NCBI GenBank assembly: GCA_012845835.1
Contig: JABAKD010000003.1
Coordinates: 2,045,984-2,109,983, forward strand
Source of the DNA: Undaria pinnatifida
Lineage: Eukaryota > Sar > Phaeophyceae > Laminariales > Alariaceae
Length of the DNA: 64,000 nt
Reading direction: 5' to 3'
A program made the position numbers and the translations under genes. The notes beneath the pieces were generated by a model. It saw only the letters and a list, made by a program, of their open reading frames with translations. It had not been told where the DNA came from and did no database searches. Below, piece after piece: positions 1-64,000 of the stretch (position 1 is its first letter; every line of letters begins with the position of its first letter).

Positions 1-239
1 CCCCCCCCCAGAGTCAAGCCACAGGCCCCAAGGGACTTGGGTAACACGATATAAGCAGACAAGGACAGCCGGAGACCATCCACAAAAAAACACAACTCGA
101 AGAAGAAAGAAAGCATAATCCACACAACACCATAATCCATGTCGATTAAATTTCTACCGATGCCAAACATCCAGCGTAAAATTGTACGCAACCACACCTC
201 GTTTTACGGCAAGCTGAAATCATAAGCAAACTAAAGATG

Positions 240-780
240 AAAACCCTTCTAATTTTGCATGAAAATCTACGCAGCGTCTGCACATGCATCCCTCCTCTTT
301 TTCTTCTCTTGAGCGTTAGGGTGGGATGGTGGGAAAAAAACGCTCAAAACCTGTCTCAACACTGCTCCTACTCGCCGGTCCTTTCTTTGCACTCTGTCGT
401 TCTTCGAGCCTGCTCCTCGACTACTACTTCGTTGAGGTGCCGACTATCTGATCGATATCAAGTCCTACCTATTTGCACTTTTTATTATTTTCCTACCACC
501 CGACAATTCTCATAACGCCTCTTCGCAAAGTTTATATTCAAACTACTTATATATTTCAATTTGTTATATTTGGCTCAAGAATTGTGGTACCTGGTATTAA
601 TTTTACGCAGTAAAAAAATGCCTTCGAAGACATAACGAGGGAATAATGGGATACTATGCTCCCAGACAAACAAATATCTCGTGCTAAACCGCTTCCTACT
701 TACCTCTTGGCCCATTACCCGGGAAAAACGGTACAACTAGCCACAGCCTTCTCCATTGAGAAACTAAGCCCGATAATCTC
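240..780 (+). repeat. Dispersed repeat, copy 1 (inverted partner at 29190-29690)
   Basis: This stretch matches the reverse complement of about 29190-29690 over several hundred bases. Shared landmarks are a GGGTGGGATGGTGGG run, a segment ending in GAATTGTGG, an ACGCAGTAAAA motif, and the string CCCATTACCCGGGAAAAAC. The two halves occur in opposite order in the two copies, so the copies are circularly permuted. An apparent 92-residue reading frame at 237-515 falls inside the repeat and is not counted as a gene. The family is unknown to me. Positions 1-240 hold nothing recognisable. Confidence 0.7.
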
Positions 781-817
781 TAAAGGCACATTTTAGTTTC
801 TGCTTCTTATAGTTACC

Positions 818-1860
818 TTACCTAATTAGTGCTTCTGACACAAACTCAGCTCCCTCACCCCCTGCTCTTACATAAACCATAAATGACAGTGACTTCCATC
901 TACCTTCTCTTTGAATCTGAATATCTGATGCACCTTGGGCGGCTAGCTGAGTGGCCCTTCCGATCCTGCCACAGTGTAGCGCGTACTGGATCGGATCTCT
1001 ACCCAAACTACCTACCATCCGTCTCAACACCTTCGTTGCTATCGTGCACGTGGCCACCGTCCATCCGATGGCTGACTGAATCTGCATCAGAGGTGCTGAT
1101 CCATCCAACTCTGGATAAATGTCCAGAAGATCCAACAGAAATTCGAGCGCCCCGTTATTCTTCCCATCCCCAACCCCTTCATTTTCTATCACTACTCCGG
1201 TCCTTGTCACGATCGTTCCCAACCTTTTCCTGTCTGATTTCGACGCATGGAACGTCACTTCTACTCTGTCTGCGGTTCTGCTGTCCTCCCAGTGGAGTTG
1301 GAAAGCTCCGATAAAGAAAACCAAGTCCCTTTTAGTGAGGCAGAAGTCAGGGTGTACGAGTCCGTTGCCGTAGGGCCAAATTTCAGAGCTCGACACAAAA
1401 GAAGAAATGACAAAGCAAGTCCGCGCCAGATTACCGATCCCTACCGTCCTACCTCGATGACCCTATCCATCCCTCTTGTTAACATTCTCCACGTGAGTGG
1501 CATCCTAACCCGGGGGGGTACGTCAGACTTTCCGTGCGCTCTATCGATTTCTTTTCTTACCGCAAGCACCATACAGTGGAACGTAGGCAACTTCCACCCC
1601 GCAAACATATTGTGGGAATACTTAATCGCGGCTAAATATCCTCGGATCGTTTGACTTTGGTTTTTGGACGCGAAGCATCGCAAGGCCATGAAATTTGTCA
1701 GCGCTTTTGCTGCTGCGTCTACCCTACCCTTTTCTGCCAACCAAGGACTCTGCCTTCTATCGCTCTCATACGACACCAGGTCTGCCATTTCGACCTGTAC
1801 AACAGGTATATATTTTTCGTTGACTTTTCGTCTGTTTTATGATCATGGGTTTCGTTTGGC
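818..1860 (-). pseudogene. DIRS-like tyrosine recombinase, frameshifted remnant
   Basis: Two minus-strand reading frames, 1788-1441 and 1396-818, join into one tyrosine recombinase once a frameshift near 1430 is allowed. The upstream part resembles the N-terminal SAM-like DNA-binding domain. The downstream part has the catalytic fold: an HxxR box (His-Cys-Gly-Arg), a GRWKS segment and the nucleophile Tyr in FMVYVRA. The first catalytic Arg, expected just before the SEIW segment, is Ser here (SSSEIW). DIRS-type retrotransposons use such an enzyme to integrate a circular cDNA. RT and RNase H pieces of the same type and strand lie upstream at 7751-6380, so this is probably the 3' gene of that element. 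The frameshift plus the lost Arg indicate an inactive copy. Crypton is the main alternative, less likely given the nearby DIRS-type RT. Confidence 0.75.
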
Positions 1861-2668
1861 CGCACGTATGTCGGCATGATTTATTTATTTTCTTGCGATT
1901 TGCAACTACTAACTTTCAAAGCTTGTTTAAATCACGTGTCAAAATGTCAGGTCCGAACTCCAAAACTCACGGGGGCACAGTTATGTTTCTAAATCGCCGT
2001 TGCTCTAAGGAAAACTGCATGTGTAAGTCGCCGTGTGAAGACCTGCGGGAAAGCCCCGGTTGATTGTTCAAGTGCTTGTACAAGCCATAATAATGTAGTT
2101 GAGACAACAGTGCATTCTTGTGACTTGGATTTCTTTCGTCGGACACACATGCAGAACCGTCTGACGGGATATTTGACGAAACAGTACCGACGCACCAATG
2201 GACAAATGGCTGCATCCGCGTTTCAATTCATGCCGAATCTAAAAAAGATGTTGTATTATACAGCAAGCCCGAGGTATCTCATTATCAACGCTCTTGATGC
2301 CGGTGAAACGCCCTGTACTTGAAAGTTTACATCAAAATTACCGAAGCGTGTTTACTTCTACATGGTGATGTTATGTTGGGGGCATCAGCAAAAAAAGCGC
2401 TTGGAAAGACTCCACGCCAACACGATGGATACCACCAGCTCATCCTTCATGCCACGTGTCATCACACATCGAACACGACCACTTACAAACGTTTACTGCA
2501 CGTAGCCGCCCTCCGGTCTCTGAGCTTCCACCCGAAAAAACGAGGTCTACAAGTACATAACTCTGCGCTTAGCCTGTAATCTATTTAATCCCCGACGAAA
2601 TCCACCCCCCACCCTCCCACACCCTCCGATCCCAACCACGTCACAACACAAGCAACAAGCAAAGTATT
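1861..2668. other. Intergenic, no gene recognised
   Basis: Short overlapping frames occur on both strands, but none has a recognisable motif or family resemblance. It lies between the DIRS recombinase remnant and the DDE transposase remnant, so it may contain the unrecognised 3' end of the DDE element. I could not find terminal inverted repeats. Confidence 0.5.
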
Positions 2669-5186
2669 TCACTGTGTGTCAACGAACCCAGGCTCCATGT
2701 CGATAATGTTGCGGTGAGAGTTGCAAGTCTTGCGCTTTTTCTCGATGCTGTCTTTCGACTCAATGCCGTCTGCGTCTTTCTCCAGCTTCAAGCACGCGCG
2801 ACAGTAGTCACGCGTGCGATGCGCGAAGCGACGCACCTGCGACAGCGTCAGGATCTTTTCCCGGCACATGGATGCGAAGACGTTCCGGTGCATGTTTCTC
2901 GAAACCTCATATTTGAGCTCCCGCCGAAATTTGAGTTTCGACATCCCCCAGGAGTACTCGATTTTCCCACGCCGGCCACCTCCAGATGATTCTTGGGCGA
3001 CATCACCAGGACGCGCCCGCGTTTCTCTACCGTGTGCTGTAGCGCTGTGCGCTCATTCTTGAAGTCCGGAAGACTACCCAGAACGTGGTCGATGTTCATC
3101 TTCGGGTCCTTGGCGGCTGTCGACATCCAGTCGACATACCACCCGCACTCCCACAGCACCTGCTTGCTCCCCCTCGCCTTTCCCACATATCCTCTCTTCT
3201 TGCCGATCTTGCCGCGCCTCCTCATCACCTTGTCTTCCGCGGGTGCCTCCCAATCATAGAAGGGAGGGGGATCGTTGGGACCGAAAGACACGCGCTGGAC
3301 ATCACCCACCTTCAGCTTCAAATTCACTGTCTCCGTGGTGAGCACGGCATCGAATTTCGAGCTCCAATCCTCGTCATTGGGGTGCATCTTCGCCCTCCTT
3401 GGACTCAAAGATCCCTCTATAATCACGTGATCACGAAGAGCCTTCTGCTTCCCTCCGTACTTCACGTTCATGTTTTGGACGTGCAGCCCATCCGGCAGGT
3501 ACTTCGTGTGCCGTGCCGAGTGATCAACCTCGATCGCCAGCTGTTTCCCTGGCTCAATCTCCTCGAGGCAGTCCATGATGTCGATCGTTTGCTGCACGAA
3601 ATCTGCAAAACTCCAGTAACCTTTCCAACCCAGGGGTCTCTTCCAAGGGCGTTCGGCCCTGTAGTTGCCGCCTTTCGTTCACTCGTGCGAGCTCGTCCGC
3701 TGCGAGAGGAAAACCAAAGTCACGATTCTCATCCTGAAACGCAGACACCATCTTCCCTGGGCCCTCCGACTTTTTTCTCAGCCCACGTACACCCCTGATC
3801 ACCCACTCCGTACCCTCGCGAGAGTATACCTTGTACACGCTTTCGTCCTGCCTGATGTGGTGCAATGACTCACCGCACCTGTATACGTCGGGCGCATGGA
3901 AATGTTCGCAAGGAGCTTCCGAAGCCATTTTTAAGCGAACACTGTAGCATTCCCTCGCCGCCCCAAGTCCCTGCCGTAGAGCATTGTATCGCTCGTCGGA
4001 CCCGACCCCGAGGAAGTCGACGTGAAATTCGACGTACTCCTTGCCGCCCCTCTCGTAGATATACGTTTCAGCTGAAAACGCCTCTGGGCCGGTCTCTCGT
4101 CGATCATGGAAGGCGTCTTGTTCTTCCTCAGTCAGGGATGACCACCCCGCCCGCACTCAGCATGGTTTACGAAGCGCCAGTTTCGCTGCGTGCGAAGGCA
4201 CTCCTTGCGGGCCGCTTCGGTATCCGGCCGCTCATGACCGTCAGTATAATATGATTGTTTCGCCCTGTCATGCTTACATCCGAGCTTGCGCATCCAGACG
4301 TTGATTGTAGTCGTGGATATGGGAAGGCTGAGTCCATGCTCGACCGCCTTTAGGTTCCCTTCTCCCCGCACAAGCAGTTGTTCGTTCATGAACTTGTGCG
4401 TGTTCTTCGTGGTGACTCGTTTTTGGGCCTTCAGTCAACCGAGCAACTCCATCGAGAGATCTTACTTTGCTCATAATCCACCCTCTCTCGCGCATCTCTC
4501 TATAATCTCGCTTAAAATAGCCGCCAAGCTGCTAAAACTGACGCGTCGAGGAGAAGATCGTCGACGGGGTGTATCTCCTGTCCATCTTCTCCTAAATATC
4601 TTCAGTAAGCAGCAGAAGAGAGTAGGTGAGACGAGCGACACGTCGTCCAGGGCTTTCTTCGCAACTTTTTTGGCGGCCTCGCCGACCCTCAAAAAGCGCC
4701 GCAAAGGCGATCCTGATATTCTCATCGATTAGCAGATCCCGCAGGCGTACTTCTTCGAGTAGGTCCACGACCACCATGGTTTGAGCGACGAGCTGTGTCA
4801 ACTGTGCGGCAGATACCTTCGTGTCCTGTGCTTCGTTTTCCACTGGCCCACATGCCGTAGCCCCATCACCCACGGAGCCGCTTTCGGTCTTGTCGTCAAA
4901 AACAACTGTTTGATTCCCCCATCATACAGCTCCGAAGCCGGCGGATGTGCCCTTCGTCCCTCTGCGCTTGCTCTTGCACTTCTACCGCGCGGCGCTCGAG
5001 GTACGAGTGCCGGTTTTTGAATTTCTTCTTCACCCTTGCCTCGCGCCTGGTCCAAGCCAGAGTGAGACACCGCTTCTCTTGCTCCGTCAGAATTGTAGAC
5101 TTCATCCAGTCCGAGCGCAACAGGCTGCCTCCTTCATTGCGTTGTTTCTTGAACTGACGCTCCTGTACTGCGTTCAACCTGGCCAT
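2669..5186 (-). pseudogene. DDE transposase of the YxDGHExxD family, multiply frameshifted
   Basis: Consecutive minus-strand frames (5186-4896, 4873-4592, 4389-4132, 4156-3554, 3597-2848, 2944-2669) read as one protein if several small frameshifts are allowed. In order they show a charged coiled-coil-like N-terminus, a helix-turn-helix-like segment (about 4389-4270), a YYTDGHERPD box, a first catalytic Asp in QDES (codon 3845-3847), a second Asp in EVDHS (codon 3523-3525), and a third acidic residue in EYSWG near 2965. The DGHE box and the later SPKxHxE...EYxWG block resemble a transposase family found mainly in fungi and protists, distantly IS630/Tc1-like; that comparison is from memory. About two extra A bases near 2970-2977 shift the frame just before the EYSWG box. 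Frames also break near 3590 and 4905. No terminal repeats or target duplication were found. Confidence 0.7.
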
Positions 5187-6379
5187 GCTATTTTACGATT
5201 TACCTGATAAGGGACCAAAGGAGATGGGGTCGGGGTCAAGTGCGTACTGCAAATGTTGCCTGGTGTATGCACACTCTGCAAGGCTCAAGGTAACACGTCA
5301 ATAGTAGCCTGTACTTGTACCCACATTATTTGCGCGTGCAGCAGCAACAGGACTCGATGGTAAGATGTGCTGTGAACCACTTCGAGGTGTACGAGTACGT
5401 GCGGAGTTGTACAGTAGCAGGGCTTGCGGCATATCCTGCGGTACCAAAGGAGCATTGTGCCACAATCGCTGTATTCGTACGGACATCACATGTAGCGTAC
5501 GTGCTGCACAGCAGTACAAACACAAGCGCACAATGCGAGCAACAGCAGTCTTCCGCTTATACCTGTACTTGTACTCGTGGTCAGAGGAATGCGTTCAAAA
5601 TTGTACAGCAGTCTCACGGCAGTCATATCGTAGTGCACCATATTACAGTTTAAACTTGTACTCCCAGAGCCTAAGATTGTACACAAGAGCAACAATGGAT
5701 ATGGCCCAGCCGTAGTGCATGTGGTACAAGTACACCAACCGCACATGTTCGGGAGCAGTAGTGCAGGTACACAACATGACCACATGTGTCTCATGGAGCT
5801 GCTGTTTGACATCAGCGGTACGCGCCATTTTCGAAAAGTTTAAGGAATCAAGGAGCGCTTACACATCTAGCTGACTTCGCCTTGAGGAAGCTTTGCAGCA
5901 GCAACGTCTGCAGCAGCCTAGCTGGAGACTTGATCGGGATCTGTGTCTAGGTTGATCTCCTCGCCCTTGTAACCTTCTCCCAGCTCAATCTCCACCACGC
6001 CTGCATTGGCTGCGTCTCGTGTCTCGAAGCTTGATGAGTTCACCACCCAAGTTGCCTTCATCGAATTTTTGGGTGTATCTAAACTTCAGCCCCCACGTCC
6101 CTTTGCGCTTGTCCTCGACAGCTACAGGGGGGCTTGGTTTCACCCACTTCATGACCTTCGGCAAGGTCGCGGCAAAAGCCCTTGGCAAGGAAATGGTGCT
6201 GTGCTGCCGATGCTCCTGTTCTTGGCCATCGCATTTCATTGCGCCGCATTTTTTGAAAATGTACGAAAATGACGATTTCACTCCGCAATCACGCCGCATC
6301 ACAGTGTGCTGTGATTGATCGAGAACTCTTCCACTGTACAACAGGCGCTACACAGCATTTCAAGAGTTGTAGCTTCTGT
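5187..6379. other. Intergenic; TGTAC-rich segment
   Basis: No gene is recognisable. About 5290-5800 is rich in recurring TGTAC and GTAC motifs. This region probably contains the 5' flank of the DDE element and the junction to the DIRS-like fragments, but no boundary is visible. Confidence 0.4.
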
Positions 6380-6905
6380 GCGTGAGTTCACCGATTACAG
6401 CAGTGTTTTGGGTTTGAGATAGGACCTAGTACAAACAGAGATATGACCATCTGAAGAATTGTGGGCTTCATGGCCGGTCCAGCCTGTAACGACTGCAGGT
6501 TGCTAGCAATCTCGTCTTTCGGCCAACTAGAAATTCCGCAGGCTATTACGTTCCGCACTCCCGGGATATGTTTAGCGACATGACTCCAACCGCTCGTGAT
6601 TTCGAGGTCTGCCCAGTAACCTCATAGCTAAAGAAGCGCGTTTGTCGCACGATCCGCCACATCTGTTAACCCACGACACGGCGGTAACATTGTCTCCTCT
6701 CAACAGCATTGGGTCGCCCTCGGTTTCTGATCTGTCGTGCAAGATGACTTGGGTCACAAATGCTGTCATTACCATGCCACAAAAGTTCGAGTAGCTTAAT
6801 TGTGATTGCTTCTTGTCCGCTAGTTACGGCCTGGTCTTTTAACAGCTGCGACAGGTTAGTCCAAGTCATATTTTCATTGCACTCTATGCTCAAGACAAAA
6901 TCCAC
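6380..6905 (-). pseudogene. DIRS-like RNase H remnant
   Basis: The minus-strand frame 6775-6572 contains LRGDNVTAVSWVNRCGG, a block typical of the RNase H domain of DIRS-like retrotransposons. After a frame change the reading continues with GWSHVAKHIPGVRNV at about 6600-6515, which is the usual downstream block. It lies on the same strand as, and downstream of, the RT remnant at 7751-7170, the normal RT then RNase H order. The frame break shows decay. The identification rests on remembered family motifs. Confidence 0.7.
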
Positions 6906-7169
6906 CTACATCCGTAAAACTCGCGTCTGGATAATAGCGTCGTGCTGGAGGTCTTTCTACGTGCGTGAAGAATGTTGCTCCGAGTGACCGCCCATCGCCT
7001 ACCAGCTGCTGGTCAATTGCCCATTTCCAATGTCATTGCGGAACTCCCAACCGAGCTTCACGAGTATCTGCGTCCTGTTTTTGGATTTAGCGTTTTTGTG
7101 CAGATCAGTCAGACGCAACGGCTGCCAAACAAAATATCTACCTGCTCTTACCACGTATGTTAGGTTTCA

Positions 7170-7751
7170 CTATTTGTCCGCCATACTAAACACGTCCTGC
7201 GCTCGCGCATACTTCTTTGACCTTGGCCAGTCGTATGTGTGTCGGATGGCATCTACCCTTTCCTTGGTGATCGAGATCCGCATAGTGTGCGTGCTGATGG
7301 TAAAGCCGAGTGCGTTTACGATTGACTTCCAATCAGTGCTCTTCTTTGGTGCCAATATAGGCACTTCGTCTTTCTCACCTGATCCAAATGGTCTCACCTG
7401 ATTCGAGGCGAGAGAAGACGAAGCTACAAGCGCCGTTTGATCAAATGAGTTGCCTTGTACGCTAGCCATGATAAAGTTGTCAACATAAACCGATGTAAAG
7501 AAGAGCTCATTGGGTCCCCCCTTTTGAAGTGCGGTCACTTTCACTCCAGGCGGGATTTGAGTGGGTTTCTTGGTTTTCCACGGGTCTACAATTTTGACAT
7601 GCGACATAATTGCTTTCCTTCGGGTAGAATAAGCGCACTCTCTACAGTGGTAATAACGGGTCTGGCGCTCGGAGGAATCACCGGTTGGTACGGTTGGGGC
7701 TCGGTGGAATCGTTCCAAACCCTTTTTTTTACATAAACGGATGGTATTCAT
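7170..7751 (-). pseudogene. DIRS-like reverse transcriptase fragment
   Basis: This 193-residue minus-strand frame carries the C-terminal half of a DIRS-type reverse transcriptase. The catalytic YxDD box reads YVDN, so the second metal-binding Asp is Asn and polymerase activity is not expected. Downstream are LAPKKSTDW, ALGFTI and THTMRIS, characteristic of this group. The 5' half of the RT and any gag are missing; the sequence upstream turns directly into tandem repeats. With the RNase H remnant and the tyrosine recombinase at 818-1860 it probably formed one element, later split by the DDE transposon and other sequence. Confidence 0.75.
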
Positions 7752-7859
7752 TTTATAAATGAAGTTGGATATTTTTGAAGTGTTTAGTCTGTAGTGTAAG
7801 CGTCTACAACCTGAACTGTTGATCTAAGGTCAGATTGATAATCTGGGGTTCAGAATTGG

Positions 7860-8870
7860 AATTGAAATGTTAATCTGAGGTCAGATAAGTGAAAATCCGG
7901 GCCGATCTGCTGTCCCCCCCAAAACGCATTCCCAACCGCCCCGTCGTCCTATGATCAGAGAAGGGTCCTGATTTTGAAGTTAGATAACACCACCCTGCCG
8001 TCCACTGCTCGGAAAAGTGTTGTTACACATGTACTTGACCAACAATTTTCTGGAAATTGATATTTTATTGACTAGTGTTTGCGTCTAAATACGTTAAAAG
8101 GATAGCTGTTGCTGTACATATAACACACCTACAAGCTGAAATGTTAATCTGAGGTCACATTAGTGAAAACCCAGGGCAGATCTGCTGTCCCATCCAGCAA
8201 ACATTCCCAACCACCCTATCCATGTACGGTTCAGAATTGGAATTGAATTGTTAATCTATTAATCTGAGGTCAGATTAGTGAAAACTTGGGCCGATCTGCT
8301 GTCCCGCCCAACACACGTTCCCAACCACCGCATTCTTGTCCTATGACCAAGAAAGGGGTCTAATTTTGATTAGATCTACACCACCCTGCCGTCCTCCGCT
8401 CGGAGAAGTGTTATTATACATGTGCTTGACCAAACTTTTTCTGCAAATTGATATTATATTGACTACTGTTTGCGTCTTAATCCATTCAAAGGATAGCTGC
8501 CGCTGTACATATACCATACCTACATTTCGATATGTTGATCTGAGGTCAGATTAGTGAAAATCCGGGGCCGATCTGCTGTCTCACCAGCAAACATTCCCAA
8601 ACACCCCATCCATGTCTGATGACCGGAGAAGGGTCCTGGTTTTGAAGTTAGATCTACACCACCCTGACGCATTTGCGATACCGCTGTTTGTGGCTGTACA
8701 TAAAACACAACTACAATCTGAAATGTTAATCTGAGGTCAGCTTAGTGAAAATCCGGGCTGATCTGCTGTCCCACCCCTACTCACTGCAACAAAGATTCCC
8801 AACCACCCCATTCGGTCCTATTCGAACATTAACTTCGATTTGTGTACGTATACACCACCCTGTTGTGTTA
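7860..8870. repeat. Degenerate tandem repeat, about five copies
   Basis: A block with TTAATCTGAGGTCAG, GATCTGCTGTCCC and ATTCCCAACCACCC recurs at about 7867, 8142, 8258, 8533 and 8722. Spacing varies between roughly 115 and 275 bases because intervening segments are partly duplicated. No coding potential is visible. Confidence 0.8.
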
Positions 8871-9009
8871 ACTGGTTTTGCTGTATAGGTTCGCCGCAGC
8901 AAAAGGGCAATACCAGGCGAAAGGTGGGATTTCGACTAAAGAAACACTACGCCCAGTTTGACGGACGATGCAGCATGTACTCGTAGAGGAGGCGGCGATA
9001 CAAAAGAAT

Positions 9010-9480
9010 AGATGGAGGAGGATGAGAAGGAAGAGGAGAAGGAGGAGGCGGAGCACATGGAAGACATGAACGAGGAGTGGGAGGAGAAGGGTAAGGAGGA
9101 AGAGGAGAAGGGGGAGGTGGAGCGCATGGAAGACATGAACGAGGAGGGAGATGAGGAAGAGGAGAAGGGGGAGGTGGATCACATGGAGAACATGAATGAG
9201 GAGGTGGAGGAGGGGATGGACTACATGATGGGTGAGGAGGAGGAGTAGGGGGAGGAGGAGGGGGAGGAGGAGGATGAGAAGGAAGAGGAGAATGGGGAGG
9301 TTTAGGAGGATGAGGACGAGGATGAGGAATATACGGAAGACGAGGATGAGGGATATACGGAAGACGAAGATGAGGAATATACGGAAGATGGTGAGAAGGA
9401 GGAGGACGAGGAGGACGAGGGGTGGGAAAGGTTGAAGTGGAAGGGGAGGGGGAGGGGGGCGCGTAGGAAGAGTAGAGTGG
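9010..9480. repeat. Polypurine minisatellite (GA-rich)
   Basis: The plus strand is almost entirely purine for about 470 bases. A unit containing CATGGAAGACATGAACGAGG recurs at about 9054, 9123 and 9180, and a 24-base unit recurs at 9313, 9337 and 9361. Long Glu-rich (plus) and Leu/Ser-rich (minus) frames here are composition artefacts. Mirror-like polypurine tracts can form triplex DNA, but that is inference. Confidence 0.8.
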
Positions 9481-9685
9481 CGAGGAGGGGGATGTTCGAC
9501 GGCATCACCCGTAACATCGGGGATGATGCCAGGAAAGTGACCATTGGTACTTTTTCTGAGGTCGCTGTTATCGCGGAGAGAAACAGTAGGCAGAAGAAGC
9601 AAGACGATCGTGGCCTGACGTTCAGCGAGGTGTGTGGTGTGTCGAAAGGTGGCAATGTCGACCCCTCGGTTTATGCCATAATTAT

Positions 9686-9772
9686 AAATGGATGAAACGT
9701 ACATTTTATTTGGTAAATAGACAGTTTCAACCGTACGAACTGTGCCGCACGGTTCATACGGTTTGATGATAG
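9686..9772 (+). repeat. Inverted terminal-like repeat, left copy
   Basis: This segment is the reverse complement of a sequence that the LTR retrotransposon interrupts at 13709-13756 and 23999-24035. The match runs from a GGATGAAACGTACAT string, across GTAAATAGACAGTTTCAAC, to GGTTTGATGAT. It therefore serves as an uninterrupted copy of the retrotransposon's target site. The inverted orientation suggests these are the two ends of an older TIR element spanning 9.7-24.0 kb, now enlarged by the retrotransposon. The outer target duplication is not clear. Confidence 0.7.
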
Positions 9773-10722
9773 GTCGATATTCTGCCGGACACGGAAAAAC
9801 AGGCTAATCACGTCATTGAATACAAACGTACTGGTTTTAAATTTGATTTAAACATGTACGGTTCGGCATGGTTCGGTACGGTTCGAAGGAAGGATGGTGT
9901 TCGCGGTGTGCCGCGAGATTGGACTTGACATGCGTGAGAAACAGCTATCGGGGTGCCATGCAATTATGCTCGAAAGAGAAATCACATTAGGAGTATTAAA
10001 AGAGGACCATAGTAAATAGGACCTACGGTACCAAAAAAAACTGTATATTTACCTACTGTTAGACATCAAAAATTGGTTTACTATCGCCCTCTGTAGGTGG
10101 GTGTACCTGTTGCTGCACCATACATATATACGTGTACCACTGTTTCCGCTGGCCATTGATTGTACCATACCATGTTACTGTTACCACTATACAGATACTA
10201 CTACTACTGCTGTACGTACTGCTGTGGTGCTGTGCACTGAAATCACACTACTGTTTGCTGTTGTAGTGAGTGAGTAGATCGTTTCTCTTTTGTCGGCTAC
10301 GCGTGGATGCCGGCTTATATATAGTGTTTCACTTTACCGGATCTGTGGATTGCGTAATCGGGTGTGCATCGTGGACCAGTTGTTCTTGGTATTTTTTTCT
10401 TGATCCGCTATACCGACCCCGCCCTAGCGTAGTGCGGGGTACCACTTACGAAGTGCATTATTTATTAGCCCCTACTGCTGAATGAACCATTGCTGGACAT
10501 ATCTCGTTGTGCCGTAAGACTGGTGTTAGTTGTTGCTGTGCCATATCCGTCGCGACCGCCGCCGCTCGGTCGACCGTGCGCTCAACGCCGCTCGATCGAC
10601 CGCGGCGGTCTTGGGCCGGCCTCGTCGATCGTACGTCGCCGCCGCATGCTCGCTCGCTCGCTCACCCGCCGTCGCCCTTGTAAATGCTAAAATTGAAATA
10701 GGGTTTACGAAACGTGGCCAAG
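9773..10722. other. No gene recognised; CG-rich patch at 10545-10680
   Basis: Nothing codes convincingly here. A short CG-rich patch with repeated CGACCG and GCTCG words lies at about 10545-10680 and creates spurious Arg/Ala-rich frames on both strands. Confidence 0.5.
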
Positions 10723-10832
10723 GGGCACGCGGGATCCACACAACTAGGTACACTTCCTAGTCTAATCTGCATGCGTGGGGCACGCGGGATGCACACAACT
10801 AGGTACACTTCCTAGTTCAATCTGCATGCGTG
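10723..10832. repeat. Two tandem 55-base units
   Basis: A unit starting GGGCACGCGGGAT and ending CTGCATGCGTG is present twice in a row at 10723 and 10778, with only a few differences. Confidence 0.85.
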
Positions 10833-11570
10833 GAGCCTCAGTGGCGCCATATCAGACGCTCGTAAAAAACTTGGTAATCTTTCGGCTCGCAGCACGGCGC
10901 TTCAAGGGGGCTTTGGTCTGTCGTGACACTATTGTATCAACTGCATCCGGCCGCCTCGACGTTCAGCTTTTGAAACGGCACATATCTGCTCCCAGATAAG
11001 TGCATACTTGTTTTCTGATTACTTTGGGGTCCAAGTGACCCAACCTCTTCACACAACGCACTCCAAGAACCCAAGATCAACTTCACAACATCATGAGACT
11101 GCAGAACAGGGGCGCCACAAGAGACGGTAGCCGGCCATTCAAGTGCTCCAAATCAACATGTCATGTGTCATGGTATTGGAGGTAGCCATTTTGTAGGGTG
11201 TATGTAGGAGTTCGGATTGCCCCTAGTACGCATATGCATCTAGACCGCGGTCATGTATGTTCACTCCTCTTCTCTACCTTCTTGATGTAGACTCTTTAAG
11301 GAAATAATAAAAAGGAGAAAGATACGGAAGGGAGACCTTGAGGAAATTGCAACTGTGGTAGACCCCCCATTAATAGTTGATAGTACTGGCTATAGAGACC
11401 CGAATACCATTTCACTTGTGATCTTCGCTTCAAGAACAAGCACAGTTTAGGCACGGTTTGGAAAGGCATGTCCAAACGCACGACGAAATCAAGCCGTTTT
11501 CAACCAGAGGTCGAAACTCAAGAGGCATACCATACGCCTACACACCTGAAACTTCGTGATACTGCACTCC
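10833..11570. other. No gene recognised
   Basis: Only short overlapping frames without recognisable motifs are present, and no obvious repeats. Confidence 0.4.
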
Positions 11571-12450
11571 CGCCCGGAGGGAAGTTTTGCCGGCGTGCTT
11601 GCGCTTTCATACGAACGCATTTGTTTGGGCTTAATGATCCGCGTCGACCTTTTGTCGCCGTTTCATACTGCGCCCAGGTAGTTGGGGGGGGGTAAATGTT
11701 GCGGGGGGGAAGTGGCTTGGTACTGCACGTTGACTTTTTGTCGATGATTCGCACTGTCGCCCGAGGCATCGTACTAGTCAACACCTCGCGCTGGGATTTT
11801 GCCGGCGTGCTGTGCTCTCATACGAACGCCTTGGTTTGGTCTTGATGATCCGCGTCGACCTTTCGTCGCCGTTTCACACTTTCGCCCGTGACATTATACC
11901 TATCCGCACGTCACGTTAGCCTTTTGCCAGCGTGCTGCACTTTTATACGAACGCCTTTTAGCTCGGTACTTGGCATCGACCTTTTGCCGATGTTTTGCAC
12001 TTTCGCCTCAGTAGTCAGCTCAGTTCTGCTCATCGCGGTGGCCTTTTGCCAGACTGAGTGACCATACCAAATCTCCACTCGATCACCCCCTACATACCGA
12101 TTGCAATCCTATACATATAATATTTATAAATATGCCAAACCGTAGTACATTCCCCCCCAGCCGGTTGGCCTGGCATAGGTCAGCCACGCGATACCATCGA
12201 CAGTGTACGCTGATAACACCATTATTTATCGACTTAATTCTGCTCCTTGAGCTGGTTGGTCGTTTTTCGGCACACTGAGTGACCATGCAAACTTCCCACT
12301 CGGTCACCACCTACATACCGCTTGAAATTATCTTCATCTATACGTATGGCTCTGGCAAGCCGTTGTACCTTCTCCCCCAGCCGGTTGGCCTGAGACAGAT
12401 CAGATATGCGATACCGTACACGGTGTAGGCTGATAACAACAATAGTATTT
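11571..12450. repeat. Two adjacent tandem-repeat families
   Basis: At about 11580-12050 a unit with TTTTGCCGGCGTGCT, CATACGAACGC and GTCGACCTTT recurs about four times at 80-215 base spacing. From 12053 a second unit of about 220 bases is present twice: ACTGAGTGACCAT at 12053 and 12274, and CAGCCGGTTGGCCTG at 12158 and 12378. No coding potential is visible. Confidence 0.75.
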
Positions 12451-12604
12451 CATTTTTTACAAAAGGACTATTATACGAACGCCGTTTTATCCTGTACTTA
12501 CTATGCAATTCTCATCTTATTCGTACACATATGGGTCCGCAAATGAGAACGACCTGTTTTTTTCCTGGAAATTTATTTGTGATTTGTTTTCTCTAAGGAG
12601 CAAA

Positions 12605-13450
12605 TCAAAATTGGTAGAAATACGAGAACTCACCGCCAAATTTCCAGCTCTGAAAGAGAACAAGAACCGCGGCTCTGTGGGAAAGAGAGGCAGCCGCATC
12701 GTCTCGACAGCAAAGGGGTGTGTTCGTCGCTATTCCCGTCTTGACGGACCCCTTGTGGCCGAAGCACGGTACTTGGGTCTGGCGACTGGCTTGTCTCTCC
12801 GAGCTGCTGCAAAATTGCTGATCGGTCGTCCCCGCCTCGTTTTCCAGGTCAAAAATGGGGCCGGAGCTAGGCTCTCCGACCACAAAATGTTGGATTGCCC
12901 GGCATCCCAAGACCCACAGGCCCGTTGCTCTGGCACCCGTTTTCAATTTGGACGGTTGCAGCATGAGGCAGCGTGAGGGGTCTTGGCTCGTTACCGCGGT
13001 ACAAACACGCAGTGCTGCTGTAAAAATCGAGTGTCGCTTGTTTTTTTTTATTTTTACAGGAGCACCGCGTGTTTGTACTGCTGTAACGAGCCAATACCCC
13101 GCACGCTGCCTCACGCTGCAAGCGTCCAAATTGGAAACGGATTCCGGAGCAACGGGCCTGTAGGTCTTGGGGTACCGGGCGAGCCAGCGTTTTGTGCTTG
13201 GAGAGCCAAGCTTCGGCCCTATATTGTGTTCCTGAAAAACGGAGACGACAGAGTGGCAATTTCTGCAGCTTAGTGAGTCAAGCCTCATCGCCAAACCCAA
13301 CCACCATGCTTTCGCAACGCGGGGTGAGTCGAGACGGGAGTTGCGACGAACACACCTCGGTCTGAGTACAGTCACACCGTGCCGCGTGTTTGCACTAGAG
13401 CGGTCACGCCCGAGCTCTACCAAAAATGCAAATTTGGATCTTCGCCTCGG
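12605..13450. repeat. Long imperfect foldback (inverted repeat)
   Basis: The left arm, about 12605-13035, is the reverse complement of the right arm, about 13055-13450, around a T-rich centre near 13042. Matching blocks include GGTGTGTTCGTCGC, AGGCCCGTTGCTC, CAATTTGGACG and TGAGGCAGCGTG. By eye the arms are roughly 70-80% identical. The 294-residue minus-strand frame running through it is explained by this structure and not counted as a gene. It could be a foldback transposon or an inverted duplication able to make a long hairpin RNA. No target duplication was recognised. Confidence 0.8.
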
Positions 13451-13708
13451 GGGCTCTTTACATTTTTCTTGCGACCGGGAAAACAACAAAAAAAAAAAAA
13501 ATCCTGGAAAAAACAGGTAGTTATCCTATGCGGACTACTGCAGTAAGAAGCACAACCTGTCAACTTTTGCTGTTGCCTTGTCAAGAGCAAAAAACAACCC
13601 GCGGTGACATGGTTTAATCCCATCATCTCGCAGGCGCGCCTGCACATCTTAGCTCTATGGCACCCGTGCTGAGCTGTACAAACCAACACGACTGGGTCTA
13701 AGCTACCA

Positions 13709-13756
13709 TCATCAAACCGTGCAAACCGTGATAACCTCGTACAGTTGAAACTGTCT
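13709..13756 (-). repeat. Inverted terminal-like repeat, right copy (5' portion, split)
   Basis: Together with 23999-24035 this is the inverted counterpart of 9686-9772. It ends in GTCT immediately before the 5' LTR, and GTCT is repeated immediately after the 3' LTR. Confidence 0.7.
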
Positions 13757-14197
13757 TGTTGCGGCGGATTGACATGACGTCACATGAAATCCCGTGGCGG
13801 AATGCTTCCTAGGTCTGTATAACGCCGATCAGTCTAGAAAGCGTGCTGCTCACGGCCTCAGTCCAAAAACACACAAAACCAAACGAGGGAAAAAGGAACC
13901 TGAACTTGATCTGACACGAGTGTGAGTGACTGCGAACCGAGCTTGAGTACAGCTATCGTTACCGTGAGGCATTGTTGGAAGTTTCGTCCGGAGATCTGTT
14001 ATATTGTACGAGCTCTTGGAAGAGGACTGCGTGGTACGAGACTGGTGTTTGCAGGCAGCTGTTGCAACAAGCAGACGGGAGGGATCAGCCTGAAGGTAGA
14101 CACGGAGGAAACGAACTTGAAGCGGTGAGAGAGTTGGGACAAGGGATTGGAGACTTGGGTACGTGTGACTAAAATAGCTCTTTATCCGTTCGTTACA
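13757..14197 (+). repeat. 5' LTR
   Basis: The 441-base terminal repeat matches 23558-23998 except for A versus G at 13782/23583 and T versus C at 14007/23808, both transitions. It presumably holds the promoter and the polyadenylation signal of the element, but I could not place either with confidence. Confidence 0.95.
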
Positions 14198-14215
14198 TGG
14201 GGCTTCAGCTGGGAT
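14198..14215 (+). promoter_or_regulatory. Candidate primer-binding site
   Basis: The sequence immediately after the 5' LTR starts TGGGGCTTCAG. A TGG directly following the LTR is expected for a site complementary to the CCA end of a tRNA primer. I cannot name the tRNA. Confidence 0.5.
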
Positions 14216-16660
14216 CCGTGTGGGTTGATAGTCTCGCTTGACGCAGGTAGAAGTACGGTCGTAAATGCGCAGGTAGAAGTGCAGCTGCATGCCAAGCCAA
14301 TTTTGGTTGAAATAATGTATATAATTTAGCATGGGAAAAAAGGAGTAGTCTAAAATTGAATGAATTTTACAGGATGTTGAAGAAAATTCCATGGCAGTTC
14401 AACTCTATATTATCATGTTGAAAATCTCGCTTGTGCAGCAAAATTTCGCTTGAAGCAGCATCGCGAACCCCACACGCTGCAGGATAATCACAGGCAGACA
14501 CCGCAGAAATAGAAGCAGCAGCAATACAGCAGGCCGCATGAGTGATGAGAATCGGTGGTCGTGATCTCTAGATAGTCGAGGCGAGGAATGAGACGCTTGA
14601 TAGTTCAGACATGATGAGGAGTCACGCGGTCCATGCTACGCACAGCAGTACATGCAGAGAGCAAACGAGATTCTCCCCGCTTTGACTGACACACTATTTT
14701 TTTTGTATGCGCTGCAGCAGACGAAACGTTGGTACGTATGCATCAATGGTATAAATTGTTCCGCAAAGCATGCATTTTTTCTGCTTTCGTGCTCGTACTT
14801 ACTCTTACGACGAGTATTTCTGCATTCTTGTACCAGGTATGTATGTCATCGTGCTGTATACATGCGTATCATATGTTCTGTATGTCGTTTGTGATATGCT
14901 CTTGTTTTTTTCTGCTGCACCATTTTTGACGCCAAACTGACCGGGTATACCTGCCTGAAAAAATATTTTTCGTTTGTTTGGGTACACCCGTACGTACTCA
15001 ATCGATAACGGATGCATACAGCAAGCGATGGTACAATGCGATCTCACAACTGGAGTGTATTTTAATTTTGACAATAATATCCGTAAACCAAATGTTTCAC
15101 ATTTTGAACTGGAAAAGACATACATGCTTCCCTGCCTGCTAGTAAGCCTTGCCTAAATGCAAGTTGGGGGGGTATTTATGTAGGCAGGATGGTGAGAAGG
15201 GAGTAGTAACATGAACTGTTGAGCCAGTAACATAATATAGTAGTAGTAAAAATATTATACATCATTTGCTCATACATATACCTACTACTACTGCTGTATA
15301 GACTATATGGTCAAAACAATGTACATTTGTGAGTATCGAGTATTATATGTATACGTTATTATTGGGGTTACTTGTTTGTTGCACTTTTTTGTAGTCTATA
15401 GCACGAGAAATCGATTGGTCTGGAGGATTAGCAATTGCTGTACGGAAGAATAGTACATACACACTGTACAGGTTGGTCTTGTTTATTGTACCTTGTATAG
15501 AACAGTACACAAGTTGGTATTTATACTACGCGAAATCGTAATCTACGGGCTGGGTTATTTTGGAAAAATATAGCAAGGGCTGACTAAGTTGTATAAAATG
15601 TAAGAAGTAGATTAAATAATACGAGACCAATAGGACATCGGGAAAGGATTATCATCAGTGCCGATGACGAGTAAGTTCATACGTGATAAGTCACTGTAGG
15701 GATGTGCTTGCGTTCATCATACGGGTTGAAAATGAGTTCGGGTCTGTTAGTTGATCTACACTTGTTGCATACTGTGAGACGACCGTAAGGCAAGGGTTTT
15801 TTTGCAGGCAATTTGTTTTTGGCCTTTGTGATGGGGATTTTGCGTCTTCGCAGGTTGTATAGGCACTGCAAGGTCGTTCTCACAGGTGTTTCAAGAGTAG
15901 TGATACTGCATACTGGTTCTGGTTTTTAATTTTGTATGGGGAATGTAAGCCTTTCTATAGCTGCTCTTTGTCATGCTAAGAACTTACCGGAATTGGAAAC
16001 ATGGTTTAGGAACATTATCATATTGGAATGGGAAGGGGGGAAGCTCGGTAAGTACGTTGGAATTTTGGGGATTGTAAATAATGCATCAATAGGGGGAATC
16101 TTGATAAGTACGTTGGAATTTTGAGGTTTGTAAATAATACATTAATATCAATCAGTGTTGTGTCTTAGATGCCTAAGGGATTCCATACCTTACTCTGTTA
16201 GTAAAGACTCGAGCTTTTGAAGGGCGGCATTTCCGAAGGATTACGTGTATATTATCATAAGGGGACAACTTTCAACAAACCAGAAAGGTAAATATGCATG
16301 TACTCGAAACCTTTCACCACCCCTCTTTCCCACCCACCTTGTCCCAAGCCACTGTTTATACCCGTTTAGTGCGGACAACTTGGTGTTACTAGACTCCATC
16401 GATCCCCTGGACTCCATTCGTCTCCCTAGACTGCATCGTTGGATATCATCTTCACCTTATACGACGCAGCTTCGTCGAGTACATCGTGTACCACGCAGCC
16501 TCATCGAGTCCGTCGCATACTGCACAGCTCCTACTGCACAGCTCCATTCGTCGGATACAACACAGCGTCGTCGAGTCCGTCGTGTCATCTTACTCTACAC
16601 GACAGCAAAGCGAGAGGTTTCGTCAAAGGGAAACGGGCGGCGTCCCGGGGAGGGGGGGGG
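14216..16660. other. Retrotransposon 5' internal region without recognisable gag
   Basis: About 2.4 kb between the primer-binding site and the first long frame contains no convincing coding sequence. A capsid-type gag would be expected here. The region may be a long leader, a decayed gag, or a later insertion; parts at 15140-16200 are AT-rich. Short CG-rich repeats (GTCGAGTCCGTCGT-like) occur at about 16390-16590. Confidence 0.5.
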
Positions 16661-16666
16661 GAGTGA

Positions 16667-17341
16667 TTGGAGGAAATAACATGGCAGGGAGAGGGGGACC
16701 TTTTTGGGGACCTTTTGGTGCACCCTACCCGAGGGGACGGGGGGGGAGGAGTGATTGGAGGAAATAACATGGCAGGAAGAGGGGGATCTTTTTGGGGACC
16801 TTTTGGTATACCTTACCCGAGGGGAGGCCCACCACAGGGTGGCCCGCCACAGACCGGCCAGGCTGGAGGCTCACCACAGGGCGGCCAGGTTGGATGGGGC
16901 CCACAGGGCGGTGCAGGACGAGGGGCAGCAAGACCGGCAAATCCTGTAGGAGCGGGACGCGGGTACAATCAGATGTCCCCTCCCTCCCTACCGTCACCCT
17001 TCGGAATCGGAGGACGATGGGGTCCACAGGCAGCCCCAAGAGGAGCACCACCGAACCCTATATCGCGAGGAGGACCTCCGATAGCGCCACCGATGCCGCC
17101 AAGGCCGCCGCAGCAACAACAGCCAGGGTATGCTAGCCAACAACCACCGAACCCTATATCGCGAGGAGGACCTCCGATGGCGCCACCGATGCCGCCAAGG
17201 CCGTCGCAGCAACAACAGCCAGGGTACGCTAGCCAACAACAGCAAGGGTTCGCTGGCCAACAACAGCCAGGGTTTGCTGGCCAACAACAGCCAGGGTTTG
17301 CTGGTCAACAACAGCCAGGGTTCGCTGGCCAACAGCAGTGA
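16667..17341 (+). pseudogene. Gag-like Gly/Pro/Gln-rich low-complexity ORF
   Basis: The 224-residue product is rich in Gly, Pro and Gln. It begins inside an 88-base direct repeat (16664 and 16752). It then has GGPPQGG repeats, two copies of a roughly 100-base block containing NPISRGGPP and APPMPPRP, and a run of QQQPGFAG octapeptides to the stop at 17339. There is no visible capsid domain and no CCHC zinc knuckle. It sits where the C-terminal part of Gag would be and overlaps the protease frame. It may be the disordered nucleocapsid portion of a Gag whose N-terminal part is lost or unrecognised. Whether it is translated is unknown. Confidence 0.5.
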
Positions 17342-17429
17342 GGGTTCACTGGTCAACAGCAGCCAAAGTTCAGAGAGTTCCGCTCACCGATCGGGAATGG
17401 GAGCACTGCAAACTAAGACGTCACAGGTT

Positions 17430-17800
17430 TGGGTTCATGCAACGTTGTGGCATGCAACGAGCTCGAGCCGGCGACTTCCGATAGCGGTGCTGGTGGATAC
17501 TGAGGCGGTTGGAGGAAACTACGTGTCACGGCAGTTCATCGAACCCATTGAAGAACGTGATGGTTGCGGAAAGTCGCTGATAAATCCAACGGGAGACGGC
17601 CTACTCCGCACAGCAAACCCAAAGAACAGCGCCATACCCGCGATGGAAGTGGTAGGCTCGTGCTTGCTACCACTAGTCTTTGCACCGGTCGACCAAATCT
17701 TCCGCGTGAAGTTCAGGGTGGTGAAAGGACTTCCGTATGCGATGGTGCTTGGAGCCGCGTGCATGAAGGACAATCGAAGCATCCTCAGCTTCGATGGGGA
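17430..17800 (+). other. Aspartic protease domain, active site altered
   Basis: A retropepsin-like segment contains VLVDTEAVGG (Asp-Thr-Glu at 17496-17504), where the family has Asp-Thr/Ser-Gly, followed about 70 residues later by a VLGAACMK block resembling the usual ILG flap-side motif. The Gly to Glu change at the active site should abolish activity. The domain follows directly on the Gln-rich region and precedes RT by about 230 residues. Confidence 0.65.
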
Positions 17801-18479
17801 GGAGGGTTTCCGGCCGACACCATCCTCAGCGTGGGTACCATTCGCCTCGAAGGAGGTCGGAGAGGCCGCGGCAGGGGCGATGTATGCCGAATGGGAACAC
17901 TATTGCGCGGTGAAGCCGTCAACGGACGAGCTAGAACCGGACGAAATGGCGGGACCGAAGATCCCGGCGGGGATTATGGAGTTAGGAAACTCTGTTTGGG
18001 AGGACGAAGGCACTCTGCACTGGAAACTACGCATTGCGAAAAACATAGAGGTTCCAGGTGGTACCAGTATCCAGGTAGACGCTTTTGTCAAAGGCCCTCA
18101 TCCTCAAGTGCAGCAGCTCGTAGTGGTAGAGCAAACTAACCGCTATGATCTTAAACTAGGAGTGGATCTAGGAGTGCCAAGGGGGGCATAGTGGTGGTTT
18201 CCAGGTATACCACTTCAATGTAAGTTGTCGAATGTTACCCAGGATAATGTGAAGATCCAGGGGGGGCTGGTGATTGCGACGGTTTACGCTGTTAACAATT
18301 TCGATCGGGAACGCATGAAGTCACTCATGAACCCGGTGTCGGAGAAACCGACACGCCCCAAACAGGACGAGGGGATCAAAAGGAAAGACAAGAGGAGACC
18401 ACCGGAGCAATGCAACAAAGGGGGTGAAATCGCAGAGATTCCGAACGAAGCCCCCAAGGTGGACCTGAGAGAGGCCAAC

Positions 18480-19460
18480 TTCGGACAGCTCAGTCCGAAC
18501 GAAAATGACACATTGATGGGCATTCTCAACGAGTACATCGATGTGTTCGCGGTCAACCCCAAGAGCGTACCAGCGTGCAAAGGAGTGCCCATGCGACTGG
18601 AGTTCAAATATCCCAACGTCAAGCCATACGTAGCGCCCATTCGACACTACAGCCCGGAACAGCGCGAGATGATTCAAACTGAGGTGGTGAAACTCTTGAA
18701 GAATGGATCCATTCGGGAATCAACTTCCGAGTGGGCCGCCAATTGTTCGACGGTTCGCAAGAAAGATGGGACAGTGCGGGTTGTACAGGATTTTCGAGGT
18801 ATCAATACCCTTCTCAAATCACAGAGTGGTGGACTCGGAGACTTGCAGCATATTATGGATGAGATGGAAGGGTCGAAGCATTTCTCTAGCATCGATTTAG
18901 CTTCAGGATTCTTACAGCTCGAGATCCATGAGGATGATCGATACCTGACAGCATTTCGAGACGCTGACGGAAAGCTGTACGAATACGTTCGCTGCGGCTT
19001 CGGGTTGAAGACAGTGCCTTCGGCGTTTGCCAACTACGTTGGAGGGCGACTGTTAACCGTCAAGGATAGGGGAATCAAGAATTGGTTGGACGACATCGCC
19101 ATCCCGTCGAAAACCCTTGAAGGTCAGTGGGTACTGCTTCGAGAAACGTTAGAGTGTCTAAGGCAAGGACTTTTAACCGTAAATCTTCAGAAATCGCATT
19201 TCTGTCAGTCGGTCATGGAGTTCGTCGGCATGATCGTGGATAGACTTGGTACCAGGCCAGCCCCGAGCAAGATCGATGCTATCACGCAGCTGTCCAGGCC
19301 GAACACGGTGGAGGAAGTGCGAGTGTTGCTGGGAATGACAGGATATTTACGACAGTTCGTACCCCAGTATAGCACGGTGGTGGCGCCCATTTCCGACTTG
19401 CTGAGAGATCCAAGGTTCAGAACCAAGAGAGCGAAGAAAGAGAAAGTCCCATGGGGAGAA
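18480..19460 (+). other. Ty3/gypsy reverse transcriptase domain
   Basis: The domain copies element RNA into cDNA. Visible motifs are VRVVQDFRGIN, the first catalytic Asp in SSIDLASGF (codon 18894-18896), the RCGFGLK block with a following PSAF segment, and the double Asp in WLDD (19083-19094, the YxDD equivalent). The connection segment has LLGMTGYLRQFVPQYS. All catalytic acids are present, so this domain is intact apart from the flanking stops. Confidence 0.9.
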
Positions 19461-19469
19461 GAGCAGAAC

Positions 19470-19925
19470 AAAGCTTTTGATGCGCTTATCGAAGCTTTGA
19501 CGTCACCTCCAATCCTAGCCCTGCCGGTGTGGACAGAACCGTTCTCGCTGTCCACCGATGCCAGTGAGATAGGAGCAGGAGCGGTGCTAACATAATGCAT
19601 TGAAGGAGTGGAAAAGGTGATCGCGTATGGCAGCAAAAGGTGGTCGAGAGGAGACTCCAAAAGGTCAGCAACGGACCGTGAATGCATGGCGGTCATGTGG
19701 GCAGTAAACAAATTCCAACCCTATCTTTGGGGACGACCGTTCACGCTCATCACGGACGGTTCGGCGTTGACTTGGCTCTTCAAAAGCCAATCTCTCACAC
19801 CAAAATACCACCGCTGGGCTCTGAGGTTGATGGAGCACGACATAACCTTGAAGTGGAGGCCGGGGACACAACATCAGCTCCCAGACGCCATGTCGCGGTT
19901 ACCGAACAAGAGCGTCGTGATCGAA
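19470..19925 (+). other. RNase H domain, split by a nonsense codon
   Basis: RNase H removes the RNA strand after reverse transcription. The acidic residues are visible in STDASEIG, in RECMAVMWAV and in LITDGSAL, and the domain ends at LPDAMSRLP as usual for Ty3/gypsy. A TAA at 19593-19595 falls between the first and second acidic residues; a Gln codon one transition away (CAA) would restore the expected reading. Confidence 0.85.
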
Positions 19926-20930
19926 AATTTCGACGACTCTTTTCCAGGAGACGAGTCGTTGCCAAACGTTTACAAAGGGCCACAGGGGCCAGTGCTCGAC
20001 GGTGTACACCTCGAAACCTTAGGAGTAGAAGATGTGGACGGGTCTAGTACTCAAAGTCTTACAGTACTTGCAGCCGTCGCACTCACACCCACAGACCCAT
20101 CAGAGGCAGATATTCAACAGGCCAAGCTTGTCGTTGCACCGGAGCTTCCAGTGGTGGTCATGCTCGACTGTGGGGGGGGAGGCAGCATCCTTGCATCAGA
20201 AGGGTTGCTGACGGTCAGGGAAGCAGTAGACCAGGACTGGAGAGCACTGGAACGCGTCAGAGCAAACGGACTGGACAAAGGTGCGAAGCTTCTTAGGGTG
20301 ACAACAGGGTCTCCGGAATGCCTAACCATGTTGAGAGAGGTGAAACCAGACGTAGTGGTCGGTGACGCCTGCAGGAGGTTTGAAGGGATACGAGAGAAGG
20401 AGGGAATATCCGGAGCGAGTAGCCTAGCCCAAGCTGTCATCGCTTCAGACGCACGAGTTTTCATACTCGAATGTGATTCCGTGGAGGAGGAAACGGACGT
20501 TCGTGGTAGGAATCAAGGGAGGCCTTGCCACAAAAAGGAAGTTAGCCGTTTGGAAGCGGAGGTTGGAGAAGGTATAGCAACCAGTTCAGGAATTAGGGGA
20601 ATTTCTGGGACGAAGAAGCGCATACTTCTTGAAAAGAGGTAACGGAGAGCGAACGATTTACTCGTTCAACGAACCCATCATCTCTTCTTTGAACCGTGCT
20701 CACATCATGGGGGAAAAGCCAACCGAAAGGTATATCGCACACCCAGCGGATGCGGCACGCCTTGAAGAAGCCGAAGAGTTGCACTTCAACGACTACGCCA
20801 AAATCACCACAGGGCAAGAGCACTACGTGGTCCCGCAAACGGTTAGCCAAAGCCCAGCAGCAAACGTCATCGCAGATTTCACGTCTCCTCCAATGCTACG
20901 AGCAGTATTAGTTGAACTAGCTGTTCAAGG
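19926..20930 (+). other. C5-cytosine DNA methyltransferase-like domain inside pol
   Basis: Between RNase H and the pre-integrase linker the frame shows C5-MTase motifs in the right order. Motif I-like MLDCGGGGS is at 20160-20186, with a following DQDWRALERVRAN (motif II). Motif IV-like VVVGDACRRF keeps the catalytic-position Cys (codon 20370-20372) but has Ala and Arg where Pro and Gln are expected. Motif VI-like FILECDSV has Glu at 20469-20471. Motif VIII-like RRKRTFVVGIKGG (20485-20523) is in the next frame. Motif IX-like ADAARLEEAEEL and motif X-like AANVIADFTSPPMLRAV end the domain near 20905. Such enzymes methylate cytosine C5. A frameshift (20471-20490) and a TAG (20575) break this copy, and the altered PCQ box may also have weakened it. 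A different Rossmann-fold methyltransferase is the main alternative. Confidence 0.65.
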
Positions 20931-21456
20931 CTTACTGGGAAAACCGGTACCAGAGGTGGCGGAACTAGAAGGGTTGGCCTGCATGGTGTTTGAAGATTAC
21001 CTCGCAGCATCGAAAGCCTTTGAGGTGACAATAGCGGTCACGAGATCGCAGGCAAAGGCCACTTCCCAGGAACCGGAGGTTGTCTGGGAGGCAGAACCGC
21101 CGTTACCTGAGGAGGAGGAGATGGAGAATGCAAAGGCGCAGACGGTCACTACTACTGAACTACCAGTGGAAGTTGATCGCCCACGCAAACGCAGGGGTCA
21201 GAGAGAGCCCATCCCGAGACCGAAACGGCAACGTGATCCGTTGGAAGAATCACCAAAGGACACCAGCAACCGTATAAGCGGATCAGGGAAAGAGGCCAAG
21301 GGGTCCCAGCGGTCAGAGCCATCCATGTTGGAAAGGGTGACAGCTATTCTCCAGGATTTGCCACAGCTGATGCAGAGACAGTGCGAAGATATGGTACTTG
21401 GCAAGATTCGGAAAGAACTCCAGGAAGCGGGAAACCGAGGATCAGGAGGTGGCGAA
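20931..21456 (+). other. Charged linker between MTase and integrase
   Basis: After the methyltransferase-like domain come an AVTRSQAKA segment, an acidic stretch (LPEEEEMENA), a basic stretch with KRRGQREPIPRPKRQR that could act as a nuclear localisation signal, and an amphipathic helix-like end. The AVTRSQ segment is the usual start of the linker that directly follows RNase H in related elements, which marks where the extra domain was inserted. TAA at 21457-21459 separates it from integrase in the same frame. Confidence 0.55.
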
Positions 21457-21459
21457 TAA

Positions 21460-22650
21460 GTGATGGATGATAACGGCCTCTTGTGGATGGCACCTCGGGG
21501 AAAGATCCCACGACTTGCAGTTCCCCGATCTCTCGTTTCAGGGATTATGGCGCTGGCGCACAGCACCTATGGGCATCCGGGGACGGCACGAACTACAGCC
21601 TTGATTAGTCATCGGTACTGCTGGCCCACCCTCATTAAGGACGTTAGAGACTACGTCCTCTCGTGTGGGTGCAGACGACGCAAGCGGTCAGCGAGTCAAC
21701 GGGTTGCCATGCTACCGTCGAGGTTTCTACGACCCGGAGAAGTACTCGAAGTCGACATCCAGGACATGGGGGTGAAGTCGGACGCAGGCAACAAAGTTCT
21801 ACTGGTAGCAGTTGACAAAGCCAGCAAGTTCTTGTTCGCCTTTCCACTCCCTACGAAAGAAGCAATCGGAGTAGCGAGGAAACTGCTCGAAGTGATGCTT
21901 ACTTTTGGACTACCGCTGTATGTTCGCAGTGATCCGGGATCCGAGTTCACGGCAGAGGTGATGCAACACTTATGTAAGTGGTTGAACGTGACCATCGCCT
22001 ATGGGCCTGCCGATCATCCACGTGCACAGGGGACGGTGGAGAGATTGGGGGGGTGGCTACACGAACCACTAGGAGAACTGTGCAAGACCTGGCCTCGCAG
22101 ATGGGACGAATACGTACAACCGACACTGTGGATCCATCGTACCACGCCGGACCTGCGCCTGCCGGGGAAGCCAACTCCCTTCCGTCTGTTCTTCGGTCGT
22201 GATGCACGCACGCAACTTGATGCTACGCACCCTGAGATAGATGGTGGTGATTTCAGAGGCGGGATGCACAGTTACGTGGCCGACAAACGTCAAGCGTACA
22301 AGGAGGTACGGGATGTACGGATAGCTCTATCGAAAAGACATGAAGACAGGCAGAAAAGTCGTGAAAGTCGGAATGCTGAAATCGGTCGGACCTCGGTAGG
22401 CACCCGTGTTGTTGTCGGAGATAAGGTGCTGGTGAAGGAGGCGGAGTCTGTGATGGTAAGGGAAGGGATACATCATAAACTAGCCCACGAGCACTGGACC
22501 GGACCTTGGGAGGTGACTGAAGTTGTCTTACCAGGACTCAGCTACATCGTCACGATGAATGGGCGAGGGATTCGCCGACGACGGGCGTCAGCATCGAATA
22601 TCAATATGTTCCACTTACGTCCGGACGACCTCCGTCACGACTTCGAAAAC
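21460..22650 (+). other. Integrase: zinc-binding and DDE core domains
   Basis: The integrase inserts cDNA into the host genome. The N-terminal zinc-binding region has HSTYGH (His-x4-His), followed by a YVLSCGCRRRK block with Cys-x-Cys spacing rather than the usual Cys-x2-Cys. The core has the catalytic Asp in EVDIQDMG (codon 21754-21756), Asp in RSDPGSEF (21931-21933) and Glu in GTVERLGG (22039-22041). The last two are separated by exactly 35 residues, the canonical D-35-E spacing. A WTGPWEV segment typical of the Ty3/gypsy GPY/F module follows near 22500. No stop interrupts this part. Confidence 0.9.
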
Positions 22651-22689
22651 GAATTTGCTCACCTGGCATGGGGAGTTGACTTCGGACTG

Positions 22690-23172
22690 GCGGAGCCGTC
22701 GACTGTAGCGTCGCCTATGTATACCCTAATAGACAGAAAGGCTGTGATGGGTCAAGGCAACGCTTGGAAGTGGCGATACAAGGGACGATTCGTGGATGGC
22801 ACAGAGTCGCAGTGGCTGTCCGAAGAGGAGGCACGAGACAGCTTCACCCCTTTACAGCTGGACGTTTTCCATGCGCTGTGGGAAACGTATCACGGAGCGG
22901 AGTGCCGGGCAAGACCAACTTCGACGCTAACGCGGAAGGAAAGAGATGGGATCGACCGCGAACAAGCGTTGAAACAACACCCCGTGGGGACCGTAATCTG
23001 GAGGGAATTCGCGGACGCTGAAGGAAACAAGAAGCGTCACCTTTCAAAAGTCTTCGACTACAAGTCACCGTACTGGCGCGTTCGGTACGCAGACGGAGAT
23101 TGGAAGGAGCTCAACGAACGTGAAATCCTGAAAGGTAGGATGACCGGAAATTCGCAATCCGGTTCCCCGTAA
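22690..23172 (+). other. Integrase tail: chromodomain-like then Tudor-like module
   Basis: At about 22716-22870 the segment YTLIDRKAV ... WKWRYKGRF ... ESQWLSEEEA resembles a chromodomain (the VKWKGY and WEP blocks). Chromodomains of such integrases bind histone marks and steer insertion. A second module at about 22985-23130, GTVIWREF ... VFDYKSPYWRVRYADGDW, resembles Tudor-like barrels with a YxDGDxE end. Two consecutive putative chromatin readers are unusual. The Tudor assignment is by pattern only. Confidence 0.55.
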
Positions 23173-23523
23173 ACGTGGAACGTAAAGTGGAGGCGGATGG
23201 AGAAAGGGAGAAAACGTTGGCCGGAGATCGACCAGCGAGGAGGATCAAGGCCTCGGCCTACCCGGGTTATTGGGAAAGCCGGGAAGTGGTGGATGAGAGG
23301 CTTTCAGCTGGTGCGCTTGATGAGAAATACTAGCAAGTCCAGCAGTACCGATCTGGGACCTAATGGGAAAAAAAAAAGCGCGAGGCCCAGGGTCCCTACC
23401 CCCTGAGAGACGCCTATCCATGAAAATGTTAGACGCCACTCATTCGAGCCTTAGGGTAATCGAAACACGACTAAGTGTGGGAAAAGGCCCTCACTCTTAC
23501 TCCAGTGTATCCGCAGCCCGGTT
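23173..23523 (+). other. 3' internal region with a small basic ORF
   Basis: A 69-residue frame at 23197-23406 encodes a basic, Gly/Arg/Lys-rich peptide with no recognised family. It lies between the end of pol and the 3' LTR, where some elements keep an extra gene, but there is no signal peptide or membrane segment, so it is not an envelope gene. It may be chance. Confidence 0.3.
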
Positions 23524-23557
23524 AGCACGGCATTCCTGAGAAGCCGTGCTGGGGGGG
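23524..23557 (+). promoter_or_regulatory. Hairpin and G-run at the polypurine-tract position
   Basis: AGCACGGC (23524-23531) and GCCGTGCT (23543-23550) form a perfect 8-base stem with an 11-base loop, followed by seven G residues that end exactly at the 3' LTR. The G-run is the plausible plus-strand primer. A hairpin directly before such a tract is unusual. Confidence 0.55.
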
Positions 23558-23998
23558 TGTTGCGGCGGATTGACATGACGTCGCATGAAATCCCGTGGCG
23601 GAATGCTTCCTAGGTCTGTATAACGCCGATCAGTCTAGAAAGCGTGCTGCTCACGGCCTCAGTCCAAAAACACACAAAACCAAACGAGGGAAAAAGGAAC
23701 CTGAACTTGATCTGACACGAGTGTGAGTGACTGCGAACCGAGCTTGAGTACAGCTATCGTTACCGTGAGGCATTGTTGGAAGTTTCGTCCGGAGATCTGT
23801 TATATTGCACGAGCTCTTGGAAGAGGACTGCGTGGTACGAGACTGGTGTTTGCAGGCAGCTGTTGCAACAAGCAGACGGGAGGGATCAGCCTGAAGGTAG
23901 ACACGGAGGAAACGAACTTGAAGCGGTGAGAGAGTTGGGACAAGGGATTGGAGACTTGGGTACGTGTGACTAAAATAGCTCTTTATCCGTTCGTTACA
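23558..23998 (+). repeat. 3' LTR
   Basis: 441 bases, matching the 5' LTR at all but two positions. It is followed by the target duplication GTCT. Confidence 0.95.
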
Positions 23999-24035
23999 GT
24001 CTATTTACTAAAAAAAATGTACGTTTCATCCATTT
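23999..24035 (-). repeat. Inverted terminal-like repeat, right copy (3' portion)
   Basis: This continues the interrupted target from 13756. It matches the reverse complement of 9686-9722 as far as CATCCATTT, beyond which the two copies diverge, so the end of the older repeat lies near 24035. Confidence 0.7.
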
Positions 24036-25425
24036 TTACTTATTATATGACTGTATTATTACTGTTACGGCTTTACTCGGCACGGGATTTGCGTCACACT
24101 GCTGTATGCTGTGGACAGTGGAGCACCAGAGAGTGTGTAGTGTTATTGGTTATATAATGTGATATCACACATTGGCGTAGCATTCAGAACACGATCAGGA
24201 TTTATTGGCCACTTTTGTATTTATTTTGTTTTTAAGGAAACTTTTTGTTTCAATATGGCACCACCGCCGTGGGGGCGGGGGTGTCGATCACTCCCTATTT
24301 GAAGAGTATGTTGTCTTACACATGCATATATACAATCCCTCAGGCTTTTGTTGGGTAAGGCCACGTAATTGCATGCAACACTGAAATAATTGAGAAAACG
24401 GAAGTACTTCGTAAATCCAATCATTGGTTGCGTACTGCAGTCAATCCATTAGGTTGCTCCTCAGGTTTACATTGTATCATCCAACGCCGCACGATGCAGA
24501 CTCGTTAGTACGGAACCAGATTATTCTGGCGATGTATTCCATAGTCCACAAGATGTTACAATAGGTGATACCCACTAGGGCACGCGGATAGTTGATCTTG
24601 GTGGTGATTGACTGTTGAGGATATGATGTGGTATGTGAACGTTATCTAGATCTGAAGACAACTACTGTAGTAGGGGTTTCTACTTATCCTCTTCTGGATT
24701 CTGATATAGGGATTCGGGGATGAAGTTAGGATCGCTTGTTTTCCTGTGTTCGGAGCTAATACAACAACTTCTCTCTCCTTTCCTAGCACTTAAATGGTGC
24801 CGACCAGCCCCCCTCAGGCCAAGGGGGGATTCTTTCTGGTCAGAAGACCTTGCCTAGCCTAGGCGTGTCTACAACGCCTTGGTACGAGTAGCTAGGAGTA
24901 CTGCCTGGTGATTGTTCTACACGCTGTGGTGACATATATATATATGTTCGGGGCATCGGCACGAAAGAGGCAGGAAGCGGTAAGTTTTGTGTTATTTGCG
25001 GATCCGCGGGCCCGACCTGCGGGGCGCCTGCACGGCAATGGCTCTCAGCTATGCGTTTGAAAAAGGTGGATCCGCATGCTAGATCCGCGGTTTTGACCCG
25101 CGGGTCAGCCGAAAACAACTCGCGGGTCATGATGGCTTGACCCGCGAGTGACCCGTATCTCGCGGATCATGACCCGACCCGACCCGCGAGATTTCGAAAA
25201 CATTTTGACCCGACCTGACCCGACCCGCGAGATTTTGAAGCCTCTTGACCCGATACAAGCCGACCCGCAAAATTTTGAGGGTTATTGACCCGACCCGACC
25301 TGACCCGCGAGATTTTGAAACCTCTTGACCCGATCCGACCCGACCCGTGAGATTTTAAAACGTAATGACCCGACCCGACCCGAACCGTGAGATTTTAAAC
25401 CCCCCTCGACCCGTGAAAAGCCCCG
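24036..25425 (+). repeat. Decayed relative of the hAT element at 33536-35283
   Basis: Segments here match the second half of the 33536-35283 element in the same order. Shared landmarks are GTCACACTGC near 24090, GGTACTGCCTGGTGATTGTTCT-like sequence near 24900, the CGGCACGA..AGGCAGGAAGC block, GGATCCGC blocks, and then an array of about 30-base units GACCCGACCCG...CGAGATTTTGAAA from about 25050. The right end reads GTGAAAAGCCCCG, one base off the intact terminus. The left terminus is not recognisable. An imperfect hairpin with C6/G6 and GACCAG/CTGGTC stems lies at about 24803-24840. Confidence 0.65.
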
Positions 25426-25920
25426 ATAAATATTTGGGGGCACATACTTGCTGCCGATGAAATCCGGATAGGTGAAGATCGCATAAAAGCTATAGTCGAC
25501 TTGCCAACACCTAAAACCATCAGGCAGCTGCGGCCAGTACTAGGCATGCTGAACTTTGTACGCAAGTTCATACCCAACTTAGCCGTAACCATAGCACCCC
25601 TAGTAGCCCTCATGGAAAAAGGCCATTAAATAAGTTGCTCATCGTTGGGGTCTAGAATACGATCTAGTGTACGCAACAGTGAAACAATCACTCACCCTGG
25701 CGCCCGCGCTACAATTGCCTGGGTTTTCTAAAGATTTTGCGATACATCTTAAAGCACCCGAAGCGGGCGCGGAGGCATTTCTCGTCCAGCAGAAACGTGA
25801 CGACCTTGTAATCATCGCAAACGTTTGTCAACGGTTCAACGATAGCCAACGCCACTACTCTGTTATGCAAAATTAATGTTGCGCGGTTGTCCAAGCTATA
25901 TAACACTGGCGATCCTATTT
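25426..25920 (+). pseudogene. Ty3/gypsy RT-RNase H fragment, frameshifted
   Basis: The sequence begins in the RT connection region. A YLG..LAADE block can be read if one extra G in a GGGGG run (about 25435) is ignored. It is followed by LPTPKTIRQL and LGMLNFVRKFIPN, then a stop and frame change near 25628, and RNase H-like YATVKQSLT ... SKDFAIH ... QRFNDSQRHYS to about 25876. It is a different gypsy lineage from the full element. It starts directly at the end of the hAT-like repeat, which suggests that repeat inserted into this retrotransposon. Confidence 0.75.
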
Positions 25921-25950
25921 ATGGTTGCGTCATTTTGTTTGCGTCACTAG

Positions 25951-25990
25951 GAGCGGCAAGAGCGGTAGCAGCGGCAGAAGCAGCAGTAGC

Positions 25991-26030
<40 letters not shown>

Positions 26031-26095
26031 GCAGCAGCAGCAGCGGCAGCAGCAGGAGCGGAAGAAGCGGTAGTAGCAGCAGCAGCAGCAGACCA
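25951..26095. repeat. AGC/GGC trinucleotide microsatellite
   Basis: An interrupted (AGC)n/(GGC)n run produces poly-Ala, poly-Ser and similar frames on both strands. These frames are not counted as genes. Confidence 0.9.
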
Positions 26096-26554
26096 CCTTT
26101 GTCTCTCTAGCTGACGCCGTTTTCTCTCGAACTGCGTCGGTTTGGTAAGTTTAGAGCGCCTTCGCTTTCCTCCCATTTTTGAGGCCTGTCAAGGAATTAG
26201 ATGGTGCAAACGATTCAGTCCTGATCGGATTGTGTCGAGGTTTTGAGGAGGAATGCGAGTGCGGTGGCCGACGTCCCCTGTTAAGGCACTGCTGCACACA
26301 CTCATCACGACCACGATACGGGAGACGTGTCTCAATGTTCGTGTCACTCATAAGCTGGGAGTCTAAACACCCTCTTTATTTCACCGAGCCAGCGAACAAA
26401 AAACGACCGACAGAGAGCACGAATATGAGGGGTGATGCTGCCAGGCCGGAAGGCTAAAGTGCCGCAACACCTAAAACGAGTGATATAGAGCACGGATATT
26501 AGGGTGCTGCTGCCAGGCTATGAGGCTAAACTGCCTCAGCAGCACCTTCAGAGT
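26096..26554. other. No gene recognised
   Basis: Short frames only, with no recognisable motif or repeat. Confidence 0.4.
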
Positions 26555-27960
26555 ACTCGATTTTTCACATTCGACTCCAGGAAATATCTTTGCTCCACGG
26601 CACGGCAGCTGCAGGTAGGCAGAGCTCAGACAGGGCTATATTCCACCGTCAGGTCGTTCGATAATTCCCAAACAGCAATTCATTTTTCACACGAATTTAG
26701 GGAGTCTGGGCGGTGAGCACTGAGCCAGAGCCAGCACAGCAGACAGGGCTATATTCCACCGTCAGGTCGGTCGATAATTCCCAAACAGCAATTCATTTTT
26801 CACACGAATTTAGGGAGTCTGGGGGGTGATCACTGAGCCAGAGCCAGCACAGCAGACGGGGCTATATTCCACCGTCAGGTCGGTCGATAATTCCCGAACA
26901 GCAATTCAATTTTCACACGAATTTAGGGAGTCTGGGCGGGTAGGTGCACTGAGCCAGCACAGCAGACAGGGCTATATTCCACCGTCAGGTCGGTCGATAA
27001 TTCCCGAACAGCAATTCATTTTTCACACGAATTTAGGGAGTCTGGGTGGGTAGGCTGGCTGTGCCAGGCGAGAGGGAGAGAGCCTATAATTACCAATCAG
27101 CAATCAATCAGCAACAATTTTTCCGGTGGATTGGGCGGGAAATGTATAGCGTGGATGTGAGAAGAGCTGTGTCACAAGTCCATAACTTCGAATCGAGGAG
27201 GGTGGGGTAAACCAGACAGCAACTGTGAGGCGAGGTGTTGGATTGTCCACACTCAGAAAGCAGGAAATATCCTTGCTCCGCGGCACAGCAGTGTAGTCGG
27301 CCGGCGCACAGACAGTCTATATTCGACCTTCAGATTACTCGATTTTTCGCATCTGACACCAGGGAATATCCTTGCTCCGCGGCACAGCAGTGCAGTCGGC
27401 CGGCGCACAGTCTATATTCGACTTTCAGATTACCCGATTTTTCACATCTGACACCAGGAAATATCCTTGCTCCGCGGCACAGCAGTGCAGTCGGCCGGCG
27501 CACAGACAGTCTACATTCCACCGTCAGGTCGGTCGATAATTCCCGAACAGCAATTCATTTTTCACACGAATTTAGGGAGTCTGGGTGGGTAGGCTGGCTG
27601 TGCCAGGAGAGAGGGAGAGAGCCTAAAATTACCAATCAGCAATCAATCAGCAACAATTTTTCCGGTGGATTGGGCGGGAAATGTATAGCGTGGATGTGAG
27701 AAGAGCTGTGTCACAAGTCTATAACTTCGAATCGAGGAGGGTGGGGTAAACCAGACAGCAACTGTGAGGCGAGGTGTTGGATTGTCCACACTCAGAAAGC
27801 AGGAAATATCCTTGCTCCGCGGCACAGCAGTGCAGTCGGCCGGCGCACGGCGCACGGACAGTCTATATTCAACCTTCAGATTACCCGATTTTTCACATCT
27901 GACACCAACACCGTCGCTCTCCAGACACAACGGAAATACCGTAAAACAAAATTGCAGAGC
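26555..27960. repeat. Higher-order tandem repeat array
   Basis: A unit of about 113 bases with CTATATTCCACCGTCAGGTC and CACACGAATTTAGGGAGTCT recurs at about 26633, 26746, 26858 and 26969, and again near 27510. A second unit of about 90 bases with CTTCAGATTAC and CCTTGCTCCGCGGCACAGCA recurs from about 27270. A block containing both, starting near 27081, is repeated at 27621 (period 540). No coding sequence is apparent. Confidence 0.85.
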
Positions 27961-28360
27961 GAATTTTGAAGGGAGAATTTGTCCCAAACCAGCATGAAAA
28001 TTCTGATTTGAGTGAACGATTTAAAGTGAACTTCCATCAATGTCGACCAGGTCATACGGTTGGCCTACCAACACCGTCGCTCTCCAGACACAAGGGCACG
28101 GCAATCAGAGGGCACGAGGGCACAACCCACACGGCAGCACACAGCAGACACTGCTCGCTGTGCGCTGTGCTTGGCAGCGATAGACACAACCCAACATTGA
28201 TGCGGAGGCACCACAAGGCAGCTGGGGAAGCATGGCGCGTATGTGCAACCTCAAGGGTAGGTGCTAGTGAGCCAGCGCTCCCGCGCTCTCTACGATGTGA
28301 CCTCGTTTTCTGCTGCTGCGTGGTGTCGTATTCGGTGCTAGTTTTGTCAACCACCGTCGC
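27961..28360. other. No gene recognised
   Basis: A CACCGTCGCTCTCCAGACACAA string at 27908 recurs at 28071. No convincing coding sequence. Confidence 0.4.
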
Positions 28361-28636
28361 TATACCACAACGTTGTCACCGAAGCCTCCACCGCCACCGC
28401 CACCCACGCCGCACGGTCGCCGCCGCCGCTGCTGCTGCTGCTGCTGCTGTGCGGCGACTGTTGTGCTGCGGCTGCGGTTGGTGTCTCCTGCGTTTGTTTC
28501 AAAATTTCTAATAAAATACTGGCTGTTCTGTTGTTGTGGTAATGATCGTAGTGATCGAGCCAGGCCGAGCTGCTGTGCTGCAACTCATCTGGCGGAGCCA
28601 ACGCCACCGCCACCTCCGCCCCCGCCCCCGCCGCTG

Positions 28637-28669
<33 letters not shown>

Positions 28670-28683
28670 CGCTGCTACTGCGG

Positions 28684-28722
<39 letters not shown>

Positions 28723-28730
28723 GCTGCTGT
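28361..28730. repeat. CCG/CTG trinucleotide tracts
   Basis: CTG runs at about 28427-28450 and 28684-28721 and CCG/CGG-rich runs around 28380 and 28600-28680 give low-complexity frames (poly-Pro, poly-Cys, poly-Gln). The 190-residue plus-strand frame at 28373-28945 is a by-product. Confidence 0.85.
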
Positions 28731-29189
28731 TCTCACTCTCTCATACGCGTGTTCTAAAAGTGTTTTGCGTTCGTCGTTGCGGGAGATCGATGCTGCTGTG
28801 CGTGGATTCTGTAGACATCCACATCACCGGATGGCACGTTTTTTTTTTGGCTTTGTGTTTTTTCATGAATTTTTTGTCGCAAACTCAGCCAAATGCATGC
28901 CGGAGTGAATCTGTCCTCTTTCAAGCCTGGTGGAAGAATTTTTAGTGATTTTTTTTAACGCGAACACTGGAATGTTATGGCGGCGGACGACGTGGGACTA
29001 AAAAACTACGGTGAGTCATGTCCGTGGCTTTATGATCATGGCTTCATCGGGCACAGAACATCAGTGCGCAGTTATGTGGGCGAGGAAAGACGTTTTTTCT
29101 GGTCAGTGAAACCGAACCCGTCAGCGTAGCAATAACGCCTTCCGAGAAGGTACCGCAGAGCAACACTTCCGGAAATTGCGCCTGGTATA
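28731..29189. other. No gene recognised
   Basis: Nothing supportable was seen in this stretch. Confidence 0.4.
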
Positions 29190-29690
29190 CCGTCTAATAA
29201 ATACCACAATTATTGAGCCAAATATAACTAACTGAAATAGTCAAGTAGTTTGAGTATAAAGTTTGCGAAGAGGCGCTGTGGGAATTGTCGGGAAGGAGGG
29301 AAATAATGTAAAGTGCAAATAAGTAGGATTTGATGTCGATCAGATAATCGGCACCAACGAGGCTGGTAGCCGAGAAGGAGGCTCGATGAACGACAGAGTG
29401 CAAAGAAAAGACCAGCGAGTAGGAGCAGTGTTGAGGCAGGTTTTGATCGTTTTTTTCCCACCATCCCACCCTGATGCTCAAGAGAGGGGGGAGGGGGAGC
29501 AGTGATGAAGAAGGCTGTGGTCAGTTGCATTGTTTTTCCCGGGTAATGGGCCAAGACGTAACATAAACGTAAGAAGCGGGTTAGCCCGAGGTATTTGTTT
29601 GTCTGGGAGCATAGTATCCAATTGTTCCCTCGTTTGTCTTCGCAGGCATTATTTTACTGCGTAAAAAAAAATGCCACAATTGCTTAGCCA
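29190..29690 (-). repeat. Dispersed repeat, copy 2 (partner of 240-780)
   Basis: Read on the minus strand, this copy starts and ends with the same TATATTTGGCT..AATTGTGG segment (at about 29685 and 29208), so slightly more than one unit of roughly 480 bases is present. The segment order relative to 240-780 is rotated. This implies the family exists, or existed, as tandem or circular units. Confidence 0.7.
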
Positions 29691-29999
29691 AATATAACAA
29701 AAATGCAAAACCCACGCCGGAAGCCAGACCATATATATATATATATCTGCTTCCGTGATGGAAAGCTAGTACTAAGTGGTACTCCTGAATGAAGTATGCC
29801 AGCGCCATAGAAGAGAAAAACAAATTGCTGCTGCTGTTTGTATTAAACAAAAAAGATAAGGGCCATCTCCAACAGGCACGAAAACACACCCACAATGAAA
29901 AGCAGCAACGAAGTGAAATTAACGTGGAATGATACGTACAAAATAAAAAAAATAACAGTGCCATCTCCCGCAGGCACGAAAACACACCCACGAACTATA
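29691..29999. repeat. AT microsatellite and short direct repeat
   Basis: An (AT)n run lies at about 29732-29747. A segment GGCACGAAAACACACCCAC occurs at about 29874 and 29972. No gene is recognisable. Confidence 0.6.
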
Positions 30000-30880
30000 C
30001 CACACGTTCTAACCACCCACGTGCGCCCCCACCACCCATCACCCACCCACCGACCAACCCACTACCACAGCAGTACAACTGCAGTGGACCAGTACGTACC
30101 AACCAATCCACAACGGCAGCACAGCAATACGGCAGTACGCACCACAGCGGTGCACCTGTGGTATGCCAGGAGCTGGGTGGGATTTGCACTTTCTTACGAT
30201 TCTCCACCTTCCGGGGGAGAGCGCGAGCCGTCACCCACCAAGCACCCACCACCCACCACCCACCCACCGATCAACCCAATAACACAGCAGTGCAACAGCA
30301 GTGGAGCACTACGTACCGACCAATCCACAACGGCAGCACAGCAATAAGGCAGTACGCACCACAGCGGTACACCTGTGGTATGCCAGGAGCTGGGTGGGAC
30401 TGGCACTTTCTTATAATTCTCCACCCTCCGGGGGAGAGCGCGAGCCGTCACCCACCAAGCACCCACCAACCACCCACCACCCACCGACCAATCTTCCACC
30501 ACAGCAGTACAACAGCAGTGGAGCACTACGTACCAACCAATCCACAAGGGCAGCACAACAGTACGGCAGTACGCACCACGGCGGTACACCTGCGGTGCGC
30601 CAGGAGCTGGGTGGGATTTATTTGCACTTTCTTGCGATTCTCCACCTTCCAGGGGAGCGCCCGAGCGGTCACCCACCAAGCGCCCACCACCCACCACCCA
30701 CCCACCGACCGTAGACACTACCACAGCAGTACAACAGCAGTGGAGAAGTACGTACCGACCAATCGACAACGGCAGCACAGTACGCACCACAGCGGTAAAC
30801 CTGTGGTATGCCAGGAGCTGGGTGGGATTTGCACTTTCTTACGATTCTCCACCTTTCGGGGGAGAGCGCAATTCATCCCC
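30000..30880. repeat. Four tandem units of about 217 bases
   Basis: Units carrying GCCAGGAGCTGGGTGGGA start at about 30161, 30378, 30595 and 30806. Each also holds a CACCCACC-rich stretch and a CAGCAGTACAACAGCAGTGG block. Because the period is close to a multiple of three, several long frames run through, but they show no protein-like conservation. Confidence 0.85.
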
Positions 30881-32190
30881 GGGAGAGGCCTTTCATGCCC
30901 CCCGCTCGGGGAGTTGGGACTCGTCGGCCGTTGTGTTGCCGGGGCACCGAGGGCTGGTGTGTGGTGCGGGCGTGGCACGGGTGTGCGGTCGCTAGGGGCC
31001 GGTGGCGAGCGGTAGAGCGAAGAGTTGTAAGTGTACTGTTTTAAGAATAGGGCGAATTGCCCCGTTTGCACGGGAGCGTTCACACGTAATATTAAAAATA
31101 GTTTTAGGCTTACAAGGGCTCCGCATGGGCGCCGGCATCATCGCCGGCGCCCATGCTTCGGGTAGGGCAGGGCAGCACTTCGACAAGTTAAGGTGTAGCT
31201 GTCCGATTTGGCATTCATTGAACTTTAAAGTAATGCCAAGAGTTTAATACGAACCTGGGATTATGAAGGTCATACTTTGACCGAAGAAAAACGTAATATT
31301 ATACCTGGTACAACAAAGAAGGCAAGGATAGGCGAAACACACTGTTGTTAAATGCGCCGTCAAGTCAAAGTTGGCGTCTATCAAACAAAAATCCCAACAA
31401 GAGTATTGAGAACCTGCGTCGCCTCTAGGCGAAACGAAAGAGGCCTAGGCATTAATGAAGAGACTGCACTGCTGTCCCCGTGGCAATGGAGGTTCGAAGT
31501 CGACAGGATGCAAAGTCGGTTTGCATCAAACGTCGACATGGGGTCATGTCAGCCGGCGAGGTTTTGGAAGAGGATTGCCTTGTTCGTTACGTGAAGGCTG
31601 TCGCATTGATTGGTCTGCGTGGTCGCAGGCGAGGAGGAAAACGAAGAAGAGGAGGGCGATCTCTCGTTGCGGCGGCATTGTCTAAGATAGATGCGGGGGT
31701 GGCTTTGCTCGTACGGGAGGTTGGCGTGGCGCTTCTTCTCTGTTTTTCTCGGGAAGGCGGGATATGTGTGTCAGCTGTCTTTGCTTCGTGGGTGCTTTCA
31801 CGTTGTCGAAATCGGACGCGTCCCCTCAATACATAATATCCGGAGTGTCTCTACAATGACGACTGCTGATAGTGCCGTGCGTATTTCCTAGAGACTGACA
31901 CATTATTTACTGGTAGTATTAGTAATAATGTATCTTTGCAAACTTTTTTTTTCTTCATCCCATTTATTATCCCCGCACCACTTTCGCGCTCCCTCCCAGT
32001 AGTAACTCAGATCCGGGGTCACATAGCGGGCCCTCGTCCTCCCTCCCCACTTCGGCACGTGCCTTCATTTTAACCGCGAGGAGAATCCAGCATTTTCTTC
32101 CCTCGTCGACTCGCGTCGAATTGTACCTACCCACGCTGCTAGGCGATCTCAGCAATTGATCCCTTTTCTTTTTGCATTTTTGCAATTAAA
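30881..32190. other. No gene recognised; perfect hairpin at 31123-31156
   Basis: GCATGGGCGCCGGC (31123-31136) and its perfect reverse complement (31143-31156) flank a 6-base loop. Overlapping frames at 31352-31891 in all three plus frames lack recognisable motifs; a 118-residue Arg/Val-rich frame at 31480-31836 is not supported as a gene. Confidence 0.5.
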
Positions 32191-32194
32191 GTCA

Positions 32195-32280
32195 AATCTC
32201 ATCGTGGTGGGTGTCGGACTCAAGGACAACCAAACGTTAGAAGTATTCGAGGGTAAAACCACTAGACCACCGGGGCGGCC
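32195..32280 (-). other. tRNA-like sequence (possible SINE head)
   Basis: Read on the minus strand, GGTGGTCTAGTGG resembles the RNA polymerase III A box and TTGAGTCCGAC, about 45 bases on, resembles the B box. An intact tRNA cloverleaf with a paired acceptor stem is not evident, so a tRNA pseudogene or the head of a SINE is more likely than a functional tRNA. Confidence 0.35.
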
Positions 32281-32475
32281 GGCTGACAATTGATTAAAAC
32301 AAAAAAGGATCTTTGCATAGAGATTACATTCCCTCACCCATATTGTATGATATTACGATGGTTGACACTGCGTTACGTACCCAGAGAGGTGGTGCCTATG
32401 GTGTCAGACAACATTATTATTTACTGATGGAGCCTGTATCCTGTGACCACGGACGTGATTATGCGAGTTAATGTG

Positions 32476-32522
32476 AGAACAACAACAACAGCAGCAACAA
32501 CAACAACAACAACAACAACAAC
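32476..32522. repeat. AAC microsatellite
   Basis: Runs of AAC interrupted by AGC. Confidence 0.9.
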
Positions 32523-32759
32523 TACTGCTGCTCTTGAAGCTCGGAATTTGAAAACATGTACCTGAGGTATATATTGTTGACTACTACTATACTTTAGATT
32601 GCTGCTGTGTCATTGATTAGTACGCCACGCGTTGACCCGTTCTCGGAAAAAGAACTGCCCAGGAGAACCCAAAATCCAAAATCGTCCCCGCTATTCTCGG
32701 ATGTGTTTCTTACCTCCCGTACGTAGTACGCGTTCGCGATCAAGTATATATAATAGGGG

Positions 32760-33010
32760 ATGGATATGGAAGGCGTTGGACAGCGCCCTTCGAACAAAGT
32801 GACTTGACCGAGAACTACAGCACTGCCCACTGAGCTACTTAATCACTTGACTCAGTCAGTGGGTAGTGCTACATGACATGTTAAACTACCAAAATAACCA
32901 TTCATAATGTCGTCAGCGCGCACGCTCGAAAACGACAATATGAAGGCGGTGAGAATCGAACTCACGACACAGCACTACCCACTGTCACGTGACTCAGTAA
33001 CTCAGTAGTG
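32760..33010 (-). other. Two tRNA-like segments
   Basis: On the minus strand TAGCTCAGTGGGCAG (about 32825-32839) is a near-perfect A box, with a TTTGTTCGAAGGGC B-box-like segment about 40 bases later. A second segment with GTGAGTTCGATTCTCAC (about 32954-32970) has a perfect five-base T-stem pattern and an AGTGGGTAGTGC block before it. The 5' acceptor strands do not pair, so these look like SINE heads or tRNA relics rather than working tRNAs. Confidence 0.4.
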
Positions 33011-33527
33011 GGTTATTCTAAAATAGCAACCAAATACATTTGCGAGTTCGTTAATTAATTTTCACCGACGTCGTAAGAGGGATCTCTGGAGCTCTCCCCT
33101 CTCCACGTACTACAGTTAGTAGTACTCAAGAAACACTAACAGCTCTTCGAGGCCGCCATGAAAAAAAGCGACGCCGGGAAAAAAAAGATATTCAAATTTG
33201 GAAATGATGCCAATTCGGAAATGTTGTCCCCTTTTTATTCGTTCAAGCTCTACATATGCCAAGATCCAAGAAGAGCTCAGGCGTATACCGCCCAAACACA
33301 AAAAAAAGCTCACTTCTCGCTTGTCTCGCTCAGCGTCCGTCCGCGCGTTTATACTGCTGTGGCGGGCGGTTGTTGTAGGCAACGTTACCTGGCCCATGCC
33401 GTGCAAGCCTCGTCTCAAACCCCTGGCAGCTGGTGCCCTACGCTGCTCCGGGTCTGGGACGGGACGAGGCAAAAAAACCTGCTTAGTCTCGTCTCGAGTC
33501 TTGGGGGCCCTTGATGAATCGAGTGTG
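33011..33527. other. No gene recognised
   Basis: A segment around 33200-33350 resembles about 38010-38130 (AATGATGCCAATT and TTGTCTCGCTC..C.TCCGTCCGCG), pointing to another dispersed repeat. No gene is recognisable. Confidence 0.45.
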
Positions 33528-33535
33528 GAAATAAC

Positions 33536-35283
33536 CAGGGCTTTTCACGGGTCGGGTCAAATCTCGCGGGTCGGGTCGGGTCGGGTCGGGTCAGCTGACC
33601 CGACCCGACCCGCGAGATTTTTGAGACGTCTTGACCCGACCCGACCCGACCCGCGAGATTTTCGAGACGTCTTGACCCGACCCGACCCGACCCGCGAGAT
33701 TTTCGAGACGTCATGACCCGACCCGACCCGACCCGCGAGATTTTGAAATCGTCCTGACACGACCCGACCCGACCCGCGACAATCCGAGTGACCCGCGAGA
33801 TTCGGGTCGTCTGGCGGGTCACGTTAACTTGACCCGTGACATTTCTCACGGGTCAAGGTCAAAAAGTCACGGGTCAAAGCATGTATACCTCGGTCGGTTG
33901 GTTGGTCCTTGGTCCCTCGTACTTTTCCCAGTATGTCGTGTTCTCTGCGTTTTTTACCGGCATTGTTTGCAGCTGATGATTATACCATGTGGTGTGCGCG
34001 CGAGAAATAGGAAAGAAACCGCAACCCACATGCATGGACATGCCCGTACCGTTAGACCACCAGGTCGACCCGACGAGCGACCCGACGAGCGAGCTAGTTA
34101 TAAAACTTGTTTACAAGTGCAATCTCCGGCCCCGGCAAGCAGCCTAGCTGAGCCGCCTCCGGCAGCAAGCCCACAATTGGGGCAGTGGACCTGCCAGCAG
34201 GGGCTGCGATCCGCGAGGATGCGTTGTCTGCTGCTGGTGCTTGCTGCTGCCAGGGTGCTGCTGCTGCTGTGCTGCTGCTGCTGCTGCTGCTGCTTGCTGC
34301 TGCTGCTGCTGCTGCTGCTGCTTGCTGCTGCTGCTGCTTCGACAACGGCTGCTCTTAAAGACTTCTTGCTTTTTTACGTTTGGTCACATTTCGTACTGGT
34401 ATGATAATTCTCGAGCTAGCTACTACTACTACTACTGCTGTATCTATCTTCTATCTGTGCAATCTCCAGCCCCGGCAAGCAGCCTAGCTAAGCCGCCTCC
34501 GGCAGCAAGCCCACAACTGGGGCGGTGGGTCTGTCAGCAGGGGCTGCGATCCACGAGAATCCGGCGTCTGCTGCTGCTGGTGCTTGCTGCTGCCAGTGCT
34601 GCTGCTGCTGCTTCGACGACGACTGTCCTTCCTTGCCTTTTTACGTTTGTTTGGTGACATTTCGTACTGGTATGACCGTGATATTACTGCTGTTTGTTGT
34701 TGTTGCGGCTTCAGTAGGAACGGGATTCCCGTCACACTGCCGTATGCCTTGATACGAGTAGCGAGGGGTACTGCCTGGTGATTGTTCTGCACGCTGTGAT
34801 GACATATGATCGGAGCATCGGCACGAGGAAGGCAGGAAGCCGAAAAAATGTTTGCATTTTATTGGCGGACCCGCGGGCCTGACCCGCGGGACGCCTGCAC
34901 GGCATCAACGTGGCTCTCAGCTGTAAGTTTGAAAAAGGCGGATCCGCCGGCTAGATCCGCGGGTTTGACCCGCGGGTCAGCCCAAAACAACTCACGGGTC
35001 ATTATGGCTTGACCCGCGAAGTGACCCGTATCTCGCGGGTCATGACCCGACCCGACCCGCGAGATTTTGAAAACCTCTTGACCCGACCCGACCGGACCCG
35101 CGAGATTTTGAAGCCTTTTGACCCGACCCGACCCGACCCGCGAGATTTTGAAAACGTCTTGACCCGACCCGACCCGACCCGTGAGATTTTAAAACGTAAT
35201 GACCCGACCCGACCCGACCCGCGAGATTTTGAAACCCCCTTGACCCGACCCGCGGGTCGGGTCATGACCCGTGAAAAGCCCTG
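33536..35283. mobile_element. Non-autonomous hAT-type element, 1748 bp
   Basis: The ends are perfect 18-base inverted repeats (CAGGGCTTTTCACGGGTC and its complement). The element is flanked by an 8-base direct duplication GAAATAAC (33528-33535 and 35284-35291). CAGGG-type termini plus an 8-bp duplication are the hallmarks of hAT transposons. No transposase is present. Both subterminal regions are arrays of about 30-base units GACCCGACCCG...CGAGATTTT, with an inverted junction near 33597. The middle holds a duplicated block of about 340-base period (34118 and 34459) and CTG microsatellites at about 34256-34345. Perfect termini and duplication indicate recent mobility driven by a transposase encoded elsewhere. 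Confidence 0.88.
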
Positions 35284-35291
35284 GAAATAAC

Positions 35292-36600
35292 AAACAACGC
35301 CATGTTCAGTTTTAGACAGCACAAAGTGCACACACAAATATCGCGATATAGAATGAAGCGCCAAATACCTAAATATCAGCGTACGCGGAGTTTTAGATGT
35401 CGTGAATAACGAACGACCGCGGCGGCAGAGCGTAGCAAAGCATAGCGCTTCGCTCTGCTGAGCTAGCGCTGCGCTGCGGTGCGCTGCTGAGCTGAGCCGC
35501 AGGGCATCGCAGGGCGCTGCACGGCGCTTCGTTGCTGTGAGCTATAGCGCGCTGCGATGGGGTGCTGGGCGGTGTGGAGCTGATGAGCCAAGCCCAGATC
35601 TCAGCTGATGAAGCTTCGTCAAGTACAAAACAAATGGTGGGAATCAAAGAAAAGCTAAAGGTGGACCGTTCCGCAACTAATGCACAGGTGGAAAATTAGC
35701 GGCAAATGGTAGGAAGTTCAACTTACTAGACAAAAAGGAAGAAAAAATCGCAAAAAAGTTCAAAATCGTGTTGGCAGAAAAACCAAATTTGCAGGAAGCA
35801 GCTGAAAAGTCAAGAAACAGGCAATGTTTCAGTTGTTGTTGTTGTTCTCACATCAACTCGCATAATCAAGTCCGTGGTCACAGGACAGGCTCCAGTCACT
35901 CTGGAGCTGAGGAATACCCTAGGGAAAAACACAAACAAACCAAGCTGGTGCACGCATAATTCACAGCTAACGCTAATCATGCCTCCACCAGAAACATATA
36001 AAAGTGAAATCGGGAGTCAGTCTACGATGTGCCAGGTCCACACCGGTGCATACGTCTCATTACTCGCGCCTGGAAAAACCGACTATACCGCTTGCCACCC
36101 AAGAAAGACTACCACGTATATATCACACATAGTATCATATCACTACGCATACGCACAACAGACGCAAGTCAAATGGAAAACAGGAATTAAAAACGAAGAA
36201 GAGAAAGGAAAGGAAATGGGTGCAAGGGGCCAAAAAAAAACAAAGAAAAATAATTTTTGGAGGTTCTACTGGCGAGTCTGCTACCAGACTGGCGAGTCTG
36301 CTACCAGACCGGGGTGTCACATGGTTTTTCGACGGTCTACAGCAGTACTACGAACGACTTCCGATACACCCAATGAAGCACGGACTACCGGCCAATTACG
36401 CGATCAACAGCTGGCCGTGGTTGTCACGTGTCCGTGTTGGGGGCCCCTGTGCCCTGCCTCTTGTTGGCTCTTGTTTGGGTAAAACATGCGGTGTGCTCGA
36501 TGGTCTCACAGCAGCAGCACACCGGAATGTCCGCTCGTACGACGTATCATTCTTACAGTAATTGTAATATTTTTTTCTTCATCAATATGAACATAAAACG
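35292..36600. other. No gene recognised
   Basis: A GCGCTGC-rich low-complexity patch lies at about 35410-35570 and a 20-base direct repeat (GGCGAGTCTGCTACCAGAC) at about 36270 and 36290. No frame has a recognisable motif. Confidence 0.4.
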
Positions 36601-36605
36601 GTTGT

Positions 36606-37530
36606 TATATATCGAACAGAGTGATGCGTGTACGACTAAACTCGCCAACGGCACTCGCACTGCACTTTGAGCTATCTGCTGTGTGGTTCTGGTTGCTACT
36701 AGTTGCTGCAGTATGTGCTAGAAGTTTCGCCCTTCGGCTACTGCTGCTACACCTGCTGATGTGTGTTTGCCGATATCGTCAGTTGGCGTTCATGCTCGTC
36801 GTACATACTGCTGTTCTCACCCAGTTCGTACGGTTTTCCTCGTACCTCAACCCTACGACGACGAGCTCAAAACAGAAGGGAGGTGACATGAAATGGCATG
36901 GACAATGGCCACATAGAAGCGAGCACAGCGGGATAGTTCGCTGCGAATCAACTGCACTCGTTCATGCCTACAGCAGAGGCTGCCTGGAGTGTCAGCGGCC
37001 ATGCTAAAGCCAGGACCAAAGGCCGAAGAGACGGCTCTACCTGCTTGGTTTTGTCTCGAGATTCTGTTATATATCGGACAGAGTGATGCGTGTACGACTA
37101 AACTTGCCAACGGCACTCGCACTGCACTTTGAGCTATCTGCTGTGGTTCTGGTTGCTACTAGTTGCTGCAGTACGTGCTAGAAGTTTCGCCCTTCGGCTA
37201 CTGCTGCTACACCTGCTGTTGTGTGTTTGCCAATGTCGTCAGTTGGCGTTCATGCTCGTCGTACATACTGCTGTTCTCACCCAGTTCGTACGGGTTTCCT
37301 CGTACCTCAACCCTACGACGACGAGCTCAAAACAGAAGGGAGGTGACATGAAATGGCATGGACAATGGCCACATAGAAGCGAGCACAGCGGGATAGTTCG
37401 CTGCGAATCAACTGCACTCGTTCATGCCTACAGCAGAGGCTGCCTGGAGTGTCAGCGGCCGTGCTAAAGTCAGGGCCAAAGGCCGAAGAGACGGCAGTAC
37501 CTGCTTGGTTTTGTCTCGAGATTCTGTTAC
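36606..37530. repeat. Recent tandem duplication, unit about 462 bases
   Basis: GTGATGCGTGTACGACTAAA occurs at 36621 and 37083, and the sequence that follows is nearly identical for the whole unit. Each unit contains the same plus-strand frame (36621-37007 and 37129-37467) with a hydrophobic Leu-rich start. The frames look preserved only because the duplication is recent. No family is recognised. Confidence 0.85.
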
Positions 37531-37880
37531 GTGAAAATAGCATGATTTGGGAGTTATTTTGTCACGAAACGTCTTGCCGTCGGTAACTTTTGTCACGAAG
37601 TTGTTGGATATCGTCGGTAACTTGTGTCACGTTTTAGGTGAACCCAAACTAAAAAATGAACTTCCAACTGGCAAAACGGGCCAACGGCCGAAAAGACGGC
37701 GCTACCTGCCTGGTTTTGTCTCGAGATTCTGTTACGTGAAAATATCATGATTTGGGAGTTATTTTGTCACGAAACGTCTTGCCGTCGGTAATTTGTGTCA
37801 TTAAGTTGTTGGATATCGTCGGTAATTTGTGTCACGTTTTAGGTGAACCCACACAAAAAAGTTGAACTTCCAACTGGAAA
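37505..37880. repeat. Tandem repeat of about 203 bases, two units
   Basis: A unit starting GAGATTCTGTTACGTGAAAAT and containing TTTGGGAGTTATTTTGTCACG occurs at about 37518 and 37723. The segment TTGTTGGATATCGTCGGTAA also recurs. Confidence 0.8.
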
Positions 37881-39540
37881 AATGAGCAGAAATAAAAACA
37901 ATAAAGGCCGAGCAAGAAACCAAACGAACTAGTAAAAAAGTACAGCAAAGAAGCTAACGCTCGAGAGTATGCCACCGCAAAATTCCAAACATTATCAAGT
38001 ACCGTTTAGAAATGATGCCAATTTTGTAAATCATTCAGGCGTTGCAGACATTAAGATTCAACCAAAATTTCCGAAATTCCTCCTCGACATGCGGTATTTT
38101 TGCAACTTCTCGGTTGTCTCGCTCGGCATCCGTCCGCGTTCACATCGATGTGCGGAACGGACACGGCAGGGCGAGGAGCGTTGGAGCCGCCTCCCGAAGG
38201 TGGCGATCGAACGAAGCTATATTCGACCGAGAATTCCAGTTCCGCGAATCGCATACTTCGGCCGAGACAAAAAAAAACTCCTGAATAAATCCCCGACACC
38301 AAGGAAGGATTTTATATAGATTTATATATGATGAGCACACCAAAAACACCCATGATTTCCCCGAAGCTTGTGATGTACCTGGTATTCATGCATATAAAAC
38401 CGAACACACAGGGGACGGTAGACAGCCGTCCCCCCATACCCTGCCATGTACAAGGCCTTCCATAGTGCTATAGTACTACTGGGGGGTGATCTGTAGGCCA
38501 TAGCTGCGTATAGTGACGGCGATTTCAGCCGTCGTAAGTGGTACCAAAAGCAGCTATGAGCTCGCTCCTCGGTGGAGCAGGAGGCCCCGAAGAGCCGTGG
38601 GATCGGCACGTTTTTTCAGTCTCTCGGCGCGCGAACAACTGCTTGCTGTAGCTGTGTGGTAAACTTGACACCATATATCCTATCTGGTACCTGGTATCCC
38701 GTATCAAACTCGTACCTGAGGTACCTGCTGTGGTGTACAATGTGGAACCCCACCACAGTATGATTTTTGCCTTGCCATGCGGCCGAGTTGCAGCACAATC
38801 CTTGCTCGCATAGGCGAAACTTGGCACTACAGCAGCAGCAGTAACGCTTCCCGCAGCTACAACAGCAGCATTCAAACACTGCGAGCCGTTGCTTTTTGTG
38901 TGCGTTAAAGTTGCTGCTGGGGGGACTTGGATGCCCTGTTTCGCCGAGGCACCTATTATTCATGTTTAGACCCTGTTTCGGTGATATTGCTGTATAGCAC
39001 CGGTACTATCTCGATAGCACTTGACTATATCAGGACCAAGTCCATTGACGGCGCCTGATGTTTAACACCACGTCTGCTACTTGTGTTTGTTTGCTTATAT
39101 CCTGTATACCACTGTATCGCCACTGTCGAAAAAACATAATATGTCGTACCCGGTACACATACATACGAGGGATGTGAGAAACAAAAATATTTTTTTACGC
39201 ATCATTCCAGGGCGTTCCAACACGTATACGTGCTATTAATATTAGTAGTACTTTTATGTACCTGGTACCTGGTTCAATGTCAACTGAATTATCTTGCGAT
39301 TGGAATACTGACATATATTATAGCTGGTGCGTCATACCAGTAGCATGCGTTTTTCTCCCTGCCGTATTATATAATATAAATTATACATTAGTCCGTGCAC
39401 AAATCAAAATCCTAAATTTTCCTAGCACAAATGACAACTTTTCTCTGCACACAGGTGGTTGTTAAAAATATATACAATAGTTTTTCCATGTATTTTTCGA
39501 ACGCACACTGGTGAGGGTCCTTCCACCGCACACTGTGTCG
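37881..39540. other. No gene recognised
   Basis: A hairpin GGGGACGG/CCGTCCCC lies at 38411-38433. Several copies of a TACCTGGTAC-type motif occur (about 38372, 38688, 39256). Nothing codes convincingly. Confidence 0.4.
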
Positions 39541-39590
39541 TGCCCGGGGGGGGGGGTTCGGGGGGGGCGCGTCGCCCCCCCCCGACACTG
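39541..39590. repeat. Long G-run followed by C-run
   Basis: G runs of about thirteen and eight bases are followed by a run of nine C. Such a tract can form a G-quadruplex or hairpin and is prone to assembly error. Confidence 0.7.
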
Positions 39591-40340
39591 CTACTAGCAT
39601 CCAAGCACCGTTCGGCTGCCCTGCCAACCCAGCACATACAACAACACCAACACACACTACACTGCTAGTACCATCCAAGCACCGTGCGGCTGCCATCCAA
39701 GCACAGTTCGGCTGCCCTGCCAACCCAGTGCTGGTGGTGCATTTTGGGACACACACACCAACACCAACACACACTACACTGCTAGTAGTAGCATCCAAGC
39801 ACCGTTCGGCTGCCCTGCCAACCCAGCGCTGGTGGTGCATGCGCTGGAACGTTTGCGCCTCTGCTGTTTGATCCTGCTCGTGCGGGACAACCAACACAAC
39901 ACACAGCAAAAACATTTCACATCGTTGTGCCGTGGGCTGCGGACAAAAACAACCCTTCCCAAAAAACCCTCCTCGTCCGTACAAACCCTTAAAATTCAAA
40001 CGGCTGCGCTTCAAATCAAACGGCGCTACGAACTACACCCTGGCACGCAAACAACGAGCAGCGCACACCGCACACCCTCTTTTTCTATCCCTTCTCGGGT
40101 ACACCGCGCTCTTCGGCGTTACGCTGGAACGTTTGCGCCTCTGCTGTTCGATCCTGCCCTTGCGGTCTGCCGTGTCTGCGTGCAATCAAACGGCCGTGCT
40201 TCAAATCAAACGGCGCTACGAACTACACCCTGGCACGAACACCCTCGCAGCGCACACCGCACACCCTCTATTTATATCCCTCGTCGGATACACTGCGCTC
40301 CTCGGCGTTGCGCTGGAACTTGCGCCTCTGCTGTTCGATC
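39591..40340. repeat. Two short tandem-repeat families
   Basis: GCATCCAAGCACCGT and CTGCCCTGCCAACCCAG recur at about 39598-39835. From 39839 a unit of about 190 bases with GCTGGAACGTTTGCGCCTCT, CAAATCAAACGGCGCTACGA and GCGCACACCGCACACCCTCT recurs two to three times. Frames here are repeat by-products. Confidence 0.75.
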
Positions 40341-40669
40341 CTGCCCTGTGTGGTTCGCCGTGTCTGCGTACGGCGGCGACTGCGTCCTTCAGTTCGGCTG
40401 CTGCATACTCTCTCGCTGGTTCCTGTCGCAGCTCATCTCCGCCGCGTGCTGTGGGTGTCTGCTATGAGCCTCTTCGCTCGTTCTAGGCTCCTCCTTCCCT
40501 GCGGCTGCGTGTTCTTCGCCCTCTTCAAACCTTACGGCGTACCACCTCCTCGTGCTGCGGCAGAATCTTTGCATACACCGTGCAGCGGAACGTCCCTACA
40601 GCAGAGCGGTATCTTGACGACTGGGGACACCAACTCTCCGATACACATTCACAGGGCTCTCTCTGTGTG

Positions 40670-41340
40670 GTACATACATGGGTAGCGCAGCAGTACTCCT
40701 GTGTGTTTGCGTGTGTAGGATACCCGTACGTGTTCGAACCTGCCATACTACCTCACCTTCCTCCAGCGCTCCTGCGGTACAAATCCCTTCCATCATATGT
40801 GAATGCGTACGTCTTCGAACCTGCCATACTAATTCACCTTCCTCCAGCGCTCCTGCGGTACAAATCCCTTCCATCGCATGTGAATGCAGGTGTGTACACG
40901 GCACTGCTTAGACGCTGCGCACTCAGCATGGTCACAGCAGTGTGTGTATGTACAGCGGTGTGCACACAGCTCTCGCTGTGTGTAGCACATATTCTACATG
41001 TGTAGCGCAGCAGCAGTACTCCTGTGTGTTCGTGTATGTAGGATGCGCGTACGTGTTCGAACCTGCCATACTACCTCACCTTCCTCCAGCGTTCCTGCGG
41101 TGGTACTAATCCCTTCCATCACCCGTGTATGCGGGTGTGTACAGCGGTGTGCACACAGCTATCGCTGTCTGTGTGTAGCACATACATGACATGTGTAGCG
41201 CAGCAGTACTCCTGTGTGTTCGCGTGTGTAGGATACGCGTACGTGTTCGAACCTGCCATACTACCTCACCCTCCTCCAGCGTTCCTGCGGTACAAATCCC
41301 TTCCATCACCTGTGTATGCATCATCTCCCATGTATGTAGT
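40670..41340. repeat. Tandem repeat of about 185 bases, three to four units
   Basis: A unit with GTAGCGCAGCAG, CTCCTGTGTGTT, TTCGAACCTGCCATACTA and CGGTACAAATCCCTTCCATC recurs from about 40670, 41000 and 41190, with a partial copy near 40808. Confidence 0.85.
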
Positions 41341-41559
41341 CTAGACTATGCGTCTCCAGCTACGGCTGTGCGTCCTGTAACAAGTGTTCGTGTCTTTCAG
41401 CACGTTACATCCTACACCTGCGTACAGCATAACCCATGCGCACTTTGTCATCACACCATGCGGCCTTCCTAGCCAAATTCTGCTGTTCCCTTTACAGGGG
41501 ACTAAGTACGAGCATCCTATCGGTGACATTCTCCGCCTCAAAGCGAAAGTCGCCGTCTA

Positions 41560-41870
41560 AACATTCCGCCACTCCCGACGATCGCCAAGTGCCTTCTCGT
41601 GCAGTCAAGTGTGACAAAACATTCAGCCACTCCCGACGATCGCCAAGTAAGTGCCTTCTCGCGTAATCCAGTGTGAAAAATCATTCAGCCACTCCCGACG
41701 ATCGCCAAGTGCCTTCTCGCGCAGTCCAGTGTGACAAAACATTCCGCCACTCCAGACGATCGCCAAGTGACTTCTCGCGCAGTCAAATGTGATAAAACAT
41801 TCCGCCACTCCCGACGATCGTCAAGTGCCTTCTCGCGCAGCGAGCCACCAGTCAAGTGTGACAAAACACT
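41560..41870. repeat. Five tandem units of about 58 bases
   Basis: The block CGACGATCGCCAAGTG with CTTCTCGCGCAGTC and GTGTGACAAAACATTC repeats, with GACGATCG at 41577, 41635, 41697, 41755 and 41813 (periods 58, 62, 58, 58). Confidence 0.9.
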
Positions 41871-42411
41871 TCTCCACTTAAAACCAAAAAGCACTTGACT
41901 AAACATGTATTTTTCCGAATATGGAAGTACCCGCAAACCCCCTGTTTACAGGCGCATCGCGTGACGGAGAGATTTTTTTTTTCTCGACTTTTTATCCCCG
42001 ATAAACCGGAAAAAATTGTTTTGTTTTTCCAGAGGTGTATTGTTTGTCAATGCCAAAAACCTCAACGGTTTTGAACAGATCGCGGAGTTTGCCAGGTGGG
42101 AATTCTTTTTTTTTTTTTAATATTCGAATTTGACGGAGATATCGCGTAAAAACTTGATCTAGAGGATCGACTTGTTTAGTTTTATATGCTATAACTAACC
42201 GACCGATTTCAAAATAGAGTGCGGCAAACGATTCCTCTCATCGATCCCCAGGTGCTTTTTTTTGGTTTTTGCTGGGAAAAATCTGGTTCGCGAGATATTC
42301 GCATTTTTGTTGTTGCGCACCATGCGGCGACTTTTTCTCTCGCTGGGTGCACAACAACACAACAACCGCACACGCGACAGCCCGAACAACACAAAACACG
42401 AACGCAAGCAC

Positions 42412-42710
42412 CATGGGGAAGCCCAAGGGACAGGCTAAGAAGAAGTAATTCGGCAATCGCGGAGACGATGGCCGGGCGGTTTCTAAGAAGCCGAAGCCGG
42501 CGCAGCAACATGATCTTCCATCGCCCGGCGCTGTGGTGATGCACCCTTCGATGGCCACGACGGCGCGAATTTGATGGACGTGGATGAGGAGGAAGGGAAG
42601 GCGGCAGACGAGGACACCAACGACGAGGAGTGGAGCGCTCAAGAAGAGCGCCCCCAGTCTTTAATTTTTTCAGAAGGCATGAGGAAAACTGAGGCTGCCG
42701 AGAAGGCTGT
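42412..42710 (+). pseudogene. Remnant of an unidentified coding sequence
   Basis: An ATG in good context at 42412 opens a frame encoding GKPKGQAKKK, interrupted by TAA, then FGNRGDDGRAVSKKPKPAQQ in the same frame. After a frame change near 42570 it continues with an acidic stretch, MDVDEEEGKAADEDTNDEEW. Composition and GC content differ from the AT-rich flanks. It could be the N-terminus of a decayed transposon protein. I do not recognise a family. Confidence 0.35.
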
Positions 42711-45700
42711 GCTTGGGTTCGTTTGGTTTGAGGTGCTCTTTCAGCGAGCCGATTTTCACATACATTGGTTATGTGCAATGCCAAGTGGTTTTTGCCGCTT
42801 CTGCTGTATGGTTGTATTTTATTAATATGATCACTAGGCTATACCAATATGTTTTACTACATGGTGGTGACATTGTGTGGCGATATGGCCGTAGCACAAG
42901 CGGTTGCCGAGCGGCACCTGAACCGGCATAAGCAATAATTTAATTAACGAACAGAAATGCAAGCCTCATGGCAAAAAAAATAGTGTATGCAGCTGGCAAA
43001 CCGGGGGAGGTATCCAGGCGTCACCTGGCCAACCCCGGCATAATTTCGGCTCTCACCCCGAAAAGCACACTGCTCTACTCGAGCATGTAATGATTCCCTC
43101 GGGTAGTCATGTATATTGATATTATATATCTATGCAATATATGGTATACACATCGCAGTATTTATTAAATATGAAATATATTTTGTGGATGATAATATAT
43201 ATATCAGGTATATATTACATTGATGTGTGTTTAGCATGTGTAGGGTGAGTTATACCGCCGCTTGGGTGAATAATATAATACCTAAGCCAACTTCGACATA
43301 TTTTATGGCCAACTTGGCTCAATTTCGGGAGAGTTTGAGACAATTTTCGCCGAAAACGTTGCATTTTTTCCAGCACATAAAAACTCTACGGATTTCGACG
43401 TATCTCGACACGGCGATCACGAATACCTTAGTTTCAACTTTCAACTTTTGTTTTTGGAGAGGTTATGACCGAAAACGTGATTGAAAAAATTGCCCTGCAC
43501 GGACCAATATGTACGAAACTTGTTATTCCGTTTCCATCTATTCCTAGTGACCATGGTTTATAATAATTTTCGGAATACACAAATTTCATTTGTTTCGATT
43601 ATTATACGACGCACTCTTAATCAGATACTCAAAACTAAATCTCACCGAAACAACATTGTTTAGAGTGAAAATTTGATCGGACAGACTATTCGTGCTTGCT
43701 GTGTTTACGAGTAGATATTTGTGTCTTGCGTATTTTTTTGCATTATTGGCCACTTCCGCAGGATCATTTGTGCTATCTGTTTTTGGGCGCATGAGACGAC
43801 CGCTTTGTTTGATCTGTCGTACTACATTGGGCGTGCTCATGTATCGCTGCATGGCTTGTATCTTAAAACGAGCGAGTCTTGCTGAATGCGTGCTGTGTAT
43901 TGGTGTGATGTCAATAAACTGCATACAAGGAAGCAGCTGAAGCAGCGATATGGCAATATGCTTGAGTTATTATTTGCGGTTTTCGCGTGACTGGGCGAAG
44001 GTCGTCCTGAATGTTTTGACGATATTTTTTTTGTTGTTTCTTTGTACGTAATTTTGATACATTGTTGTTTTAACGTGTTGCATGCGCGTATAAGACAAAG
44101 GTATTTACTTTGGGGTACTTGCGGAAAATGACGGTTACCCATGTAGTACATATGAAAAATAACAACGTAAAAAGGCAAACAAGTGTACATCCGTGCATAA
44201 ACACCGTTCGCTCGTGCCCACACGTCGTTCCCTCGCCCATGCTTACGAAGCTCAACGGCTTAACCACGCCTCTGGAAACCTTGAAGTTTTGGGCAATCCA
44301 TTGCTGACCTGGGTGGAAATCCCATAGGAATTAAAGGTTATTGCTGGGGCTTCCCAGGTCCTACGTACGAACCCTCGAGGCAGGTAGGTGAGACACAACT
44401 AGATCCGCGGAAGTAGAAGGGGAGAGGTCCGATTCGCTGCCGTAACAGCACAACAGTAGTAAGTGATTTTCGACAGTGTTGGAGAAAAAAAACAAATACG
44501 TATATCAACTACTAATTGAGCATCAAACGCGGGAAAAAACATGCGAAAATCCCGATGATTGTTCGTACGAATACAGGCATGTATATGCTTCGCAAAATAT
44601 ACCCTACCGAAAGAGACAACTTGAGATTTGTTCTGATCCGAAAAATTGTATGGTGCCAACTTGCGATGTGAAAAATGGCTTCGGACGCGTAGACGGACGT
44701 GAAATTCTCGATTGATTGTGTGATGCATTTTTTTTCTAGCACCGAATATTCAACTCTAATTTGCTAACGAACGGGTGGGTATCAAAGGTCAACTCTACTT
44801 CTAAGTTAAAAAGCGGGCATCACATGATCCATACTCGTATACTTCGTATGATAAATAGATTTTGGGCTCGGGTAAGCAGTGAGTACCGCCGGATACATGA
44901 CTTGCGTTTGCTTGAAGTTGGACGTGCCAAAATCAGTATTTTCTAGTAATCAAGTGCAACGGCTACCCAACAGTCTAGCGTGGCACCTCTGGCCCAGGTT
45001 GGAGTATCACCGTCGGTCGGGGGTCGGCAATGCTGTGGCAGTATACTTGGGTAGATAGATACACGGGTACCCTAAAAAACTTGCTCTGGTACCTTGTATC
45101 TCTGCCAAACACACCCTTGAATCTAACTTTATCGCAGCGAATATCACATTTAGTGCCTACAACCTCAATATTCGTAACTCCTACAGGTCTATACCTCGAA
45201 GGTTTGTGGCCAACTATAACTGGCAATCTAAAATAAAAACGACAGGCTGTGTGGGCCCACACTTCGTAGCTCGACTGAACACCATTCTGCAAACGAACAA
45301 TAGAGCTCCCTGGCCAGGATGGCACGTACTGTAGTGCCCGGTAAGAGACTCAAGAGGACTACACGTTGACGGGTGTCCTGAGCTGTTCCAAGCGCGCACA
45401 AAGGCGAAATAATGCTACCGGAACCATCCAGGGGCTTGGCTCGGGAGAAAGGCAACCTCAGAGGGTATAAGACCTGGGTTCCCTGTGACCACGCCAGGAA
45501 CGTTTAGAAAGCCGAGATGCGTCGAAAACGTAGGCTTTTCAATACGCCAAAAGGCCCTTCGTGTAGACAGAGATGGTCGGGTACTCAGGCTTCTTAACAT
45601 GATTTTACCATGTGTATGATAAAAAAAACAAGGAGGTACCGGTATGATGTATGGGCGTGATCTCAACAGCAACGGCGCCAAAACATCTGACCTCGGGTAC

Positions 45701-45970
45701 TACAAATGTGCTTGGCGAACGAAAGGGCCTGGGAGCTGCCCTTTGCGCTCGAAACAACCCACATCTCGGCACTTCCAACAGGACTAAGATAACCCCATTA
45801 CCCAGCCTACGAAATAAACCACTATCATAGCAATACGTATGCCTCACCCCATCACATGAGGGGTAGCGCATCCATATGGCATGCATGAAACTCTGAATCC
45901 ACTACCTTCACAAGAACCTGCACTGGAAATACAAATGAACGTTTTCAGCGTCATTGGACCAACGACGTCT
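42711..45970. other. No gene recognised between the remnant and the TOG gene
   Basis: Around 43100-43230 the sequence is strongly AT-rich. About 45240-45960 has longer overlapping frames on both strands (for example 45605-45886 minus) without recognisable motifs; it may be a decayed repeat. The segment next to 45971 should include the 3' untranslated region of the TOG gene. Confidence 0.4.
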
Positions 45971-48900
45971 CTATTTGTTTCTCCTTTTGAACCTCTCCGC
46001 AAGGTCACTAGACGTTGATCTGGCGCGACCTTCCGTGGCACCGTGAGCAGGCTTCGATTGAGCTCGACGAAGGCGCTCTTGAAGATCAGTGGTTTTGTAG
46101 CTGTTGTTTTGTTTCAGGGGCTGCGGCCTGAAGGCACGAGCGAACATTATCAGAGGCCAAAGGGCGAAAAAGAGAGGGCAAAACATTAACAGCGGTGCGA
46201 TGATGCAGGTGATGTTGAATCCCTTTGTACGGTAGTAATATACCCAAAAACATAAAAGGAATCGTTCATGGCAGTGTTCCAACCTGCGAACATTTACCTG
46301 TCCATCTTGCGATCAGCCTGGGAAGATGGAGCATGTTCCGCTCCGGCGCCGGAGAGCCCAGCTGCCCCCACAGCTGTGTCCCGTCCCCCCAAGCCTCCCA
46401 TCCTCCTCCTGATATCTTGCAACCTGTTTGACCGAGGCGGGGCTGCATCTTCGTCTACACGGGGTACGTCCTTGAAAGCTGGCCTTACAATATTCTCGTC
46501 CGCTTCAAACGTAAGATTTTTCCGTGCTGCTTCCATGTCTTGGCCCCTCCGAGCTGACCAGCCGCCGTGCACGTCTGCCATCCGTCCTTGTAGGGGGGTG
46601 CTTCGAACCCCGCCATCTGCAGCATGCGGCGCTTGGCATCCTTCAAGAATGAACTGGCGAAACCGTGGCTTCAGCCGACCAACCTGTTTCGCGTCAAATT
46701 ATATAATGTAATTGCGTAAGCTGGGGCTCATCGTCGCTTCTTGGTGAAAACGTAGGTGTAATTTGCTGCTGCAATCAACACGAACCAAACTTGCGCACAC
46801 CATTCATGCGTTTACCCATCATGCCTCCCACAAGATACTTTGGTCGCACGAGTTGTAGATAGATCGCAGGCGCATTTGAGTTTGCAAGCACTACCCACCT
46901 GGTCTTCCAGCGTTGCCTGAGCTTCTGGCCACCTCTCCAGGTAGCTCTTGAGCTCGTTTAGGGCAGTCGAGCCATCATCGCCGCCACCATGCACGCTTTG
47001 GGATTCAGCCGAAACCAAGCCGATCAAACGGGCAATTTCAGCTACGTGGTCTGACTTGACGTGCAGAACCGGTGAAGAATGACGACGAACCGACCTCCCC
47101 TAGCGCGCCGAGCACAGAGGGACGGGGATCGTCAAAACGAATATTGTTGAGCTGTCTAAAAGATAAACCTTCGAGGGCACAGCGCACCAAACGCGCTACA
47201 GCAAGTCAGGTACTCGTCTTATATTCCCTTTCGATCAGAAGATATGAAACGTGGGAGGGTACAACTCGCGAAAAAAAGGTATCGCGTCTCGTCTTAACAC
47301 ACTTAACACGCTTACCGGTCTATCTACGCTCGACTTAACACCGTTCATTACAAGGGTGGCGTGATTCATAGGTAAAACGAGAAAAGGGTCCACTTGGGCT
47401 TGCGAAGTAATTTATATGATCACCGGCACAAATAAGCGGCAAGCGTCTGTACGTCAATTAGACTACCAAAGTACTCACATCGTTCTCCTTGGACGTAACC
47501 AGGAGGCGGCTCATGGCTGTAGCCCATGCCTCGCTGCTCACCCTACCTTCAACTCCCACCGCAGTGCTCTCCCTGCATTGGCAAAATCGAGCGAGCATGA
47601 GCAATCTACCGGCACTTACGATAGCATGGTGCGACAGTAATGTGCTAAACAACCAAAAGCGAGTGAGCATCGTAGCGTACGGCGCCCAACACAAAAAGCG
47701 AGAGCAAAAAGCTATCCTGCTCGGGCATATCTGGTAGGAAATAATTGGAACGATGCGCACCTAATCGTGTTCGCCGTCGAAACCACCGTTGAACTTCCCC
47801 ATGAAGTGCACAGGCGTTCGCACAACAAAGATACCAGTCGTTGGGCGGCTTCACACGCGCTGCGCTCTTCCGCGTTAGCGTAGTCCACAGCCTCGTGAGC
47901 ATGCTCGGCGATGTGATACTTGTGCAGCGCGCGCAGCACAGGATGCAGTCCGGAAGCTCCATCCCTGACAAACGGATAGCGTAACATTATATAAGTATTC
48001 GCATAGAACGTTCGCCAGAGCGTCTGAGATATCTTCAGCGACCGCAACGTGAAGCCTGCCGAATCAAAGCACCAAACATACCCGCAGTGTTTGTGCGTGG
48101 AATTGCCTTGAGTGCTTTTTTACTCCTTACTAACGACTTACTCGTTCGGTCCCTGTTCGTTGGCACCAAAGTTGTCCTTCTCGCCGTCTCTTATGAGCCT
48201 CGCCAACAGCTTGACGTACACCTTCAACAGCTTCGTTTCTAGGGAGCGCTTTCCCTTGCTCGGCGCCTGCACAGTTGAACATTCAAGAGTGTAAAGGTAT
48301 GCTACTGCATTTATGGGCGAACGTATCATCTGCGCGCATAAGGATGTTGGTAAATAGCCAATGCTACTCGTGTACACTGCGGAATCAACAGTAACACACA
48401 ACCAGGTACACACTATCGGGCACAGCCATTTCTTCGAACCTGGTCACGGTCCTTTCGACTGCCGCTCGTTGCGCGGACCTCAGCCATAACACCCAGAACG
48501 GCCGCAATAGCCACAGTTGCCCTCGCCGATCCAGAGGCTGTCGCCACACGGTTGAGCTTCTTCTGTACCTGTCCATCAGCAGGTGAAAATAGCTGTCATA
48601 TCATGGTCTTGCTGTGAGTATGCAGGGAATCATGCATAAAAACGAAAGGTCCAAGTGTCAGGCCCAAGTGTCGTCTGCAGACTGTCTCTCGACGTGGCGC
48701 GAAAAATCCCAACAATTGAAGCATCCATCTCGCAGTGTGGCCGGTTTTACACGCCATGCTACTGCTTACGATGACCGGCGTATGTGCCGCGGTGGTTTCC
48801 ACAGCAATCAGTTCTAACCCAGCACTATCTTCACACGCACAATAAAAGGCTCACCTGAGAGTACGGATCGCAGGACTTGTACGCATCATGTTGCGCACGG

Positions 48901-51701
48901 GCTCCGATTCGCTGGTGCACAAGCCAATGGCACACTTCTCCGAGCATTGCCGCGAGCGAAGGCACATCGAAAGAGGGTGCCGACAGCATGCACACGTCAT
49001 CTAAGGCGGTCACCACCTGGGGTGCTAGCTCCAGATCGATTCCGCCTGAATTCAGACGTGGAGATAGGCATCGGTACATGTTTTTTAGGCTGCGCCCGAG
49101 AAAATGGTGACGTCTTGTGGTGAATAAGTACACCGTCATACCAGGGTATGCATTAACAAACAGTACGAGAAAGTGGTGTTTTCATTGTAACCACGCAACT
49201 GCGGGTGTGATACTGCATCCATTAACATGAACAGTGATGTCTCACCTGTACCGGGAACCTCAGCGTGCTGCGCGTCCGCGACGGCAACAGGGGCACTTCC
49301 AGTGAACGACAACCGCATGCAACGGACCAGGGTCATAATGAGACGAGAGAAATGCCTAGCCACAATGGTGTCTCCACCAGTTCTCTGCGCTTGCGTTATC
49401 GCCCAGCTGGACAAGGCTTTAACCTGGTGACGAACGCGGCGAATGTTAAGGGCGGCTGGTCAAATAGACGCTAATTAGACGCTCGGCGAACAGCGGAGCC
49501 ACGACGGCGAGGCATTCAGCAGCACCACACCATTACTTTGTGGCGTCTCGGCTGCCTCGCTTAACTCGTTCGGAACTCGGGCATAACCCCAGGGGCATAC
49601 CGACCACAAAAATGGACACGTGCAGTGTTATCAACCGCACTCCCCCTAAATAGTGTATAGTGTAGGCACGCAGCAGAATCATACCAGCATTTTCATACGT
49701 ACTGCTTTTGTACATGCAACTCCTTGCAGCATAATTCGGGCACTACAACGAGCAGCCCCTAACCCGGCAGCCCGAGCTGCCTCGTGTGGGCCGACACTAC
49801 TACAGTACTACAGGTATCGTAATTGAGTTACGTCGTTTTTCCCGTCTCAACTTCCAAAAATAATCAAAGCCTTAGCTTTCCACTTTGCCCACCAAACCCA
49901 ATTCTGACCTGGCTCACAGCGGCTGCACGGCCTTGAGATGAGACACCCAGCAATGAGCGGCGTTGTAAAAGTCCGTTCTCGAGCTGAAACAGAGCAAGGT
50001 AGAAATCACAGTAACAAGTGTCATCAGCACAGCGATTCGCGCGGGTACGCCTCACAACGAAATTGCGGGCGTGCCCAACGTGGCACACCGGCTGTAGTAT
50101 ATGGAGAGGATAATGATAAAAATACCCCTAGCCTCGCCGGCTGCTTTTAGCTCTATTATTCCAGACCGGCTATATAAGTTTAGAACCCTGCCGAATTCTG
50201 AGTTCGGGGCTCATTCAACGCACGCGCCATACACACTGTCGAGCCAGATGATATGGCAAACGCTATACAATCTATGTCACCATGCTTGGGTCCACGTCCC
50301 CAGCAAAATTCTTATATACCACCGTACCGCTATAGCTGGTACTATTATTAACAGAAGGTAGATGGGTGTGTTATGGTTAAACAACAGATCGTGTCATGTA
50401 ACGACCAACGCCAAATGTTGCACTACACAATCAGGGCGTGGGTAAACGTGCGATCAGCAGAAAATCGTGCCATGTAACAACCGAAAGCTGGGCGTGCTCC
50501 ACGCGTTAGAAATAAATTGTTCCCAATACACAGGTACCAGGGCGGCTCACTAATGTTGACAGTGGAACGATGTTGACAGGAAGACACGTACCTCCGTGGC
50601 CAGAGCCTCGAAAGTGGCATCGGCCGCCGTGTTGTCAGCTTCGCGCTCTCTGCTACGCGGAGAGAGCTTGACTTCGAGAGCGTTGCAATCAAACCGGAAC
50701 GGACCGTCTTCGTCGCCGCTGACCACATGTGCGCTGCCGTTGAAATGAGGGGCGAAAAATAAAAAGCACAAGAAAAAAATAACTGTATCCTCAGCAACGG
50801 TGGGGATAATACAAGCGATGTGGTCAGTAATGGCAACGATAAACGATAATAAAGCCGGTATCGTCAGTATCGTCACCAGTGGTGAGAATAAAGACAATCT
50901 CGTCAGCAACGGTCGGGAGAACAAAGGCGATATCGTCACCGATGGTGGGGATGGATGAATATTCTAATCAGCAGCTCGGCAACCACTAGTGAAAAGATGC
51001 AATAGCGCAATAGCCACACACCTGGAAGTGGTAGCACCGCTGGAACGCGAGTCACCCCAGGTGGTGTCAGCTCCAAGTCCGCCAAGGCTAGCGCGGTGAT
51101 CGCTAGAAATCTCCAATCGCACCTCCGCGATAGTAACCGGAGTCGCCGTAGAAACGGGCGCGGGCGCACTCTCGTCCACTGCCGGCGGGACGTCTTCAGC
51201 GGCCAGCGGCACGCATGTCGGCTCCGCTCTGTGAAGACGACAACAATTGTTTTGGATACTATATGAAGCATGCTGCTCGTGTCTTGTTCCGCAACAAATA
51301 CAGGAATACCGTACGAGTGAGTAATACACCCCAGCTCCGCGTGCCCTGCTCTGGTGCTCTACTTGTAGGCGGTGCTTTCGAACCTGAGGCTTACCGTACC
51401 CGAAGCGCTTTCTTGCAAATATCACCAAATGATACATTTGCGGGTTTCTCGGACATTCATAGTTGAATGTTGAACGCATGATCTGCTTTTAATAGTGAAA
51501 TGTCCAATGCGGTAGCGGAGCCGGGCCAAGCAAAAAAAAAGCACTGCCTCGCAAGGCAATGTACCCATACCTGTCTTCAGTAGGGGGGTTCGCGGGTGTG
51601 GTTAGGGGTGCATTTGCGGCCTCCCGTACCCCCCGGGTGCCGTTGTGGGCTGCAGACGCAGGCTTGTTTCCTGTGTGCTTTCGATCCGCCGCTTTCATCC
51701 G
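45971..51701 (-). other. C-terminal tail exons of the TOG protein
   Basis: Exons 51701-51571, 51228-51022, 50733-50592, 49423-49246, 49045-48855, 48568-48440, 48266-48142, 47964-47835, 47568-47479, 47054-46899, 46683-46298 and 46127-45971. The early part is an acidic, Pro/Thr-rich linker. The middle is helical (LETKLLKVYVKLLARL, ALNELKSYLERWPEA). The end has LQDIRRRMGGLGG and a basic terminus. A TAA reading as Arg-stop at 46294-46296 is treated as part of a GTAAAT donor, because splicing to 46127 adds the expected basic C-terminus in phase. Confidence 0.75.
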
Positions 51702-54700
51702 CTGCGGGGTTGGAATCGCGCGAACAGGGCATGAACACAGTTTCATATCAGCGTCTCATCGCAAACCCCATGCAAACATGTCTCCAACCGGCCCCAATCC
51801 TCTGCTCTATGGTGTATACATGGAGTACAGAGTAGGTGGCAGTTTTCGTCGCTCGAGACGGCGTGGATTTTATAGCTACGAATGCAAATGAATAACTAAG
51901 ATGGTTGACGGCATCCATCGAAAGCGCTGCAGTAAAACTCATTATTCGAGCGTATAACAGGCAACCTGCGGTGTCGTCGCGGTTATTTTTTGGTGCCACG
52001 ATCCGCATGTTTTGCACGGGACTGCGTGTTACATAGACTTTGATCAAGTTTGTACACTAGCGACATGCATAATGATTCCAGTAAGAAGCCCTCAGTCTCT
52101 ACGGTATATGTTTCCACGGCCGACACAAATTCCAAGCTCACCTTATAACACCATATAACATACTTGGGGAGTACTGAAACACAAAACGAACGTGCGCATT
52201 CCTATGGAAAAGTATCCGCTTGGTTGAGGCTTGCCCGTTCGCGGTAAAAAAATGTGACCTCCGCCTATCTACTCAGGCGCAATTCAACTGCACTGCGCAT
52301 TACCTCCAATCGAGCTACAGTAGTATTTACTGTAAACCACATACGTATCAATGGCTATCAGAGCAATCGCCTCCATTTGAACTGCAATTTAGATTTTTCT
52401 CGCACTACTTGTATTCATACTGTAATACAAATGACAGCGAGATTTACCTCTTCGACGAGAGTCTTGGTCTTGTCATTAACCGAGCCCATGAGGCGATGAA
52501 TGCGAGCGGGATCCATATCAAGGCTGATGTAGCACGACCCCACCGCATCTAACGCCGCTGAGCGTACCTCTGCTTGATCAGAGTCCACATGCCTGGGGTA
52601 GGAAGGGCATCAAATCAGGAATTAGGGGTAAACTTCCACATATCAACAACAGGACCCCGTAGTTGTTGGGCGACGTCGACACCCTGCATGCATTTAAATA
52701 CAAGTTTAAAACGGATTCAGCACCCCCACTGGAACGAGCTCTCGTGGGCAAGGAGACGGTACCACGCTCATAGCATAGTTCGAAACATTTTTCACGAATT
52801 ACAAATTCTAGTACTTGTTTCCTCGGCGATCTATGTTTTTGTCGTGTTTGCACGGCTTACTTGGCGAGCTCCTTGAGGCCCTTCTTGCCGAGAGCGCTCG
52901 CCGCCCCGTCGACATCGATGCAGCGTGAGAGCTCCGAAAGGCAGGCGATGCGAGTCCGGCTGTTCTTGGACGCAGCCGCCTGCAATCATCGAAAGTTGCA
53001 ATAGGACGCTGTATCAAGCAACGAACGAAAAAGCGTGCCATGCGACCATCCATATGACCACGCGCACTACACCGTCCCCTAACATTGGTTTAGACCACAA
53101 CCGGCTTAGCGTGCGAGCTGCAGCAGCTGCTGCGCGTTGCCTTAACGGGATGAAAAAAAATCGGAAGCATTTCATGGTGCACGTACGACCACTCACCAAG
53201 GTACAATCCTCACGCACTGGGCAAAAAAAAAGGATGCCCCATCCGAGATGTGTGTTTAAAGCGGAAATCGGACTGGTCAAGAAATTAAAACTCCGACGAC
53301 ATCAAAAGAGCCACGTCAAAAGCCTAGAATGCATAAATCAAACCGCAATGCTGTAGGCAAAGGCAGAGAAGCCATACTATCTTACTCCGAAAACGACTCT
53401 CACACAACTATACATAATCCAACTTGTACTTCACACAAACTGAGTTCCCAGGCCGTTGCGAAAATCACGTCGTTTAGACATAGCGACGTCCCCACCAACC
53501 TATAGTTCACTTGGAAATACCTCGATTGCGGCGTAATCATAAGCAAGTTCCACGGGGCACTCACTTGAAGCAAGAGCGGAGAGTACTTGGCGTATGAGCA
53601 CATCAAGGGCACCTGCGCCAATAGTCCGCGAATGGCAACACGGAACCTCTCCTTTGCCTGGCCACTCTTCTCCAAGAGCGTTGGGAGGAGGGCATCCACC
53701 TCGAGATCTTCAAGTCGGTACTGCGCTGCCACGAGACTGTCAAAGGTATCTCCCAGAAGTTGGAGAAGCTGCCATCAAGGAATCGCGGAGAGGGGTCAAA
53801 ATGAAAGATTACATCAAGTCCTCGAGTACTGAACATCAACATACAAGTTAAACTATAGGAGCCTCAAAATAGTAGGGAGTCTCCCCACCAAATACATTAG
53901 TTAGCTGAAACGAAACCTGACACACCAAGGCAAGCACGGGCTCATCGTTCTTGTGACAGCCCAAGAAAACGGAGTGCAAAAAGAAGTACACGAGAAGGTT
54001 AGCAATATAAATGACGCAACTCAAGCTTAGCCGTACCTCCCTCTCGCCTACAATTCCCGTCACTACATGTACCGCTTGAGGCACACAGACCTAGTTTCAG
54101 CGAAAGCCGACGAGCAGTGCCCCCCTGTATTTGCACAACGCATTGCATGCACGAGGTCGCAAATCCTTGCTTCTTTCGCCCATTGGCAAATGTTGAAACA
54201 TAGACTTCGACGTGGGCCGACACTTGCGGGTTACGATACCTTCCGGGCAGGCCAAGCGCATGGCTATGTATCCAGGGTGAGATGTACGGGATTCGTTGGT
54301 ACTGTTAATGCGTGTGAGCGCAATGAAAACATAAAACAAGACAGTGGTCCTGTAAGCATACATTTATACCTGTCCCATCGCCTTCACGTTTTCCTTCTCG
54401 CACAAACGCAGCGAGATCCACTTGAAGACAAGATCCAGCTGGTCCATGAATGAGACAGGCTGATCGCGCATGGCGCCTGACAGAAGCTCGAACCCCGGCG
54501 TGCCACACTCCTGCAAGGGTGTTTTGAAGCCATGTCCGTCAAGGTCAAAGGTGCATCGGTCAAGGGTGTAGGGCCAAGTGTACCACACAAAAACCTAGTA
54601 TTTTGGCGTCCGTTAAGGCGAAGTGTGCGGTTATTGCCGTCTTTCAATATATCAGAGGTGAAAGTGCAGATGTCTCCTAACATATTGACATGTTGGCACT

Positions 54701-57700
54701 CTCCCGACGACGAGAAAGGTATACACCACGGGGAACGCGCATTGCCTGCACAGATGTACCTTTTTATCCATAACTACCCGCGGCCTAGGATGTACCGCCA
54801 GCCCTTGACATCGGTCTCGTGAAAGTCAAACGGTACAGACAAGACCAAAATTTTCATACCAAATGCCATGCTGCCCAAAGGAACACCCGTCTCTACAGCA
54901 GACTCACCTCCAAGCAAGATATTCAAGGAAACAATTGTGTACCTAAACTTCCAACCTCAAGCAAGGTATCCAAGTGCCGGTGTCTAACAATCTTGCCCGA
55001 CGTTGGGATAGGCCAAATCGGAAAGAAGCACGAAAAGAAGCCAACCGAAACAATGCGCAGCAACTACGAAAAGCCACCGATTTAAGGGCACTCACCATGC
55101 TCCCAACCCTGGCTGGAAACAGAATATCGACCGCTTCCGATCGAAGCAACGGACTCCAGAGTGTTTTCAGCGTTGCGGTTTGATGCTCTCGAGGCTCGTC
55201 GGACGAGACAAACCAGCGACTGCGCTTCTCTGCTTCGTGCCGCTTCGCCTTCGAGTTGGTCGACGTAAGAGGGCCCGCCGCTGCCGCCGGTGTCGCAGCC
55301 TCGGGTGCTGGTGCGCTCTCCGCCTTGTGGGACCTTTGAAAAATTCGGCAAAAGGATCGGTGGTAAGATGCGTACGACAGGTGCACGGGAGTGAAAAATC
55401 TCAAGTATATAACAAGAAATTTCAACAAAGCCCCAAAACACGTGTTTTTTTAGTTGCCGTTTCTAATTTCCCTCATAAAACCACACAATTTCCCTTTAGA
55501 CTTGGGCTCCATTTTCTAGGTGCGGCAAACAGTATGTGGCCTTCACGAAGAAAAGCATTGACTACAGGCATACACATCCTCACATGGCTGGCATTGCAAG
55601 CTCGCGGTTATCGTGCAACGGTGGCGAATGGTCAAGAAAAACGTACGTGGGGCGTGACGGTCGCTTGACAAGAGATCCTGAAGACCCTCCGGCGGTAGGT
55701 CCACCGCGCACGAGCTTCGATACCACCGTGGGGGGCGCCGTTGGGACTGCTGTGGAGGTACCACCACCTGCATCTGTGGTCTCGGTGTCACCAGAATTGA
55801 GCTCTCCTGCAAGCAAGCAAGCAGGAACAAAAATAGATAAGGCGGGATTCGAACGCTTAGCGCGTTTCAAGGAAGCGCACTGCGCATCACCATGACACTG
55901 CACCAATACTTGTGGTGTTTCAGCATCACGACAGGCATACAAAGTATACCGGGACTTCGTATCTGGTATACGGCAGCACCAAACGCAATTCCCGTTGTTC
56001 ATACTCGTATCGTAACGGTTATTAATCAACCAATCAACCAGCCAATCAATTAACGCAATTAATCATAAATCAAATCGCTTGACACCGCAAATGTTCACAA
56101 AAAGGCAAGGGAGTAACGCCCCTACGCTGAACACACCTGCGCTCTCGAGGATCTTCTCCAGTGCGGGCTTAAGCTGGCGCATGACCGCTGGCTGGAAATC
56201 ACGAGTTGCCGCTCGCACGCGGGACGGCTGCACCGTGCCGGCACCAAGCAGCCCAGAAAGACATTCTTGAGCTACCTGGCGCGCACCGGTGCTCTTGTCC
56301 TGCATACACCTCAGCAAGGGCGACACAAGGCTCGTGGGGCCCTGGGCGAGAAAAAAAAGAAACGTATCGGGGACCGGGGGGCGTGAGCAACAAGACCATG
56401 TTTATATCCATTCTGCTCCTCTCCTCTAAGTTTGATGTGTTTCGCTGCATAAATAGCATGAAAACCATGTTTCCCCGATTACGCTCGTTACGCTCCAAGA
56501 AATGTCCAACCACGCCATTTTATGCTTCTTAAAAAGACAATTCAACGCAAAAAGTATATCGGATGCATGCCTAAACAAGGCTCAACAATTCGCTGGCTTC
56601 CAGCCTCTAGAAAGCCCTTCGCCGAAAAGCACCTTGCATAGAAGTGTAACCTACCGTGCTTGTGCGCTACGAATAGTAACATAACATGCGAGTCTAATCT
56701 GATATTTCAGCAGTGTCAAACGGAGGGAGATGAGCTCAAGTTCTACTGTCACTGTTCCCTTACACACTAAAAAAAACGTAGGTGCCATGGTAACATGATT
56801 GGCGGAACTACAGCCTAACTGGGGCCCGCTTGCGCAGGCTGCAGTCACTAGAATAGGAGCATTGTTTGATAGCACAAACCGTGAATACTACAAAAATACA
56901 CTTCGAATACAATAGTTTCCCTACATTTACGGTTGCGTGACACGAATAGTGCATATATCAAATGCAGCACTACCCTTAGACTAGAAGAGGAGCATTGACT
57001 ACTATTACAAAATGCAAATACTTTGCATTAGTTTCCCTGTATGCACGATTGCATGACATTCAGGTTATTATGCGTGACATGCATGACGGGCGCACCTCTC
57101 CAGCAGGAATGCGTGGGATGGCGGCCTTGAGCCAGGCAAGGAGCTCAATCCTCCCGACCGTGTTGCCCATGGCCACAACCACAGGGGCCAACAGGGCTTC
57201 CACCGTCGGAACGTGTAGAGCACCTGAGGACAGGGCACAAATAGAGCACGAATGTCAATCGTCGGCAGTGGTCTTGGCGATCTGTTCTGGCCAACGCTAT
57301 CCGAGTCACACAAGGAATAATGAGCTGAAGGTTTACACTTGATAAACCATGTAACCCTCGTAGAACTGCAGCTATAGCCCACGCTAATTCCAAGTACTTC
57401 GTCCCCAAAAAAGTGGGTGAAGTTCTAAAGGCGTGAAAACTTGAAGCGGTATGTTGCAACAAAGACAGCCCTAGCGGGATGCCACCAGTGGATAATGCCT
57501 ACATGCAAAACAACATTCGCCCCACCCCCGCGGTCCTCCGTTTCGACAAGAATGCGGGGTCAATGGCCCAATGATTAAGACAATCAACAGATGAGTACGC
57601 CTCCCTTCCCCCGTAACTCCCGTTAAGAATTAATTGTTTCCCAGGTCCTTACCTCCGGAGGTGGTGACTTTCTCCAGAGCTGCAATGGCGGCGTCTCTCA

Positions 57701-60700
57701 TCATCTTGCGATTATCGGCTACACACGCCAAAAGCGGCTCCGCGTAGATACGGGTCAGCTGCGCACGATCAGAGTACAACCGGACCAGGGAGTCATGCAT
57801 CGGTGGGGTGGTCGGTAATCGGCGCGGGAAGTGCGGCAAAAATGTGTGACGCTCAAAACAAATTTTATCCAAAAAAAATGCAATCCTCGCTACTGAAACA
57901 CCCTTGACTACAAGTAACCGTTTTCGGACTTGATTATATCTTGATAATAGCATAGCTACCAAAAACACGACGAGTGCGATATCCTCAAGCGTCTAGGAAG
58001 AGCGGGCAGCAGTACGAGTATGATCACTACATGCTGCACGCGTGTCGCGCAGCTCCTTTCACTGCAGTTCCGACACATCCCCGACCCCAGCGGCCGGGGC
58101 TGGTTTCATCATGTGCTGTGCTCAATGCCGTAACCGTCATACCACCATTTCGACATTGTTTCCCTGTGCAGCACCAAAAGGGTTAACACCTGGTACTTGG
58201 TACAAGCGAAGCTTTACTGACGTCCATAGAGTACTGTACTGCAAGAAAAATGTCTTAATCTGTACACAACGATGATGTTGGGATTCTGCAACCTGGGGAT
58301 TCTCGCAGTCTTACCTTGACCGCGGCCTCGGGCCCAACGCTGGAAGCTACTGCTGAAAGGGCGTTCGCAGCCAGAGGCTTGAGGTTTGATTGGGAGTCAG
58401 CCAGGCGAGGGGTGATGCTCTTCAGAAGCTCCACCATGAACCTATTCGCTTCCAGGTGGTTTCCCGACCTGAGTTGAAAGTACATACATAGGAAGGTTAA
58501 GGTTGTTCATAAATGGTGGTCGCGCACAACAGTCCAGGCAGGATACCGCGGTATCGAGCGTCTTGCACGTCAAAAGGCATTTACAACGGTAACCATTTTC
58601 AGCCTAACTCCCAGCCAGTGTTTTGTCCCCAAAACGGGGGTGAACTTGTAACGAGGTTACCGTTTCACTTGGGCGAACAGATCTGTTCGCGTTCCGCACC
58701 CGGCCTCACCACGTAGCTAGCATGTACTCCACGTGCAGAAGCTGTGGCTGTATTTCCACCGTGAAACGAGTTCGCACGAAGAGCCGTGAAACGCTTTCGG
58801 TTACGCATCGACGGTGTGGAGATAACAGCGCAAGCCAGTGTACCAGGTATGTAGTAGCAAGTCGGGATACTCGCGAGCAGCGCAATTCTTCAGCGAGCGA
58901 CGTTGAGGACTCACTTTGTGCACGCTTGGATGACCTCTTCCATGGCTGCCTTTCGGCCTTTCCATGCCTCCTTGCCCTTGACGCACTGCATACGAGTCAC
59001 GCAGTCCTGGCAGGTATAATAGTTACATGAAGTGGTAAATGTTCACTTTTGTACCAGGAATAGTATGTGAGCTGTAAGTTTGACTGACTGAATGGTTGAC
59101 TCTTAGCTTTCCATGCTGAATGATACGCCATTTTCGTTGGTGTTACATGCAGCTCCAGGTGAAAACATACGGACGCGCAAGTCCAAGTACCCTGGACAAG
59201 AACTACTCATAACAATATTTGAAACGAAAACGAACAGTTAGCAACGCGCACCTTGTCCAGCAAGGTGCTGAGGTCCATCCGTGGGAGACCACCACCACTA
59301 CCAGCACCACCGCCGTCCTGGGTAGCGTCGCCCGAGGATGGCGCCTTACGCGTCACTTGCGAGTTGGCAGCCGGGTCGTACCCGACCTTGCTGAACGTGC
59401 TGTCCACCTATGACAAGGGTCGTGAGGAGGAACACGTCGAGCAGTAAATACATCGAAAAAAAGTGACATACCAGTACCAAGTAATTGGGAGAAGCGAGCA
59501 TCGATAACATAGCGCAGAGCTAGATATATGCACCGTAGAAATCGTGACACTTAAAGGTACTAGAAGGAGCGAACCGTGACATCATGGCTTACAGCTTCCC
59601 ATCAAACTTTGCAACATGTGCTGCAAGTACGGCATCAACTTGCAGCACCAAGTTGCTGCATGAATACCTTGTTGCAACTACTGCACGGTCGAGCACGACA
59701 TTGCCGCGTACTGAAACTTCGCATTTAAGGGAACAAATTGCACTAGACGAAGGCATACCTGTGTTTGCAGAGCTGCCCGTAGTTCTGGCAGGAGGGCCTT
59801 CATGGGGGGCCCAAGGCGGTGGTACATGCTCCCCAGCAGCTCAAGCGCAGACGATCGTACCTGTTGGCGATAACAGCGCACAGCACATTGCCAACCAAGT
59901 TGGTCGCCTTTTGTTCAGAAGGTTTCTGGCGAACGACGGAGGCAACCTTACGCATGGCAAGGTGGGTTGAGCACTGAAACCTAGACTATTTTGAGGAGAA
60001 TAGCAAACGGGCTATCATAGAATATGCTACGTAAACTAGGGTCTCCCAGATTCAAACCAGAAGACCTGCGTTTCTTGTGCGCCGTTTTGATTTCGTCATT
60101 TCACCGAATTCTCAATTGCGATATTTACACGTAGATTGCAAAGTGGCCTGGATATCTCGTCACCGTGCATTTTTGTCAGGTTTCCGGTACTGCTATGCTG
60201 CATAATAAACGTACTGGTACAGAAGTAAAAGGGTACAGAAGTAAAAGCAGCATAAAATCGTGGTGCACTCGGTCAGCCCCACCCAAGGCGTCTTCACCCA
60301 ACACAACACCTTCCCTGCGCAAACTTCTCAGAGGCAACTGAGCGACTCAGTTTTTTCCTTCCACCTCGTCGTCATGCAGTGTTGCTGGCAAAACCAAACA
60401 GGTGGCAAGCCCACTAGGCAGGCAGATACCGGTATGTTTTCTATGGCTTTGCAGGAACCTGCAAGTAGTTCCTACCTTGGGGTTGGTGTGCTCGAGCTCT
60501 GCCACCGCAAACGCCACAACTTGGGGAACAGGAAGAACTCCGGCGCCGAAGTCCTTGACACACGCGTGAAGCCACACGAGCGCTTCACTGTGCACCAATG
60601 GCGCCTTTGCCTGTTTCGCAGCTTTCATCACCCTAACAAAATCGATAAAATTCAACACCAGGTACCATATGGGCTATGAGTGTTACAACAAGAATGACAA

Positions 60701-63635
60701 ATCGAATTCCAGGCGCCAGGTACTGGTATGGGTAATGAGTTACGAGTGTTAATTAACTCCACGCGACTTAAACGGGATGCACTGCACAAAAGACTACGGA
60801 ACTGTGATGGAGAGACGCCGAGTACATGATCAGATGTTATGCCTCTTGACTTTTACTGCGCACTGTAAGGACATACCTGGTATATATTCTTATAAATTAT
60901 AATTCCAACTACCCTGTCCCCGAAACGGGAGAGCAGTTCTAAATAGGTGGAGACATGAGAGACTTTGCCGTCACGCGTTTACGCCTTAATGACCGTTTGG
61001 ATCAGCGAACGATGTACAACACAGGTTAAAATGTTGCCTATACAGTCGGGGTCCCTCTTTAGTGCGGGTATGTGCCAAGCGATTTCACCCGCACCATATA
61101 AATACGGGCGTGGATAGTGCGCCTACCCGCACTATTGGGGGTTCTGAACCCCCAATAGTGAACCCCCAATAGTGCGGGTAGGCGCACGCGATATCACTAG
61201 GATCAATAATAGGACGTAGACAACAGCGAGGGTTACGAAGGTGGCACTGCTGTAGTGTACCAGTATGTAACAAGCGGGGGGTTGAACAGAATGTAGTGCC
61301 TCCGCGGGCAGAAGCCTGCGTCCGTTCGTTAGTGAGAAGAGAACATGCAACATGTTGCAAATGCTGCTGTACTGCGCAGCGATGAAAACCAAATCCTGAA
61401 CACAGCCGACAGGATATTTGGTCCATGACATATTACGCAATGAACGCTGAGTGTCCCAACAGGGATGTCTGTGCACAGTCCCATGATTGTTGTTTAATTC
61501 TGCGTTGACGGTTCCGCTTCAATATTGGAAAAAAAACCACAGGGTTACATCCTACACAAGGCAACCTACACAAAATGAAACCTAAACTTGCCAAAAGTGA
61601 AACACCTCTTCAACACAACCCAGACACCCACAGAGAAAAAAAAGGAGGGAACACTCTAAGAAAAACAGAACCAGGCACAATAAGGACCCGGCCCAGCGTC
61701 CTTCCCGGCCCAGTGTCCTTCCCGGCCCAGCGTCCTTCTTCCCGCACGCTTTACCTCACTTTCTTCAAGGAAACCCCACATTACACAACGCCACTCATGT
61801 TATTGGGGTTTGGCATGAACGCACGAAAAAAAAACACGAAAAAATCGACTCATTCACCACACGTATAAATCAGACACATGATAGAGCCGTTACCAACAAA
61901 CAACAGCAACTGCTGCTGTGTGCAGCGAAACGGCGGAGGCTTTAAATGTGAGGGCGCTGATATGGCAGAGTTCGCCTGCTGCATATGGCATCGTGTGCCT
62001 CTGCTGCTGTTCTCGTGGTCAGTAGGGGTATGCTGCTGCTACAAGTATAAGGTAGGGGTAGGTGTGGGTATTGGGAATTTGTGTGTGTTTGACCGCGCAT
62101 CTAGGCGGTTATGACGTCAGACCCACACTATAGACGGTTCTGGGAGTGACAAAACACGCATTATACAGGGGTGCCACAAATAGTGCGGCACCAGCACTAT
62201 AGAGCGGTCTAAGTTGTGCCAAGCGATTTCACCCGCACTATACCGGGCACCCGCACTATATAACCCGCACTGTAGAGGACCCCGACTGTATCGTCTAAGC
62301 GCACGCAGAACTCACCTTCGGGCTACCCAGGAAGGTCCAAGCGACTCTGCCGCTGACGTCAGCAGGGCAGACGTTGTCTCCTATTCGCATGCGCGCACGT
62401 CACCGCAATAGAATCGAGGTTACGCCTAAACATATGTATATACCAGGTATGCATGAATAAACGGACTAAAACCTTGCAGAGCAAAAGGCGTCAACGCCGT
62501 ATAATCGGACCTATACCCAATCTCGTACACGCAACGACGTATGCTAACTTCTGCTGGGCGCCGGAAAAGTCAAATTATAACGAGACACCCGATTTAAAGG
62601 GCATCCAAAACCGACTTATGAGCGGCAAAATCTGCCCGTCACGCCTCGTGGCGTCTGTACTAAAAATTCATACGACACCCAAGCATACATGAGAGCGGCA
62701 CGGAGATAAGAGTGGTAACACCGGCCTATTCCAAGAGGCTGTTAAATCAGGTACCCCACTGTTAACATCAACCCTGACCCTAACCTCGCCAAAGGTTCTG
62801 CAACGCGCATGAATCGGCACTGAACACGACTGGCCCTACCTGTTGCTTCCTATCCCCAAGTTTTTCCACCGCTGGCGAGAGTACGATGGACACAGCCGCG
62901 CGACTCCCACTTGCAGCACCAGCGTCTTGGCAAGCTTCCAGTAGGGTCGAAATGGCACCAAAGGCTGCCTTCAGCACGTTGAAGTTGGAGTCTTTGAACT
63001 GCTTAGTGTGCGCTGCCAACACCAGGATGACCGGGCTGAGGAAACCAGCAGGGTCTGCTAGAAAAGGAGCCGCGAATGTTTTGGTTCGAAGGGCGACCGT
63101 CAACAAAACGTTGCGAATTAAAAGAGCAGCACTGCATCCATCAACAAAAACAAACTCGTTTGCGAGTTACAAGAGCACCATTTTCATCAACGCACGGCCT
63201 ATAGGTAATGCGGGTACAGGCAAGTACCAGGTATTATATCATATACGGGGTATCCGGTGCCTGTATGAATTACCGTATCATACCTGACTGGACCCCCTGG
63301 CTGATGCGCTCAATAGAAGCCACCTTCTCTTTCCAAGCCGCACCGCGGAGTCCAGGGACGATGCTCTCTCCCCACCCCTAAGGCGAGGAACAAACAAAAG
63401 AAAGTGTGTTTAAACCAAACTTAATCGTTGGTTCGTAGAAGCCTGGTGTAAATCGCCACTGCGCAAGAACTTGTTCTCCCTGCTCATAACTATACCTGGT
63501 ACCTGGTACACTGCTGCACATGGTGCTACTGACTAAAACGACGGCCCACCTCGATCCCTGAGGCCTCGAGCTTATCCATAGCTTCCTCAAGAGTCATCGA
63601 CACGCTCTCGTCCCCCGCGTCGTCAGCCTCTGCGC
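45971..63635 (-). CDS. MOR1/CKAP5: XMAP215/MOR1/CKAP5-family microtubule polymerase, 3' part (31 exons)
   Basis: Members of this family add tubulin at microtubule plus ends through arrays of TOG domains and are needed for spindle and cortical microtubules. Thirty-one exons with GT-AG borders join in one uninterrupted phase of 1541 codons (stop TAG at 45971-45973), which is strong internal support. The order TOG3, TOG4, TOG5, then a helical tail matches the family. Recognisable blocks include WKEKVASIERI, AVEKLGDRK, DLVFKWISL, RLEDLEVDALLP, LDAVGSCYI and a C-terminal DLAERFKRRNK like the basic end of the animal proteins. The first exon here starts mid-codon after an AG acceptor, so TOG1 and TOG2 (about 500 residues) must lie beyond 64000. 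One acceptor (exon 47479-47568) is non-ideal. No stop or frameshift was found, so the gene looks functional. Confidence 0.88.
52448..55333 (-). other. TOG5 domain exons, including a 33-base micro-exon
   Basis: Exons 55333-55096, 54510-54370, 53949-53917, 53768-53565, 52979-52861 and 52592-52448. Blocks include RSRWFVSSDEPREHQTA, MDQLDLVFKWISLRLCE, the micro-exon NDEPVLALVCQ, YRLEDLEVDALLPTLLEKSG, SKNSRTRIACLSELSRC and HVDSDQAEVRSAALDAVGSC, all in the order seen in TOG5. The micro-exon follows a pyrimidine-rich tract and an AAG acceptor. The alternative of extending it upstream would add residues the family does not have at that place. Confidence 0.82.
55647..55806 (-). other. TOG4-TOG5 linker exon
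   Basis: This exon encodes a low-complexity segment rich in Thr, Gly, Ser and Pro ending in LVKRPSRPT. Its donor is read as CCAC followed by GTACGT because that choice gives the phase required by the next exon. Basic Ser/Pro-rich linkers in this family help bind the microtubule lattice. Confidence 0.75.
56137..59006 (-). other. TOG4 domain exons
   Basis: Exons 59006-58915, 58468-58315, 57758-57653, 57223-57096 and 56341-56137. Visible blocks are AWKGRKAAMEEVIQAC (first helix with the Trp typical of the TOG tubulin face), LADSQSNLKPLAANAL, NRKMMRDAAIAALEK, GRIELLAWLKAAIPR and DKSTGARQVAQECLS. The order of helices agrees with a six-HEAT TOG domain. Confidence 0.82.
61043..62288. mobile_element. 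MITE with TA target duplication (Tc1/mariner-pogo-like) in an intron
   Basis: The ends read CAGTCGGGGTCC..CT..AGTGCGGGT on the left and the reverse complement of CAGTCGGGGTCC..CT..AGTGCGGGT on the right. Each end is flanked by TA (61041-61042 and 62289-62290). TA duplication and CAGT-type termini fit a non-autonomous Tc1/mariner or pogo-type element. Inner subterminal repeats of TAGTGCGGGT occur in both directions. It lies in the intron between TOG-gene exons 62316-62380 and 60476-60632, its right end 27 bases from the 5' splice site. No transposase frame is recognisable. Confidence 0.75.
61117..61187. repeat. Perfect 28-base inverted repeat within the MITE
   Basis: Positions 61117-61144 and 61160-61187 are exact reverse complements separated by 15 bases, and the loop itself repeats part of the arm (GAACCCCCAATAGT). 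Transcribed in the intron this would form a very stable hairpin. Confidence 0.9.
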
Positions 63636-64000
63636 CTGCGTAACACGCCATGAACAACGAAACGATGCGTGGGTTTGACAGGTTGTCCGGAGAGAACGAG
63701 GAAGATTCGATGCACCACCACCTCCGAACGACAAATTGAGAAAGGAGTGTTGTTGTGTTGTTGTGTTGTGTTGTGCAGTGTCGCATGCTATGGCAAGAGA
63801 GCACTTAAATTTTCTGAGCCTCCCTCCCTACTGAGAAGCTTTATAGCCCCACAAAACTGACTTTTGATAAAAAAAATGCACGCCAAATGCGATGGACATT
63901 CCCATGGTCTCCAGGTGTACAAGGGTGTACAGAATATTATTGTTCTTCGAAAAATGAAATTCCGACGATATTGGGTACTGTAGCGGTTACTTATTATAAT

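Follow-up and report, generated by a model that had tools for sequence, protein, structure and literature searches.

A 64,000-nucleotide stretch of DNA (hereafter called the window) contains a retrotransposon in which a segment resembling a cytosine-C5 DNA methyltransferase (C5-MTase) lies within Pol. This locus raises the question of whether such an enzyme was captured by the element and, if so, whether it is still able to methylate DNA. A preliminary description had proposed both: an extra C5-MTase domain placed between the RNase H and integrase of a Ty3/gypsy Pol, and an element carrying its own writer.

The retrotransposon and its methyltransferase-like segment

The element is 10,242 bases (10.2 kb) long and occupies positions 13757-23998 of the window, with all its parts on the forward strand. 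It has the features that define a Ty3/gypsy LTR retrotransposon, namely LTRs and a Pol in which reverse transcriptase (RT) and RNase H stand ahead of integrase. The 5' LTR (13757-14197) and the 3' LTR (23558-23998) have 441 bases each, start with TG, finish with CA and differ at only 2 of the 441 positions (99.5% identity). GTCT is found on both outer sides of the element, just before the 5' LTR and after the 3' LTR, the latter being preceded by a run of G. The leader that separates the 5' LTR from the first coding part (14198-16600) has a GC content of 0.42 and is unusually long. The motif VLVDTEAV (17487-17510) looks by eye like that of a retropepsin with DTE instead of DTG, and the ORF containing it has no Pfam match.

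RT and the first part of RNase H are encoded at 18192-19592 (PF00078, E 4.2e-16; PF17919, E 7e-12). The remainder of RNase H (19596-19910; PF17917, E 3.1e-21) ends in LPDAMSRLPNK, with LPDAMSRLP at 19878-19904. It is followed by a spacer without Pfam match (19911-20150), which is also present in the sibling proteins P0001, P0004, P0009, P0013, P0014, P0016, and P0019. The methyltransferase-like domain extends approximately from 20151 to 20949. A linker (20950-21456) containing AVTRSQ (21034-21051) leads to the integrase (21460-23169; PF17921, E 1e-13; PF00665, E 3.4e-10), whose ORF has a Tudor-like tail (22993-23128) that matches PF21743 weakly (E 0.0039, 17.4 bits, under the cut-off of 27.2). 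Thus, the segment does lie between LPDAMSRLP and AVTRSQ, as had been described, but the domain fills only a part of that interval.

All the motif strings quoted in the preliminary description were found, in the order given there, at 20163-20907. However, they do not form one run. Motifs I (LDCGGGGS, 20163-20186), II (DQDWRAL, 20229-20249), IV (VVVGDACRRF, 20352-20381), and VI (FILEC, 20460-20474) are in frame 0 and belong to the N-terminal part of the domain (20151-20474), the homology of which was recognised with the sibling profile and alignment A7. Motif VIII (RRKRTFVVGIKGG, 20485-20523) and the motif IX-like HPADAARLEEAEEL (starting at 20740; 20740-20805) and motif X-like NVIADFTSPPMLRAV (20863-20907) sequences are in frame 1, in the C-terminal part (20485-20949), where the sibling profile was aligned as far as its residue 294. 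At the junction (20475-20484) the window copy has 10 bases between 20474 and 20485 where the sibling P0003 has 39 codons (109-147); some 107 bases have thus been lost from the stretch linking motif VI to motif VIII, and the frame is shifted. The final D of the string FILECD, as originally read, is a junction residue at this deletion. A TAG at 20575 breaks the second half of the domain. The window copy is broken and cannot make the domain.

The coding part contains three other stops, at 18189, 19593 (TAA), and 21457 (TAA). Those at 19593, 20575, and 21457 are read through in siblings, and 18189 falls outside the coverage of the sibling records. The LTRs are thus near-identical despite four stops and a deletion in the coding part, a combination for which trans-mobilisation of a defective lineage, gene conversion and errors in the assembly are all possible causes.

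In a tblastn comparison of the pieces of the element with the window, the domain turned up only once. The window has no tRNA or Rfam matches, and eight other ORFs in it have no Pfam match above cut-off. The end of the ORF at 818-1462 (reverse strand) resembles by eye a tyrosine recombinase, without a Pfam match above cut-off, and two overlapping ORFs at 2848-4156 (reverse strand) resemble by eye a DDE transposase, also without Pfam match. An RT-like fragment at 25480-25614 shares 36% identity over 45 residues with the RT of the element. Related repeats are located at 24876-25413, 33538-33779, and 34746-35252, and tandem-like arrays near 26.5-27.9 kb and 30.0-30.9 kb.

Sibling domains and their relationship to C5-methyltransferases

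Protein searches (E up to 10) provided 19 relatives in one case and 83 in another, 80 of the 83 coming from ENA. Within the 19-relative set, identity to P0001 in the aligned region is 72-92%. RNase H is joined to the domain in P0009, P0013, P0014, P0016, and P0019, and the end of the domain or the linker is joined to the start of the integrase in P0010, P0011, P0018, and P0020. A single Pol frame with the order RT-RNase H-MTase-integrase can be inferred by piecing together these overlapping fragments, none of which spans all of Pol. The anatomy of the window copy and the sibling junctions together place the C5-MTase domain inside a retrotransposon Pol; in this respect the preliminary description was correct, and siblings carry the domain too. 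The domain occurs in siblings of at least two lineages. P0066 (source code lgn; 62% identity), a divergent fragment that reads DAGRR, with Gly instead of the motif IV Cys, and EGV in motif VI, is evidence of another lineage in the family. The last residues of P0011 resemble what we take to be an adapter artefact of short-read assembly; sibling ends are presumably not all real. Searches of two collections, viral_contigs and genome_contigs, for sibling loci found none.

The window copy alone has no match to PF00145 at E up to 10, and no C5-MTase was found with it in the PDB. Taken by itself, this copy would fail the claim according to the profile search by which the preliminary description had proposed to refute it. 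However, P0003, which keeps the stretch lost in the window copy, matches PF00145 with E 1.5e-4 (21.8 bits, the curated cut-off being 22), and P0004 gives a weak match (E 0.0082). The NCBIfam dcm model also finds P0003 (E 0.0023) and P0004 (E 0.11), and within alignment A3, PF00145 matches (E up to 10) were obtained for six of the 11 members. No PF00145 match was obtained for P0001, P0005, P0010, and P0016, and no C5-MTase was found in the PDB with P0001.

The family as a whole was compared with known enzymes by means of a profile of 11 sibling sequences, two whole and nine trimmed. Against 13 phage and Escherichia coli C5-MTases, with the L042-type reference of the window copy (which carries stops) left out of the alignment, the profile scored 46.3 (E 1.1e-5); none of 20 column shuffles exceeded 21.7, and the score of the reversed profile was 15.5. 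Against 25 C5-MTases, it was aligned over motifs I-X (residues 7 to 294) with a probability of 97.2%, E 4.5e-11 and a score of 82.5, the limits of the controls being 29.9 for 100 shuffles and 13.2 for the reversed profile. These 25 enzymes, also used to build an HMM, were taken from a redundant set of 101, 81 of which are close relatives with one common motif. With this HMM, P0003 scored 35.5 bits, the best of 168 decoys 0.4 bits, and 22 of 84 siblings had E values under 0.02; many of the remaining ones are short pieces. The window copy reached 8.4 bits in its best reading and 5.1 in the two-frame reading (best of 200 shuffles, 2.1 bits). Motifs I, II, IV, VI, VIII, IX, and X are collinear in the siblings.

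An open tblastn search with P0003 against 72,556 plasmids matched 50 records (E up to 10). For 19 of the best 20 of the 50, the annotation is that of a cytosine methyltransferase (HindV in one case), and the remaining record is unannotated; since 19 of these 20 matches are one repeated alignment, they reduce to two that are independent, with E 2e-3 and E 7e-3. In phages, 43 records were matched, the best 10 only at E 1 to 5, with two of these annotated as DNA methylases.

The predicted model of the domain has a Rossmann-type MTase fold and matches solved C5-methyltransferases, the alignment behind the model containing C5-MTases itself. Alignment A7 was used for the second fold, and the 50 rows of VIA-align include one, 8i9v, that is no DNA C5-MTase. 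The fold predicted from only 17 siblings was set aside (pLDDT 35). By sequence, one sibling profile found RT/RNase H and one weak unrelated match in the PDB, and a second profile found nothing.

Judged from these comparisons, the segment is of C5-MTase descent. The window sequence alone does not establish a resemblance beyond chance; it is the sibling family that does.

Active-site motifs, conservation and alternative explanations

PCQ, ENV, QxRxR, and GNxV are catalytic and cofactor motifs of M.HhaI-type enzymes. By pattern, PC and ENV are each present in 100 of the 101 reference enzymes, a set that includes the 81 close relatives with one common motif. In the siblings, counted after alignment to P0003 (itself included), these motifs are altered. 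Motif IV reads A-C-R, with Ala in 28/29, Cys in 24/29 (otherwise Arg in three, Trp in one and Gly in one) and Arg in 28/29: Pro is absent and Gln is replaced by Arg. When VGDA-CRRF of the family is aligned to VGCAPCQPF of five prokaryotic relatives, the gap suggests that the Pro of motif IV was lost. This placement depends on the alignment, since the larger alignment A5 put motif IV elsewhere. Motif VI reads E-C-L instead of ENV (Glu in 21/25, Cys in 20/24, Leu in 18/24). Motif VIII keeps both Arg residues of QxRxR (R149 and R151, each in 22/23) with Trp for Gln, and motif X is ADFT rather than GNxV (Ala in 31, Asp in 30, Phe in 28 and Thr in 35 of 35). Since the altered motifs are common to the siblings, they are a trait of the family and not only of the broken window copy. 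The retained motif IV Cys reported in the preliminary description is confirmed, but PCQ and ENV, which were to be looked for in siblings, are replaced there by ACR and ECL, and the idea of a working writer finds no backing in these motifs or in the window copy.

Conservation was measured as protein identity between pieces of the window copy and siblings. In the same 20 siblings, the N-terminal (catalytic) half of the domain shows 82.9% identity and the spacer 84.2%, the former being above the latter in eight. In the same six siblings, RNase H reaches 89.5% and the N-half 83.7%, the N-half being below in five. In the same 21 siblings, the C-half (86.8%) is above the linker (80.4%) in 15, although the linker mean is lowered by one sibling, P0006 (35%). 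Pooled identities are 91.2% for RT (four siblings), 81.7% for the N-half (40 siblings), and 82.4% for the integrase (five siblings). The catalytic half thus appears to have no extra conservation over the spacer, and the integrase, which must function, is on the same level. This test is a weak one because the copies are mostly decaying and the data are of proteins only. For the whole window the observed/expected CpG ratio amounts to 0.97, as against 0.93 for the element and 0.84 for the domain, which gives no sign of lasting CpG methylation.

The explanation that we consider probable is that a Ty3/gypsy family captured a cytosine-C5 DNA methyltransferase, now situated in Pol between RNase H and integrase, whose activity is lost or strongly impaired, the window copy being broken. 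In line with what has been proposed for other retrotransposon DNMTs, the ancestral domain would have accompanied the machinery of reverse transcription and integration and placed methyl groups on the newly made DNA of the element itself. The methylating activity would have been lost or strongly impaired in the family afterwards, and the frame may have been kept open largely because of the integrase downstream, so that an open frame is no argument for a function of the domain. Some results count against this explanation. The motif IV Cys, the motif VI Glu and the motif VIII Arg are mostly kept, which speaks against impairment, since a dead enzyme need not keep them. As the integrase does not exceed the catalytic half in conservation, weak conservation may simply reflect decaying copies. 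In addition, Pfam matches are limited to the best siblings, the fold alignment included C5-MTases and the references are redundant.

The same kept residues would be expected of master copies that encode a working, self-methylating C5-MTase with unusual motifs, only the dead copies being inactive, and other retrotransposon DNMTs are described as methylating CG de novo in the available text of PMC5890265. However, the changes in motifs IV, VI, and X and the absence of CpG depletion make such an active writer quite unlikely. Alternatively, catalysis could have been abandoned and the domain kept as a module that binds DNA, RNA or the cofactor in the integration complex. The higher identity of the C-half with respect to the linker and the presence of the domain in more than one lineage are in line with this possibility, but the former depends in part on P0006, the N-half is not above the spacer, and a protein-level test on decaying copies has little power, so that we regard a repurposed module as unlikely. 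Finally, the segment might be a spacer resembling a methyltransferase by chance, as could be thought from the failure of the window copy and P0001, and of the sibling profiles by sequence, to find a C5-MTase in the PDB, and from the missing PF00145 matches of the first two. At the family level, chance motif matching was rejected by the sibling profile comparisons with their shuffled and reversed controls, and the sibling Pfam, NCBIfam, open tblastn, and fold results also oppose it; this explanation is extremely improbable.

Known elements and significance of the family

Retrotransposons bearing DNMTs, including a Gypsy element of a charophyte, are already known. According to the available text of de Mendoza et al. 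2018 (PMC5890265), KnitGypsy-Dnmt3 of Klebsormidium nitens is a Gypsy element with conserved key residues and Ka/Ks below 0.2. Like the present family, it is a Gypsy LTR retrotransposon present in many copies, and its Pol frame includes a C5-MTase domain. Its domain is a Dnmt3. In contrast to its conserved key residues, the catalytic motifs of the present family are off consensus. The same text describes SymbioLINE-Dnmt and SymbioDIRS-Dnmt3, dinoflagellate retrotransposons with a C5-MTase; these belong to the LINE and DIRS types, and their key residues are conserved, whereas the element studied here is a Ty3/gypsy with LTRs and integrase.

Among the best 20 of the 50 plasmid records, the matches are of two kinds, a plasmid C5-MTase of Rhizobium sp. 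WSM4643 (29.6% identity over residues 2-185, E 2e-3) and a HindV-type plasmid enzyme (24.6% over 9-232, E 7e-3 to 2e-2). Both are single, free-standing enzymes, unlike the present domain within Pol, and the Rhizobium-type relatives have CAPCQ and MENV where the family has DA-CRR and LECL.

Other Gypsy elements carry different extra domains. Gypsy-10_Ec32 represents a Tudor-bearing lineage of Ectocarpus and Tribonema (PMC12477816, available text). Compared by description only, it has a Tudor-like domain at the Pol C-terminus, of which the match in the present element, under the cut-off, is reminiscent, and that text mentions no methyltransferase domain in it. This resemblance makes an ochrophyte host plausible but goes no further. 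Orchid Ty3/Gypsy elements with an m6A RNA demethylase domain (PMC9289625, as far as its accessible part goes) likewise have an extra nucleic-acid-modifying domain, the enzyme being unrelated. Among the open-access titles and abstracts listed, no C5-MTase domain in Gypsy elements of brown algae or other stramenopiles was found. What is new is another Gypsy family, the fact that its domain falls slightly short of the Pfam cut-off, and an altered active site common to its siblings. Surveys that rely on PF00145 could miss it, given the position of the best sibling relative to that cut-off.

With regard to brown algae, the accessible part of a 2026 survey reports no DNA methyltransferases except DNMT2 (PMC13076208), that of another article mentions DNMT1 for early-branching species (PMC12344493), and that of a kelp methylome study gives about 1.4% methylated cytosines and DNMT2-like genes only (PMC6916402). 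It is conceivable, though rather unlikely in our opinion, that the domain has outlived methylation: an algal lineage would have lost its own DNA methyltransferases while the Pol of a retrotransposon family retains one whose active site has changed and which would serve in the integration complex as a nucleic-acid-binding module that either does not methylate or acts in a different way. If the host is a brown alga, the family would represent a C5-MTase relic borne by a mobile element in a group where DNA methylation is scarce or missing. It would then make it possible to ask what retrotransposons do with an enzyme that marks DNA after their host abandons the mark, whether they keep it, change it or drop it.
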